From assembly GCA_916048095.2 (NCBI GenBank), contig OU696585.1, positions 6,359,460 to 6,423,459 of the forward strand: a stretch of 64,000 nucleotides of DNA, in the 5' to 3' direction. The notes beneath the pieces were generated by a model that made no database searches, was not told the DNA's origin, and worked only from the letters and a program-made list of their open reading frames with translations. Position 1 is the first letter of the stretch; each line of letters begins with the position of its first letter. Position numbers and translations under genes: made by a program. The DNA comes from Sacculina carcini. Taxonomy: Eukaryota > Arthropoda > Thecostraca > Sacculinidae. This document shows positions 1-64,000 of this stretch, in pieces.

Positions 1-357
1 CGTCCGATTTTCTATACTTTTTTCTCTATTTCTCAGCAACTAAATATCACACATCTAAATAAATAATACCATCATGCTGGCAATTTTGCTTTCTACAACA
101 CGGTATATATTTCCATTTTCCAGAGTGTATTAAAAAGTTACGGCGGTGTGAAGTCAAAATGACAAAGTCAAAAAGGCAAAATTAGCACTGAAAAAAGTTA
201 ATATTTTGGTAAATATTTTGGTCAATACTCCTCATAAACCAGAAATGGCACAGCCAAAAGAGAAGACTGAAATGACGTATAATTATAGGTATCGTTGTAT
301 TTTTCAATAGTTCATTATAGGTGCCGTTCAGACAGAGGTCTTCATGCAGTAATCAGA

Positions 358-371
358 GCGCCACCTAGTGA
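358..371 (-). promoter_or_regulatory. CTCF-like motif in each U2 unit (reference copy)
   Basis: On the minus strand the sequence reads TCACTAGGTGGCGC. Against the well-known CTCF core CCASYAGRKGGCRC this is 13 of 14 positions. The same site starts 344 bp before each U2 gene: 1561, 2765, 3969, 10532, 11735 and so on. It starts 320 bp before in the unit with a 24-bp deletion (38342) and 345 bp before at 39592. A last copy is at 63937-63950. The match is seen directly; binding or insulator function is inference, because short motifs occur by chance and all copies descend from one. Confidence 0.4.
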
Positions 372-601
372 CAACTACTGGAAGCAAAACTCTACCGTCG
401 AGACGTGGCGGCATATCGTCGTTTGATGTTAATTTGCGGTGTTCGTTTGATGTTGATTGAAGTCCCTATTGATTCATTAACTGATTCAATGATTGATATG
501 ATTATCAGCTAGACTTATTTTAGATGCGTGTGCGAGTGTGTAAAAAGTGTATATAGTCATGAAATGCACGAAAGTGGCCATTTGATATACATTTTTCACG
601 T

Positions 602-701
602 TGAGAAGCACATGAAGTCTCAAATTTATATTACTGGGTCAATTGATCAGCTCTAGTTGACCTCATCGTTCAAATAAGTCAGATCCAGATCAAAAATCTG
701 T
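602..701 (+). promoter_or_regulatory. Presumed U2 proximal promoter (reference copy)
   Basis: U2 genes are normally transcribed by RNA polymerase II from a proximal sequence element about 45 to 65 bp before the start, without a TATA box. A PSE would therefore lie around 637-676. TTGACCTCATCGTTCAAAT (658-676) faintly resembles the vertebrate PSE but sits somewhat close to the start. The region is essentially invariant between units, so comparison inside the window gives no footprint. Position is inferred from U2 biology, not from a diagnostic motif. Confidence 0.3.
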
Positions 702-886
702 ATCGCTTCTCGGCCTCAGGCTAAGATCAAAGTGTAGTATCTGTTCTTTTCAGCTTAATATCTGAAACGTCCCCTACATGGGGACCAGTATATTAAACTG
801 ATTTTTGCAGATTGGCGGGGTCACAGGGCTTGCTCTGTTCCTGCCGCGGGTCGACCCGGTATTGCACTACATCCGGGAACGGTCCA
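702..886 (+). ncRNA. U2: U2 snRNA gene 1 (reference copy)
   Basis: U2 snRNA is the spliceosomal RNA that pairs with the intron branch point. The sequence begins ATCGCTTCTCGGCC as in other animal U2 RNAs. The branch-point recognition sequence GTAGTA is at U2 positions 33-38. The stem II region follows, then TATATTAAA, then the Sm site ATTTTTG at 801-807, then stems III and IV, ending GGGAACGGTCCA. The length of 185 nt is close to the usual 187-190. The 3' end is placed by similarity and may be off by a few bases. Two departures from the common animal sequence are a stem I loop reduced to UCA (GCC-UCA-GGC) and a stem IV loop reading AUUGCACUAC where AUUGCAGUAC is usual. I saw no convincing 3' box downstream. 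Confidence 0.96.
801..807 (+). other. Sm-protein binding site of U2 (reference copy)
   Basis: ATTTTTG, U2 positions 100-106, single-stranded between stem II and stem III, where the Sm ring assembles. It follows TATATTAAACTG as in other U2 RNAs. The element inserts upstream of it, so the 3' fragments of split genes still carry it. Confidence 0.85.
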
Positions 887-1904
887 TTTTAACTACTATC
901 AAAACAATTCTGGCACTCAATCCAGTTAATCATTCATTTATAATCGTGTATAATCAATATAATCAAACCTAGGTAACGGGAGCGGGGATCACGCCAGTCG
1001 ATGCACGCCCTCGTCGACTCTCTACGTTGGTCCGACTGGCGGGGTCAATATTCTACCATCTACTCCTCGTAAACCAGCAATAGTAGAGCTATACAAATTA
1101 CACCACTGTGTAGAGAATTTTCTATACTACAAGATAGGCTATATTTTAAATCGAAAAAATTTCAAAATTCCAATCTACATTACAAATTTAATTTAACTCC
1201 ACGCGTCCGATTTTCTATACTTTTTTCTCTATTTCTCAGCAACTAAATATCACACATCTAAATAAATAATACCATCATGCTGGCAATTTTGCTTTCTACA
1301 ACACGGTATATATTTCCATTTTCCAGAGTGTATTAAAAAGTTACGGCGGTGTGAAGTCAAAATGACAAAGTCAAAAAGGCAAAATTAGCACTGAAAAAAG
1401 TTAATATTTTGGTAAATATTTTGGTCAATACTCCTCATAAACCAGAAATGGCACAGCCAAAAGAGAAGACTGAAATGACGTATAATTATAGGTATCGTTG
1501 TATTTTTCAATAGTTCATTATAGGTGCCGTTCAGACAGAGGTCTTCATGCAGTAATCAGAGCGCCACCTAGTGACAACTACTGGAAGCAGAACTCGACCG
1601 TCGAGACGTGGCGGCATATCGTCGTTTGATGTTAATTTGCGGTGTTCGTTTGATGTTGATTGAAGTCCCTATTGATTCATTAACTGATTCAATGATTGAT
1701 ATGATTATCAGCTAGACTTATTTTAGATGCGTGTGCAAGTGTGTAAAAAGTGTATATAGTCATGAAATGCACGAAAGTGGCCATTTGATATACATTTTTC
1801 ACGTTGAGAAGCACATGAAGTCTCAAATTTATATTACTGGGTCAATTGATCAGCTCTAGTTGACCTCATCGTTCAAATAAGTCAGATCCAGATCAAAAAT
1901 CTGT
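887..1904 (+). repeat. U2 spacer (reference full spacer; A tail, B flank)
   Basis: 1018 bp of AT-rich, non-coding spacer. In order it holds a 73-bp GC-rich island similar to the retrotransposon ORF (972-1044); a 21-bp sequence at 1061-1081 that recurs with two mismatches at 1429-1449; the tail TTTAATTTAAC; the 5-A run; the CTCF-like site (1561-1574); CGACC and GCAAG markers; and the U2 promoter. No other gene is visible. Confidence 0.9.
972..1044 (+). other. 73-bp spacer island similar to the retrotransposon ORF (reference copy)
   Basis: This GC-rich block aligns without gaps to 5460-5532 inside the element ORF, with 62 of 73 bases identical. In the element frame it reads VTGAGITPVDARPRRL followed by STLVRLAG, against VPGAGLTSVDARPRRL and STFVRLAG in the element at 4324. 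Seven of the eleven differences are synonymous and the other four are conservative or moderate changes. It begins 86 bp after the 3' end of each U2 gene in every spacer. It looks like a fragment of a related, older element fixed in the spacer. A retained function is possible but not shown. Confidence 0.8.
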
Positions 1905-2089
1905 ATCGCTTCTCGGCCTCAGGCTAAGATCAAAGTGTAGTATCTGTTCTTTTCAGCTTAATATCTGAAACGTCCCCTACATGGGGACCAGTATATTAAA
2001 CTGATTTTTGCAGATTGGCGGGGTCACAGGGCTTGCTCTGTTCCTGCCGCGGGTCGACCCGGTATTGCACTACATCCGGGAACGGTCCA
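1905..2089 (+). ncRNA. U2: U2 snRNA gene 2
   Basis: Uninterrupted copy, 185 nt, with no difference from the reference copy that I could find. It lies in the first B-type unit. Confidence 0.95.
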
Positions 2090-3108
2090 TTTTAACTACT
2101 ATCAAAACAATTCTGGCACTCAATCCAGTTAATCATTCATTTATAATCGTGTATAATCAATATAATCAAACCTAGGTAACGGGAGCGGGGATCACGCCAG
2201 TCGATGCACGCCCTCGTCGACTCTCTACGTTGGTCCGACTGGCGGGGTCAATATTCTACCATCTACTCCTCGTAAACCAGCAATAGTAGAGCTATACAAA
2301 TTACACCACTGTGTAGAGAATTTTCTATACTACAAGATAGGCTATATTTTAAATCGAAAAAATTTCAAAATTCCAATCTACATTACAAATTGTATTTAAA
2401 CTCCACGCGTCCGATTTTCTATACTTTTTTCTCTATTTCTCAGCAACTAAATATCACACATCTAAATAAATAATACCATCATGCTGGCAATTTTGCTTTC
2501 TACAACACGGTATATATTTCCATTTTCCAGAGTGTATTAAAAAGTTACGGCGGTGTGAAGTCAAAATGACAAAGTCAAAAAGGCAAAATTAGCACTGAAA
2601 AAAGTTAATATTTTGGTAAATATTTTGGTCAATACTCCTCATAAACCAGAAATGGCACAGCCAAAAGAGAAGACTGAAATGACGTATAATTATAGGTATC
2701 GTTGTATTTTTCAATAGTTCATTATAGGTGCCGTTCAGACAGAGGTCTTCATGCAGTAATCAGAGCGCCACCTAGTGACAACTACTGGAAGCAGAACTCG
2801 ACCGTCGAGACGTGGCGGCATATCGTCGTTTGATGTTAATTTGCGGTGTTCGTTTGATGTTGATTGAAGTCCCTATTGATTCATTAACTGATTCAATGAT
2901 TGATATGATTATCAGCTAGACTTATTTTAGATGCGTGTGCAAGTGTGTAAAAAGTGTATATAGTCATGAAATGCACGAAAGTGGCCATTTGATATACATT
3001 TTTCACGTTGAGAAGCACATGAAGTCTCAAATTTATATTACTGGGTCAATTGATCAGCTCTAGTTGACCTCATCGTTCAAATAAGTCAGATCCAGATCAA
3101 AAATCTGT
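2090..3108 (+). repeat. U2 spacer, haplotype B
   Basis: 1019 bp. Markers are TTGTATTT tail, 5 A, CGACC and GCAAG, so it is pure B. Element-like island at 2175-2247 and CTCF-like site at 2765-2778. Confidence 0.9.
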
Positions 3109-3293
3109 ATCGCTTCTCGGCCTCAGGCTAAGATCAAAGTGTAGTATCTGTTCTTTTCAGCTTAATATCTGAAACGTCCCCTACATGGGGACCAGTATAT
3201 TAAACTGATTTTTGCAGATTGGCGGGGTCACAGGGCTTGCTCTGTTCCTGCCGCGGGTCGACCCGGTATTGCACTACATCCGGGAACGGTCCA
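3109..3293 (+). ncRNA. U2: U2 snRNA gene 3
   Basis: Uninterrupted copy with intact GTAGTA and Sm site. It is the last intact gene before the insertion at 4324. Confidence 0.95.
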
Positions 3294-4312
3294 TTTTAAC
3301 TACTATCAAAACAATTCTGGCACTCAATCCAGTTAATCATTCATTTATAATCGTGTATAATCAATATAATCAAACCTAGGTAACGGGAGCGGGGATCACG
3401 CCAGTCGATGCACGCCCTCGTCGACTCTCTACGTTGGTCCGACTGGCGGGGTCAATATTCTACCATCTACTCCTCGTAAACCAGCAATAGTAGAGCTATA
3501 CAAATTACACCACTGTGTAGAGAATTTTCTATACTACAAGATAGGCTATATTTTAAATCGAAAAAATTTCAAAATTCCAATCTACATTACAAATTGTATT
3601 TAAACTCCACGCGTCCGATTTTCTATACTTTTTTCTCTATTTCTCAGCAACTAAATATCACACATCTAAATAAATAATACCATCATGCTGGCAATTTTGC
3701 TTTCTACAACACGGTATATATTTCCATTTTCCAGAGTGTATTAAAAAGTTACGGCGGTGTGAAGTCAAAATGACAAAGTCAAAAAGGCAAAATTAGCACT
3801 GAAAAAAGTTAATATTTTGGTAAATATTTTGGTCAATACTCCTCATAAACCAGAAATGGCACAGCCAAAAGAGAAGACTGAAATGACGTATAATTATAGG
3901 TATCGTTGTATTTTTCAATAGTTCATTATAGGTGCCGTTCAGACAGAGGTCTTCATGCAGTAATCAGAGCGCCACCTAGTGACAACTACTGGAAGCAGAA
4001 CTCGACCGTCGAGACGTGGCGGCATATCGTCGTTTGATGTTAATTTGCGGTGTTCGTTTGATGTTGATTGAAGTCCCTATTGATTCATTAACTGATTCAA
4101 TGATTGATATGATTATCAGCTAGACTTATTTTAGATGCGTGTGCAAGTGTGTAAAAAGTGTATATAGTCATGAAATGCACGAAAGTGGCCATTTGATATA
4201 CATTTTTCACGTTGAGAAGCACATGAAGTCTCAAATTTATATTACTGGGTCAATTGATCAGCTCTAGTTGACCTCATCGTTCAAATAAGTCAGATCCAGA
4301 TCAAAAATCTGT
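3294..4312 (+). repeat. U2 spacer, haplotype B
   Basis: 1019 bp, pure B markers. It supplies the U2 promoter that lies upstream of the element at 4324. Confidence 0.9.
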
Positions 4313-4323
4313 ATCGCTTCTCG
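4313..4323 (+). pseudogene. U2 5' stub, 11 nt, at insertion 1
   Basis: Only ATCGCTTCTCG remains. U2 positions 12-36 are absent, so this insertion removed 25 nt of target upstream of the cleavage point, unlike most others in the window. Confidence 0.9.
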
Positions 4324-4623
4324 CTTTTTCTGTTGTACTCTATTCTCACTTCTTTGCTGTCTGCTCTCGCTTCTTTTTTGCTCTCTACTCTCACTTCTCT
4401 TGTCTCCTGCTACTCTACCTCTCTCTTCGCTCCTCGCTCCTCTACCTCTCTCTTCGCTCCTCGCTCCTCTACTCCTCTCTCTTCGCTCCTCGCTCCTCTA
4501 CTCCTCGCTACTCTTTTACGCTTCCACTACACTGAACCCTGGCCGGAGGTGGGAGGCGGTGTTTTGTGGCTGTGATCGGCGTCTGTGTTTGTGTGTTTGG
4601 CTGTGATCGGTGTGTGTATCGTG
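4324..4623 (+). other. 5' UTR of element 1, pyrimidine-rich, truncated
   Basis: A C/T-rich leader of short imperfect repeats (CTCTACTCTCACTTC and TTCGCTCCTCGCTCC types), then a G/T-rich stretch up to the start codon. There is no ATG before 4624. An in-frame TGA at 4573-4575 closes the frame upstream, so the ORF cannot start earlier than this with an ATG. Confidence 0.8.
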
Positions 4624-7600
4624 ATGTCGGCCAACACGCCACTTGTGGCACATCAATCCACAACCCTGGACGCCGACGGCGATGTTTTGCGCGTCTTCCT
4701 GCCGCTGCCGGACGTGACAGCCTGCCCATACGAAGACTGCGGCGCCACGTACGCCATCACCCGACGTGGTGGCTACACGCAGGTACGTGCCAGCATCCTG
4801 CGCCATCTGGAGGCGGCCCACGCCGATGTGCGCACATCAGTGTACATGTGCAGGCGGTGCCGACAACCGATGGGCGTGCGACCGTCGACCCATCGGTGTC
4901 GCCAGCAAACACCCCCGGCAGAGGCGCACACAGCGGTGCTGGCGCCCAGTTTTACCTGCCGGCACTGTCACCAGCGCTTCACAAATTCTCGAGCGCTGGT
5001 CAACCACACAAACGTGTGCCGGCGCCAGCAGTCAACAGGAGCAAACCGGCGACAGCGACCGTCGGATCCACAGCAGCAACAGAGGAGGCGGCCAACACAC
5101 CAGCGGCAGACCAATGGCGAGAGACACACACCACCCTCACACTCACAATCACCACAATCAGAAACACCACCTCCGAGTCCACCAACACCACCACCTCACG
5201 TAATGTCCCCACGCCCACCACTCCTTCCCACACCACCACTCCTTCGCACACCACCGCTTCTTCCCACACCACTGCTTCTTCCCACTCTAGCACTCCCACT
5301 ATCACCTCTTCGTTCAAATCAAATCTCTTTTTCATACACACCATCTCCGCTCACACCCCGCATTCCAACCTTCACATCACCTACCACGCCAACACCCACT
5401 CACACATACACCGTATCTCCTCCCACATCCCCACCTACCACCTACACTACTCTCGCCATGGTACCGGGGGCGGGGCTCACGTCAGTCGACGCGCGACCTC
5501 GTCGACTATCAACGTTTGTACGACTGGCGGGGGGTGTGCGGGAGCGGCCAACTGCAAGCGACACTGCCACGAGACCAGCACCGTCCGTCTCGCCGCCGCG
5601 CGGTCGCTGGACAGCAGCCGACCCCGCTGCACCGCCAGCGTCACCGCGGTCATACCTGGCGGCACTCATCGGGTCAATCTCCCCCTCGCCCCCGCCGCGC
5701 CCGCCGCGACTGCCGTCTTCATCTCCACCATCATCATCACCTTCGTCATCATCGTCATCCTCTTCGCCATCATCACCACGACCATCATCGTCGCAATCGT
5801 CCTCGTCATCGTCGTCATCTTCTTCCTCACCAGCATTACATATACGATCTCAACATTCTCCATCAACACCACCAGCACGTACACATCACCACACGTCGCC
5901 GGCAAACAATGTCGGCAACGCTCCGCGTGCTTCCGGCGTGCCATCGTCGAGACCGGCGCGCCGGCAGAAACGACAACCACAACAGGTGAGCACTGCCAGG
6001 GGGAGTCAGTCGCAGCAGCGAGCGTCGGTGCCGCCCACACACAGACCACACAACAACCACCACACAAGAAACACCACAAACAGACCACACAACAACCACC
6101 ACACAAGAAGCACCACAAACATGCACACGAACACACTCCCTCGCACGTCCACGCCCTCATCACACTCAACACTGACACCCAACAACACCCGACAACACAC
6201 ATTCATTACACCCAACAGGTATGCGCTGCTGTCTCAATCTGATGACAACAGTGCATCACCATCAGTCTCACAACAAAACCACACAAGCCAAATCACTTCA
6301 CCAGGGCGGCGCCGGGTTGTTGGAGAGCAGTCAAATGGACCCACACACCAACACCGAAACAATCACACATCACTACAGAACACGCTCACCCAGTTCCACG
6401 AACCACTCACACAAATAAACTGTAACACACCATTCTGCATACTTGACATACTCATTAACACACTCACACAGCAAGCACGGGACCTCAGCGGCCTCAACAC
6501 ACGACACCAAAACCACCCAAGACAAAACACGAACACCCACACAAACAATCATACACACACGCACACCGCACAATTCAGCCACCACACAGAACACCACGAC
6601 CACAGACAGATGTGGCGCAGCCCACCATATGATCCGGTAGTTGCAGCGAAAATTCAACGCGACTACCGGACCGGCAAGGCTGTCGTTTACAGACAGCTGG
6701 TGGGTGAGACAACACCACCATGTGACATTGAGCCCTTGGTGGTAGGCAGGCATTTCTGTGGCGAGACTGCCTCGTCGCCGAGATGGTCTGACCGCCCAAC
6801 GTCCGTGCCAGACATTACACCTACACCAGCAACCACACTATCACAACCCATCACAACCGCTGAGATCCAGCGCAGAATAAACAACACACAAAACACAACA
6901 CCGGGTCCAGATGGGTTGAGGTATTCAGACTGGAAACGCCTCGATCCTGACTGCTCAATCCTCACAGCCATGTTCAATGCATGCCGACTGACTGGGAGGA
7001 CTCCCACCGCGTGGAAGTCTTCTCGAACCATCCTTCTACACAAGGGTGGTGACCCCCAAGAGCTGAAGAGCTGGCGACCGATCGCTCTTGGCAACACAAT
7101 CGCCAAGCTCTACGCGGGTATTTGGGCCGATCGCCTCTCACACTGGGCTGAAACACACAACATCCTCACACACTCACAAAAAGGTTTCCGTCCCTTCGAT
7201 GGCGTGCTGGAACACAACTTTGTGGTACAGTCTGCCATCGCCAGGGCTCGGAAATCCAACACATCGACACACATCACGTTTATTGACATAAAAAACGCAT
7301 TCGGCTCTGTATCACACGCACTCCTGTGGGAGACACTCAGCTTGCTGGGTGTCCCCACAGACACACTTTCAATCATCACAGACATATACACCAACAGCAC
7401 CACAACATTCACCACACAACGAGGTGTATCGGCTCCCATCCCACAAATTGGAGGTGTCAGACAGGGATGTCCGCTCAGTGGTATTCTCTTTGCCTTCGCA
7501 ATGGAGCCACTGCTGCGGAGCTTGACCGAGGCAGGCGTTGAACATCTCGCCTTTGCTGATGACGTCGCCCTCATCTGTCACAGCGAGTCTCAGCTCTCTC

Positions 7601-9186
7601 TGGCACTGTCTCAGGTGCACGATATCTGCGCGTGGGCTGGTCTCTCCATCAATGCCAGCAAATGCGCAGTATTGTCACCTGTCGCGCCTCTCAGCACTCC
7701 AGCTGTCCTCAATGGCGTGCCTCTGCCCTCACTCGAGGCGGAGGGGCAGTACAGGTACCTGGGGAGACCGACTGGCAGGTCTTTCCTGCACGCCGACATG
7801 GATCAGCTCATGTCCGATGTTCGCCGCAAATCTAATCTTATTCTGCATTCTGCTCTTGCCCCCTGGCAAAAACTTGACTCCCTTCGCTCTTTTATCACTC
7901 CTATTCTCACTCACCCTCTTCGTCTAGGCCTCCTCACTAAAACAAGCCTTAGCCGACTACAACGAGAAATCGTGTGGAAGGTGAAGGGCTTGCTCAATCT
8001 ACCGTCTCGCTCTACTCTTCACTATCTTTTCTCTCCTACTTCTTGTGGCGGCATTGGGCTGAGTGATCTGTGTCAAGAGGCGGACATCTTGCTTGTTTCG
8101 TCATCGCTGCAGCTATTGCACTGCAAAGACGCTCGTGTAGCGACCCTGGCACTCGATCAGTTGCGGCGTGTCGTTGCCGGCAGGGTGCAGTCGGAGCCCA
8201 CCACACAGCAGCTGGTGGACTACCTCAACGGGTGCCGAATGCGTCAAGGAGGCGGCTACGCCACGCGCACGTCGCGCACGCGAGTCGCCTTCAGGACCAT
8301 TATGGCCAGATCGGCTCTCCGTTGGGGACCTACTGCGGACGGTGTACCCGCACTGTTCCTCAACGGCAAGGAGGTGTCTCCGCGCAAGTCATCTGCGATC
8401 ATCCGAGATGAAGTGCGCAAATGGCGGCAGGCGAAGCTGGTTGGGCTGCCGCACCAGGGCAAAGTGATGTCCAGTGTGGCGGAGCAGCCAGTTAGCTCGC
8501 ACTACACCTACAACGGTAGTTTCACGCGGTTTGCCGAGTGGCGCTTTGTGCACCGGGCCCGTCTGGGTCTAGTGCCACTCAATGGCTACTCCCGTGGAGC
8601 GCAGGCAGTCAATACCAGCTGCCGCCGTTGTGGGTACGCCAATGAGACCCTCCCGCACGTGCTCACACACTGTCGTGTGCACAGCGCCGCACAGCAACAC
8701 AGGCACAATGCTATTCTGGCACGCCTGGTGCGCGCGCTGCCGGCTGCTGATCGGACAGGTGGAAACACTCGCGTCAACCAACGCGTTCCTGGCAGCACGT
8801 CGACACTACGGCCTGACCTCATCGTCACTCGAGGCAACCAGGTCGTAATTGTCGACGTCACAGTGGCGTTTGAGAACGGCTGTCAGGCATTCCAGTCAGC
8901 AGCTGATGAAAAGGTCGCCAAATACGCGGAGTTGGCGGCCGAAATACGGTCCCGGGGCAAGCAGGTGGATCTGCTAGCCTTTGTTGTGGGCTCGCTCGGC
9001 ACCTGGTGGAAAGGTAACGAGCGTGTCCTGGGCCGCCTGCACATCAGTCGTCGCTACAGCCGACTCATGCGACGGCTGATGGTGTCGGAGACGCTGCGGT
9101 GGTCACGTGACGTGTATGTCGAACATGTCACGGGCCATCGGCAGTACGCGGAGCCCGCTCCCAGAGCGGACACATATCTTCTCTAA
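4624..9186 (+). CDS. Retrotransposon protein: zinc fingers, reverse transcriptase, CCHC, restriction-like endonuclease (1520 aa)
   Basis: The single protein would bind and nick the U2 gene and copy element RNA into the nick. The start is the first ATG after an in-frame stop at 4573; an upstream GTG at 4585 would add 13 residues but is unlikely in a eukaryote. Domains: three zinc fingers, C34/C39/H61/H66, C76/C79/H90/C92 and C112/C115/H128/C132, presumably for target DNA. Then about 450 residues of low-complexity Pro/Ser/Thr/His linker with a serine run near 366-403. Then RT with TPGPDG (759-764), motif A FIDIKNAFGSV with catalytic D888, motif B GVRQGCPLSG, and FADD (977-980). Then CCHC C1333/C1336/H1345/C1350. 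Then endonuclease RPD...D with D1398 and D1411, plus K1430/K1433/Y1434. Motif A has AFGSV where AFDSV is common. No RNase H or protease domain is visible. All catalytic residues are present, so it may be active. Confidence 0.93.
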   Translation: MSANTPLVAHQSTTLDADGDVLRVFLPLPDVTACPYEDCGATYAITRRGGYTQVRASILRHLEAAHADVRTSVYMCRRCRQPMGVRPSTHRCRQQTPPAEAHTAVLAPSFTCRHCHQRFTNSRALVNHTNVCRRQQSTGANRRQRPSDPQQQQRRRPTHQRQTNGERHTPPSHSQSPQSETPPPSPPTPPPHVMSPRPPLLPTPPLLRTPPLLPTPLLLPTLALPLSPLRSNQISFSYTPSPLTPRIPTFTSPTTPTPTHTYTVSPPTSPPTTYTTLAMVPGAGLTSVDARPRRLSTFVRLAGGVRERPTASDTATRPAPSVSPPRGRWTAADPAAPPASPRSYLAALIGSISPSPPPRPPRLPSSSPPSSSPSSSSSSSSPSSPRPSSSQSSSSSSSSSSSPALHIRSQHSPSTPPARTHHHTSPANNVGNAPRASGVPSSRPARRQKRQPQQVSTARGSQSQQRASVPPTHRPHNNHHTRNTTNRPHNNHHTRSTTNMHTNTLPRTSTPSSHSTLTPNNTRQHTFITPNRYALLSQSDDNSASPSVSQQNHTSQITSPGRRRVVGEQSNGPTHQHRNNHTSLQNTLTQFHEPLTQINCNTPFCILDILINTLTQQARDLSGLNTRHQNHPRQNTNTHTNNHTHTHTAQFSHHTEHHDHRQMWRSPPYDPVVAAKIQRDYRTGKAVVYRQLVGETTPPCDIEPLVVGRHFCGETASSPRWSDRPTSVPDITPTPATTLSQPITTAEIQRRINNTQNTTPGPDGLRYSDWKRLDPDCSILTAMFNACRLTGRTPTAWKSSRTILLHKGGDPQELKSWRPIALGNTIAKLYAGIWADRLSHWAETHNILTHSQKGFRPFDGVLEHNFVVQSAIARARKSNTSTHITFIDIKNAFGSVSHALLWETLSLLGVPTDTLSIITDIYTNSTTTFTTQRGVSAPIPQIGGVRQGCPLSGILFAFAMEPLLRSLTEAGVEHLAFADDVALICHSESQLSLALSQVHDICAWAGLSINASKCAVLSPVAPLSTPAVLNGVPLPSLEAEGQYRYLGRPTGRSFLHADMDQLMSDVRRKSNLILHSALAPWQKLDSLRSFITPILTHPLRLGLLTKTSLSRLQREIVWKVKGLLNLPSRSTLHYLFSPTSCGGIGLSDLCQEADILLVSSSLQLLHCKDARVATLALDQLRRVVAGRVQSEPTTQQLVDYLNGCRMRQGGGYATRTSRTRVAFRTIMARSALRWGPTADGVPALFLNGKEVSPRKSSAIIRDEVRKWRQAKLVGLPHQGKVMSSVAEQPVSSHYTYNGSFTRFAEWRFVHRARLGLVPLNGYSRGAQAVNTSCRRCGYANETLPHVLTHCRVHSAAQQHRHNAILARLVRALPAADRTGGNTRVNQRVPGSTSTLRPDLIVTRGNQVVIVDVTVAFENGCQAFQSAADEKVAKYAELAAEIRSRGKQVDLLAFVVGSLGTWWKGNERVLGRLHISRRYSRLMRRLMVSETLRWSRDVYVEHVTGHRQYAEPAPRADTYLL

Positions 9187-9708
9187 GCACACTCACACAC
9201 GCACACATCTCTTATCAATAGCCTTAGTCATATTGCGTGTGTTATGTATATGTATGTATGTGTGTATGTATGTATGTGTGTGTGTGTGTGTATGTGCCAG
9301 GCGGTGTCCTGCGACATTTATAATTGTTATTGAATGGTCTAATGATATATGTATGTGTATGTATTTGCGAATGTGTGCGTGTGTGTGTGTGTGTATATGT
9401 GTGGATGTGTGTATGTATGTGCCAGGCGGTGTCCTGCGACATTTATAACTGTTATTGAATTGTCTAATGATATATGTATGTGTATGGATTTGCGAATGTA
9501 TGTGCGTCTCTGTGTGTGTGTGTGTGTATGGGTGTGTGTGTGTGTGTGTGTAGGAGTGTGCGTGTGTATTGTCATGTGACAATTACAAATATTCTTTTCA
9601 ATGTAACTTAAATCTTAATGATACCCATCTACCACATGCCATGTGGCATTGTTTGTATACCTGGCAATTGTGTAAATTTGTTTTTTATCATGTGCTAATA
9701 AAAGAAAA
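9187..9708 (+). other. 3' UTR of element 1
   Basis: 522 nt. It begins with a CA-rich patch, then TG/TATG microsatellite enclosing a duplicated 125-bp module (9291 and 9416). An inverted repeat ATTGTCA-TG-TGACAAT lies at 9568-9583 and a near-palindrome CCACATGCCATGTGG at 9632-9646. AATAAA at 9697-9702 sits only a few bases before the end. No coding sequence; the HTHT-rich antisense frames come from the microsatellite. Such 3' structures are usually what the RT recognises, but that is inference here. Confidence 0.85.
9291..9552 (+). repeat. Two 125-bp modules in TG microsatellite (reference copy)
   Basis: Each module has a unique GC-rich core (CCAGGCGGTGTCCTGCGAC), then an AT-rich part (ATTTATAA, TTGTTATTGAAT, CTAATGATATATG), then TATG/TG runs and TTGCGAATG. 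The core can fold as CAGG...CCTG. Other elements keep two modules with a period of 125 bp (27990, 34689, 46254) or 127 bp (the 1864- and 578-bp copies), so the duplication predates the copies here. Confidence 0.85.
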
Positions 9709-9857
9709 TATCTGTTCTTTTCAGCTTAATATCTGAAACGTCCCCTACATGGGGACCAGTATATTAAACTGATTTTTGCAGATTGGCGGGGTCACAGGGC
9801 TTGCTCTGTTCCTGCCGCGGGTCGACCCGGTATTGCACTACATCCGGGAACGGTCCA
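9709..9857 (+). pseudogene. U2 3' fragment after insertion 1
   Basis: U2 nucleotides 37-185, 149 nt, starting TATCTGTTC. It keeps the Sm site and stems III-IV but lacks stem I and four of the six branch-point recognition bases. Confidence 0.93.
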
Positions 9858-10875
9858 TTTTAACTACTATCAAAACAATTCTGGCACTCAATCCAGTTAA
9901 TCATTCATTTATAATCGTGTATAATCAATATAATCAAACCTAGGTAACGGGAGCGGGGATCACGCCAGTCGATGCACGCCCTCGTCGACTCTCTACGTTG
10001 GTCCGACTGGCGGGGTCAATATTCTACCATCTACTCCTCGTAAACCAGCAATAGTAGAGCTATACAAATTACACCACTGTGTAGAGAATTTTCTATACTA
10101 CAAGATAGGCTATATTTTAAATCGAAAAAATTTCAAAATTCCAATCTACATTACAAATTTAATTTAACTCCACGCGTCCGATTTTCTATACTTTTTTCTC
10201 TATTTCTCAGCAACTAAATATCACACATCTAAATAAATAATACCATCATGCTGGCAATTTTGCTTTCTACAACACGGTATATATTTCCATTTTCCAGAGT
10301 GTATTAAAAAGTTACGGCGGTGTGAAGTCAAAATGACAAAGTCAAAAAGGCAAAATTAGCACTGAAAAAAGTTAATATTTTGGTAAATATTTTGGTCAAT
10401 ACTCCTCATAAACCAGAAATGGCACAGCCAAAAGAGAAGACTGAAATGACGTATAATTATAGGTATCGTTGTATTTTTCAATAGTTCATTATAGGTGCCG
10501 TTCAGACAGAGGTCTTCATGCAGTAATCAGAGCGCCACCTAGTGACAACTACTGGAAGCAGAACTCGACCGTCGAGACGTGGCGGCATATCGTCGTTTGA
10601 TGTTAATTTGCGGTGTTCGTTTGATGTTGATTGAAGTCCCTATTGATTCATTAACTGATTCAATGATTGATATGATTATCAGCTAGACTTATTTTAGATG
10701 CGTGTGCAAGTGTGTAAAAAGTGTATATAGTCATGAAATGCACGAAAGTGGCCATTTGATATACATTTTTCACGTTGAGAAGCACATGAAGTCTCAAATT
10801 TATATTACTGGGTCAATTGATCAGCTCTAGTTGACCTCATCGTTCAAATAAGTCAGATCCAGATCAAAAATCTGT
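9858..10875 (+). repeat. U2 spacer, A tail with B flank
   Basis: 1018 bp. TTTAATTT tail followed by CGACC and GCAAG. The unit it closes began as B (3294-4312), so a haplotype switch lies across or beside element 1. Confidence 0.9.
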
Positions 10876-11060
10876 ATCGCTTCTCGGCCTCAGGCTAAGA
10901 TCAAAGTGTAGTATCTGTTCTTTTCAGCTTAATATCTGAAACGTCCCCTACATGGGGACCAGTATATTAAACTGATTTTTGCAGATTGGCGGGGTCACAG
11001 GGCTTGCTCTGTTCCTGCCGCGGGTCGACCCGGTATTGCACTACATCCGGGAACGGTCCA
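10876..11060 (+). ncRNA. U2: U2 snRNA gene 5
   Basis: Uninterrupted copy; first intact gene after element 1. Confidence 0.95.
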
Positions 11061-12078
11061 TTTTAACTACTATCAAAACAATTCTGGCACTCAATCCAGT
11101 TAATCATTCATTTATAATCGTGTATAATCAATATAATCAAACCTAGGTAACGGGAGCGGGGATCACGCCAGTCGATGCACGCCCTCGTCGACTCTCTACG
11201 TTGGTCCGACTGGCGGGGTCAATATTCTACCATCTACTCCTCGTAAACCAGCAATAGTAGAGCTATACAAATTACACCACTGTGTAGAGAATTTTCTATA
11301 CTACAAGATAGGCTATATTTTAAATCGAAAAAATTTCAAAATTCCAATCTACATTACAAATTTAATTTAACTCCACGCGTCCGATTTTCTATACTTTTTT
11401 CTCTATTTCTCAGCAACTAAATATCACACATCTAAATAAATAATACCATCATGCTGGCAATTTTGCTTTCTACAACACGGTATATATTTCCATTTTCCAG
11501 AGTGTATTAAAAAGTTACGGCGGTGTGAAGTCAAAATGACAAAGTCAAAAAGGCAAAATTAGCACTGAAAAAAGTTAATATTTTGGTAAATATTTTGGTC
11601 AATACTCCTCATAAACCAGAAATGGCACAGCCAAAAGAGAAGACTGAAATGACGTATAATTATAGGTATCGTTGTATTTTTCAATAGTTCATTATAGGTG
11701 CCGTTCAGACAGAGGTCTTCATGCAGTAATCAGAGCGCCACCTAGTGACAACTACTGGAAGCAAAACTCTACCGTCGAGACGTGGCGGCATATCGTCGTT
11801 TGATGTTAATTTGCGGTGTTCGTTTGATGTTGATTGAAGTCCCTATTGATTCATTAACTGATTCAATGATTGATATGATTATCAGCTAGACTTATTTTAG
11901 ATGCGTGTGCGAGTGTGTAAAAAGTGTATATAGTCATGAAATGCACGAAAGTGGCCATTTGATATACATTTTTCACGTTGAGAAGCACATGAAGTCTCAA
12001 ATTTATATTACTGGGTCAATTGATCAGCTCTAGTTGACCTCATCGTTCAAATAAGTCAGATCCAGATCAAAAATCTGT
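11061..12078 (+). repeat. U2 spacer, haplotype A
   Basis: 1018 bp, TTTAATTT, 5 A, CTACC, GCGAG. Element-like island at 11146-11218. Confidence 0.9.
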
Positions 12079-12263
12079 ATCGCTTCTCGGCCTCAGGCTA
12101 AGATCAAAGTGTAGTATCTGTTCTTTTCAGCTTAATATCTGAAACGTCCCCTACATGGGGACCAGTATATTAAACTGATTTTTGCAGATTGGCGGGGTCA
12201 CAGGGCTTGCTCTGTTCCTGCCGCGGGTCGACCCGGTATTGCACTACATCCGGGAACGGTCCA
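12079..12263 (+). ncRNA. U2: U2 snRNA gene 6
   Basis: Uninterrupted copy in an A-type unit. Confidence 0.95.
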
Positions 12264-13281
12264 TTTTAACTACTATCAAAACAATTCTGGCACTCAATCC
12301 AGTTAATCATTCATTTATAATCGTGTATAATCAATATAATCAAACCTAGGTAACGGGAGCGGGGATCACGCCAGTCGATGCACGCCCTCGTCGACTCTCT
12401 ACGTTGGTCCGACTGGCGGGGTCAATATTCTACCATCTACTCCTCGTAAACCAGCAATAGTAGAGCTATACAAATTACACCACTGTGTAGAGAATTTTCT
12501 ATACTACAAGATAGGCTATATTTTAAATCGAAAAAATTTCAAAATTCCAATCTACATTACAAATTTAATTTAACTCCACGCGTCCGATTTTCTATACTTT
12601 TTTCTCTATTTCTCAGCAACTAAATATCACACATCTAAATAAATAATACCATCATGCTGGCAATTTTGCTTTCTACAACACGGTATATATTTCCATTTTC
12701 CAGAGTGTATTAAAAAGTTACGGCGGTGTGAAGTCAAAATGACAAAGTCAAAAAGGCAAAATTAGCACTGAAAAAAGTTAATATTTTGGTAAATATTTTG
12801 GTCAATACTCCTCATAAACCAGAAATGGCACAGCCAAAAGAGAAGACTGAAATGACGTATAATTATAGGTATCGTTGTATTTTTCAATAGTTCATTATAG
12901 GTGCCGTTCAGACAGAGGTCTTCATGCAGTAATCAGAGCGCCACCTAGTGACAACTACTGGAAGCAGAACTCGACCGTCGAGACGTGGCGGCATATCGTC
13001 GTTTGATGTTAATTTGCGGTGTTCGTTTGATGTTGATTGAAGTCCCTATTGATTCATTAACTGATTCAATGATTGATATGATTATCAGCTAGACTTATTT
13101 TAGATGCGTGTGCAAGTGTGTAAAAAGTGTATATAGTCATGAAATGCACGAAAGTGGCCATTTGATATACATTTTTCACGTTGAGAAGCACATGAAGTCT
13201 CAAATTTATATTACTGGGTCAATTGATCAGCTCTAGTTGACCTCATCGTTCAAATAAGTCAGATCCAGATCAAAAATCTGT
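12264..13281 (+). repeat. U2 spacer, A tail with B flank
   Basis: 1018 bp. TTTAATTT tail, then CGACC and GCAAG: a normal A-to-B unit boundary. Confidence 0.9.
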
Positions 13282-13466
13282 ATCGCTTCTCGGCCTCAGG
13301 CTAAGATCAAAGTGTAGTATCTGTTCTTTTCAGCTTAATATCTGAAACGTCCCCTACATGGGGACCAGTATATTAAACTGATTTTTGCAGATTGGCGGGG
13401 TCACAGGGCTTGCTCTGTTCCTGCCGCGGGTCGACCCGGTATTGCACTACATCCGGGAACGGTCCA
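13282..13466 (+). ncRNA. U2: U2 snRNA gene 7
   Basis: Uninterrupted copy in a B-type unit. Confidence 0.95.
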
Positions 13467-14485
13467 TTTTAACTACTATCAAAACAATTCTGGCACTCAA
13501 TCCAGTTAATCATTCATTTATAATCGTGTATAATCAATATAATCAAACCTAGGTAACGGGAGCGGGGATCACGCCAGTCGATGCACGCCCTCGTCGACTC
13601 TCTACGTTGGTCCGACTGGCGGGGTCAATATTCTACCATCTACTCCTCGTAAACCAGCAATAGTAGAGCTATACAAATTACACCACTGTGTAGAGAATTT
13701 TCTATACTACAAGATAGGCTATATTTTAAATCGAAAAAATTTCAAAATTCCAATCTACATTACAAATTGTATTTAAACTCCACGCGTCCGATTTTCTATA
13801 CTTTTTTCTCTATTTCTCAGCAACTAAATATCACACATCTAAATAAATAATACCATCATGCTGGCAATTTTGCTTTCTACAACACGGTATATATTTCCAT
13901 TTTCCAGAGTGTATTAAAAAGTTACGGCGGTGTGAAGTCAAAATGACAAAGTCAAAAAGGCAAAATTAGCACTGAAAAAAGTTAATATTTTGGTAAATAT
14001 TTTGGTCAATACTCCTCATAAACCAGAAATGGCACAGCCAAAAGAGAAGACTGAAATGACGTATAATTATAGGTATCGTTGTATTTTTCAATAGTTCATT
14101 ATAGGTGCCGTTCAGACAGAGGTCTTCATGCAGTAATCAGAGCGCCACCTAGTGACAACTACTGGAAGCAAAACTCTACCGTCGAGACGTGGCGGCATAT
14201 CGTCGTTTGATGTTAATTTGCGGTGTTCGTTTGATGTTGATTGAAGTCCCTATTGATTCATTAACTGATTCAATGATTGATATGATTATCAGCTAGACTT
14301 ATTTTAGATGCGTGTGCGAGTGTGTAAAAAGTGTATATAGTCATGAAATGCACGAAAGTGGCCATTTGATATACATTTTTCACGTTGAGAAGCACATGAA
14401 GTCTCAAATTTATATTACTGGGTCAATTGATCAGCTCTAGTTGACCTCATCGTTCAAATAAGTCAGATCCAGATCAAAAATCTGT
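13467..14485 (+). repeat. U2 spacer, B tail with A flank
   Basis: 1019 bp. TTGTATTT tail, then CTACC and GCGAG. Confidence 0.9.
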
Positions 14486-14670
14486 ATCGCTTCTCGGCCT
14501 CAGGCTAAGATCAAAGTGTAGTATCTGTTCTTTTCAGCTTAATATCTGAAACGTCCCCTACATGGGGACCAGTATATTAAACTGATTTTTGCAGATTGGC
14601 GGGGTCACAGGGCTTGCTCTGTTCCTGCCGCGGGTCGACCCGGTATTGCACTACATCCGGGAACGGTCCA
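14486..14670 (+). ncRNA. U2: U2 snRNA gene 8
   Basis: Uninterrupted copy in an A-type unit. Confidence 0.95.
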
Positions 14671-15688
14671 TTTTAACTACTATCAAAACAATTCTGGCAC
14701 TCAATCCAGTTAATCATTCATTTATAATCGTGTATAATCAATATAATCAAACCTAGGTAACGGGAGCGGGGATCACGCCAGTCGATGCACGCCCTCGTCG
14801 ACTCTCTACGTTGGTCCGACTGGCGGGGTCAATATTCTACCATCTACTCCTCGTAAACCAGCAATAGTAGAGCTATACAAATTACACCACTGTGTAGAGA
14901 ATTTTCTATACTACAAGATAGGCTATATTTTAAATCGAAAAAATTTCAAAATTCCAATCTACATTACAAATTTAATTTAACTCCACGCGTCCGATTTTCT
15001 ATACTTTTTTCTCTATTTCTCAGCAACTAAATATCACACATCTAAATAAATAATACCATCATGCTGGCAATTTTGCTTTCTACAACACGGTATATATTTC
15101 CATTTTCCAGAGTGTATTAAAAAGTTACGGCGGTGTGAAGTCAAAATGACAAAGTCAAAAAGGCAAAATTAGCACTGAAAAAAGTTAATATTTTGGTAAA
15201 TATTTTGGTCAATACTCCTCATAAACCAGAAATGGCACAGCCAAAAGAGAAGACTGAAATGACGTATAATTATAGGTATCGTTGTATTTTTCAATAGTTC
15301 ATTATAGGTGCCGTTCAGACAGAGGTCTTCATGCAGTAATCAGAGCGCCACCTAGTGACAACTACTGGAAGCAGAACTCGACCGTCGAGACGTGGCGGCA
15401 TATCGTCGTTTGATGTTAATTTGCGGTGTTCGTTTGATGTTGATTGAAGTCCCTATTGATTCATTAACTGATTCAATGATTGATATGATTATCAGCTAGA
15501 CTTATTTTAGATGCGTGTGCAAGTGTGTAAAAAGTGTATATAGTCATGAAATGCACGAAAGTGGCCATTTGATATACATTTTTCACGTTGAGAAGCACAT
15601 GAAGTCTCAAATTTATATTACTGGGTCAATTGATCAGCTCTAGTTGACCTCATCGTTCAAATAAGTCAGATCCAGATCAAAAATCTGT
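14671..15688 (+). repeat. U2 spacer, A tail with B flank
   Basis: 1018 bp. TTTAATTT tail, then CGACC and GCAAG. Units 6-9 thus alternate A, B, A, B, which suggests a two-unit block was duplicated. Confidence 0.9.
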
Positions 15689-15873
15689 ATCGCTTCTCGG
15701 CCTCAGGCTAAGATCAAAGTGTAGTATCTGTTCTTTTCAGCTTAATATCTGAAACGTCCCCTACATGGGGACCAGTATATTAAACTGATTTTTGCAGATT
15801 GGCGGGGTCACAGGGCTTGCTCTGTTCCTGCCGCGGGTCGACCCGGTATTGCACTACATCCGGGAACGGTCCA
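15689..15873 (+). ncRNA. U2: U2 snRNA gene 9
   Basis: Uninterrupted copy in the last B-type unit of the window. Confidence 0.95.
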
Positions 15874-16893
15874 TTTTAACTACTATCAAAACAATTCTGG
15901 CACTCAATCCAGTTAATCATTCATTTATAATCGTGTATAATCAATATAATCAAACCTAGGTAACGGGAGCGGGGATCACGCCAGTCGATGCACGCCCTCG
16001 TCGACTCTCTACGTTGGTCCGACTGGCGGGGTCAATATTCTACCATCTACTCCTCGTAAACCAGCAATAGTAGAGCTATACAAATTACACCACTGTGTAG
16101 AGAATTTTCTATACTACAAGATAGGCTATATTTTAAATCGAAAAAATTTCAAAATTCCAATCTACATTACAAATTGTATTTAAACTCCACGCGTCCGATT
16201 TTCTATACTTTTTTCTCTATTTCTCAGCAACTAAATATCACACATCTAAATAAATAATACCATCATGCTGGCAATTTTGCTTTCTACAACACGGTATATA
16301 TTTCCATTTTCCAGAGTGTATTAAAAAAGTTACGGCGGTGTGAAGTCAAAATGACAAAGTCAAAAAGGCAAAATTAGCACTGAAAAAAGTTAATATTTTG
16401 GTAAATATTTTGGTCAATACTCCTCATAAACCAGAAATGGCACAGCCAAAAGAGAAGACTGAAATGACGTATAATTATAGGTATCGTTGTATTTTTCAAT
16501 AGTTCATTATAGGTGCCGTTCAGACAGAGGTCTTCATGCAGTAATCAGAGCGCCACCTAGTGACAACTACTGGAAGCAGAACTCGACCGTCGAGACGTGG
16601 CGGCATATCGTCGTTTGATGTTAATTTGCGGTGTTCGTTTGATGTTGATTGAAGTCCCTATTGATTCATTAACTGATTCAATGATTGATATGATTATCAG
16701 CTAGACTTATTTTAGATGCGTGTGCGAGTGTGTAAAAAGTGTATATAGTCATGAAATGCACGAAAGTGGCCATTTGATATACATTTTTCACGTTGAGAAG
16801 CACATGAAGTCTCAAATTTATATTACTGGGTCAATTGATCAGCTCTAGTTGACCTCATCGTTCAAATAAGTCAGATCCAGATCAAAAATCTGT
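15874..16893 (+). repeat. U2 spacer, haplotype C
   Basis: 1020 bp: TTGTATTT, 6 A, CGACC, GCGAG. It is the first C spacer and lies upstream of the 578-bp insertion at 16937. Confidence 0.9.
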
Positions 16894-16929
16894 ATCGCTT
16901 CTCGGCCTCAGGCTAAGATCAAAGTGTAG
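16894..16929 (+). pseudogene. U2 5' fragment at insertion 2
   Basis: U2 nucleotides 1-36, ending GTGTAG. It is followed by seven extra bases ATCAAAG (16930-16936) before clear element sequence; with the last G of U2 this repeats U2 24-31. Confidence 0.93.
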
Positions 16930-16936
16930 ATCAAAG

Positions 16937-17514
16937 TCGAACATGTCACGGGCCATCGGCAGTACGCGGAGCCCGCTCCCAGAGCGGACACATATCTTCT
17001 GTAAGCACACTCACACACGCACACATCTCTTATCAATAGCCTTAGTCATATTGCGTGTGTTATGTATATGTATGTATGTGTGTATGTATGTATGTGTGTG
17101 TATGTATGTGCCAGGCGGTGTCCTGCGACATTTATAATTGTTATTGAATGGTCTAATGATATATGTATGTGTATGTATTTGCGAATGTGTGTGCGTGTGT
17201 GTGTGTATATGTGTGGATGTGTGTGTGTATGTATGTGCCAGGCGGTGTCCTGCGACATTTATAACTGTTATTGAATTGTCTAATGATATATGTATGTGTA
17301 TGTATTTGCGAATGTATGTACGTCTCTGTGTGTGTGTGTATGGGTGTGTGTGTGTGTAGGAGTGTGCGTGTGTATTGTCATGTGACAATTACAAATATTA
17401 TTTTCAATGTAACTTAAATCTTAATGATACCCATCTACCACATGCCATGTGGCATTGTTTGTATACCTGGCAATTGTGTAAATTTGTTTTTTATCATGTG
17501 CTAATAAAAGAAAA
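16937..17514 (+). mobile_element. Element 2, 578-bp 5' truncation
   Basis: Only the last 22 codons of the ORF (16936-17004, ending in CTG TAA) and the 3' UTR remain, with both microsatellite modules (period 127 bp). The CTG before the stop and ATTATTTTCAATG near the 3' end group it with the 1864-bp copies rather than with the intact ones. It is too short to move on its own. Its length and filler-bearing junction are identical to those of the insertion at 18725. Confidence 0.92.
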
Positions 17515-17663
17515 TATCTGTTCTTTTCAGCTTAATATCTGAAACGTCCCCTACATGGGGACCAGTATATTAAACTGATTTTTGCAGATTGGCGGGGTCA
17601 CAGGGCTTGCTCTGTTCCTGCCGCGGGTCGACCCGGTATTGCACTACATCCGGGAACGGTCCA
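17515..17663 (+). pseudogene. U2 3' fragment after insertion 2
   Basis: U2 37-185, precise 3' junction after GAAAA. Confidence 0.93.
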
Positions 17664-18681
17664 TTTTAACTACTATCAAAACAATTCTGGCACTCAATCC
17701 AGTTAATCATTCATTTATAATCGTGTATAATCAATATAATCAAACCTAGGTAACGGGAGCGGGGATCACGCCAGTCGATGCACGCCCTCGTCGACTCTCT
17801 ACGTTGGTCCGACTGGCGGGGTCAATATTCTACCATCTACTCCTCGTAAACCAGCAATAGTAGAGCTATACAAATTACACCACTGTGTAGAGAATTTTCT
17901 ATACTACAAGATAGGCTATATTTTAAATCGAAAAAATTTCAAAATTCCAATCTACATTACAAATTTAATTTAACTCCACGCGTCCGATTTTCTATACTTT
18001 TTTCTCTATTTCTCAGCAACTAAATATCACACATCTAAATAAATAATACCATCATGCTGGCAATTTTGCTTTCTACAACACGGTATATATTTCCATTTTC
18101 CAGAGTGTATTAAAAAGTTACGGCGGTGTGAAGTCAAAATGACAAAGTCAAAAAGGCAAAATTAGCACTGAAAAAAGTTAATATTTTGGTAAATATTTTG
18201 GTCAATACTCCTCATAAACCAGAAATGGCACAGCCAAAAGAGAAGACTGAAATGACGTATAATTATAGGTATCGTTGTATTTTTCAATAGTTCATTATAG
18301 GTGCCGTTCAGACAGAGGTCTTCATGCAGTAATCAGAGCGCCACCTAGTGACAACTACTGGAAGCAAAACTCTACCGTCGAGACGTGGCGGCATATCGTC
18401 GTTTGATGTTAATTTGCGGTGTTCGTTTGATGTTGATTGAAGTCCCTATTGATTCATTAACTGATTCAATGATTGATATGATTATCAGCTAGACTTATTT
18501 TAGATGCGTGTGCGAGTGTGTAAAAAGTGTATATAGTCATGAAATGCACGAAAGTGGCCATTTGATATACATTTTTCACGTTGAGAAGCACATGAAGTCT
18601 CAAATTTATATTACTGGGTCAATTGATCAGCTCTAGTTGACCTCATCGTTCAAATAAGTCAGATCCAGATCAAAAATCTGT
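17664..18681 (+). repeat. U2 spacer, haplotype A
   Basis: 1018 bp: TTTAATTT, 5 A, CTACC, GCGAG. It lies between the two 578-bp insertions; the C spacer before element 2 and this A spacer before element 3 show a crossover in the flank. Confidence 0.9.
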
Positions 18682-18717
18682 ATCGCTTCTCGGCCTCAGG
18701 CTAAGATCAAAGTGTAG
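18682..18717 (+). pseudogene. U2 5' fragment at insertion 3
   Basis: U2 1-36 followed by the same ATCAAAG filler (18718-18724) as insertion 2. Confidence 0.93.
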
Positions 18718-18724
18718 ATCAAAG

Positions 18725-19302
18725 TCGAACATGTCACGGGCCATCGGCAGTACGCGGAGCCCGCTCCCAGAGCGGACACATATCTTCTGTAAGCACACTC
18801 ACACACGCACACATCTCTTATCAATAGCCTTAGTCATATTGCGTGTGTTATGTATATGTATGTATGTGTGTATGTATGTATGTGTGTGTATGTATGTGCC
18901 AGGCGGTGTCCTGCGACATTTATAATTGTTATTGAATGGTCTAATGATATATGTATGTGTATGTATTTGCGAATGTGTGTGCGTGTGTGTGTGTATATGT
19001 GTGGATGTGTGTGTGTATGTATGTGCCAGGCGGTGTCCTGCGACATTTATAACTGTTATTGAATTGTCTAATGATATATGTATGTGTATGTATTTGCGAA
19101 TGTATGTACGTCTCTGTGTGTGTGTGTATGGGTGTGTGTGTGTGTAGGAGTGTGCGTGTGTATTGTCATGTGACAATTACAAATATTATTTTCAATGTAA
19201 CTTAAATCTTAATGATAGCCATCTACCACATGCCATGTGGCATTGTTTGTATACCTGGCAATTGTGTAAATTTGTTTTTTATCATGTGCTAATAAAAGAA
19301 AA
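18725..19302 (+). mobile_element. Element 3, 578-bp 5' truncation
   Basis: A duplicate of element 2. The one difference I saw is GATAGCC near 19216, where element 2 has GATACCC; the same variant recurs in the element ending at 59496. The ORF remnant is 18724-18792. Confidence 0.92.
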
Positions 19303-19451
19303 TATCTGTTCTTTTCAGCTTAATATCTGAAACGTCCCCTACATGGGGACCAGTATATTAAACTGATTTTTGCAGATTGGCGGGGTCACAGGGCTTGCTC
19401 TGTTCCTGCCGCGGGTCGACCCGGTATTGCACTACATCCGGGAACGGTCCA
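19303..19451 (+). pseudogene. U2 3' fragment after insertion 3
   Basis: U2 37-185. Confidence 0.93.
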
Positions 19452-20469
19452 TTTTAACTACTATCAAAACAATTCTGGCACTCAATCCAGTTAATCATTC
19501 ATTTATAATCGTGTATAATCAATATAATCAAACCTAGGTAACGGGAGCGGGGATCACGCCAGTCGATGCACGCCCTCGTCGACTCTCTACGTTGGTCCGA
19601 CTGGCGGGGTCAATATTCTACCATCTACTCCTCGTAAACCAGCAATAGTAGAGCTATACAAATTACACCACTGTGTAGAGAATTTTCTATACTACAAGAT
19701 AGGCTATATTTTAAATCGAAAAAATTTCAAAATTCCAATCTACATTACAAATTTAATTTAACTCCACGCGTCCGATTTTCTATACTTTTTTCTCTATTTC
19801 TCAGCAACTAAATATCACACATCTAAATAAATAATACCATCATGCTGGCAATTTTGCTTTCTACAACACGGTATATATTTCCATTTTCCAGAGTGTATTA
19901 AAAAGTTACGGCGGTGTGAAGTCAAAATGACAAAGTCAAAAAGGCAAAATTAGCACTGAAAAAAGTTAATATTTTGGTAAATATTTTGGTCAATACTCCT
20001 CATAAACCAGAAATGGCACAGCCAAAAGAGAAGACTGAAATGACGTATAATTATAGGTATCGTTGTATTTTTCAATAGTTCATTATAGGTGCCGTTCAGA
20101 CAGAGGTCTTCATGCAGTAATCAGAGCGCCACCTAGTGACAACTACTGGAAGCAAAACTCTACCGTCGAGACGTGGCGGCATATCGTCGTTTGATGTTAA
20201 TTTGCGGTGTTCGTTTGATGTTGATTGAAGTCCCTATTGATTCATTAACTGATTCAATGATTGATATGATTATCAGCTAGACTTATTTTAGATGCGTGTG
20301 CGAGTGTGTAAAAAGTGTATATAGTCATGAAATGCACGAAAGTGGCCATTTGATATACATTTTTCACGTTGAGAAGCACATGAAGTCTCAAATTTATATT
20401 ACTGGGTCAATTGATCAGCTCTAGTTGACCTCATCGTTCAAATAAGTCAGATCCAGATCAAAAATCTGT
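19452..20469 (+). repeat. U2 spacer, haplotype A
   Basis: 1018 bp, pure A; start of a run of four A spacers. Confidence 0.9.
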
Positions 20470-20654
20470 ATCGCTTCTCGGCCTCAGGCTAAGATCAAAG
20501 TGTAGTATCTGTTCTTTTCAGCTTAATATCTGAAACGTCCCCTACATGGGGACCAGTATATTAAACTGATTTTTGCAGATTGGCGGGGTCACAGGGCTTG
20601 CTCTGTTCCTGCCGCGGGTCGACCCGGTATTGCACTACATCCGGGAACGGTCCA
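20470..20654 (+). ncRNA. U2: U2 snRNA gene 12
   Basis: Uninterrupted copy, A-type unit. Confidence 0.95.
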
Positions 20655-21672
20655 TTTTAACTACTATCAAAACAATTCTGGCACTCAATCCAGTTAATCA
20701 TTCATTTATAATCGTGTATAATCAATATAATCAAACCTAGGTAACGGGAGCGGGGATCACGCCAGTCGATGCACGCCCTCGTCGACTCTCTACGTTGGTC
20801 CGACTGGCGGGGTCAATATTCTACCATCTACTCCTCGTAAACCAGCAATAGTAGAGCTATACAAATTACACCACTGTGTAGAGAATTTTCTATACTACAA
20901 GATAGGCTATATTTTAAATCGAAAAAATTTCAAAATTCCAATCTACATTACAAATTTAATTTAACTCCACGCGTCCGATTTTCTATACTTTTTTCTCTAT
21001 TTCTCAGCAACTAAATATCACACATCTAAATAAATAATACCATCATGCTGGCAATTTTGCTTTCTACAACACGGTATATATTTCCATTTTCCAGAGTGTA
21101 TTAAAAAGTTACGGCGGTGTGAAGTCAAAATGACAAAGTCAAAAAGGCAAAATTAGCACTGAAAAAAGTTAATATTTTGGTAAATATTTTGGTCAATACT
21201 CCTCATAAACCAGAAATGGCACAGCCAAAAGAGAAGACTGAAATGACGTATAATTATAGGTATCGTTGTATTTTTCAATAGTTCATTATAGGTGCCGTTC
21301 AGACAGAGGTCTTCATGCAGTAATCAGAGCGCCACCTAGTGACAACTACTGGAAGCAAAACTCTACCGTCGAGACGTGGCGGCATATCGTCGTTTGATGT
21401 TAATTTGCGGTGTTCGTTTGATGTTGATTGAAGTCCCTATTGATTCATTAACTGATTCAATGATTGATATGATTATCAGCTAGACTTATTTTAGATGCGT
21501 GTGCGAGTGTGTAAAAAGTGTATATAGTCATGAAATGCACGAAAGTGGCCATTTGATATACATTTTTCACGTTGAGAAGCACATGAAGTCTCAAATTTAT
21601 ATTACTGGGTCAATTGATCAGCTCTAGTTGACCTCATCGTTCAAATAAGTCAGATCCAGATCAAAAATCTGT
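20655..21672 (+). repeat. U2 spacer, haplotype A
   Basis: 1018 bp, pure A. Island at 20740-20812. Confidence 0.9.
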
Positions 21673-21857
21673 ATCGCTTCTCGGCCTCAGGCTAAGATCA
21701 AAGTGTAGTATCTGTTCTTTTCAGCTTAATATCTGAAACGTCCCCTACATGGGGACCAGTATATTAAACTGATTTTTGCAGATTGGCGGGGTCACAGGGC
21801 TTGCTCTGTTCCTGCCGCGGGTCGACCCGGTATTGCACTACATCCGGGAACGGTCCA
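21673..21857 (+). ncRNA. U2: U2 snRNA gene 13
   Basis: Uninterrupted copy directly before the full-length insertion at 22912. Confidence 0.95.
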
Positions 21858-22875
21858 TTTTAACTACTATCAAAACAATTCTGGCACTCAATCCAGTTAA
21901 TCATTCATTTATAATCGTGTATAATCAATATAATCAAACCTAGGTAACGGGAGCGGGGATCACGCCAGTCGATGCACGCCCTCGTCGACTCTCTACGTTG
22001 GTCCGACTGGCGGGGTCAATATTCTACCATCTACTCCTCGTAAACCAGCAATAGTAGAGCTATACAAATTACACCACTGTGTAGAGAATTTTCTATACTA
22101 CAAGATAGGCTATATTTTAAATCGAAAAAATTTCAAAATTCCAATCTACATTACAAATTTAATTTAACTCCACGCGTCCGATTTTCTATACTTTTTTCTC
22201 TATTTCTCAGCAACTAAATATCACACATCTAAATAAATAATACCATCATGCTGGCAATTTTGCTTTCTACAACACGGTATATATTTCCATTTTCCAGAGT
22301 GTATTAAAAAGTTACGGCGGTGTGAAGTCAAAATGACAAAGTCAAAAAGGCAAAATTAGCACTGAAAAAAGTTAATATTTTGGTAAATATTTTGGTCAAT
22401 ACTCCTCATAAACCAGAAATGGCACAGCCAAAAGAGAAGACTGAAATGACGTATAATTATAGGTATCGTTGTATTTTTCAATAGTTCATTATAGGTGCCG
22501 TTCAGACAGAGGTCTTCATGCAGTAATCAGAGCGCCACCTAGTGACAACTACTGGAAGCAAAACTCTACCGTCGAGACGTGGCGGCATATCGTCGTTTGA
22601 TGTTAATTTGCGGTGTTCGTTTGATGTTGATTGAAGTCCCTATTGATTCATTAACTGATTCAATGATTGATATGATTATCAGCTAGACTTATTTTAGATG
22701 CGTGTGCGAGTGTGTAAAAAGTGTATATAGTCATGAAATGCACGAAAGTGGCCATTTGATATACATTTTTCACGTTGAGAAGCACATGAAGTCTCAAATT
22801 TATATTACTGGGTCAATTGATCAGCTCTAGTTGACCTCATCGTTCAAATAAGTCAGATCCAGATCAAAAATCTGT
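21858..22875 (+). repeat. U2 spacer, haplotype A
   Basis: 1018 bp, pure A; carries the U2 promoter upstream of element 4. Confidence 0.9.
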
Positions 22876-22911
22876 ATCGCTTCTCGGCCTCAGGCTAAGA
22901 TCAAAGTGTAG
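22876..22911 (+). pseudogene. U2 5' fragment at insertion 4
   Basis: U2 1-36, cut inside GTAG|TA. No target bases are lost or duplicated; one T at the junction is shared, so the exact point could be 36 or 37. Confidence 0.94.
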
Positions 22912-23323
22912 TGGTAAGTACTGTCTAGGCTCTTGTTTTTTTCTGGGAATAGGTTCTCGTTTACGCCGCAAGGTATTGCATTGAACGGCCCAACCTCTAC
23001 CTACTCTTCCCCTTTTTCTGTTGTACTCTATTCTCACTGCTTTGCTGTCTACTCTCACTTCTTTTTTGCTCTCTACTCTCACTTCTTTTTTGCTCTCTAC
23101 TCTCACTTTTTTTTTGCTCTCTACTCTCACTTCTCTTGTCTCCTGCTACTCTACCTCTCTCTTCGCTCCTCGCTCCTCTACCTCTCTCTTCGCTCCTCTA
23201 CTCCTCGCTACTCTTTTACGCTTCCACTACACTGAACCCTGGCCGGAGGTGGGAGGCGGTGTTTTGTGGCTGTGATCGGCGTCTGTGTTTGTGTGTTTGG
23301 CTGTGATCGGTGTGTGTATCGTG
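22912..23323 (+). other. 5' UTR of element 4: splice-donor-like start, AG-free pyrimidine tract
   Basis: The element starts TG|GTAAGTA, a near-perfect 5' splice site with the GT at 22914-22915. An AG at 22971-22972 is followed by 274 nt without any AG, mostly C and T, with four to five imperfect 24-bp repeats (CTCTACTCTCACTTC plus TTTTTTGCT) at about 23032-23135. The next AG is at 23247-23248, in CCGGAG|GTGGG. There is no ATG before 23324. Because the upstream 36 nt of U2 also lack ATG, the ORF start would be the first AUG of a transcript begun at the U2 promoter. A TGA at 23273-23275 closes the frame upstream. Confidence 0.8.
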
Positions 23324-26300
23324 ATGTCGGCCAACACGCCACTTGTGGCGCATCAATCCACAACCCTGGACGCCGACGGCGATGTTTTGCGCGTCTTCCT
23401 GCCGCTGCCGGACGTGACAGCCTGCCCATACGAAGACTGCGGCGCCACGTACGCCATCACCCGACGTGGTGGCTACACGCAGGTACGTGCCAGCATCCTG
23501 CGCCATCTGGAGGCGGCCCACGCCGATGTGCGCACATCAGTGTACATGTGCAGGCGGTGCCGACAACCGATGGGCGTGCGACCGTCGACCCACCGGTGTC
23601 GCCAGCAAACACCCCCGGCAGAGGCGCACACAGCGGTGCTGGCGCCCAGTTTTACCTGCCGGCACTGTCACCAGCGCTTCACAAATTCTCGAGCGCTGGT
23701 CAACCACACAAACGTGTGCCGGCGCCAGCAGTCAACAGGAGCAAACCGGCGACAGCGACCGTCGGATCCACAGCAGCAACAGAGGAGGCGGCCAACACAC
23801 CAGCGGCAGACCAATGGCGAGAGACACACACCACCCTCACACTCACAATCACCACAATCAGAAACACCACCTCCGAGTCCACCAACACCACCACCTCACG
23901 TAATGTCCCCACGCCCACCACTCCTTCCCACACCACCACTCCTTCGCACACCACCGCTTCTTCCCACACCACTGCTTCTTCCCACTCTAGCACTCCCACT
24001 ATCACCTCTTCGTCCACATCAAATCTCTTTTTCATACACACCATCTCCGCTCACACCCCGCATTCCAACCTTCACATCACCTACCACGCCAACACCCACT
24101 CACACATACACCGTATCTCCTCCCACATCCCCACCTACCACCTACACTACTCTCGCCATGGTACCGGGGGCGGGGCTCGCGCCAGTCGACGCGCGACCTC
24201 GTCGACTATCAACGTTTGTACGACTGGCGGGGGGTGTGCGGGAGCGGCCAACTGCAAGCGACACTGCCACGAGACCAGCACCGTCCGTCTCGCCGCCGCG
24301 CGGTCGCTGGACAGCAGCCGACCCCGCTGCACCGCCAGCGTCACCGCGGTCATACCTGGCGGCACTCATCGGGTCAATCTCCCCCTCGCCCCCGCCGCGC
24401 CCGCCGCGACTGCCGTCTTCATCTCCACCATCATCATCACCTTCGTCATCATCGTCATCCTCTTCGCCATCATCACCACGACCATCATCGTCGCAATCGT
24501 CCTCGTCATCGTCGTCATCTTCTTCCTCACCAGCATTACATATACGATCTCAACATTCTCCATCAACACCACCAGCACGTACACATCACCACACGTCGCC
24601 GGCAAACAATGTCGGCAACGCTCCGCGTGCTTCCGGCGTGCCATCGTCGAGACCGGCGCGCCGGCAGAAACGACAACCACAACAGGTGAGCACTGCCAGG
24701 GGGAGTCAGTCGCAGCAGCGAGCGTCGGTGCCGCCCACACACAGACCACACAACAACCACCACACAAGAAACACCACAAACAGACCACACAACAACCACC
24801 ACACAAGAAGCACCACAAACATGCACACGAACACACTCCCTCGCACGTCCACGCCCTCATCACACTCAACACTGACACCCAACAACACCCGACAACACAC
24901 ATTCATTACACCCAACAGGTATGCGCTGCTGTCTCAATCTGATGACAACAGTGCATCACCATCAGTCTCACAACAAAACCACACAAGCCAAATCACTTCA
25001 CCAGGGCGGCGCCGGGTTGTTGGAGAGCAGTCAAATGGACCCACACACCAACACCGAAACAATCACACATCACTACAGAACACGCTCACCCAGTTCCACG
25101 AACCACTCACACAAATAAACTGTAACACACCATTCTGCATACTTGACATACTCATTAACACACTCACACAGCAAGCACGGGACCTCAGCGGCCTCAACAC
25201 ACGACACCAAAACCACCCAAGACAAAACACGAACACCCACACAAACAATCATACACACACGCACACCGCACAATTCAGCCACCACACAGAACACCACGAC
25301 CACAGACAGATGTGGCGCAGCCCACCATATGATCCGGTAGTTGCAGCGAAAATTCAACGCGACTACCGGACCGGCAAGGCTGTCGTTTACAGACAGCTGG
25401 TGGGTGAGACAACACCACCATGTGACATTGAGCCCTTGGTGGTAGGCAGGCATTTCTGTGGCGAGACTGCCTCGTCGCCGAGATGGTCTGACCGCCCAAC
25501 GTCCGTGCCAGACATTACACCTACACCAGCAACCACACTATCACAACCCATCACAACCGCTGAGATCCAGCGCAGAATAAACAACACACAAAACACAACA
25601 CCGGGTCCAGATGGGTTGAGGTATTCAGACTGGAAACGCCTCGATCCTGACTGCTCAATCCTCACAGCCATGTTCAATGCATGCCGACTGACTGGGAGGA
25701 CTCCCACCGCGTGGAAGTCTTCTCGAACCATCCTTCTACACAAGGGTGGTGACCCCCAAGAGCTGAAGAGCTGGCGACCGATCGCTCTTGGCAACACAAT
25801 CGCCAAGCTCTACGCGGGTATTTGGGCCGATCGCCTCTCACACTGGGCTGAAACACACAACATCCTCACACACTCACAAAAAGGTTTCCGTCCCTTCGAT
25901 GGCGTGCTGGAACACAACTTTGTGGTACAGTCTGCCATCGCCAGGGCTCGGAAATCCAACACATCGACACACATCACGTTCATTGACATAAAAAACGCAT
26001 TCGGCTCTGTATCACACGCACTCCTGTGGGAGACACTCAGCTTGCTGGGTGTCCCCACAGACACACTTTCAATCATCACAGACATATACACCAACAGCAC
26101 CACAACATTCACCACACAACGAGGTGTATCGGCTCCCATCCCACAAATTGGAGGTGTCAGACAGGGATGTCCGCTCAGTGGTATTCTCTTTGCCTTCGCA
26201 ATGGAGCCACTGCTGCGGAGCTTGACCGAGGCAGGCGTTGAACATCTCGCCTTTGCTGATGACGTCGCCCTCATCTGTCACAGCGAGTCTCAGCTCTCTC

Positions 26301-27886
26301 TGGCACTGTCTCAGGTGCACGATATCTGCGCGTGGGCTGGTCTCTCCATCAATGCCAGCAAATGCGCAGTATTGTCACCTGTCGCGCCTCTCAGCACTCC
26401 AGCTGTCCTCAATGGCGTGCCTCTGCCCTCACTCGAGGCGGAGGGGCAGTACAGGTACCTGGGGAGACCGACTGGCAGGTCTTTCCTGCACGCCGACATG
26501 GATCAGCTCATGTCCGATGTTCGCCGCAAATCTAATCTTATTCTGCATTCTGCTCTTGCCCCCTGGCAAAAACTTGACTCCCTTCGCTCTTTTATCACTC
26601 CTATTCTCACTCACCCTCTTCGTCTAGGCCTCCTCACTAAAACAAGCCTTAGCCGACTACAACGAGAAATCGTGTGGAAGGTGAAGGGCTTGCTCAATCT
26701 ACCGTCTCGCTCTACTCTTCACTATCTTTTCTCTCCTACTTCTTGTGGCGGCATTGGGCTGAGTGATCTGTGTCAAGAGGCGGACATCTTGCTTGTTTCG
26801 TCATCGCTGCAGCTATTGCACTGCAAAGACGCTCGTGTAGCGACCCTGGCACTCGATCAGTTGCGGCGTGTCGTTGCCGGCAGGGTGCAGTCGGAGCCCA
26901 CCACACAGCAGCTGGTGGACTACCTCAACGGGTGCCGAATGCGTCAAGGAGGCGGCTACGCCACGCGCACGTCGCGCACGCGAGTCGCCTTCAGGACCAT
27001 TATGGCCAGATCGGCTCTCCGTTGGGGACCTACTGCGGACGGTGTACCCGCACTGTTCCTCAACGGCAAGGAGGTGTCTCCGCGCAAGTCATCTGCGATC
27101 ATCCGAGATGAAGTGCGCAAATGGCGGCAGGCGAAGCTGGTTGGGCTGCCGCACCAGGGCAAAGTGATGTCCAGTGTGGCGGAGCAGCCAGTTAGCTCGC
27201 ACTACACCTACAACGGTAGTTTCACGCGGTTTGCCGAGTGGCGCTTTGTGCACCGGGCCCGTCTGGGTCTAGTGCCACTCAATGGCTACTCCCGTGGAGC
27301 GCAGGCAGTCAATACCAGCTGCCGCCGTTGTGGGTACGCCAATGAGACCCTCCCGCACGTGCTCACACACTGTCGTGTGCACAGCGCCGCACAGCAACAC
27401 AGGCACAATGCTATTCTGGCACGCCTGGTGCGCGCGCTGCCGGCTGCTGATCGGACAGGTGGAAACACTCGCGTCAACCAACGCGTTCCTGGCAGCACGT
27501 CGACACTACGGCCTGACCTCATCGTCACTCGAGGCAACCAGGTCGTAATTGTCGACGTCACAGTGGCGTTTGAGAACGGCTGTCAGGCATTCCAGTCAGC
27601 AGCTGATGAAAAGGTCGCCAAATACGCGGAGTTGGCGGCCGAAATACGGTCCCGGGGCAAGCAGGTGGATCTGCTAGCCTTTGTTGTGGGCTCGCTCGGC
27701 AACTGGTGGAAAGGTAACGAGCGTGTCCTGGGCCGCCTGCACATCAGTCGTCGCTACAGCCGACTCATGCGACGGCTGATGGTGTCGGAGACGCTGCGGT
27801 GGTCACGTGACGTGTATGTCGAACATGTCACGGGCCATCGGCAGTACGCGGAGCCCGCTCCCAGAGCGGACACATATCTTCTCTAA
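23324..27886 (+). CDS. Retrotransposon protein, full-length element 4 (1520 aa)
   Basis: Same domain order and catalytic residues as the protein at 4624, to which it is very similar. Differences seen: PH instead of SN before QISFSY, AP instead of TS after the GAGL motif, and N instead of T at 1460 between the endonuclease core and the C terminus. The protein at 29984/30023 appears identical. The start is the first ATG; the GTG at 23285 also opens the frame. Zinc fingers, RT FADD, CCHC and RPD...D endonuclease are all complete, and there is no stop or frameshift. Confidence 0.93.
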   Translation: MSANTPLVAHQSTTLDADGDVLRVFLPLPDVTACPYEDCGATYAITRRGGYTQVRASILRHLEAAHADVRTSVYMCRRCRQPMGVRPSTHRCRQQTPPAEAHTAVLAPSFTCRHCHQRFTNSRALVNHTNVCRRQQSTGANRRQRPSDPQQQQRRRPTHQRQTNGERHTPPSHSQSPQSETPPPSPPTPPPHVMSPRPPLLPTPPLLRTPPLLPTPLLLPTLALPLSPLRPHQISFSYTPSPLTPRIPTFTSPTTPTPTHTYTVSPPTSPPTTYTTLAMVPGAGLAPVDARPRRLSTFVRLAGGVRERPTASDTATRPAPSVSPPRGRWTAADPAAPPASPRSYLAALIGSISPSPPPRPPRLPSSSPPSSSPSSSSSSSSPSSPRPSSSQSSSSSSSSSSSPALHIRSQHSPSTPPARTHHHTSPANNVGNAPRASGVPSSRPARRQKRQPQQVSTARGSQSQQRASVPPTHRPHNNHHTRNTTNRPHNNHHTRSTTNMHTNTLPRTSTPSSHSTLTPNNTRQHTFITPNRYALLSQSDDNSASPSVSQQNHTSQITSPGRRRVVGEQSNGPTHQHRNNHTSLQNTLTQFHEPLTQINCNTPFCILDILINTLTQQARDLSGLNTRHQNHPRQNTNTHTNNHTHTHTAQFSHHTEHHDHRQMWRSPPYDPVVAAKIQRDYRTGKAVVYRQLVGETTPPCDIEPLVVGRHFCGETASSPRWSDRPTSVPDITPTPATTLSQPITTAEIQRRINNTQNTTPGPDGLRYSDWKRLDPDCSILTAMFNACRLTGRTPTAWKSSRTILLHKGGDPQELKSWRPIALGNTIAKLYAGIWADRLSHWAETHNILTHSQKGFRPFDGVLEHNFVVQSAIARARKSNTSTHITFIDIKNAFGSVSHALLWETLSLLGVPTDTLSIITDIYTNSTTTFTTQRGVSAPIPQIGGVRQGCPLSGILFAFAMEPLLRSLTEAGVEHLAFADDVALICHSESQLSLALSQVHDICAWAGLSINASKCAVLSPVAPLSTPAVLNGVPLPSLEAEGQYRYLGRPTGRSFLHADMDQLMSDVRRKSNLILHSALAPWQKLDSLRSFITPILTHPLRLGLLTKTSLSRLQREIVWKVKGLLNLPSRSTLHYLFSPTSCGGIGLSDLCQEADILLVSSSLQLLHCKDARVATLALDQLRRVVAGRVQSEPTTQQLVDYLNGCRMRQGGGYATRTSRTRVAFRTIMARSALRWGPTADGVPALFLNGKEVSPRKSSAIIRDEVRKWRQAKLVGLPHQGKVMSSVAEQPVSSHYTYNGSFTRFAEWRFVHRARLGLVPLNGYSRGAQAVNTSCRRCGYANETLPHVLTHCRVHSAAQQHRHNAILARLVRALPAADRTGGNTRVNQRVPGSTSTLRPDLIVTRGNQVVIVDVTVAFENGCQAFQSAADEKVAKYAELAAEIRSRGKQVDLLAFVVGSLGNWWKGNERVLGRLHISRRYSRLMRRLMVSETLRWSRDVYVEHVTGHRQYAEPAPRADTYLL

Positions 27887-28407
27887 GCACACTCACACAC
27901 ACTCACATCTCTTATCAATATGTATGCCTTAGTCATATTGCGTGTGTTATGTATATGTATGTATGTGTGTATGTATGTGTGTGTGTATGTATGTACCAGG
28001 CGGTGTCCTGCGACATTTATAATTGTTATTGAATTGTCTAATGATATATGTATGTGTATGTATTTGCGAATGTGTGCGTGTGTGTGTGTATGTGTGGATG
28101 TGTGTGTGTGTATGTATGTGCCAGGCGGTGTCCTGCGACATTTATAATTGTTATTGAATTGTCTAATGATATATGTATGTGTATTTATTTGCGAATGTAT
28201 GTGCGTCTGTGTGTGTGTGTGTGTGTGTATAGGTATGTGTGTGTGTGTGTAGGAGTGTGCGTGTGTATTGTCATGTGACAATTACAAATATTCTTTTCAA
28301 TGTAACTTAAATCTTAATGATACCCATCTACCACATGCCATGTGGCATTGTTTGTATACCTGGCAATTGTGTAAATTTGTTTTTTATCATGTGCTAATAA
28401 AAGAAAA

Positions 28408-28556
28408 TATCTGTTCTTTTCAGCTTAATATCTGAAACGTCCCCTACATGGGGACCAGTATATTAAACTGATTTTTGCAGATTGGCGGGGTCACAGGGCT
28501 TGCTCTGTTCCTGCCGCGGGTCGACCCGGTATTGCACTACATCCGGGAACGGTCCA
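28408..28556 (+). pseudogene. U2 3' fragment after insertion 4
   Basis: U2 37-185. Confidence 0.93.
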
Positions 28557-29574
28557 TTTTAACTACTATCAAAACAATTCTGGCACTCAATCCAGTTAAT
28601 CATTCATTTATAATCGTGTATAATCAATATAATCAAACCTAGGTAACGGGAGCGGGGATCACGCCAGTCGATGCACGCCCTCGTCGACTCTCTACGTTGG
28701 TCCGACTGGCGGGGTCAATATTCTACCATCTACTCCTCGTAAACCAGCAATAGTAGAGCTATACAAATTACACCACTGTGTAGAGAATTTTCTATACTAC
28801 AAGATAGGCTATATTTTAAATCGAAAAAATTTCAAAATTCCAATCTACATTACAAATTTAATTTAACTCCACGCGTCCGATTTTCTATACTTTTTTCTCT
28901 ATTTCTCAGCAACTAAATATCACACATCTAAATAAATAATACCATCATGCTGGCAATTTTGCTTTCTACAACACGGTATATATTTCCATTTTCCAGAGTG
29001 TATTAAAAAGTTACGGCGGTGTGAAGTCAAAATGACAAAGTCAAAAAGGCAAAATTAGCACTGAAAAAAGTTAATATTTTGGTAAATATTTTGGTCAATA
29101 CTCCTCATAAACCAGAAATGGCACAGCCAAAAGAGAAGACTGAAATGACGTATAATTATAGGTATCGTTGTATTTTTCAATAGTTCATTATAGGTGCCGT
29201 TCAGACAGAGGTCTTCATGCAGTAATCAGAGCGCCACCTAGTGACAACTACTGGAAGCAAAACTCTACCGTCGAGACGTGGCGGCATATCGTCGTTTGAT
29301 GTTAATTTGCGGTGTTCGTTTGATGTTGATTGAAGTCCCTATTGATTCATTAACTGATTCAATGATTGATATGATTATCAGCTAGACTTATTTTAGATGC
29401 GTGTGCGAGTGTGTAAAAAGTGTATATAGTCATGAAATGCACGAAAGTGGCCATTTGATATACATTTTTCACGTTGAGAAGCACATGAAGTCTCAAATTT
29501 ATATTACTGGGTCAATTGATCAGCTCTAGTTGACCTCATCGTTCAAATAAGTCAGATCCAGATCAAAAATCTGT
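28557..29574 (+). repeat. U2 spacer, haplotype A
   Basis: 1018 bp, pure A, between elements 4 and 5. There is no intact U2 gene between them. Confidence 0.9.
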
Positions 29575-29610
29575 ATCGCTTCTCGGCCTCAGGCTAAGAT
29601 CAAAGTGTAG
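29575..29610 (+). pseudogene. U2 5' fragment at insertion 5
   Basis: U2 1-36. Confidence 0.94.
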
Positions 29611-30022
29611 TGGTAAGTACTGTCTAGGCTCTTGTTTTTTTCTGGGAATAGGTTCTCGTTTACGCCGCAAGGTATTGCATTGAACGGCCCAACCTCTACC
29701 TACTCTTCCCCTTTTTCTGTTGTACTCTATTCTCACTGCTTTGCTGTCTACTCTCACTTCTTTTTTGCTCTCTACTCTCACTTCTTTTTTGCTCTCTACT
29801 CTCACTTTTTTTTTGCTCTCTACTCTCACTTCTCTTGTCTCCTGCTACTCTACCTCTCTCTTCGCTCCTCGCTCCTCTACCTCTCTCTTCGCTCCTCTAC
29901 TCCTCGCTACTCTTTTACGCTTCCACTACACTGAACCCTGGCCGGAGGTGGGAGGCGGTGTTTTGTGGCTGTGATCGGCGTCTGTGTTTGTGTGTTTGGC
30001 TGTGATCGGTGTGTGTATCGTG
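29611..30022 (+). other. 5' UTR of element 5
   Basis: 412 nt, same as element 4: donor-like TGGTAAGTA start, AG-free pyrimidine tract with 24-bp repeats, and no ATG before 30023. Confidence 0.8.
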
Positions 30023-33000
30023 ATGTCGGCCAACACGCCACTTGTGGCGCATCAATCCACAACCCTGGACGCCGACGGCGATGTTTTGCGCGTCTTCCTG
30101 CCGCTGCCGGACGTGACAGCCTGCCCATACGAAGACTGCGGCGCCACGTACGCCATCACCCGACGTGGTGGCTACACGCAGGTACGTGCCAGCATCCTGC
30201 GCCATCTGGAGGCGGCCCACGCCGATGTGCGCACATCAGTGTACATGTGCAGGCGGTGCCGACAACCGATGGGCGTGCGACCGTCGACCCACCGGTGTCG
30301 CCAGCAAACACCCCCGGCAGAGGCGCACACAGCGGTGCTGGCGCCCAGTTTTACCTGCCGGCACTGTCACCAGCGCTTCACAAATTCTCGAGCGCTGGTC
30401 AACCACACAAACGTGTGCCGGCGCCAGCAGTCAACAGGAGCAAACCGGCGACAGCGACCGTCGGATCCACAGCAGCAACAGAGGAGGCGGCCAACACACC
30501 AGCGGCAGACCAATGGCGAGAGACACACACCACCCTCACACTCACAATCACCACAATCAGAAACACCACCTCCGAGTCCACCAACACCACCACCTCACGT
30601 AATGTCCCCACGCCCACCACTCCTTCCCACACCACCACTCCTTCGCACACCACCGCTTCTTCCCACACCACTGCTTCTTCCCACTCTAGCACTCCCACTA
30701 TCACCTCTTCGTCCACATCAAATCTCTTTTTCATACACACCATCTCCGCTCACACCCCGCATTCCAACCTTCACATCACCTACCACGCCAACACCCACTC
30801 ACACATACACCGTATCTCCTCCCACATCCCCACCTACCACCTACACTACTCTCGCCATGGTACCGGGGGCGGGGCTCGCGCCAGTCGACGCGCGACCTCG
30901 TCGACTATCAACGTTTGTACGACTGGCGGGGGGTGTGCGGGAGCGGCCAACTGCAAGCGACACTGCCACGAGACCAGCACCGTCCGTCTCGCCGCCGCGC
31001 GGTCGCTGGACAGCAGCCGACCCCGCTGCACCGCCAGCGTCACCGCGGTCATACCTGGCGGCACTCATCGGGTCAATCTCCCCCTCGCCCCCGCCGCGCC
31101 CGCCGCGACTGCCGTCTTCATCTCCACCATCATCATCACCTTCGTCATCATCGTCATCCTCTTCGCCATCATCACCACGACCATCATCGTCGCAATCGTC
31201 CTCGTCATCGTCGTCATCTTCTTCCTCACCAGCATTACATATACGATCTCAACATTCTCCATCAACACCACCAGCACGTACACATCACCACACGTCGCCG
31301 GCAAACAATGTCGGCAACGCTCCGCGTGCTTCCGGCGTGCCATCGTCGAGACCGGCGCGCCGGCAGAAACGACAACCACAACAGGTGAGCACTGCCAGGG
31401 GGAGTCAGTCGCAGCAGCGAGCGTCGGTGCCGCCCACACACAGACCACACAACAACCACCACACAAGAAACACCACAAACAGACCACACAACAACCACCA
31501 CACAAGAAGCACCACAAACATGCACACGAACACACTCCCTCGCACGTCCACGCCCTCATCACACTCAACACTGACACCCAACAACACCCGACAACACACA
31601 TTCATTACACCCAACAGGTATGCGCTGCTGTCTCAATCTGATGACAACAGTGCATCACCATCAGTCTCACAACAAAACCACACAAGCCAAATCACTTCAC
31701 CAGGGCGGCGCCGGGTTGTTGGAGAGCAGTCAAATGGACCCACACACCAACACCGAAACAATCACACATCACTACAGAACACGCTCACCCAGTTCCACGA
31801 ACCACTCACACAAATAAACTGTAACACACCATTCTGCATACTTGACATACTCATTAACACACTCACACAGCAAGCACGGGACCTCAGCGGCCTCAACACA
31901 CGACACCAAAACCACCCAAGACAAAACACGAACACCCACACAAACAATCATACACACACGCACACCGCACAATTCAGCCACCACACAGAACACCACGACC
32001 ACAGACAGATGTGGCGCAGCCCACCATATGATCCGGTAGTTGCAGCGAAAATTCAACGCGACTACCGGACCGGCAAGGCTGTCGTTTACAGACAGCTGGT
32101 GGGTGAGACAACACCACCATGTGACATTGAGCCCTTGGTGGTAGGCAGGCATTTCTGTGGCGAGACTGCCTCGTCGCCGAGATGGTCTGACCGCCCAACG
32201 TCCGTGCCAGACATTACACCTACACCAGCAACCACACTATCACAACCCATCACAACCGCTGAGATCCAGCGCAGAATAAACAACACACAAAACACAACAC
32301 CGGGTCCAGATGGGTTGAGGTATTCAGACTGGAAACGCCTCGATCCTGACTGCTCAATCCTCACAGCCATGTTCAATGCATGCCGACTGACTGGGAGGAC
32401 TCCCACCGCGTGGAAGTCTTCTCGAACCATCCTTCTACACAAGGGTGGTGACCCCCAAGAGCTGAAGAGCTGGCGACCGATCGCTCTTGGCAACACAATC
32501 GCCAAGCTCTACGCGGGTATTTGGGCCGATCGCCTCTCACACTGGGCTGAAACACACAACATCCTCACACACTCACAAAAAGGTTTCCGTCCCTTCGATG
32601 GCGTGCTGGAACACAACTTTGTGGTACAGTCTGCCATCGCCAGGGCTCGGAAATCCAACACATCGACACACATCACGTTCATTGACATAAAAAACGCATT
32701 CGGCTCTGTATCACACGCACTCCTGTGGGAGACACTCAGCTTGCTGGGTGTCCCCACAGACACACTTTCAATCATCACAGACATATACACCAACAGCACC
32801 ACAACATTCACCACACAACGAGGTGTATCGGCTCCCATCCCACAAATTGGAGGTGTCAGACAGGGATGTCCGCTCAGTGGTATTCTCTTTGCCTTCGCAA
32901 TGGAGCCACTGCTGCGGAGCTTGACCGAGGCAGGCGTTGAACATCTCGCCTTTGCTGATGACGTCGCCCTCATCTGTCACAGCGAGTCTCAGCTCTCTCT

Positions 33001-34585
33001 GGCACTGTCTCAGGTGCACGATATCTGCGCGTGGGCTGGTCTCTCCATCAATGCCAGCAAATGCGCAGTATTGTCACCTGTCGCGCCTCTCAGCACTCCA
33101 GCTGTCCTCAATGGCGTGCCTCTGCCCTCACTCGAGGCGGAGGGGCAGTACAGGTACCTGGGGAGACCGACTGGCAGGTCTTTCCTGCACGCCGACATGG
33201 ATCAGCTCATGTCCGATGTTCGCCGCAAATCTAATCTTATTCTGCATTCTGCTCTTGCCCCCTGGCAAAAACTTGACTCCCTTCGCTCTTTTATCACTCC
33301 TATTCTCACTCACCCTCTTCGTCTAGGCCTCCTCACTAAAACAAGCCTTAGCCGACTACAACGAGAAATCGTGTGGAAGGTGAAGGGCTTGCTCAATCTA
33401 CCGTCTCGCTCTACTCTTCACTATCTTTTCTCTCCTACTTCTTGTGGCGGCATTGGGCTGAGTGATCTGTGTCAAGAGGCGGACATCTTGCTTGTTTCGT
33501 CATCGCTGCAGCTATTGCACTGCAAAGACGCTCGTGTAGCGACCCTGGCACTCGATCAGTTGCGGCGTGTCGTTGCCGGCAGGGTGCAGTCGGAGCCCAC
33601 CACACAGCAGCTGGTGGACTACCTCAACGGGTGCCGAATGCGTCAAGGAGGCGGCTACGCCACGCGCACGTCGCGCACGCGAGTCGCCTTCAGGACCATT
33701 ATGGCCAGATCGGCTCTCCGTTGGGGACCTACTGCGGACGGTGTACCCGCACTGTTCCTCAACGGCAAGGAGGTGTCTCCGCGCAAGTCATCTGCGATCA
33801 TCCGAGATGAAGTGCGCAAATGGCGGCAGGCGAAGCTGGTTGGGCTGCCGCACCAGGGCAAAGTGATGTCCAGTGTGGCGGAGCAGCCAGTTAGCTCGCA
33901 CTACACCTACAACGGTAGTTTCACGCGGTTTGCCGAGTGGCGCTTTGTGCACCGGGCCCGTCTGGGTCTAGTGCCACTCAATGGCTACTCCCGTGGAGCG
34001 CAGGCAGTCAATACCAGCTGCCGCCGTTGTGGGTACGCCAATGAGACCCTCCCGCACGTGCTCACACACTGTCGTGTGCACAGCGCCGCACAGCAACACA
34101 GGCACAATGCTATTCTGGCACGCCTGGTGCGCGCGCTGCCGGCTGCTGATCGGACAGGTGGAAACACTCGCGTCAACCAACGCGTTCCTGGCAGCACGTC
34201 GACACTACGGCCTGACCTCATCGTCACTCGAGGCAACCAGGTCGTAATTGTCGACGTCACAGTGGCGTTTGAGAACGGCTGTCAGGCATTCCAGTCAGCA
34301 GCTGATGAAAAGGTCGCCAAATACGCGGAGTTGGCGGCCGAAATACGGTCCCGGGGCAAGCAGGTGGATCTGCTAGCCTTTGTTGTGGGCTCGCTCGGCA
34401 ACTGGTGGAAAGGTAACGAGCGTGTCCTGGGCCGCCTGCACATCAGTCGTCGCTACAGCCGACTCATGCGACGGCTGATGGTGTCGGAGACGCTGCGGTG
34501 GTCACGTGACGTGTATGTCGAACATGTCACGGGCCATCGGCAGTACGCGGAGCCCGCTCCCAGAGCGGACACATATCTTCTCTAA
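30023..34585 (+). CDS. Retrotransposon protein, element 5 (1520 aa)
   Basis: Appears identical in sequence to the element 4 protein, with all catalytic and metal-binding residues. No disruption. It could be an equal source of protein, and transcripts of the two copies would be hard to tell apart. Confidence 0.93.
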   Translation: MSANTPLVAHQSTTLDADGDVLRVFLPLPDVTACPYEDCGATYAITRRGGYTQVRASILRHLEAAHADVRTSVYMCRRCRQPMGVRPSTHRCRQQTPPAEAHTAVLAPSFTCRHCHQRFTNSRALVNHTNVCRRQQSTGANRRQRPSDPQQQQRRRPTHQRQTNGERHTPPSHSQSPQSETPPPSPPTPPPHVMSPRPPLLPTPPLLRTPPLLPTPLLLPTLALPLSPLRPHQISFSYTPSPLTPRIPTFTSPTTPTPTHTYTVSPPTSPPTTYTTLAMVPGAGLAPVDARPRRLSTFVRLAGGVRERPTASDTATRPAPSVSPPRGRWTAADPAAPPASPRSYLAALIGSISPSPPPRPPRLPSSSPPSSSPSSSSSSSSPSSPRPSSSQSSSSSSSSSSSPALHIRSQHSPSTPPARTHHHTSPANNVGNAPRASGVPSSRPARRQKRQPQQVSTARGSQSQQRASVPPTHRPHNNHHTRNTTNRPHNNHHTRSTTNMHTNTLPRTSTPSSHSTLTPNNTRQHTFITPNRYALLSQSDDNSASPSVSQQNHTSQITSPGRRRVVGEQSNGPTHQHRNNHTSLQNTLTQFHEPLTQINCNTPFCILDILINTLTQQARDLSGLNTRHQNHPRQNTNTHTNNHTHTHTAQFSHHTEHHDHRQMWRSPPYDPVVAAKIQRDYRTGKAVVYRQLVGETTPPCDIEPLVVGRHFCGETASSPRWSDRPTSVPDITPTPATTLSQPITTAEIQRRINNTQNTTPGPDGLRYSDWKRLDPDCSILTAMFNACRLTGRTPTAWKSSRTILLHKGGDPQELKSWRPIALGNTIAKLYAGIWADRLSHWAETHNILTHSQKGFRPFDGVLEHNFVVQSAIARARKSNTSTHITFIDIKNAFGSVSHALLWETLSLLGVPTDTLSIITDIYTNSTTTFTTQRGVSAPIPQIGGVRQGCPLSGILFAFAMEPLLRSLTEAGVEHLAFADDVALICHSESQLSLALSQVHDICAWAGLSINASKCAVLSPVAPLSTPAVLNGVPLPSLEAEGQYRYLGRPTGRSFLHADMDQLMSDVRRKSNLILHSALAPWQKLDSLRSFITPILTHPLRLGLLTKTSLSRLQREIVWKVKGLLNLPSRSTLHYLFSPTSCGGIGLSDLCQEADILLVSSSLQLLHCKDARVATLALDQLRRVVAGRVQSEPTTQQLVDYLNGCRMRQGGGYATRTSRTRVAFRTIMARSALRWGPTADGVPALFLNGKEVSPRKSSAIIRDEVRKWRQAKLVGLPHQGKVMSSVAEQPVSSHYTYNGSFTRFAEWRFVHRARLGLVPLNGYSRGAQAVNTSCRRCGYANETLPHVLTHCRVHSAAQQHRHNAILARLVRALPAADRTGGNTRVNQRVPGSTSTLRPDLIVTRGNQVVIVDVTVAFENGCQAFQSAADEKVAKYAELAAEIRSRGKQVDLLAFVVGSLGNWWKGNERVLGRLHISRRYSRLMRRLMVSETLRWSRDVYVEHVTGHRQYAEPAPRADTYLL

Positions 34586-35106
34586 GCACACTCACACACA
34601 CTCACATCTCTTATCAATATGTATGCCTTAGTCATATTGCGTGTGTTATGTATATGTATGTATGTGTGTATGTATGTGTGTGTGTATGTATGTACCAGGC
34701 GGTGTCCTGCGACATTTATAATTGTTATTGAATTGTCTAATGATATATGTATGTGTATGTATTTGCGAATGTGTGCGTGTGTGTGTGTATGTGTGGGTGT
34801 GTGTGTGTGTATGTATGTGCCAGGCGGTGTCCTGCGACATTTATAATTGTTATTGAATTGTCTAATGATATATGTATGTGTATTTATTTGCGAATGTATG
34901 TGCGTCTGTGTGTGTGTGTGTGTGTGTATAGGTATGTGTGTGTGTGTGTAGGAGTGTGCGTGTGTATTGTCATGTGACAATTACAAATATTCTTTTCAAT
35001 GTAACTTAAATCTTAATGATACCCATCTACCACATGCCATGTGGCATTGTTTGTATACCTGGCAATTGTGTAAATTTGTTTTTTATCATGTGCTAATAAA
35101 AGAAAA

Positions 35107-35255
35107 TATCTGTTCTTTTCAGCTTAATATCTGAAACGTCCCCTACATGGGGACCAGTATATTAAACTGATTTTTGCAGATTGGCGGGGTCACAGGGCTT
35201 GCTCTGTTCCTGCCGCGGGTCGACCCGGTATTGCACTACATCCGGGAACGGTCCA
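35107..35255 (+). pseudogene. U2 3' fragment after insertion 5
   Basis: U2 37-185. Confidence 0.93.
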
Positions 35256-36275
35256 TTTTAACTACTATCAAAACAATTCTGGCACTCAATCCAGTTAATC
35301 ATTCATTTATAATCGTGTATAATCAATATAATCAAACCTAGGTAACGGGAGCGGGGATCACGCCAGTCGATGCACGCCCTCGTCGACTCTCTACGTTGGT
35401 CCGACTGGCGGGGTCAATATTCTACCATCTACTCCTCGTAAACCAGCAATAGTAGAGCTATACAAATTACACCACTGTGTAGAGAATTTTCTATACTACA
35501 AGATAGGCTATATTTTAAATCGAAAAAATTTCAAAATTCCAATCTACATTACAAATTGTATTTAAACTCCACGCGTCCGATTTTCTATACTTTTTTCTCT
35601 ATTTCTCAGCAACTAAATATCACACATCTAAATAAATAATACCATCATGCTGGCAATTTTGCTTTCTACAACACGGTATATATTTCCATTTTCCAGAGTG
35701 TATTAAAAAAGTTACGGCGGTGTGAAGTCAAAATGACAAAGTCAAAAAGGCAAAATTAGCACTGAAAAAAGTTAATATTTTGGTAAATATTTTGGTCAAT
35801 ACTCCTCATAAACCAGAAATGGCACAGCCAAAAGAGAAGACTGAAATGACGTATAATTATAGGTATCGTTGTATTTTTCAATAGTTCATTATAGGTGCCG
35901 TTCAGACAGAGGTCTTCATGCAGTAATCAGAGCGCCACCTAGTGACAACTACTGGAAGCAGAACTCGACCGTCGAGACGTGGCGGCATATCGTCGTTTGA
36001 TGTTAATTTGCGGTGTTCGTTTGATGTTGATTGAAGTCCCTATTGATTCATTAACTGATTCAATGATTGATATGATTATCAGCTAGACTTATTTTAGATG
36101 CGTGTGCGAGTGTGTAAAAAGTGTATATAGTCATGAAATGCACGAAAGTGGCCATTTGATATACATTTTTCACGTTGAGAAGCACATGAAGTCTCAAATT
36201 TATATTACTGGGTCAATTGATCAGCTCTAGTTGACCTCATCGTTCAAATAAGTCAGATCCAGATCAAAAATCTGT
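35256..36275 (+). repeat. U2 spacer, haplotype C
   Basis: 1020 bp: TTGTATTT, 6 A, CGACC, GCGAG. Array changes from A to C here, immediately after element 5. Confidence 0.9.
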
Positions 36276-36460
36276 ATCGCTTCTCGGCCTCAGGCTAAGA
36301 TCAAAGTGTAGTATCTGTTCTTTTCAGCTTAATATCTGAAACGTCCCCTACATGGGGACCAGTATATTAAACTGATTTTTGCAGATTGGCGGGGTCACAG
36401 GGCTTGCTCTGTTCCTGCCGCGGGTCGACCCGGTATTGCACTACATCCGGGAACGGTCCA
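36276..36460 (+). ncRNA. U2: U2 snRNA gene 16
   Basis: Uninterrupted copy, C-type unit. Confidence 0.95.
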
Positions 36461-37480
36461 TTTTAACTACTATCAAAACAATTCTGGCACTCAATCCAGT
36501 TAATCATTCATTTATAATCGTGTATAATCAATATAATCAAACCTAGGTAACGGGAGCGGGGATCACGCCAGTCGATGCACGCCCTCGTCGACTCTCTACG
36601 TTTGTCCGACTGGCGGGGTCAATATTCTACCATCTACTCCTCGTAAACCAGCAATAGTAGAGCTATACAAATTACACCACTGTGTAGAGAATTTTCTGTA
36701 CTACAAGATAGGCTATATTTTAAATCGAAAAATTTTCAAAATTCTAATCTACATTACAAATTTAATTTAAACTCCACGCGTCCGATTTTCTATACTTTTT
36801 TCTCTATTTCTCAGCAACTAAATATCACACATCTAAATAAATAATACCATCATGCTGGCAATTTTGCTTTCTACAACACGGTATATATTTCCATTTTCCA
36901 GAGTGTATTAAAAAAGTTACGGCGGTGTGAAGTCAAAATGACAAAGTCAAAAAGGCAAAATTAGCACTGAAAAAAGTTAATATTTTGGTAAATATTTTGG
37001 TCAATACTCCTCATAAACCAGAAATGGCACAGCCAAAAGAGAAGACTGAAATGACGTATAATTATAGGTATCGTTGTATTTTTCAATAGTTCATTATAGG
37101 TGCCGTTCAGACAGAGGTCTTCATGCAGTAATCAGAGCGCCACCTAGTGACAACTACTGGAAGCAGAACTCGACCGTCGAGACGTGGCGGCATATCGTCG
37201 TTTGATGTTAATTTGCGGTGTTCGTTTGATGTTGATTGAAGTCCCTATTGATTCATTAACTGATTCAATGATTGATATGATTATCAGCTAGACTTATTTT
37301 AGATGCGTGTGCGAGTGTGTAAAAAGTGTATATAGTCATGAAATGCACGAAAGTGGCCATTTGATATACATTTTTCACGTTGAGAAGCACATGAAGTCTC
37401 AAATTTATATTACTGGGTCAATTGATCAGCTCTAGTTGACCTCATCGTTCAAATAAGTCAGATCCAGATCAAAAATCTGT
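36461..37480 (+). repeat. U2 spacer, divergent variant of C
   Basis: 1020 bp. This spacer has private changes clustered in its first third: GTTTGTCC for GTTGGTCC in the element-like island (36546-36618), TTCTGTACTAC for TTCTATACTAC, AAAATTTTCAAAATTCTAATC in place of AAAAAATTTC and CCAATC, and a hybrid tail TTTAATTTAAACTCC. The second half is typical C. Confidence 0.9.
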
Positions 37481-37665
37481 ATCGCTTCTCGGCCTCAGGC
37501 TAAGATCAAAGTGTAGTATCTGTTCTTTTCAGCTTAATATCTGAAACGTCCCCTACATGGGGACCAGTATATTAAACTGATTTTTGCAGATTGGCGGGGT
37601 CACAGGGCTTGCTCTGTTCCTGCCGCGGGTCGACCCGGTATTGCACTACATCCGGGAACGGTCCA
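37481..37665 (+). ncRNA. U2: U2 snRNA gene 17
   Basis: Uninterrupted copy, C-type unit. Confidence 0.95.
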
Positions 37666-38661
37666 TTTTAACTACTATCAAAACAATTCTGGCACTCAAT
37701 CCAGTTAATCATTCATTTATAATCGTGTATAATCAATATAATCAAACCTAGGTAACGGGAGCGGGGATCACGCCAGTCGATGCACGCCCTCGTCGACTCT
37801 CTACGTTGGTCCGACTGGCGGGGTCAATATTCTACCATCTACTCCTCGTAAACCAGCAATAGTAGAGCTATACAAATTACACCACTGTGTAGAGAATTTT
37901 CTATACTACAAGATAGGCTATATTTTAAATCGAAAAAATTTCAAAATTCCAATCTACATTACAAATTGTATTTAAACTCCACGCGTCCGATTTTCTATAC
38001 TTTTTTCTCTATTTCTCAGCAACTAAATATCACACATCTAAATAAATAATACCATCATGCTGGCAATTTTGCTTTCTACAACACGGTATATATTTCCATT
38101 TTCCAGAGTGTATTAAAAAAGTTACGGCGGTGTGAAGTCAAAATGACAAAGTCAAAAAGGCAAAATTAGCACTGAAAAAAGTTAATATTTTGGTAAATAT
38201 TTTGGTCAATACTCCTCATAAACCAGAAATGGCACAGCCAAAAGAGAAGACTGAAATGACGTATAATTATAGGTATCGTTGTATTTTTCAATAGTTCATT
38301 ATAGGTGCCGTTCAGACAGAGGTCTTCATGCAGTAATCAGAGCGCCACCTAGTGACAACTACTGGAAGCAGAACTCGACCGTCGAGACGTGGCGGCATAT
38401 CGTCGTTTGATGTTGATTGAAGTCCCTATTGATTCATTAACTGATTCAATGATTGATATGATTATCAGCTAGACTTATTTTAGATGCGTGTGCGAGTGTG
38501 TAAAAAGTGTATATAGTCATGAAATGCACGAAAGTGGCCATTTGATATACATTTTTCACGTTGAGAAGCACATGAAGTCTCAAATTTATATTACTGGGTC
38601 AATTGATCAGCTCTAGTTGACCTCATCGTTCAAATAAGTCAGATCCAGATCAAAAATCTGT
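37666..38661 (+). repeat. U2 spacer, haplotype C with 24-bp deletion
   Basis: 996 bp. One of the two direct repeats CGTTTGATGTT and the 13 bp between them are missing near 38404-38420. The CTCF-like site (38342) and promoter remain. Confidence 0.92.
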
Positions 38662-38691
38662 ATCGCTTCTCGGCCTCAGGCTAAGATCAAA
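38662..38691 (+). pseudogene. U2 5' fragment at insertion 6
   Basis: U2 1-30 only; positions 31-36 (GTGTAG) are lost. One C of unclear origin (38692) lies before the element sequence. Confidence 0.92.
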
Positions 38692-38692
38692 C

Positions 38693-38766
38693 CATGCCAT
38701 GTGGCATTGTTTGTATACCTGGCAATTGTGTAAATTTGTTTTTTATCATGTGCTAATAAAAGAAAA
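38693..38766 (+). mobile_element. Element 6, 74-bp 3' stub
   Basis: Only the terminal 74 bp of the 3' UTR remain, beginning CATGCCATGTGG inside the near-palindrome and ending TAATAAAAGAAAA. It joins U2 nucleotide 37 exactly like the longer copies. It shows that very early loss of the RT still completes integration. Confidence 0.92.
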
Positions 38767-38915
38767 TATCTGTTCTTTTCAGCTTAATATCTGAAACGTC
38801 CCCTACATGGGGACCAGTATATTAAACTGATTTTTGCAGATTGGCGGGGTCACAGGGCTTGCTCTGTTCCTGCCGCGGGTCGACCCGGTATTGCACTACA
38901 TCCGGGAACGGTCCA
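38767..38915 (+). pseudogene. U2 3' fragment after insertion 6
   Basis: U2 37-185. Confidence 0.93.
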
Positions 38916-39936
38916 TTTTAACTACTATCAAAACAATTCTGGCACTCAATCCAGTTAATCATTCATTTATAATCGTGTATAATCAATATAATCAAACCTA
39001 GGTAACGGGAGCGGGGATCACGCCAGTCGATGCACGCCCTCGTCGACTCTCTACGTTGGTCCGACTGGCGGGGTCAATATTCTACCATCTACTCCTCGTA
39101 AACCAGCAATAGTAGAGCTATACAAATTACACCACTGTGTAGAGAATTTTCTATACTACAAGATAGGCTATATTTTAAATCGAAAAAATTTCAAAATTCC
39201 AATCTACATTACAAATTGTATTTAAACTCCACGCGTCCGATTTTCTATACTTTTTTCTCTATTTCTCAGCAACTAAATATCACACATCTAAATAAATAAT
39301 ACCATCATGCTGGCAATTTTGCTTTCTACAACACGGTATATATTTCCATTTTCCAGAGTGTATTAAAAAAGTTACGGCGGTGTGAAGTCAAAATGACAAA
39401 GTCAAAAAGGCAAAATTAGCACTGAAAAAAGTTAATATTTTGGTAAATATTTTGGTCAATACTCCTCATAAACCAGAAATGGCACAGCCAAAAGAGAAGA
39501 CTGAAATGACGTATAATTATAGGTATCGTTGTATTTTTCAATAGTTCATTATAGGTGCCGTTCAGACAGAGGTCTTCATGCAGTAATCAGAGCGCCACCT
39601 AGTGACAACTACTGGAAGCAGAACTCGACCGTCGAGACGTGGCGGCATATCGTCGTTTGATGTTAATTTGCGGTGTTCGTTTGATGTTGATTGAAGTCCC
39701 TATTGATTCATTAACTGATTCAATGATTGATATGATTATCAGCTAGACTTATTTTAGATGCGTGTGCGAGTGTGTAAAAAGTGTATATAGTCATGAAATG
39801 CACGAAAGTGGCCATTTGATATACATTTTTCACGTTGAGAAGCACATGAAGTCTCAAATTTATATTACTGGGTCAATTGATCAGCTCTAGTTGACCTCAT
39901 CGTTCAAATAAGTCAGATCCAGATACAAAAATCTGT
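38916..39936 (+). repeat. U2 spacer, haplotype C
   Basis: 1021 bp, C markers, with one extra A just before the next gene (AGATACAAAAATCTGT for AGATCAAAAATCTGT, near 39925), within 15 bp of the U2 start. Confidence 0.9.
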
Positions 39937-40121
39937 ATCGCTTCTCGGCCTCAGGCTAAGATCAAAGTGTAGTATCTGTTCTTTTCAGCTTAATATCTGA
40001 AACGTCCCCTACATGGGGACCAGTATATTAAACTGATTTTTGCAGATTGGCGGGGTCACAGGGCTTGCTCTGTTCCTGCCGCGGGTCGACCCGGTATTGC
40101 ACTACATCCGGGAACGGTCCA
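39937..40121 (+). ncRNA. U2: U2 snRNA gene 19
   Basis: Uninterrupted copy. Its promoter carries the extra A about 13 bp upstream, which could shift spacing between promoter and start. Confidence 0.95.
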
Positions 40122-41139
40122 TTTTAACTACTATCAAAACAATTCTGGCACTCAATCCAGTTAATCATTCATTTATAATCGTGTATAATCAATATAATCA
40201 AACCTAGGTAACGGGAGCGGGGATCACGCCAGTCGATGCACGCCCTCGTCGACTCTCTACGTTGGTCCGACTGGCGGGGTCAATATTCTACCATCTACTC
40301 CTCGTAAACCAGCAATAGTAGAGCTATACAAATTACACCACTGTGTAGAGAATTTTCTATACTACAAGATAGGCTATATTTTAAATCGAAAAAATTTCAA
40401 AATTCCAATCTACATTACAAATTTAATTTAACTCCACGCGTCCGATTTTCTATACTTTTTTCTCTATTTCTCAGCAACTAAATATCACACATCTAAATAA
40501 ATAATACCATCATGCTGGCAATTTTGCTTTCTACAACACGGTATATATTTCCATTTTCCAGAGTGTATTAAAAAGTTACGGCGGTGTGAAGTCAAAATGA
40601 CAAAGTCAAAAAGGCAAAATTAGCACTGAAAAAAGTTAATATTTTGGTAAATATTTTGGTCAATACTCCTCATAAACCAGAAATGGCACAGCCAAAAGAG
40701 AAGACTGAAATGACGTATAATTATAGGTATCGTTGTATTTTTCAATAGTTCATTATAGGTGCCGTTCAGACAGAGGTCTTCATGCAGTAATCAGAGCGCC
40801 ACCTAGTGACAACTACTGGAAGCAAAACTCTACCGTCGAGACGTGGCGGCATATCGTCGTTTGATGTTAATTTGCGGTGTTCGTTTGATGTTGATTGAAG
40901 TCCCTATTGATTCATTAACTGATTCAATGATTGATATGATTATCAGCTAGACTTATTTTAGATGCGTGTGCGAGTGTGTAAAAAGTGTATATAGTCATGA
41001 AATGCACGAAAGTGGCCATTTGATATACATTTTTCACGTTGAGAAGCACATGAAGTCTCAAATTTATATTACTGGGTCAATTGATCAGCTCTAGTTGACC
41101 TCATCGTTCAAATAAGTCAGATCCAGATCAAAAATCTGT
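40122..41139 (+). repeat. U2 spacer, haplotype A
   Basis: 1018 bp, pure A, isolated among C spacers and directly upstream of element 7, as the A spacers are upstream of elements 4 and 5. Confidence 0.9.
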
Positions 41140-41175
41140 ATCGCTTCTCGGCCTCAGGCTAAGATCAAAGTGTAG
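41140..41175 (+). pseudogene. U2 5' fragment at insertion 7
   Basis: U2 1-36. Confidence 0.94.
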
Positions 41176-41587
41176 TGGTAAGTACTGTCTAGGCTCTTGT
41201 TTTTTTCTGGGAATAGGTTCTCGTTTACGCCGCAAGGTATTGCATTGAACGGCCCAACCTCTACCTACTCTTCCCCTTTTTCTGTTGTACTCTATTCTCA
41301 CTGCTTTGCTGTCTACTCTCACTTCTTTTTTGCTCTCTACTCTCACTTCTTTTTTGCTCTCTACTCTCACTTTTTTTTTGCTCTCTACTCTCACTTCTCT
41401 TGTCTCCTGCTACTCTACCTCTCTCTTCGCTCCTCGCTCCTCTACCTCTCTCTTCGCTCCTCTACTCCTCGCTACTCTTTTACGCTTCCACTACACTGAA
41501 CCCTGGCCGGAGGTGGGAGGCGGTGTTTTGTGGCTGTGATCGGCGTCTGTGTTTGTGTGTTTGGCTGTGATCGGTGTGTGTATCGTG
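41176..41587 (+). other. 5' UTR of element 7
   Basis: 412 nt, as in element 4: TGGTAAGTA start, pyrimidine tract, no ATG before 41588. Confidence 0.8.
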
Positions 41588-44500
41588 ATGTCGGCCAACA
41601 CGCCACTTGTGGCGCATCAATCCACAACCCTGGACGCCGACGGCGATGTTTTGCGCGTCTTCCTGCCGCTGCCGGACGTGACAGCCTGCCCATACGAAGA
41701 CTGCGGCGCCACGTACGCCATCACCCGACGTGGTGGCTACACGCAGGTACGTGCCAGCATCCTGCGCCATCTGGAGGCGGCCCACGCCGATGTGCGCACA
41801 TCAGTGTACATGTGCAGGCGGTGCCGACAACCGATGGGCGTGCGACCGTCGACCCACCGGTGTCGCCAGCAAACACCCCCGGCAGAGGCGCACACAGCGG
41901 TGCTGGCGCCCAGTTTTACCTGCCGGCACTGTCACCAGCGCTTCACAAATTCTCGAGCGCTGGTCAACCACACAAACGTGTGCCGGCGCCAGCAGTCAAC
42001 AGGAGCAAACCGGCGACAGCGACCGTCGGATCCACAGCAGCAACAGAGGAGGCGGCCAACACACCAGCGGCAGACCAATGGCGAGAGACACACACCACCC
42101 TCACACTCACAATCACCACAATCAGAAACACCACCTCCGAGTCCACCAACACCACCACCTCACGTAATGTCCCCACGCCCACCACTCCTTCCCACACCAC
42201 CACCCCTTCGCACACCACCGCTTCTTCCCACACCACTGCTTCTTCCCACTCTAGCACTCCCACTATCACCTCTTCGTCCACATCAAATCTCTTTTTCATA
42301 CACACCATCTCCGCTCACACCCCGCATTCCAACCTTCACATCACCTACCACGCCAACACCCACTCACACATACACCGTATCTCCTCCCACATCCCCACCT
42401 ACCACCTACACTACTCTCGCCATGGTACCGGGGGCGGGGCTCGCGCCAGTCGACGCGCGACCTCGTCGACTATCAACGTTTGTACGACTGGCGGGGGGTG
42501 TGCGGGAGCGGCCAACTGCAAGCGACACTGCCACGAGACCAGCACCGTCCGTCTCGCCGCCGCGCGGTCGCTGGACAGCAGCCGACCCCGCTGCACCGCC
42601 AGCGTCACCGCGGTCATACCTGGCGGCACTCATCGGGTCAATCTCCCCCTCGCCCCCGCCGCGCCCGCCGCGACTGCCGTCTTCATCTCCACCATCATCA
42701 TCACCTTCGTCATCATCGTCATCCTCTTCGCCATCATCACCACGACCATCATCGTCGCAATCGTCCTCGTCATCGTCGTCATCTTCTTCCTCACCAGCAT
42801 TACATATACGATCTCAACATTCTCCATCAACACCACCAGCACGTACACATCACCACACGTCGCCGGCAAACAATGTCGGCAACGCTCCGCGTGCTTCCGG
42901 CGTGCCATCGTCGAGACCGGCGCGCCGGCAGAAACGACAACCACAACAGGTGAGCACTGCCAGGGGGAGTCAGTCGCAGCAGCGAGCGTCGGTGCCGCCC
43001 ACACACAGACCACACAACAACCACCACACAAGAAACACCACAAACAGACCACACAACAACCACCACACAAGAAGCACCACAAACATGCACACGAACACAC
43101 TCCCTCGCACGTCCACGCCCTCATCACACTCAACACTGACACCCAACAACACCCGACAACACACATTCATTACACCCAACAGGTATGCGCTGCTGTCTCA
43201 ATCTGATGACAACAGTGCATCACCATCAGTCTCACAACAAAACCACACAAGCCAAATCACTTCACCAGGGCGGCGCCGGGTTGTTGGAGAGCAGTCAAAT
43301 GGACCCACACACCAACACCGAAACAATCACACATCACTACAGAACACGCTCACCCAGTTCCACGAACCACTCACACAAATAAACTGTAACACACCATTCT
43401 GCATACTTGACATACTCATTAACACACTCACACAGCAAGCACGGGACCTCAGCGGCCTCAACACACGACACCAAAACCACCCAAGACAAAACACGAACAC
43501 CCACACAAACAATCATACACACACGCACACCGCACAATTCAGCCACCACACAGAACACCACGACCACAGACAGATGTGGCGCAGCCCACCATATGATCCG
43601 GTAGTTGCAGCGAAAATTCAACGCGACTACCGGACCGGCAAGGCTGTCGTTTACAGACAGCTGGTGGGTGAGACAACACCACCATGTGACATTGAGCCCT
43701 TGGTGGTAGGCAGGCATTTCTGTGGCGAGACTGCCTCGTCGCCGAGATGGTCTGACCGCCCAACGTCCGTGCCAGACATTACACCTACACCAGCAACCAC
43801 ACTATCACAACCCATCACAACCGCTGAGATCCAGCGCAGAATAAACAACACACAAAACACAACACCGGGTCCAGATGGGTTGAGGTATTCAGACTGGAAA
43901 CGCCTCGATCCTGACTGCTCAATCCTCACAGCCATGTTCAATGCATGCCGACTGACTGGGAGGACTCCCACCGCGTGGAAGTCTTCTCGAACCATCCTTC
44001 TACACAAGGGTGGTGACCCCCAAGAGCTGAAGAGCTGGCGACCGATCGCTCTTGGCAACACAATCGCCAAGCTCTACGCGGGTATTTGGGCCGATCGCCT
44101 CTCACACTGGGCTGAAACACACAACATCCTCACACACTCACAAAAAGGTTTCCGTCCCTTCGATGGCGTGCTGGAACACAACTTTGTGGTACAGTCTGCC
44201 ATCGCCAGGGCTCGGAAATCCAACACATCGACACACATCACGTTCATTGACATAAAAAACGCATTCGGCTCTGTATCACACGCACTCCTGTGGGAGACAC
44301 TCAGCTTGCTGGGTGTCCCCACAGACACACTTTCAATCATCACAGACATATACACCAACAGCACCACAACATTCACCACACAACGAGGTGTATCGGCTCC
44401 CATCCCACAAATTGGAGGTGTCAGACAGGGATGTCCGCTCAGTGGTATTCTCTTTGCCTTCGCAATGGAGCCACTGCTGCGGAGCTTGACCGAGGCAGGC

Positions 44501-46150
44501 GTTGAACATCTCGCCTTTGCTGATGACGTCGCCCTCATCTGTCACAGCGAGTCTCAGCTCTCTCTGGCACTGTCTCAGGTGCACGATATCTGCGCGTGGG
44601 CTGGTCTCTCCATCAATGCCAGCAAATGCGCAGTATTGTCACCTGTCGCGCCTCTCAGCACTCCAGCTGTCCTCAATGGCGTGCCTCTGCCCTCACTCGA
44701 GGCGGAGGGGCAGTACAGGTACCTGGGGAGACCGACTGGCAGGTCTTTCCTGCACGCCGACATGGATCAGCTCATGTCCGATGTTCGCCGCAAATCTAAT
44801 CTTATTCTGCATTCTGCTCTTGCCCCCTGGCAAAAACTTGACTCCCTTCGCTCTTTTATCACTCCTATTCTCACTCACCCTCTTCGTCTAGGCCTCCTCA
44901 CTAAAACAAGCCTTAGCCGACTACAACGAGAAATCGTGTGGAAGGTGAAGGGCTTGCTCAATCTACCGTCTCGCTCTACTCTTCACTATCTTTTCTCTCC
45001 TACTTCTTGTGGCGGCATTGGGCTGAGTGATCTGTGTCAAGAGGCGGACATCTTGCTTGTTTCGTCATCGCTGCAGCTATTGCACTGCAAAGACGCTCGT
45101 GTAGCGACCCTGGCACTCGATCAGTTGCGGCGTGTCGTTGCCGGCAGGGTGCAGTCGGAGCCCACCACACAGCAGCTGGTGGACTACCTCAACGGGTGCC
45201 GAATGCGTCAAGGAGGCGGCTACGCCACGCGCACGTCGCGCACGCGAGTCGCCTTCAGGACCATTATGGCCAGATCGGCTCTCCGTTGGGGACCTACTGC
45301 GGACGGTGTACCCGCACTGTTCCTCAACGGCAAGGAGGTGTCTCCGCGCAAGTCATCTGCGATCATCCGAGATGAAGTGCGCAAATGGCGGCAGGCGAAG
45401 CTGGTTGGGCTGCCGCACCAGGGCAAAGTGATGTCCAGTGTGGCGGAGCAGCCAGTTAGCTCGCACTACACCTACAACGGTAGTTTCACGCGGTTTGCCG
45501 AGTGGCGCTTTGTGCACCGGGCCCGTCTGGGTCTAGTGCCACTCAATGGCTACTCCCGTGGAGCGCAGGCAGTCAATACCAGCTGCCGCCGTTGTGGGTA
45601 CGCCAATGAGACCCTCCCGCACGTGCTCACACACTGTCGTGTGCACAGCGCCGCACAGCAACACAGGCACAATGCTATTCTGGCACGCCTGGTGCGCGCG
45701 CTGCCGGCTGCTGATCGGACAGGTGGAAACACTCGCGTCAACCAACGCGTTCCTGGCAGCACGTCGACACTACGGCCTGACCTCATCGTCACTCGAGGCA
45801 ACCAGGTCGTAATTGTCGACGTCACAGTGGCGTTTGAGAACGGCTGTCAGGCATTCCAGTCAGCAGCTGATGAAAAGGTCGCCAAATACGCGGAGTTGGC
45901 GGCCGAAATACGGTCCCGGGGCAAGCAGGTGGATCTGCTAGCCTTTGTTGTGGGCTCGCTCGGCAACTGGTGGAAAGGTAACGAGCGTGTCCTGGGCCGC
46001 CTGCACATCAGTCGTCGCTACAGCCGACTCATGCGACGGCTGATGGTGTCGGAGACGCTGCGGTGGTCACGTGACGTGTATGTCGAACATGTCACGGGCC
46101 ATCGGCAGTACGCGGAGCCCGCTCCCAGAGCGGACACATATCTTCTCTAA
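41588..46150 (+). CDS. Retrotransposon protein, element 7 (1520 aa)
   Basis: Differs from the element 4 protein by one change I can see: leucine to proline at residue 206 (T to C at 42204) in the low-complexity linker, unlikely to matter. Zinc fingers, RT, CCHC and endonuclease residues are intact. Confidence 0.93.
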   Translation: MSANTPLVAHQSTTLDADGDVLRVFLPLPDVTACPYEDCGATYAITRRGGYTQVRASILRHLEAAHADVRTSVYMCRRCRQPMGVRPSTHRCRQQTPPAEAHTAVLAPSFTCRHCHQRFTNSRALVNHTNVCRRQQSTGANRRQRPSDPQQQQRRRPTHQRQTNGERHTPPSHSQSPQSETPPPSPPTPPPHVMSPRPPLLPTPPPLRTPPLLPTPLLLPTLALPLSPLRPHQISFSYTPSPLTPRIPTFTSPTTPTPTHTYTVSPPTSPPTTYTTLAMVPGAGLAPVDARPRRLSTFVRLAGGVRERPTASDTATRPAPSVSPPRGRWTAADPAAPPASPRSYLAALIGSISPSPPPRPPRLPSSSPPSSSPSSSSSSSSPSSPRPSSSQSSSSSSSSSSSPALHIRSQHSPSTPPARTHHHTSPANNVGNAPRASGVPSSRPARRQKRQPQQVSTARGSQSQQRASVPPTHRPHNNHHTRNTTNRPHNNHHTRSTTNMHTNTLPRTSTPSSHSTLTPNNTRQHTFITPNRYALLSQSDDNSASPSVSQQNHTSQITSPGRRRVVGEQSNGPTHQHRNNHTSLQNTLTQFHEPLTQINCNTPFCILDILINTLTQQARDLSGLNTRHQNHPRQNTNTHTNNHTHTHTAQFSHHTEHHDHRQMWRSPPYDPVVAAKIQRDYRTGKAVVYRQLVGETTPPCDIEPLVVGRHFCGETASSPRWSDRPTSVPDITPTPATTLSQPITTAEIQRRINNTQNTTPGPDGLRYSDWKRLDPDCSILTAMFNACRLTGRTPTAWKSSRTILLHKGGDPQELKSWRPIALGNTIAKLYAGIWADRLSHWAETHNILTHSQKGFRPFDGVLEHNFVVQSAIARARKSNTSTHITFIDIKNAFGSVSHALLWETLSLLGVPTDTLSIITDIYTNSTTTFTTQRGVSAPIPQIGGVRQGCPLSGILFAFAMEPLLRSLTEAGVEHLAFADDVALICHSESQLSLALSQVHDICAWAGLSINASKCAVLSPVAPLSTPAVLNGVPLPSLEAEGQYRYLGRPTGRSFLHADMDQLMSDVRRKSNLILHSALAPWQKLDSLRSFITPILTHPLRLGLLTKTSLSRLQREIVWKVKGLLNLPSRSTLHYLFSPTSCGGIGLSDLCQEADILLVSSSLQLLHCKDARVATLALDQLRRVVAGRVQSEPTTQQLVDYLNGCRMRQGGGYATRTSRTRVAFRTIMARSALRWGPTADGVPALFLNGKEVSPRKSSAIIRDEVRKWRQAKLVGLPHQGKVMSSVAEQPVSSHYTYNGSFTRFAEWRFVHRARLGLVPLNGYSRGAQAVNTSCRRCGYANETLPHVLTHCRVHSAAQQHRHNAILARLVRALPAADRTGGNTRVNQRVPGSTSTLRPDLIVTRGNQVVIVDVTVAFENGCQAFQSAADEKVAKYAELAAEIRSRGKQVDLLAFVVGSLGNWWKGNERVLGRLHISRRYSRLMRRLMVSETLRWSRDVYVEHVTGHRQYAEPAPRADTYLL

Positions 46151-46671
46151 GCACACTCACACACACTCACATCTCTTATCAATATGTATGCCTTAGTCAT
46201 ATTGCGTGTGTTATGTATATGTATGTATGTGTGTATGTATGTGTGTGTGTATGTATGTACCAGGCGGTGTCCTGCGACATTTATAATTGTTATTGAATTG
46301 TCTAATGATATATGTATGTGTATGTATTTGCGAATGTGTGCGTGTGTGTGTGTATGTGTGGATGTGTGTGTGTGTATGTATGTGCCAGGCGGTGTCCTGC
46401 GACATTTATAATTGTTATTGAATTGTCTAATGATATATGTATGTGTATTTATTTGCGAATGTATGTGCGTCTGTGTGTGTGTGTGTGTGTGTATAGGTAT
46501 GTGTGTGTGTGTGTAGGAGTGTGCGTGTGTATTGTCATGTGACAATTACAAATATTCTTTTCAATGTAACTTAAATCTTAATGATACCCATCTACCACAT
46601 GCCATGTGGCATTGTTTGTATACCTGGCAATTGTGTAAATTTGTTTTTTATCATGTGCTAATAAAAGAAAA

Positions 46672-46820
46672 TATCTGTTCTTTTCAGCTTAATATCTGAA
46701 ACGTCCCCTACATGGGGACCAGTATATTAAACTGATTTTTGCAGATTGGCGGGGTCACAGGGCTTGCTCTGTTCCTGCCGCGGGTCGACCCGGTATTGCA
46801 CTACATCCGGGAACGGTCCA
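46672..46820 (+). pseudogene. U2 3' fragment after insertion 7
   Basis: U2 37-185. Confidence 0.93.
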
Positions 46821-47840
46821 TTTTAACTACTATCAAAACAATTCTGGCACTCAATCCAGTTAATCATTCATTTATAATCGTGTATAATCAATATAATCAA
46901 ACCTAGGTAACGGGAGCGGGGATCACGCCAGTCGATGCACGCCCTCGTCGACTCTCTACGTTGGTCCGACTGGCGGGGTCAATATTCTACCATCTACTCC
47001 TCGTAAACCAGCAATAGTAGAGCTATACAAATTACACCACTGTGTAGAGAATTTTCTATACTACAAGATAGGCTATATTTTAAATCGAAAAAATTTCAAA
47101 ATTCCAATCTACATTACAAATTGTATTTAAACTCCACGCGTCCGATTTTCTATACTTTTTTCTCTATTTCTCAGCAACTAAATATCACACATCTAAATAA
47201 ATAATACCATCATGCTGGCAATTTTGCTTTCTACAACACGGTATATATTTCCATTTTCCAGAGTGTATTAAAAAAGTTACGGCGGTGTGAAGTCAAAATG
47301 ACAAAGTCAAAAAGGCAAAATTAGCACTGAAAAAAGTTAATATTTTGGTAAATATTTTGGTCAATACTCCTCATAAACCAGAAATGGCACAGCCAAAAGA
47401 GAAGACTGAAATGACGTATAATTATAGGTATCGTTGTATTTTTCAATAGTTCATTATAGGTGCCGTTCAGACAGAGGTCTTCATGCAGTAATCAGAGCGC
47501 CACCTAGTGACAACTACTGGAAGCAGAACTCGACCGTCGAGACGTGGCGGCATATCGTCGTTTGATGTTAATTTGCGGTGTTCGTTTGATGTTGATTGAA
47601 GTCCCTATTGATTCATTAACTGATTCAATGATTGATATGATTATCAGCTAGACTTATTTTAGATGCGTGTGCGAGTGTGTAAAAAGTGTATATAGTCATG
47701 AAATGCACGAAAGTGGCCATTTGATATACATTTTTCACGTTGAGAAGCACATGAAGTCTCAAATTTATATTACTGGGTCAATTGATCAGCTCTAGTTGAC
47801 CTCATCGTTCAAATAAGTCAGATCCAGATCAAAAATCTGT
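46821..47840 (+). repeat. U2 spacer, haplotype C
   Basis: 1020 bp. From here to the window end every spacer is pure C. Confidence 0.9.
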
Positions 47841-48025
47841 ATCGCTTCTCGGCCTCAGGCTAAGATCAAAGTGTAGTATCTGTTCTTTTCAGCTTAATAT
47901 CTGAAACGTCCCCTACATGGGGACCAGTATATTAAACTGATTTTTGCAGATTGGCGGGGTCACAGGGCTTGCTCTGTTCCTGCCGCGGGTCGACCCGGTA
48001 TTGCACTACATCCGGGAACGGTCCA
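47841..48025 (+). ncRNA. U2: U2 snRNA gene 21
   Basis: Uninterrupted copy, C-type unit. Confidence 0.95.
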
Positions 48026-49045
48026 TTTTAACTACTATCAAAACAATTCTGGCACTCAATCCAGTTAATCATTCATTTATAATCGTGTATAATCAATATA
48101 ATCAAACCTAGGTAACGGGAGCGGGGATCACGCCAGTCGATGCACGCCCTCGTCGACTCTCTACGTTGGTCCGACTGGCGGGGTCAATATTCTACCATCT
48201 ACTCCTCGTAAACCAGCAATAGTAGAGCTATACAAATTACACCACTGTGTAGAGAATTTTCTATACTACAAGATAGGCTATATTTTAAATCGAAAAAATT
48301 TCAAAATTCCAATCTACATTACAAATTGTATTTAAACTCCACGCGTCCGATTTTCTATACTTTTTTCTCTATTTCTCAGCAACTAAATATCACACATCTA
48401 AATAAATAATACCATCATGCTGGCAATTTTGCTTTCTACAACACGGTATATATTTCCATTTTCCAGAGTGTATTAAAAAAGTTACGGCGGTGTGAAGTCA
48501 AAATGACAAAGTCAAAAAGGCAAAATTAGCACTGAAAAAAGTTAATATTTTGGTAAATATTTTGGTCAATACTCCTCATAAACCAGAAATGGCACAGCCA
48601 AAAGAGAAGACTGAAATGACGTATAATTATAGGTATCGTTGTATTTTTCAATAGTTCATTATAGGTGCCGTTCAGACAGAGGTCTTCATGCAGTAATCAG
48701 AGCGCCACCTAGTGACAACTACTGGAAGCAGAACTCGACCGTCGAGACGTGGCGGCATATCGTCGTTTGATGTTAATTTGCGGTGTTCGTTTGATGTTGA
48801 TTGAAGTCCCTATTGATTCATTAACTGATTCAATGATTGATATGATTATCAGCTAGACTTATTTTAGATGCGTGTGCGAGTGTGTAAAAAGTGTATATAG
48901 TCATGAAATGCACGAAAGTGGCCATTTGATATACATTTTTCACGTTGAGAAGCACATGAAGTCTCAAATTTATATTACTGGGTCAATTGATCAGCTCTAG
49001 TTGACCTCATCGTTCAAATAAGTCAGATCCAGATCAAAAATCTGT
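48026..49045 (+). repeat. U2 spacer, haplotype C
   Basis: 1020 bp; island at 48111-48183, CTCF-like site at 48702-48715. Confidence 0.9.
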
Positions 49046-49230
49046 ATCGCTTCTCGGCCTCAGGCTAAGATCAAAGTGTAGTATCTGTTCTTTTCAGCTT
49101 AATATCTGAAACGTCCCCTACATGGGGACCAGTATATTAAACTGATTTTTGCAGATTGGCGGGGTCACAGGGCTTGCTCTGTTCCTGCCGCGGGTCGACC
49201 CGGTATTGCACTACATCCGGGAACGGTCCA
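49046..49230 (+). ncRNA. U2: U2 snRNA gene 22
   Basis: Uninterrupted copy, C-type unit. Confidence 0.95.
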
Positions 49231-50250
49231 TTTTAACTACTATCAAAACAATTCTGGCACTCAATCCAGTTAATCATTCATTTATAATCGTGTATAATCA
49301 ATATAATCAAACCTAGGTAACGGGAGCGGGGATCACGCCAGTCGATGCACGCCCTCGTCGACTCTCTACGTTGGTCCGACTGGCGGGGTCAATATTCTAC
49401 CATCTACTCCTCGTAAACCAGCAATAGTAGAGCTATACAAATTACACCACTGTGTAGAGAATTTTCTATACTACAAGATAGGCTATATTTTAAATCGAAA
49501 AAATTTCAAAATTCCAATCTACATTACAAATTGTATTTAAACTCCACGCGTCCGATTTTCTATACTTTTTTCTCTATTTCTCAGCAACTAAATATCACAC
49601 ATCTAAATAAATAATACCATCATGCTGGCAATTTTGCTTTCTACAACACGGTATATATTTCCATTTTCCAGAGTGTATTAAAAAAGTTACGGCGGTGTGA
49701 AGTCAAAATGACAAAGTCAAAAAGGCAAAATTAGCACTGAAAAAAGTTAATATTTTGGTAAATATTTTGGTCAATACTCCTCATAAACCAGAAATGGCAC
49801 AGCCAAAAGAGAAGACTGAAATGACGTATAATTATAGGTATCGTTGTATTTTTCAATAGTTCATTATAGGTGCCGTTCAGACAGAGGTCTTCATGCAGTA
49901 ATCAGAGCGCCACCTAGTGACAACTACTGGAAGCAGAACTCGACCGTCGAGACGTGGCGGCATATCGTCGTTTGATGTTAATTTGCGGTGTTCGTTTGAT
50001 GTTGATTGAAGTCCCTATTGATTCATTAACTGATTCAATGATTGATATGATTATCAGCTAGACTTATTTTAGATGCGTGTGCGAGTGTGTAAAAAGTGTA
50101 TATAGTCATGAAATGCACGAAAGTGGCCATTTGATATACATTTTTCACGTTGAGAAGCACATGAAGTCTCAAATTTATATTACTGGGTCAATTGATCAGC
50201 TCTAGTTGACCTCATCGTTCAAATAAGTCAGATCCAGATCAAAAATCTGT
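49231..50250 (+). repeat. U2 spacer, haplotype C
   Basis: 1020 bp; island at 49316-49388. Confidence 0.9.
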
Positions 50251-50435
50251 ATCGCTTCTCGGCCTCAGGCTAAGATCAAAGTGTAGTATCTGTTCTTTTC
50301 AGCTTAATATCTGAAACGTCCCCTACATGGGGACCAGTATATTAAACTGATTTTTGCAGATTGGCGGGGTCACAGGGCTTGCTCTGTTCCTGCCGCGGGT
50401 CGACCCGGTATTGCACTACATCCGGGAACGGTCCA
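50251..50435 (+). ncRNA. U2: U2 snRNA gene 23
   Basis: Uninterrupted copy, last intact gene before the three 1864-bp insertions. Confidence 0.95.
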
Positions 50436-51455
50436 TTTTAACTACTATCAAAACAATTCTGGCACTCAATCCAGTTAATCATTCATTTATAATCGTGTAT
50501 AATCAATATAATCAAACCTAGGTAACGGGAGCGGGGATCACGCCAGTCGATGCACGCCCTCGTCGACTCTCTACGTTGGTCCGACTGGCGGGGTCAATAT
50601 TCTACCATCTACTCCTCGTAAACCAGCAATAGTAGAGCTATACAAATTACACCACTGTGTAGAGAATTTTCTATACTACAAGATAGGCTATATTTTAAAT
50701 CGAAAAAATTTCAAAATTCCAATCTACATTACAAATTGTATTTAAACTCCACGCGTCCGATTTTCTATACTTTTTTCTCTATTTCTCAGCAACTAAATAT
50801 CACACATCTAAATAAATAATACCATCATGCTGGCAATTTTGCTTTCTACAACACGGTATATATTTCCATTTTCCAGAGTGTATTAAAAAAGTTACGGCGG
50901 TGTGAAGTCAAAATGACAAAGTCAAAAAGGCAAAATTAGCACTGAAAAAAGTTAATATTTTGGTAAATATTTTGGTCAATACTCCTCATAAACCAGAAAT
51001 GGCACAGCCAAAAGAGAAGACTGAAATGACGTATAATTATAGGTATCGTTGTATTTTTCAATAGTTCATTATAGGTGCCGTTCAGACAGAGGTCTTCATG
51101 CAGTAATCAGAGCGCCACCTAGTGACAACTACTGGAAGCAGAACTCGACCGTCGAGACGTGGCGGCATATCGTCGTTTGATGTTAATTTGCGGTGTTCGT
51201 TTGATGTTGATTGAAGTCCCTATTGATTCATTAACTGATTCAATGATTGATATGATTATCAGCTAGACTTATTTTAGATGCGTGTGCGAGTGTGTAAAAA
51301 GTGTATATAGTCATGAAATGCACGAAAGTGGCCATTTGATATACATTTTTCACGTTGAGAAGCACATGAAGTCTCAAATTTATATTACTGGGTCAATTGA
51401 TCAGCTCTAGTTGACCTCATCGTTCAAATAAGTCAGATCCAGATCAAAAATCTGT
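50436..51455 (+). repeat. U2 spacer, haplotype C
   Basis: 1020 bp; upstream flank of element 8. Confidence 0.9.
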
Positions 51456-51491
51456 ATCGCTTCTCGGCCTCAGGCTAAGATCAAAGTGTGG
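51456..51491 (+). pseudogene. U2 5' fragment at insertion 8
   Basis: U2 1-36 with A to G at position 35 (GTGTGG for GTGTAG), absent from the two sister copies. One C follows before element sequence. Confidence 0.92.
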
Positions 51492-51492
51492 C

Positions 51493-52839
51493 ATTCTGCA
51501 TTCTGCTCTTGCCCCCTGGCAAAAACTTGACTCCCTTCGCTCTTTTATCACTCCTATTCTCACTCACCCTCTTCGTCTAGGCCTCCTCACTAAAACAAGC
51601 CTTAGCCGACTACAACGAGAAATCGTGTGGAAGGTGAAGGGCTTGCTCAATCTACCGTCTCGCTCTACTCTTCACTATCTTTTCTCTCCTACTTCTTGTG
51701 GCGGCATTGGGCTGAGTGATCTGTGTCAAGAGGCGGACATCTTGCTTGTTTCGTCATCGCTGCAGCTATTGCACTGCAAAGACGCTCGTGTAGCGACCCT
51801 GGCACTCGATCAGTTGCGGCGTGTCGTTGCCGGCAGGGTGCAGTCGGAGCCCACCACACAGCAGCTGGTGGACTACCTCAACGGGTGCCGAATGCGTCAA
51901 GGAGGCGGCTACGCCACGCGCACGTCGCGCACGCGAGTCGCCTTCAGGACCATTATGGCCAGATCGGCTCTCCGTTGGGGACCTACTGCGGACGGTGTAC
52001 CCGCACTGTTCCTCAACGGCAAGGAGGTGTCTCCGCGCAAGTCATCTGCGATCATCCGAGATGAAGTGCGCAAATGGCGGCAGGCGAAGCTGGTTGGGCT
52101 GCCGCACCAGGGCAAAGTGATGTCCAGTGTGGCGGAGCAGCCAGTTAGCTCGCACTACACCTACAACGGTAGTTTCACGCGGTTTGCCGAGTGGCGCTTT
52201 GTGCACCGGGCCCGTCTGGGTCTAGTGCCACTCAATGGCTACTCCCGTGGAGCGCAGGCAGTCAATACCAGCTGCCGCCGTTGTGGGTACGCCAATGAGA
52301 CCCTCCCGCACGTGCTCACACACTGTCGTGTGCACAGCGCCGCACAGCAACACAGGCACAATGCTATTCTGGCACGCCTGGTGCGCGCGCTGCCGGCTGC
52401 TGATCGGACAGGTGGAAACACTCGCGTCAACCAACGCGTTCCTGGCAGCACGTCGACACTACGGCCTGACCTCATCGTCACTCGAGGCAACCAGGTCGTA
52501 ATTGTCGACGTCACAGTGGCGTTTGAGAACGGCTGTCAGGCATTCCAGTCAGCAGCTGATGAAAAGGTCGCCAAATACGCGGAGTTGGCGGCCGAAATAC
52601 GGTCCCGGGGCAAGCAGGTGGATCTGCTAGCCTTTGTTGTGGGCTCGCTCGGCACCTGGTGGAAAGGTAACGAGCGTGTCCTGGGCCGCCTGCACATCAG
52701 TCGTCGCTACAGCCGACTCATGCGACGGCTGATGGTGTCGGAGACGCTGCGGTGGTCACGTGACGTGTATGTCGAACATGTCACGGGCCATCGGCAGTAC
52801 GCGGAGCCCGCTCCCAGAGCGGACACATATCTTCTGTAA
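51493..52839 (+). pseudogene. Retrotransposon ORF remnant, residues 1073-1520 (element 8)
   Basis: 448 open codons to TAA (CTG before the stop). It lacks zinc fingers and the RT catalytic core, including D888 and FADD, but keeps the post-RT region, the CCHC finger and the whole endonuclease. The frame seems to begin at GTG 51625 only if alternative starts are allowed; there is no ATG at the junction, so a product is unlikely unless it starts at an internal ATG. T at 1460 groups it with element 1. Confidence 0.88.
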
Positions 52840-53356
52840 GCACACTCACACACGCACACATCTCTTATCAATATGTATGCCTTAGTCATATTGCGTGTGT
52901 TATGTATATGTATGTATGTGTGTATGTATGTATGTGTGTGTGTATGTATGTGCCAGGCGGTGTCCTGCGACATTTATAATTGTTATTGAATTGTCTAATG
53001 ATATATGTATGTGTATGTATTTGCGAATGTGTGCGTGTGTGTGTGTATGTGTGGATGTGTGTGTGTGTGTATGTATGTGCCAGGCGGTGTCCTGCGACAT
53101 TTATAACTGTTATTGAATTGTCTAATGATATATGTATGTGTATGTATTTGCGAATGTATGTGCGTCTCTGTGTGTGTGTGTATGGGTGTGTGTGTGTGTA
53201 GGAGTGTGCGTGTGTATTGTCATGTGACAATTACAAATATTATTTTCAATGTAACTTAAATCTTAATGATACCCATCTACCACATGCCATGTGGCATTGT
53301 TTGTATACCTGGCAATTGTGTAAATTTGTTTTTTATCATGTGCTAATAAAAGAAAA
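51493..53356 (+). mobile_element. Element 8, 1864-bp 5' truncation
   Basis: Begins in the ORF at the codon for residue 1073 and runs to the normal 3' end; junction reads GCATTCTGCATTCTGC. 3' UTR modules start at 52947 and 53074. It is the first of three identical-length copies spaced exactly 3070 bp, a tandem triplication. Confidence 0.93.
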
Positions 53357-53505
53357 TATCTGTTCTTTTCAGCTTAATATCTGAAACGTCCCCTACATGG
53401 GGACCAGTATATTAAACTGATTTTTGCAGATTGGCGGGGTCACAGGGCTTGCTCTGTTCCTGCCGCGGGTCGACCCGGTATTGCACTACATCCGGGAACG
53501 GTCCA
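53357..53505 (+). pseudogene. U2 3' fragment after insertion 8
   Basis: U2 37-185. Confidence 0.93.
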
Positions 53506-54525
53506 TTTTAACTACTATCAAAACAATTCTGGCACTCAATCCAGTTAATCATTCATTTATAATCGTGTATAATCAATATAATCAAACCTAGGTAACGGGA
53601 GCGGGGATCACGCCAGTCGATGCACGCCCTCGTCGACTCTCTACGTTGGTCCGACTGGCGGGGTCAATATTCTACCATCTACTCCTCGTAAACCAGCAAT
53701 AGTAGAGCTATACAAATTACACCACTGTGTAGAGAATTTTCTATACTACAAGATAGGCTATATTTTAAATCGAAAAAATTTCAAAATTCCAATCTACATT
53801 ACAAATTGTATTTAAACTCCACGCGTCCGATTTTCTATACTTTTTTCTCTATTTCTCAGCAACTAAATATCACACATCTAAATAAATAATACCATCATGC
53901 TGGCAATTTTGCTTTCTACAACACGGTATATATTTCCATTTTCCAGAGTGTATTAAAAAAGTTACGGCGGTGTGAAGTCAAAATGACAAAGTCAAAAAGG
54001 CAAAATTAGCACTGAAAAAAGTTAATATTTTGGTAAATATTTTGGTCAATACTCCTCATAAACCAGAAATGGCACAGCCAAAAGAGAAGACTGAAATGAC
54101 GTATAATTATAGGTATCGTTGTATTTTTCAATAGTTCATTATAGGTGCCGTTCAGACAGAGGTCTTCATGCAGTAATCAGAGCGCCACCTAGTGACAACT
54201 ACTGGAAGCAGAACTCGACCGTCGAGACGTGGCGGCATATCGTCGTTTGATGTTAATTTGCGGTGTTCGTTTGATGTTGATTGAAGTCCCTATTGATTCA
54301 TTAACTGATTCAATGATTGATATGATTATCAGCTAGACTTATTTTAGATGCGTGTGCGAGTGTGTAAAAAGTGTATATAGTCATGAAATGCACGAAAGTG
54401 GCCATTTGATATACATTTTTCACGTTGAGAAGCACATGAAGTCTCAAATTTATATTACTGGGTCAATTGATCAGCTCTAGTTGACCTCATCGTTCAAATA
54501 AGTCAGATCCAGATCAAAAATCTGT
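53506..54525 (+). repeat. U2 spacer, haplotype C
   Basis: 1020 bp between elements 8 and 9. Confidence 0.9.
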
Positions 54526-54561
54526 ATCGCTTCTCGGCCTCAGGCTAAGATCAAAGTGTAG
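54526..54561 (+). pseudogene. U2 5' fragment at insertion 9
   Basis: U2 1-36 with the normal GTGTAG; one extra C follows. Confidence 0.93.
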
Positions 54562-54562
54562 C

Positions 54563-55909
54563 ATTCTGCATTCTGCTCTTGCCCCCTGGCAAAAACTTGA
54601 CTCCCTTCGCTCTTTTATCACTCCTATTCTCACTCACCCTCTTCGTCTAGGCCTCCTCACTAAAACAAGCCTTAGCCGACTACAACGAGAAATCGTGTGG
54701 AAGGTGAAGGGCTTGCTCAATCTACCGTCTCGCTCTACTCTTCACTATCTTTTCTCTCCTACTTCTTGTGGCGGCATTGGGCTGAGTGATCTGTGTCAAG
54801 AGGCGGACATCTTGCTTGTTTCGTCATCGCTGCAGCTATTGCACTGCAAAGACGCTCGTGTAGCGACCCTGGCACTCGATCAGTTGCGGCGTGTCGTTGC
54901 CGGCAGGGTGCAGTCGGAGCCCACCACACAGCAGCTGGTGGACTACCTCAACGGGTGCCGAATGCGTCAAGGAGGCGGCTACGCCACGCGCACGTCGCGC
55001 ACGCGAGTCGCCTTCAGGACCATTATGGCCAGATCGGCTCTCCGTTGGGGACCTACTGCGGACGGTGTACCCGCACTGTTCCTCAACGGCAAGGAGGTGT
55101 CTCCGCGCAAGTCATCTGCGATCATCCGAGATGAAGTGCGCAAATGGCGGCAGGCGAAGCTGGTTGGGCTGCCGCACCAGGGCAAAGTGATGTCCAGTGT
55201 GGCGGAGCAGCCAGTTAGCTCGCACTACACCTACAACGGTAGTTTCACGCGGTTTGCCGAGTGGCGCTTTGTGCACCGGGCCCGTCTGGGTCTAGTGCCA
55301 CTCAATGGCTACTCCCGTGGAGCGCAGGCAGTCAATACCAGCTGCCGCCGTTGTGGGTACGCCAATGAGACCCTCCCGCACGTGCTCACACACTGTCGTG
55401 TGCACAGCGCCGCACAGCAACACAGGCACAATGCTATTCTGGCACGCCTGGTGCGCGCGCTGCCGGCTGCTGATCGGACAGGTGGAAACACTCGCGTCAA
55501 CCAACGCGTTCCTGGCAGCACGTCGACACTACGGCCTGACCTCATCGTCACTCGAGGCAACCAGGTCGTAATTGTCGACGTCACAGTGGCGTTTGAGAAC
55601 GGCTGTCAGGCATTCCAGTCAGCAGCTGATGAAAAGGTCGCCAAATACGCGGAGTTGGCGGCCGAAATACGGTCCCGGGGCAAGCAGGTGGATCTGCTAG
55701 CCTTTGTTGTGGGCTCGCTCGGCACCTGGTGGAAAGGTAACGAGCGTGTCCTGGGCCGCCTGCACATCAGTCGTCGCTACAGCCGACTCATGCGACGGCT
55801 GATGGTGTCGGAGACGCTGCGGTGGTCACGTGACGTGTATGTCGAACATGTCACGGGCCATCGGCAGTACGCGGAGCCCGCTCCCAGAGCGGACACATAT
55901 CTTCTGTAA
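54563..55909 (+). pseudogene. Retrotransposon ORF remnant, residues 1073-1520 (element 9)
   Basis: Open throughout, same content as the element 8 remnant: CCHC and endonuclease present, RT core absent. Confidence 0.88.
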
Positions 55910-56426
55910 GCACACTCACACACGCACACATCTCTTATCAATATGTATGCCTTAGTCATATTGCGTGTGTTATGTATATGTATGTATGTGTGTATGTATG
56001 TATGTGTGTGTGTATGTATGTGCCAGGCGGTGTCCTGCGACATTTATAATTGTTATTGAATTTTCTAATGATATATGTATGTGTATGTATTTGCGAATGT
56101 GTGCGTGTGTGTGTGTATGTGTGGATGTGTGTGTGTGTGTATGTATGTGCCAGGCGGTGTCCTGCGACATTTATAACTGTTATTGAATTGTCTAATGATA
56201 TATGTATGTGTATGTATTTGCGAATGTATGTGCGTCTCTGTGTGTGTGTGTATGGGTGTGTGTGTGTGTAGGAGTGTGCGTGTGTATTGTCATGTGACAA
56301 TTACAAATATTATTTTCAATGTAACTTAAATCTTAATGATACCCATCTACCACATGCCATGTGGCATTGTTTGTATACCTGGCAATTGTGTAAATTTGTT
56401 TTTTATCATGTGCTAATAAAAGAAAA
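54563..56426 (+). mobile_element. Element 9, 1864-bp 5' truncation
   Basis: Sister of element 8. Private change near 56062: TTGAATTTTCTAATG where the others have TTGAATTGTCTAATG in the first 3' UTR module. Confidence 0.93.
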
Positions 56427-56575
56427 TATCTGTTCTTTTCAGCTTAATATCTGAAACGTCCCCTACATGGGGACCAGTATATTAAACTGATTTTTGCAGA
56501 TTGGCGGGGTCACAGGGCTTGCTCTGTTCCTGCCGCGGGTCGACCCGGTATTGCACTACATCCGGGAACGGTCCA
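56427..56575 (+). pseudogene. U2 3' fragment after insertion 9
   Basis: U2 37-185. Confidence 0.93.
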
Positions 56576-57595
56576 TTTTAACTACTATCAAAACAATTCT
56601 GGCACTCAATCCAGTTAATCATTCATTTATAATCGTGTATAATCAATATAATCAAACCTAGGTAACGGGAGCGGGGATCACGCCAGTCGATGCACGCCCT
56701 CGTCGACTCTCTACGTTGGTCCGACTGGCGGGGTCAATATTCTACCATCTACTCCTCGTAAACCAGCAATAGTAGAGCTATACAAATTACACCACTGTGT
56801 AGAGAATTTTCTATACTACAAGATAGGCTATATTTTAAATCGAAAAAATTTCAAAATTCCAATCTACATTACAAATTGTATTTAAACTCCACGCGTCCGA
56901 TTTTCTATACTTTTTTCTCTATTTCTCAGCAACTAAATATCACACATCTAAATAAATAATACCATCATGCTGGCAATTTTGCTTTCTACAACACGGTATA
57001 TATTTCCATTTTCCAGAGTGTATTAAAAAAGTTACGGCGGTGTGAAGTCAAAATGACAAAGTCAAAAAGGCAAAATTAGCACTGAAAAAAGTTAATATTT
57101 TGGTAAATATTTTGGTCAATACTCCTCATAAACCAGAAATGGCACAGCCAAAAGAGAAGACTGAAATGACGTATAATTATAGGTATCGTTGTATTTTTCA
57201 ATAGTTCATTATAGGTGCCGTTCAGACAGAGGTCTTCATGCAGTAATCAGAGCGCCACCTAGTGACAACTACTGGAAGCAGAACTCGACCGTCGAGACGT
57301 GGCGGCATATCGTCGTTTGATGTTAATTTGCGGTGTTCGTTTGATGTTGATTGAAGTCCCTATTGATTCATTAACTGATTCAATGATTGATATGATTATC
57401 AGCTAGACTTATTTTAGATGCGTGTGCGAGTGTGTAAAAAGTGTATATAGTCATGAAATGCACGAAAGTGGCCATTTGATATACATTTTTCACGTTGAGA
57501 AGCACATGAAGTCTCAAATTTATATTACTGGGTCAATTGATCAGCTCTAGTTGACCTCATCGTTCAAATAAGTCAGATCCAGATCAAAAATCTGT
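56576..57595 (+). repeat. U2 spacer, haplotype C
   Basis: 1020 bp between elements 9 and 10. Confidence 0.9.
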
Positions 57596-57631
57596 ATCGC
57601 TTCTCGGCCTCAGGCTAAGATCAAAGTGTAG
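57596..57631 (+). pseudogene. U2 5' fragment at insertion 10
   Basis: U2 1-36, normal sequence; one extra C follows. Confidence 0.93.
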
Positions 57632-57632
57632 C

Positions 57633-58979
57633 ATTCTGCATTCTGCTCTTGCCCCCTGGCAAAAACTTGACTCCCTTCGCTCTTTTATCACTCCTATTCT
57701 CACTCACCCTCTTCGTCTAGGCCTCCTCACTAAAACAAGCCTTAGCCGACTACAACGAGAAATCGTGTGGAAGGTGAAGGGCTTGCTCAATCTACCGTCT
57801 CGCTCTACTCTTCACTATCTTTTCTCTCCTACTTCTTGTGGCGGCATTGGGCTGAGTGATCTGTGTCAAGAGGCGGACATCTTGCTTGTTTCGTCATCGC
57901 TGCAGCTATTGCACTGCAAAGACGCTCGTGTAGCGACCCTGGCACTCGATCAGTTGCGGCGTGTCGTTGCCGGCAGGGTGCAGTCGGAGCCCACCACACA
58001 GCAGCTGGTGGACTACCTCAACGGGTGCCGAATGCGTCAAGGAGGCGGCTACGCCACGCGCACGTCGCGCACGCGAGTCGCCTTCAGGACCATTATGGCC
58101 AGATCGGCTCTCCGTTGGGGACCTACTGCGGACGGTGTACCCGCACTGTTCCTCAACGGCAAGGAGGTGTCTCCGCGCAAGTCATCTGCGATCATCCGAG
58201 ATGAAGTGCGCAAATGGCGGCAGGCGAAGCTGGTTGGGCTGCCGCACCAGGGCAAAGTGATGTCCAGTGTGGCGGAGCAGCCAGTTAGCTCGCACTACAC
58301 CTACAACGGTAGTTTCACGCGGTTTGCCGAGTGGCGCTTTGTGCACCGGGCCCGTCTGGGTCTAGTGCCACTCAATGGCTACTCCCGTGGAGCGCAGGCA
58401 GTCAATACCAGCTGCCGCCGTTGTGGGTACGCCAATGAGACCCTCCCGCACGTGCTCACACACTGTCGTGTGCACAGCGCCGCACAGCAACACAGGCACA
58501 ATGCTATTCTGGCACGCCTGGTGCGCGCGCTGCCGGCTGCTGATCGGACAGGTGGAAACACTCGCGTCAACCAACGCGTTCCTGGCAGCACGTCGACACT
58601 ACGGCCTGACCTCATCGTCACTCGAGGCAACCAGGTCGTAATTGTCGACGTCACAGTGGCGTTTGAGAACGGCTGTCAGGCATTCCAGTCAGCAGCTGAT
58701 GAAAAGGTCGCCAAATACGCGGAGTTGGCGGCCGAAATACGGTCCCGGGGCAAGCAGGTGGATCTGCTAGCCTTTGTTGTGGGCTCGCTCGGCACCTGGT
58801 GGAAAGGTAACGAGCGTGTCCTGGGCCGCCTGCACATCAGTCGTCGCTACAGCCGACTCATGCGACGGCTGATGGTGTCGGAGACGCTGCGGTGGTCACG
58901 TGACGTGTATGTCGAACATGTCACGGGCCATCGGCAGTACGCGGAGCCCGCTCCCAGAGCGGACACATATCTTCTGTAA
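57633..58979 (+). pseudogene. Retrotransposon ORF remnant, residues 1073-1520 (element 10)
   Basis: Open throughout; identical in reading to the other two remnants as far as I can see. Confidence 0.88.
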
Positions 58980-59496
58980 GCACACTCACACACGCACACA
59001 TCTCTTATCAATATGTATGCCTTAGTCATATTGCGTGTGTTATGTATATGTATGTATGTGTGTATGTATGTATGTGTGTGTGTATGTATGTGCCAGGCGG
59101 TGTCCTGCGACATTTATAATTGTTATTGAATTGTCTAATGATATATGTATGTGTATGTATTTGCGAATGTGTGCGTGTGTGTGTGTATGTGTGGATGTGT
59201 GTGTGTGTGTATGTATGTGCCAGGCGGTGTCCTGCGACATTTATAACTGTTATTGAATTGTCTAATTATATATGTATGTGTATGTATTTGCGAATGTATG
59301 TGCGTCTCTGTGTGTGTGTGTATGGGTGTGTGTGTGTGTAGGAGTGTGCGTGTGTATTGTCATGTGACAATTACAAATATTATTTTCAATGTAACTTAAA
59401 TCTTAATGATAGCCATCTACCACATGCCATGTGGCATTGTTTGTATACCTGGCAATTGTGTAAATTTGTTTTTTATCATGTGCTAATAAAAGAAAA
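57633..59496 (+). mobile_element. Element 10, 1864-bp 5' truncation
   Basis: Third copy of the triplet. Private change CTAATTATATATG for CTAATGATATATG near 59266, and GATAGCC near 59411, a variant shared with element 3. Confidence 0.93.
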
Positions 59497-59645
59497 TATC
59501 TGTTCTTTTCAGCTTAATATCTGAAACGTCCCCTACATGGGGACCAGTATATTAAACTGATTTTTGCAGATTGGCGGGGTCACAGGGCTTGCTCTGTTCC
59601 TGCCGCGGGTCGACCCGGTATTGCACTACATCCGGGAACGGTCCA
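59497..59645 (+). pseudogene. U2 3' fragment after insertion 10
   Basis: U2 37-185. Confidence 0.93.
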
Positions 59646-60665
59646 TTTTAACTACTATCAAAACAATTCTGGCACTCAATCCAGTTAATCATTCATTTAT
59701 AATCGTGTATAATCAATATAATCAAACCTAGGTAACGGGAGCGGGGATCACGCCAGTCGATGCACGCCCTCGTCGACTCTCTACGTTGGTCCGACTGGCG
59801 GGGTCAATATTCTACCATCTACTCCTCGTAAACCAGCAATAGTAGAGCTATACAAATTACACCACTGTGTAGAGAATTTTCTATACTACAAGATAGGCTA
59901 TATTTTAAATCGAAAAAATTTCAAAATTCCAATCTACATTACAAATTGTATTTAAACTCCACGCGTCCGATTTTCTATACTTTTTTCTCTATTTCTCAGC
60001 AACTAAATATCACACATCTAAATAAATAATACCATCATGCTGGCAATTTTGCTTTCTACAACACGGTATATATTTCCATTTTCCAGAGTGTATTAAAAAA
60101 GTTACGGCGGTGTGAAGTCAAAATGACAAAGTCAAAAAGGCAAAATTAGCACTGAAAAAAGTTAATATTTTGGTAAATATTTTGGTCAATACTCCTCATA
60201 AACCAGAAATGGCACAGCCAAAAGAGAAGACTGAAATGACGTATAATTATAGGTATCGTTGTATTTTTCAATAGTTCATTATAGGTGCCGTTCAGACAGA
60301 GGTCTTCATGCAGTAATCAGAGCGCCACCTAGTGACAACTACTGGAAGCAGAACTCGACCGTCGAGACGTGGCGGCATATCGTCGTTTGATGTTAATTTG
60401 CGGTGTTCGTTTGATGTTGATTGAAGTCCCTATTGATTCATTAACTGATTCAATGATTGATATGATTATCAGCTAGACTTATTTTAGATGCGTGTGCGAG
60501 TGTGTAAAAAGTGTATATAGTCATGAAATGCACGAAAGTGGCCATTTGATATACATTTTTCACGTTGAGAAGCACATGAAGTCTCAAATTTATATTACTG
60601 GGTCAATTGATCAGCTCTAGTTGACCTCATCGTTCAAATAAGTCAGATCCAGATCAAAAATCTGT
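59646..60665 (+). repeat. U2 spacer, haplotype C
   Basis: 1020 bp; island at 59731-59803, CTCF-like site at 60322-60335. Confidence 0.9.
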
Positions 60666-60850
60666 ATCGCTTCTCGGCCTCAGGCTAAGATCAAAGTGTA
60701 GTATCTGTTCTTTTCAGCTTAATATCTGAAACGTCCCCTACATGGGGACCAGTATATTAAACTGATTTTTGCAGATTGGCGGGGTCACAGGGCTTGCTCT
60801 GTTCCTGCCGCGGGTCGACCCGGTATTGCACTACATCCGGGAACGGTCCA
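60666..60850 (+). ncRNA. U2: U2 snRNA gene 27
   Basis: Uninterrupted copy, C-type unit. Confidence 0.95.
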
Positions 60851-61870
60851 TTTTAACTACTATCAAAACAATTCTGGCACTCAATCCAGTTAATCATTCA
60901 TTTATAATCGTGTATAATCAATATAATCAAACCTAGGTAACGGGAGCGGGGATCACGCCAGTCGATGCACGCCCTCGTCGACTCTCTACGTTGGTCCGAC
61001 TGGCGGGGTCAATATTCTACCATCTACTCCTCGTAAACCAGCAATAGTAGAGCTATACAAATTACACCACTGTGTAGAGAATTTTCTATACTACAAGATA
61101 GGCTATATTTTAAATCGAAAAAATTTCAAAATTCCAATCTACATTACAAATTGTATTTAAACTCCACGCGTCCGATTTTCTATACTTTTTTCTCTATTTC
61201 TCAGCAACTAAATATCACACATCTAAATAAATAATACCATCATGCTGGCAATTTTGCTTTCTACAACACGGTATATATTTCCATTTTCCAGAGTGTATTA
61301 AAAAAGTTACGGCGGTGTGAAGTCAAAATGACAAAGTCAAAAAGGCAAAATTAGCACTGAAAAAAGTTAATATTTTGGTAAATATTTTGGTCAATACTCC
61401 TCATAAACCAGAAATGGCACAGCCAAAAGAGAAGACTGAAATGACGTATAATTATAGGTATCGTTGTATTTTTCAATAGTTCATTATAGGTGCCGTTCAG
61501 ACAGAGGTCTTCATGCAGTAATCAGAGCGCCACCTAGTGACAACTACTGGAAGCAGAACTCGACCGTCGAGACGTGGCGGCATATCGTCGTTTGATGTTA
61601 ATTTGCGGTGTTCGTTTGATGTTGATTGAAGTCCCTATTGATTCATTAACTGATTCAATGATTGATATGATTATCAGCTAGACTTATTTTAGATGCGTGT
61701 GCGAGTGTGTAAAAAGTGTATATAGTCATGAAATGCACGAAAGTGGCCATTTGATATACATTTTTCACGTTGAGAAGCACATGAAGTCTCAAATTTATAT
61801 TACTGGGTCAATTGATCAGCTCTAGTTGACCTCATCGTTCAAATAAGTCAGATCCAGATCAAAAATCTGT
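60851..61870 (+). repeat. U2 spacer, haplotype C
   Basis: 1020 bp; island at 60936-61008. Confidence 0.9.
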
Positions 61871-62055
61871 ATCGCTTCTCGGCCTCAGGCTAAGATCAAA
61901 GTGTAGTATCTGTTCTTTTCAGCTTAATATCTGAAACGTCCCCTACATGGGGACCAGTATATTAAACTGATTTTTGCAGATTGGCGGGGTCACAGGGCTT
62001 GCTCTGTTCCTGCCGCGGGTCGACCCGGTATTGCACTACATCCGGGAACGGTCCA
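61871..62055 (+). ncRNA. U2: U2 snRNA gene 28
   Basis: Uninterrupted copy, C-type unit. Confidence 0.95.
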
Positions 62056-63075
62056 TTTTAACTACTATCAAAACAATTCTGGCACTCAATCCAGTTAATC
62101 ATTCATTTATAATCGTGTATAATCAATATAATCAAACCTAGGTAACGGGAGCGGGGATCACGCCAGTCGATGCACGCCCTCGTCGACTCTCTACGTTGGT
62201 CCGACTGGCGGGGTCAATATTCTACCATCTACTCCTCGTAAACCAGCAATAGTAGAGCTATACAAATTACACCACTGTGTAGAGAATTTTCTATACTACA
62301 AGATAGGCTATATTTTAAATCGAAAAAATTTCAAAATTCCAATCTACATTACAAATTGTATTTAAACTCCACGCGTCCGATTTTCTATACTTTTTTCTCT
62401 ATTTCTCAGCAACTAAATATCACACATCTAAATAAATAATACCATCATGCTGGCAATTTTGCTTTCTACAACACGGTATATATTTCCATTTTCCAGAGTG
62501 TATTAAAAAAGTTACGGCGGTGTGAAGTCAAAATGACAAAGTCAAAAAGGCAAAATTAGCACTGAAAAAAGTTAATATTTTGGTAAATATTTTGGTCAAT
62601 ACTCCTCATAAACCAGAAATGGCACAGCCAAAAGAGAAGACTGAAATGACGTATAATTATAGGTATCGTTGTATTTTTCAATAGTTCATTATAGGTGCCG
62701 TTCAGACAGAGGTCTTCATGCAGTAATCAGAGCGCCACCTAGTGACAACTACTGGAAGCAGAACTCGACCGTCGAGACGTGGCGGCATATCGTCGTTTGA
62801 TGTTAATTTGCGGTGTTCGTTTGATGTTGATTGAAGTCCCTATTGATTCATTAACTGATTCAATGATTGATATGATTATCAGCTAGACTTATTTTAGATG
62901 CGTGTGCGAGTGTGTAAAAAGTGTATATAGTCATGAAATGCACGAAAGTGGCCATTTGATATACATTTTTCACGTTGAGAAGCACATGAAGTCTCAAATT
63001 TATATTACTGGGTCAATTGATCAGCTCTAGTTGACCTCATCGTTCAAATAAGTCAGATCCAGATCAAAAATCTGT
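62056..63075 (+). repeat. U2 spacer, haplotype C
   Basis: 1020 bp; island at 62141-62213. Confidence 0.9.
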
Positions 63076-63260
63076 ATCGCTTCTCGGCCTCAGGCTAAGA
63101 TCAAAGTGTAGTATCTGTTCTTTTCAGCTTAATATCTGAAACGTCCCCTACATGGGGACCAGTATATTAAACTGATTTTTGCAGATTGGCGGGGTCACAG
63201 GGCTTGCTCTGTTCCTGCCGCGGGTCGACCCGGTATTGCACTACATCCGGGAACGGTCCA
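63076..63260 (+). ncRNA. U2: U2 snRNA gene 29
   Basis: Uninterrupted copy, last in the window. Confidence 0.95.
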
Positions 63261-64000
63261 TTTTAACTACTATCAAAACAATTCTGGCACTCAATCCAGT
63301 TAATCATTCATTTATAATCGTGTATAATCAATATAATCAAACCTAGGTAACGGGAGCGGGGATCACGCCAGTCGATGCACGCCCTCGTCGACTCTCTACG
63401 TTGGTCCGACTGGCGGGGTCAATATTCTACCATCTACTCCTCGTAAACCAGCAATAGTAGAGCTATACAAATTACACCACTGTGTAGAGAATTTTCTATA
63501 CTACAAGATAGGCTATATTTTAAATCGAAAAAATTTCAAAATTCCAATCTACATTACAAATTGTATTTAAACTCCACGCGTCCGATTTTCTATACTTTTT
63601 TCTCTATTTCTCAGCAACTAAATATCACACATCTAAATAAATAATACCATCATGCTGGCAATTTTGCTTTCTACAACACGGTATATATTTCCATTTTCCA
63701 GAGTGTATTAAAAAAGTTACGGCGGTGTGAAGTCAAAATGACAAAGTCAAAAAGGCAAAATTAGCACTGAAAAAAGTTAATATTTTGGTAAATATTTTGG
63801 TCAATACTCCTCATAAACCAGAAATGGCACAGCCAAAAGAGAAGACTGAAATGACGTATAATTATAGGTATCGTTGTATTTTTCAATAGTTCATTATAGG
63901 TGCCGTTCAGACAGAGGTCTTCATGCAGTAATCAGAGCGCCACCTAGTGACAACTACTGGAAGCAGAACTCGACCGTCGAGACGTGGCGGCATATCGTCG
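63261..64000 (+). repeat. U2 spacer, partial, haplotype C
   Basis: 740 bp, cut by the window end after the CTCF-like site (63937-63950). Tail TTGTATTT, 6 A and CGACC are seen; the array clearly continues. Confidence 0.9.

Follow-up and report, generated by a model that had tools for sequence, protein, structure and literature searches.

A probable fossil of a Utopia-like retrotransposon ORF in the U2 snRNA gene spacers of Sacculina carcini

U2 repeats, a resident retrotransposon, and a shared block

The window, the whole 64,000-nucleotide stretch analyzed here (C20:6359460-6423459), comes from a 264-Mb genome in 43 contigs. It holds 29 matches to U2 snRNA (Rfam RF00004); intact neighboring U2 repeats are spaced by about 1.2 kb, and some are split by a retrotransposon. 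On contig C20 as a whole, U2 and element sequence spans from about 6.12 to 6.93 Mb, and we compared array repeats from the window, from 90 kb at the left end, and from 110 kb that include the right end. All window features described below lie on the plus strand.

One repeat illustrates the arrangement: a U2 gene (702..892; 165.5 bits), a 3' flank (893..971), a block of 73 bp (972..1044), and part of an AT-rich dispersed repeat (1045..1204), the last assigned by way of a longer spacer form, which shows colinearity with one copy of the repeat elsewhere than in the array. The segment 892-971 falls into a single length class in 58 of the 58 repeats compared. With the Rfam end of U2 at 892 and the block starting at 972, gene and block are 79 bases apart, which replaces the 86 bp given in a preliminary description. 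A second, related AT-rich stretch can be seen by eye near window positions 140-260.

The retrotransposon carries an ORF of 1520 aa (4624..9183) with a reverse transcriptase domain at aa 809-1047 (RVT_1, Pfam PF00078, E 3e-35). Among PDB entries, R2 proteins match best (down to E 1e-57): an R2-like RT, which does not separate Utopia from R2. Finger-like Cys/His patterns, candidates for N-terminal zinc fingers, are visible by eye in the translation, with no Pfam zinc-finger match, and so is a PD-D-type motif, which may belong to a C-terminal restriction-like endonuclease and which likewise has no Pfam match. The elements are preceded by U2 nt 1-37 and followed by nt 37/38-191, the insertion site of Utopia. 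By insertion site and RT, the element appears to be Utopia-like.

Resemblance to the Utopia families of Kojima and Jurka (2015; PMC4640811, here and below as far as its accessible text goes) extends to several features: one ORF that bears the RT, insertion in U2 genes, resumption of the U2 sequence behind the element near nt 37-39, and the lack of a clear target duplication (U2 nt 1-37, then 37/38 on), which that paper describes for arthropod families. Several lineages per genome, and elements and U2 repeats in arrays, are further likenesses. That paper gives nt 39 for the Utopia 3' flank, 1-2 nt from the site seen here, perhaps a matter of numbering. The 5' junctions of the elements vary (window 4324; C20:6382472, 6389171, and 6400736): the first window element starts after about 11 nt of U2, and in 18 other elements U2 continues to nt 37 and the leader is longer by about 100 bp.

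The spacer block aligns without gaps to 5460..5532, codons 280-303 of the ORF, at 62 of 73 positions, as first described. When spacer and element are compared by blastn, the block scores E = 8e-19; no further element piece in the C20 spacer does better than E = 0.19. The homology is real and far above chance. A scan of the window for the block, with up to 25 mismatches, returned 33 places: 29 spacer copies, of which 28 are identical and one (36546) has 1 mismatch, and four ORF copies (5460, 24160, 30859, and 42424) with 11 mismatches each. After 972 and 2175..2247, the spacer copies start at 3379, 9943, 11146, 12349, 13552, 14756, 15959, 17749, 19537, 20740, 21943, 28642, 35341, 36546, 37751, 39001, 40207, 46906, 48111, 49316, 50521, 53591, 56661, 59731, 60936, 62141, and 63346. 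The ORF frame is open across the block, as had been claimed, with a stop in the spacer just before it. In base composition the block stands apart from its surroundings: its GC content is 0.685, against 0.34 in the rest of the spacer, and the ORF itself has 0.515 in the 200 bp before the homologous block and 0.685 in the 200 bp after it.

Length forms of the block and its decay

The view that every U2 spacer carries the block holds for the window (29/29) and gives way across the whole array to a set of length forms. Genome-wide, the exact pattern of the right junction of the spacer block occurs at 314 places (313 forward, 1 reverse), the exact 73-bp form at 214, and an exact 26-bp stub at 25 (24 forward, 1 reverse); the remaining 75 or so right junctions are further variants, which were read in part. 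Block lengths in the repeats measured were 178 bp (n=2), 76 bp (n=2), 74 bp (n=6), 73 bp (n=30), 67 bp (n=3), and 26 bp (n=16), a tally that leaves out one repeat whose block is split by an insertion. A complete U2 gene at 6910391 is among the repeats with the 26-bp stub.

Local rearrangements of the array were also seen. At C20:6163843-6168466, an insertion of about 4.6 kb breaks one spacer directly before the block; near it, the repeat period is about 4.74 kb, and the left half of the block is altered in three copies. At C20:6187220, on the minus strand, one 26-bp stub is reversed inside the array, a sign of local inversion.

The 178-bp form lies at three places at the left end of the array (6126000, 6139145, and 6152288), of which two were measured. 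These three spacers recur every 13.14 kb, a higher-order repeat of the left end of the C20 array. In the long form, 130 bp align to Utopia ORFs and are followed by AT-rich sequence; in the ORF frame the relic reads VPGAGITPVDSRPRRLSTLVRLAGGVRERPTANDAAAMTENVTQA and is open through all 45 codons translated. The AT-rich sequence is found again outside the array, at C20:6968996-6969300, and belongs to a dispersed repeat with 2876 candidates, the 40 scored ones of which lie on 21 contigs, so that it is present on at least 21. Compared with the 178-bp form, the 73-bp form has 105 bp fewer, and 1044/1045 is the deletion joint. The long form keeps its colinearity with the dispersed repeat, which is cut in the 73-bp form; the 73-bp block is therefore a deletion derivative, and the long form is the older of the two. 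A match of the right end of the block (GACTGGCGGGGTCA) to U2 was considered and rejected: as the long form makes plain, these last bases were joined on through a later deletion.

What has happened to the block since then? The spacer forms differ from each other by +1, +3, -6, and -47 bp, and the 73-bp form differs from the long form by 1 synonymous and 3 non-synonymous changes. The preliminary description held that both copies evolved as coding sequence after they split; this applies to the time before capture, in view of these non-synonymous changes (1:3) and indels. To place the block among its neighbors, we compared four segments in 58 repeats. The numbers of alleles and of lengths are 10 and 6 in the block, 4 and 1 in the 80 bp before it, 14 and 2 in the 160 bp after it, and 5 and 2 in U2 nt 41-191. 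The block is therefore the most length-variable of the four segments, and not the one with most alleles; because the segment after the block has more (14 versus 10), substitutions alone do not single out the block. Conservation of the block above its flanks, which would be expected of a functional spacer element, was not seen in these repeats: it has 6 length classes, against 1 and 2. Such length decay is what a neutral fossil would do. Among the roles first proposed for the block, that of a mere fossil is the one favored by its graded shortened forms and its variability in length.

Two functional roles had also been proposed. A homology anchor for recombination between spacer and element would draw on the co-oriented stretch of 73 bp, 85% identical, that every window repeat offers. 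The 83 block copies classified comprise 57 that lead from spacer to spacer, 21 from ORF to ORF, 2 long relics, and 3 with an altered left side that lead to spacer; chimeras with a full ORF number 0 of 83, and the longest exact run shared by block and ORF is 12 bases. We regard an anchor as very improbable. Hardly better are the prospects of the block as a source of small RNAs that silence the element, for which its resemblance to the ORF is the sole point in favor. The block lies in the same sense as the ORF, every 21-mer has at least 2 and every 28-mer at least 4 mismatches to the window ORF, and the block is cut to 26 bp at 25 places; orientation and match length (the same 12-base run) leave the proposal unsupported.

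Source lineage and direction of capture

The long form gives access to the element lineage from which the relic came. A search with it (40 of 566 candidates scored) ranked four dispersed copies above the array elements and below the long forms themselves: L042 and L044 on C22, L043 on C11, and L045 on C6. These copies match the long form for 22 bases further than the array elements do, and a search with one of them (40 of 359 candidates scored) ranked the same four first. In alignment, an 18-bp in-frame segment of six codons is common to the long relic and to L042-L045; it is absent from the array elements in the alignment, where the corresponding point in the window ORF is 5567..5568, and from L048, a further copy on C11. 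Within the segment, the relic is identical to each of L042-L045 at 13 of 18 positions. In the ORF frame, L045 reads VPGAGFTPVDARPRRLSTFIRLAGSVRERPTANDTAAMTENTTRPA.

Over the 73-bp block, L042 and L043 are the best matches among the candidates scored (67/73), followed by L048 and one right-end array element (65/73), by L044, L045, and another right-end array element (64/73), and by the other array elements used (62-63/73; window ORF 62). Over the 112 sites common to all, the relic has 9 differences to L042 and L043 each, 13 to L044 and L045 each, 11 to L048, and 11-14 to five array elements, so that the distances of segment-bearing copies (9-13) overlap those of L048 and the array elements (11-14). 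IQ-TREE unites the five array elements with L048 in a clade (support 95/93) to the exclusion of the relic and L042-L045. FastTree places the relic, which is short and on a long branch (0.12), among L042-L045 with local supports of 0.816 and 0.633, where IQ-TREE has no supported forks.

Since the 18-bp segment and the clade of 95/93 both leave the relic outside, the present array elements were not its source: the relic falls outside their clade, in agreement with the original claim that it was not copied from the present element. An outcome that had been named as counting against a sister element, namely that no element in the genome is closer to the block, is not what we find, with 67/73 for L042 and L043 against 62/73 for the window ORF. 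The more specific claim, capture from a diverged sister element, stands in that the source was not the present element; beyond this, L044 and L045 (64/73) are no better than right-end array elements or L048, and the grouping with L042-L045 has FastTree values of just 0.63-0.82 for a short relic. The source may be a sister lineage, or it may be an ancestor of the array elements before these lost the 18-bp segment, which fits too.

The preliminary description had drawn instead on synonymous bias. Its count is correct: 8 of the 11 differences between block and window ORF are at third positions and 7 are synonymous (P = 0.009 for at least 8/11 third positions and P = 0.039 for at least 7/11 synonymous, one-sided and uncorrected). 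Over the 130 bp of the long relic, the ratio of synonymous to non-synonymous differences is 8:6 against the window ORF, 7:7 against L042 and L043, 9:9 against L044, and 10:8 against L045; among themselves, the four dispersed copies give 4:6, 4:7, 2:4, 3:7, 6:6, and 6:3. The ORF linker is weakly constrained, so synonymous bias says little here and, taken alone, is weak evidence. Sorted by eye, the eleven differences comprise two spacer changes later than the capture (P to T, F to L), two changes that occurred in part of the recent array elements (one P to S, the other synonymous), and seven between lineages, six of these synonymous. This sorting fits an element history before capture and the absence of constraint after it.

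Synonymous bias would also be expected if the element had taken the block from the U2 spacer. We consider this reverse transfer highly unlikely. In the dispersed copies, too, the segment is embedded in ORF sequence (though in L043 unrelated sequence takes over a short way past it), the elements read have the ORF copy, and the GC content of the relic is ORF-like. The block is absent after U2 from the stretches read at two C11 loci and from the stretch read at one C2 locus, where the U2 gene has intact length and is 94.8% identical and the upstream spacer is still about 71% alike. A direction from ORF to spacer is strongly suggested.

Origin of the relic and comparison with known systems

Taken together, the block is very probably a decaying fossil: an internal piece of a Utopia ORF, 130 bp long or more, that was linked to the U2 3' flank and spread through the C20 array. 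The fragment would derive from the linker region of the ORF, upstream of the RT, in a lineage that had the 18-bp in-frame segment. It would have been joined to the U2 3' flank about 80 bp past the gene, next to the AT-rich dispersed repeat. Unequal exchange or gene conversion among the repeats would then have carried the relic-bearing spacer through the C20 U2 array, while decay would have led from the 178-bp form to the 73-, 74-, 76-, and 67-bp forms and on to the 26-bp stub.

Neither end of the relic is an element end, so the mode of joining is not directly visible. Among the junctions in three stretches read, 18 elements start about 100 bp after U2 nt 37, 9 cases run from U2 nt 34-39 into element interior (5'-truncated), 3 run straight from the spacer end into element interior, and 1 runs from it into an element start; one further row is left unclassed. 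Most likely, the relic began when a Utopia element inserted in 5'-truncated form, or when a deletion reached from the spacer into an adjacent element, and the remainder was lost later. A truncated insertion followed by deletion back into the preceding spacer would leave U2, about 80 bp, and then internal ORF; loss of the rest would leave the relic.

The same fossil could have entered by another route, as filler DNA in the repair of a break or together with the AT-rich dispersed repeat. This is a possibility of some weight, if a less probable one, and filler DNA at a break is a serious alternative. Only an internal piece of the ORF is present, and the AT-rich repeat directly follows the relic in the long form; both are as these routes would have it. 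The single repeat copy read outside the array, on the other hand, has no such piece upstream, and contig C11 holds a different, longer fragment at a similar place, which is better suited to resident elements as the source.

That fragment follows a second U2 type. From 96-99 bases after the U2 3' half, C11 repeats carry a different part of the Utopia ORF (ORF nt 1760-2337) in two loci read, L051:1238-1597 (about 5544440) and L052:1050-1514 (about 5396450); a third C11 locus with the same spacer type is known from its search match alone. The fragment consists of ORF nt 1760-1901 (77%) and 2010-2337 (91% in L052; to 2224, 83%, in L051). With a different ORF fragment after U2 on C11, apparently an independent case, capture behind U2 probably happened at least twice. 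A stronger reading, in which U2 3' flanks are a recurrent capture site about 80-100 bp after U2, with different internal fragments in the C20 and C11 U2 lineages, strikes us as speculative and rather unlikely. If it were true, failed or 5'-truncated insertions of Utopia would tend to produce such captures repeatedly, through resection that runs back into the spacer before them and halts at a barrier near the U2 3' end.

Transposon fragments become fixed in the spacers of tandem arrays through concerted evolution, and the present case resembles this general phenomenon in that a chance fragment has spread through repeats with the array. It differs in that the fragment is from the element family that targets the array, and in the graded series of shortened forms in one assembly. 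Utopia as described in PMC4640811 is unlike the present case in one respect: the text accessible to us mentions no ORF fragment that is fixed in U2 spacers, and the word "spacer" occurs 0 times in the main text. The same paper describes strong divergence of U2 intergenic sequences and does not exclude recombination. In a toadfish, spacer regions, except one 5S spacer, are reported to have given no significant database matches, in the part of the study available (PMC3544641). Among the titles and abstract openings listed in literature searches, none had retrotransposon ORF fragments in U2 spacers as a topic.

As a fossil, the block comes from a known family and sits in an unusual place; its surviving shortened forms make it informative. 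The U2 spacer becomes a record of a Utopia lineage distinct from the present elements of the array, with the shortened forms side by side in one array. It also suggests that a retrotransposon that targets a gene can deposit a piece of itself in the spacer of that target, and that such a piece can spread to hundreds of repeats. What is known of how Utopia or U2 work is unchanged.

A last observation concerns Utopia copies outside the array. The 3' end of the C6 copy was sought in a stretch that held no element sequence, and the 3' end of one C22 copy is lost in a GT repeat. At the 5' side, three dispersed copies (L042:241-277 and L044 on C22; L045 on C6, diverged and judged by eye) begin with U2 nt 1 or 2 to 37 and have unrelated flanks; the other C22 copy (L054) is then followed by about 22 nt of U2. 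Copies that start at U2 nt 1 or 2 may reflect truncated U2 targets or RNA from a U2 promoter, and L054 is explained equally by truncated targets.
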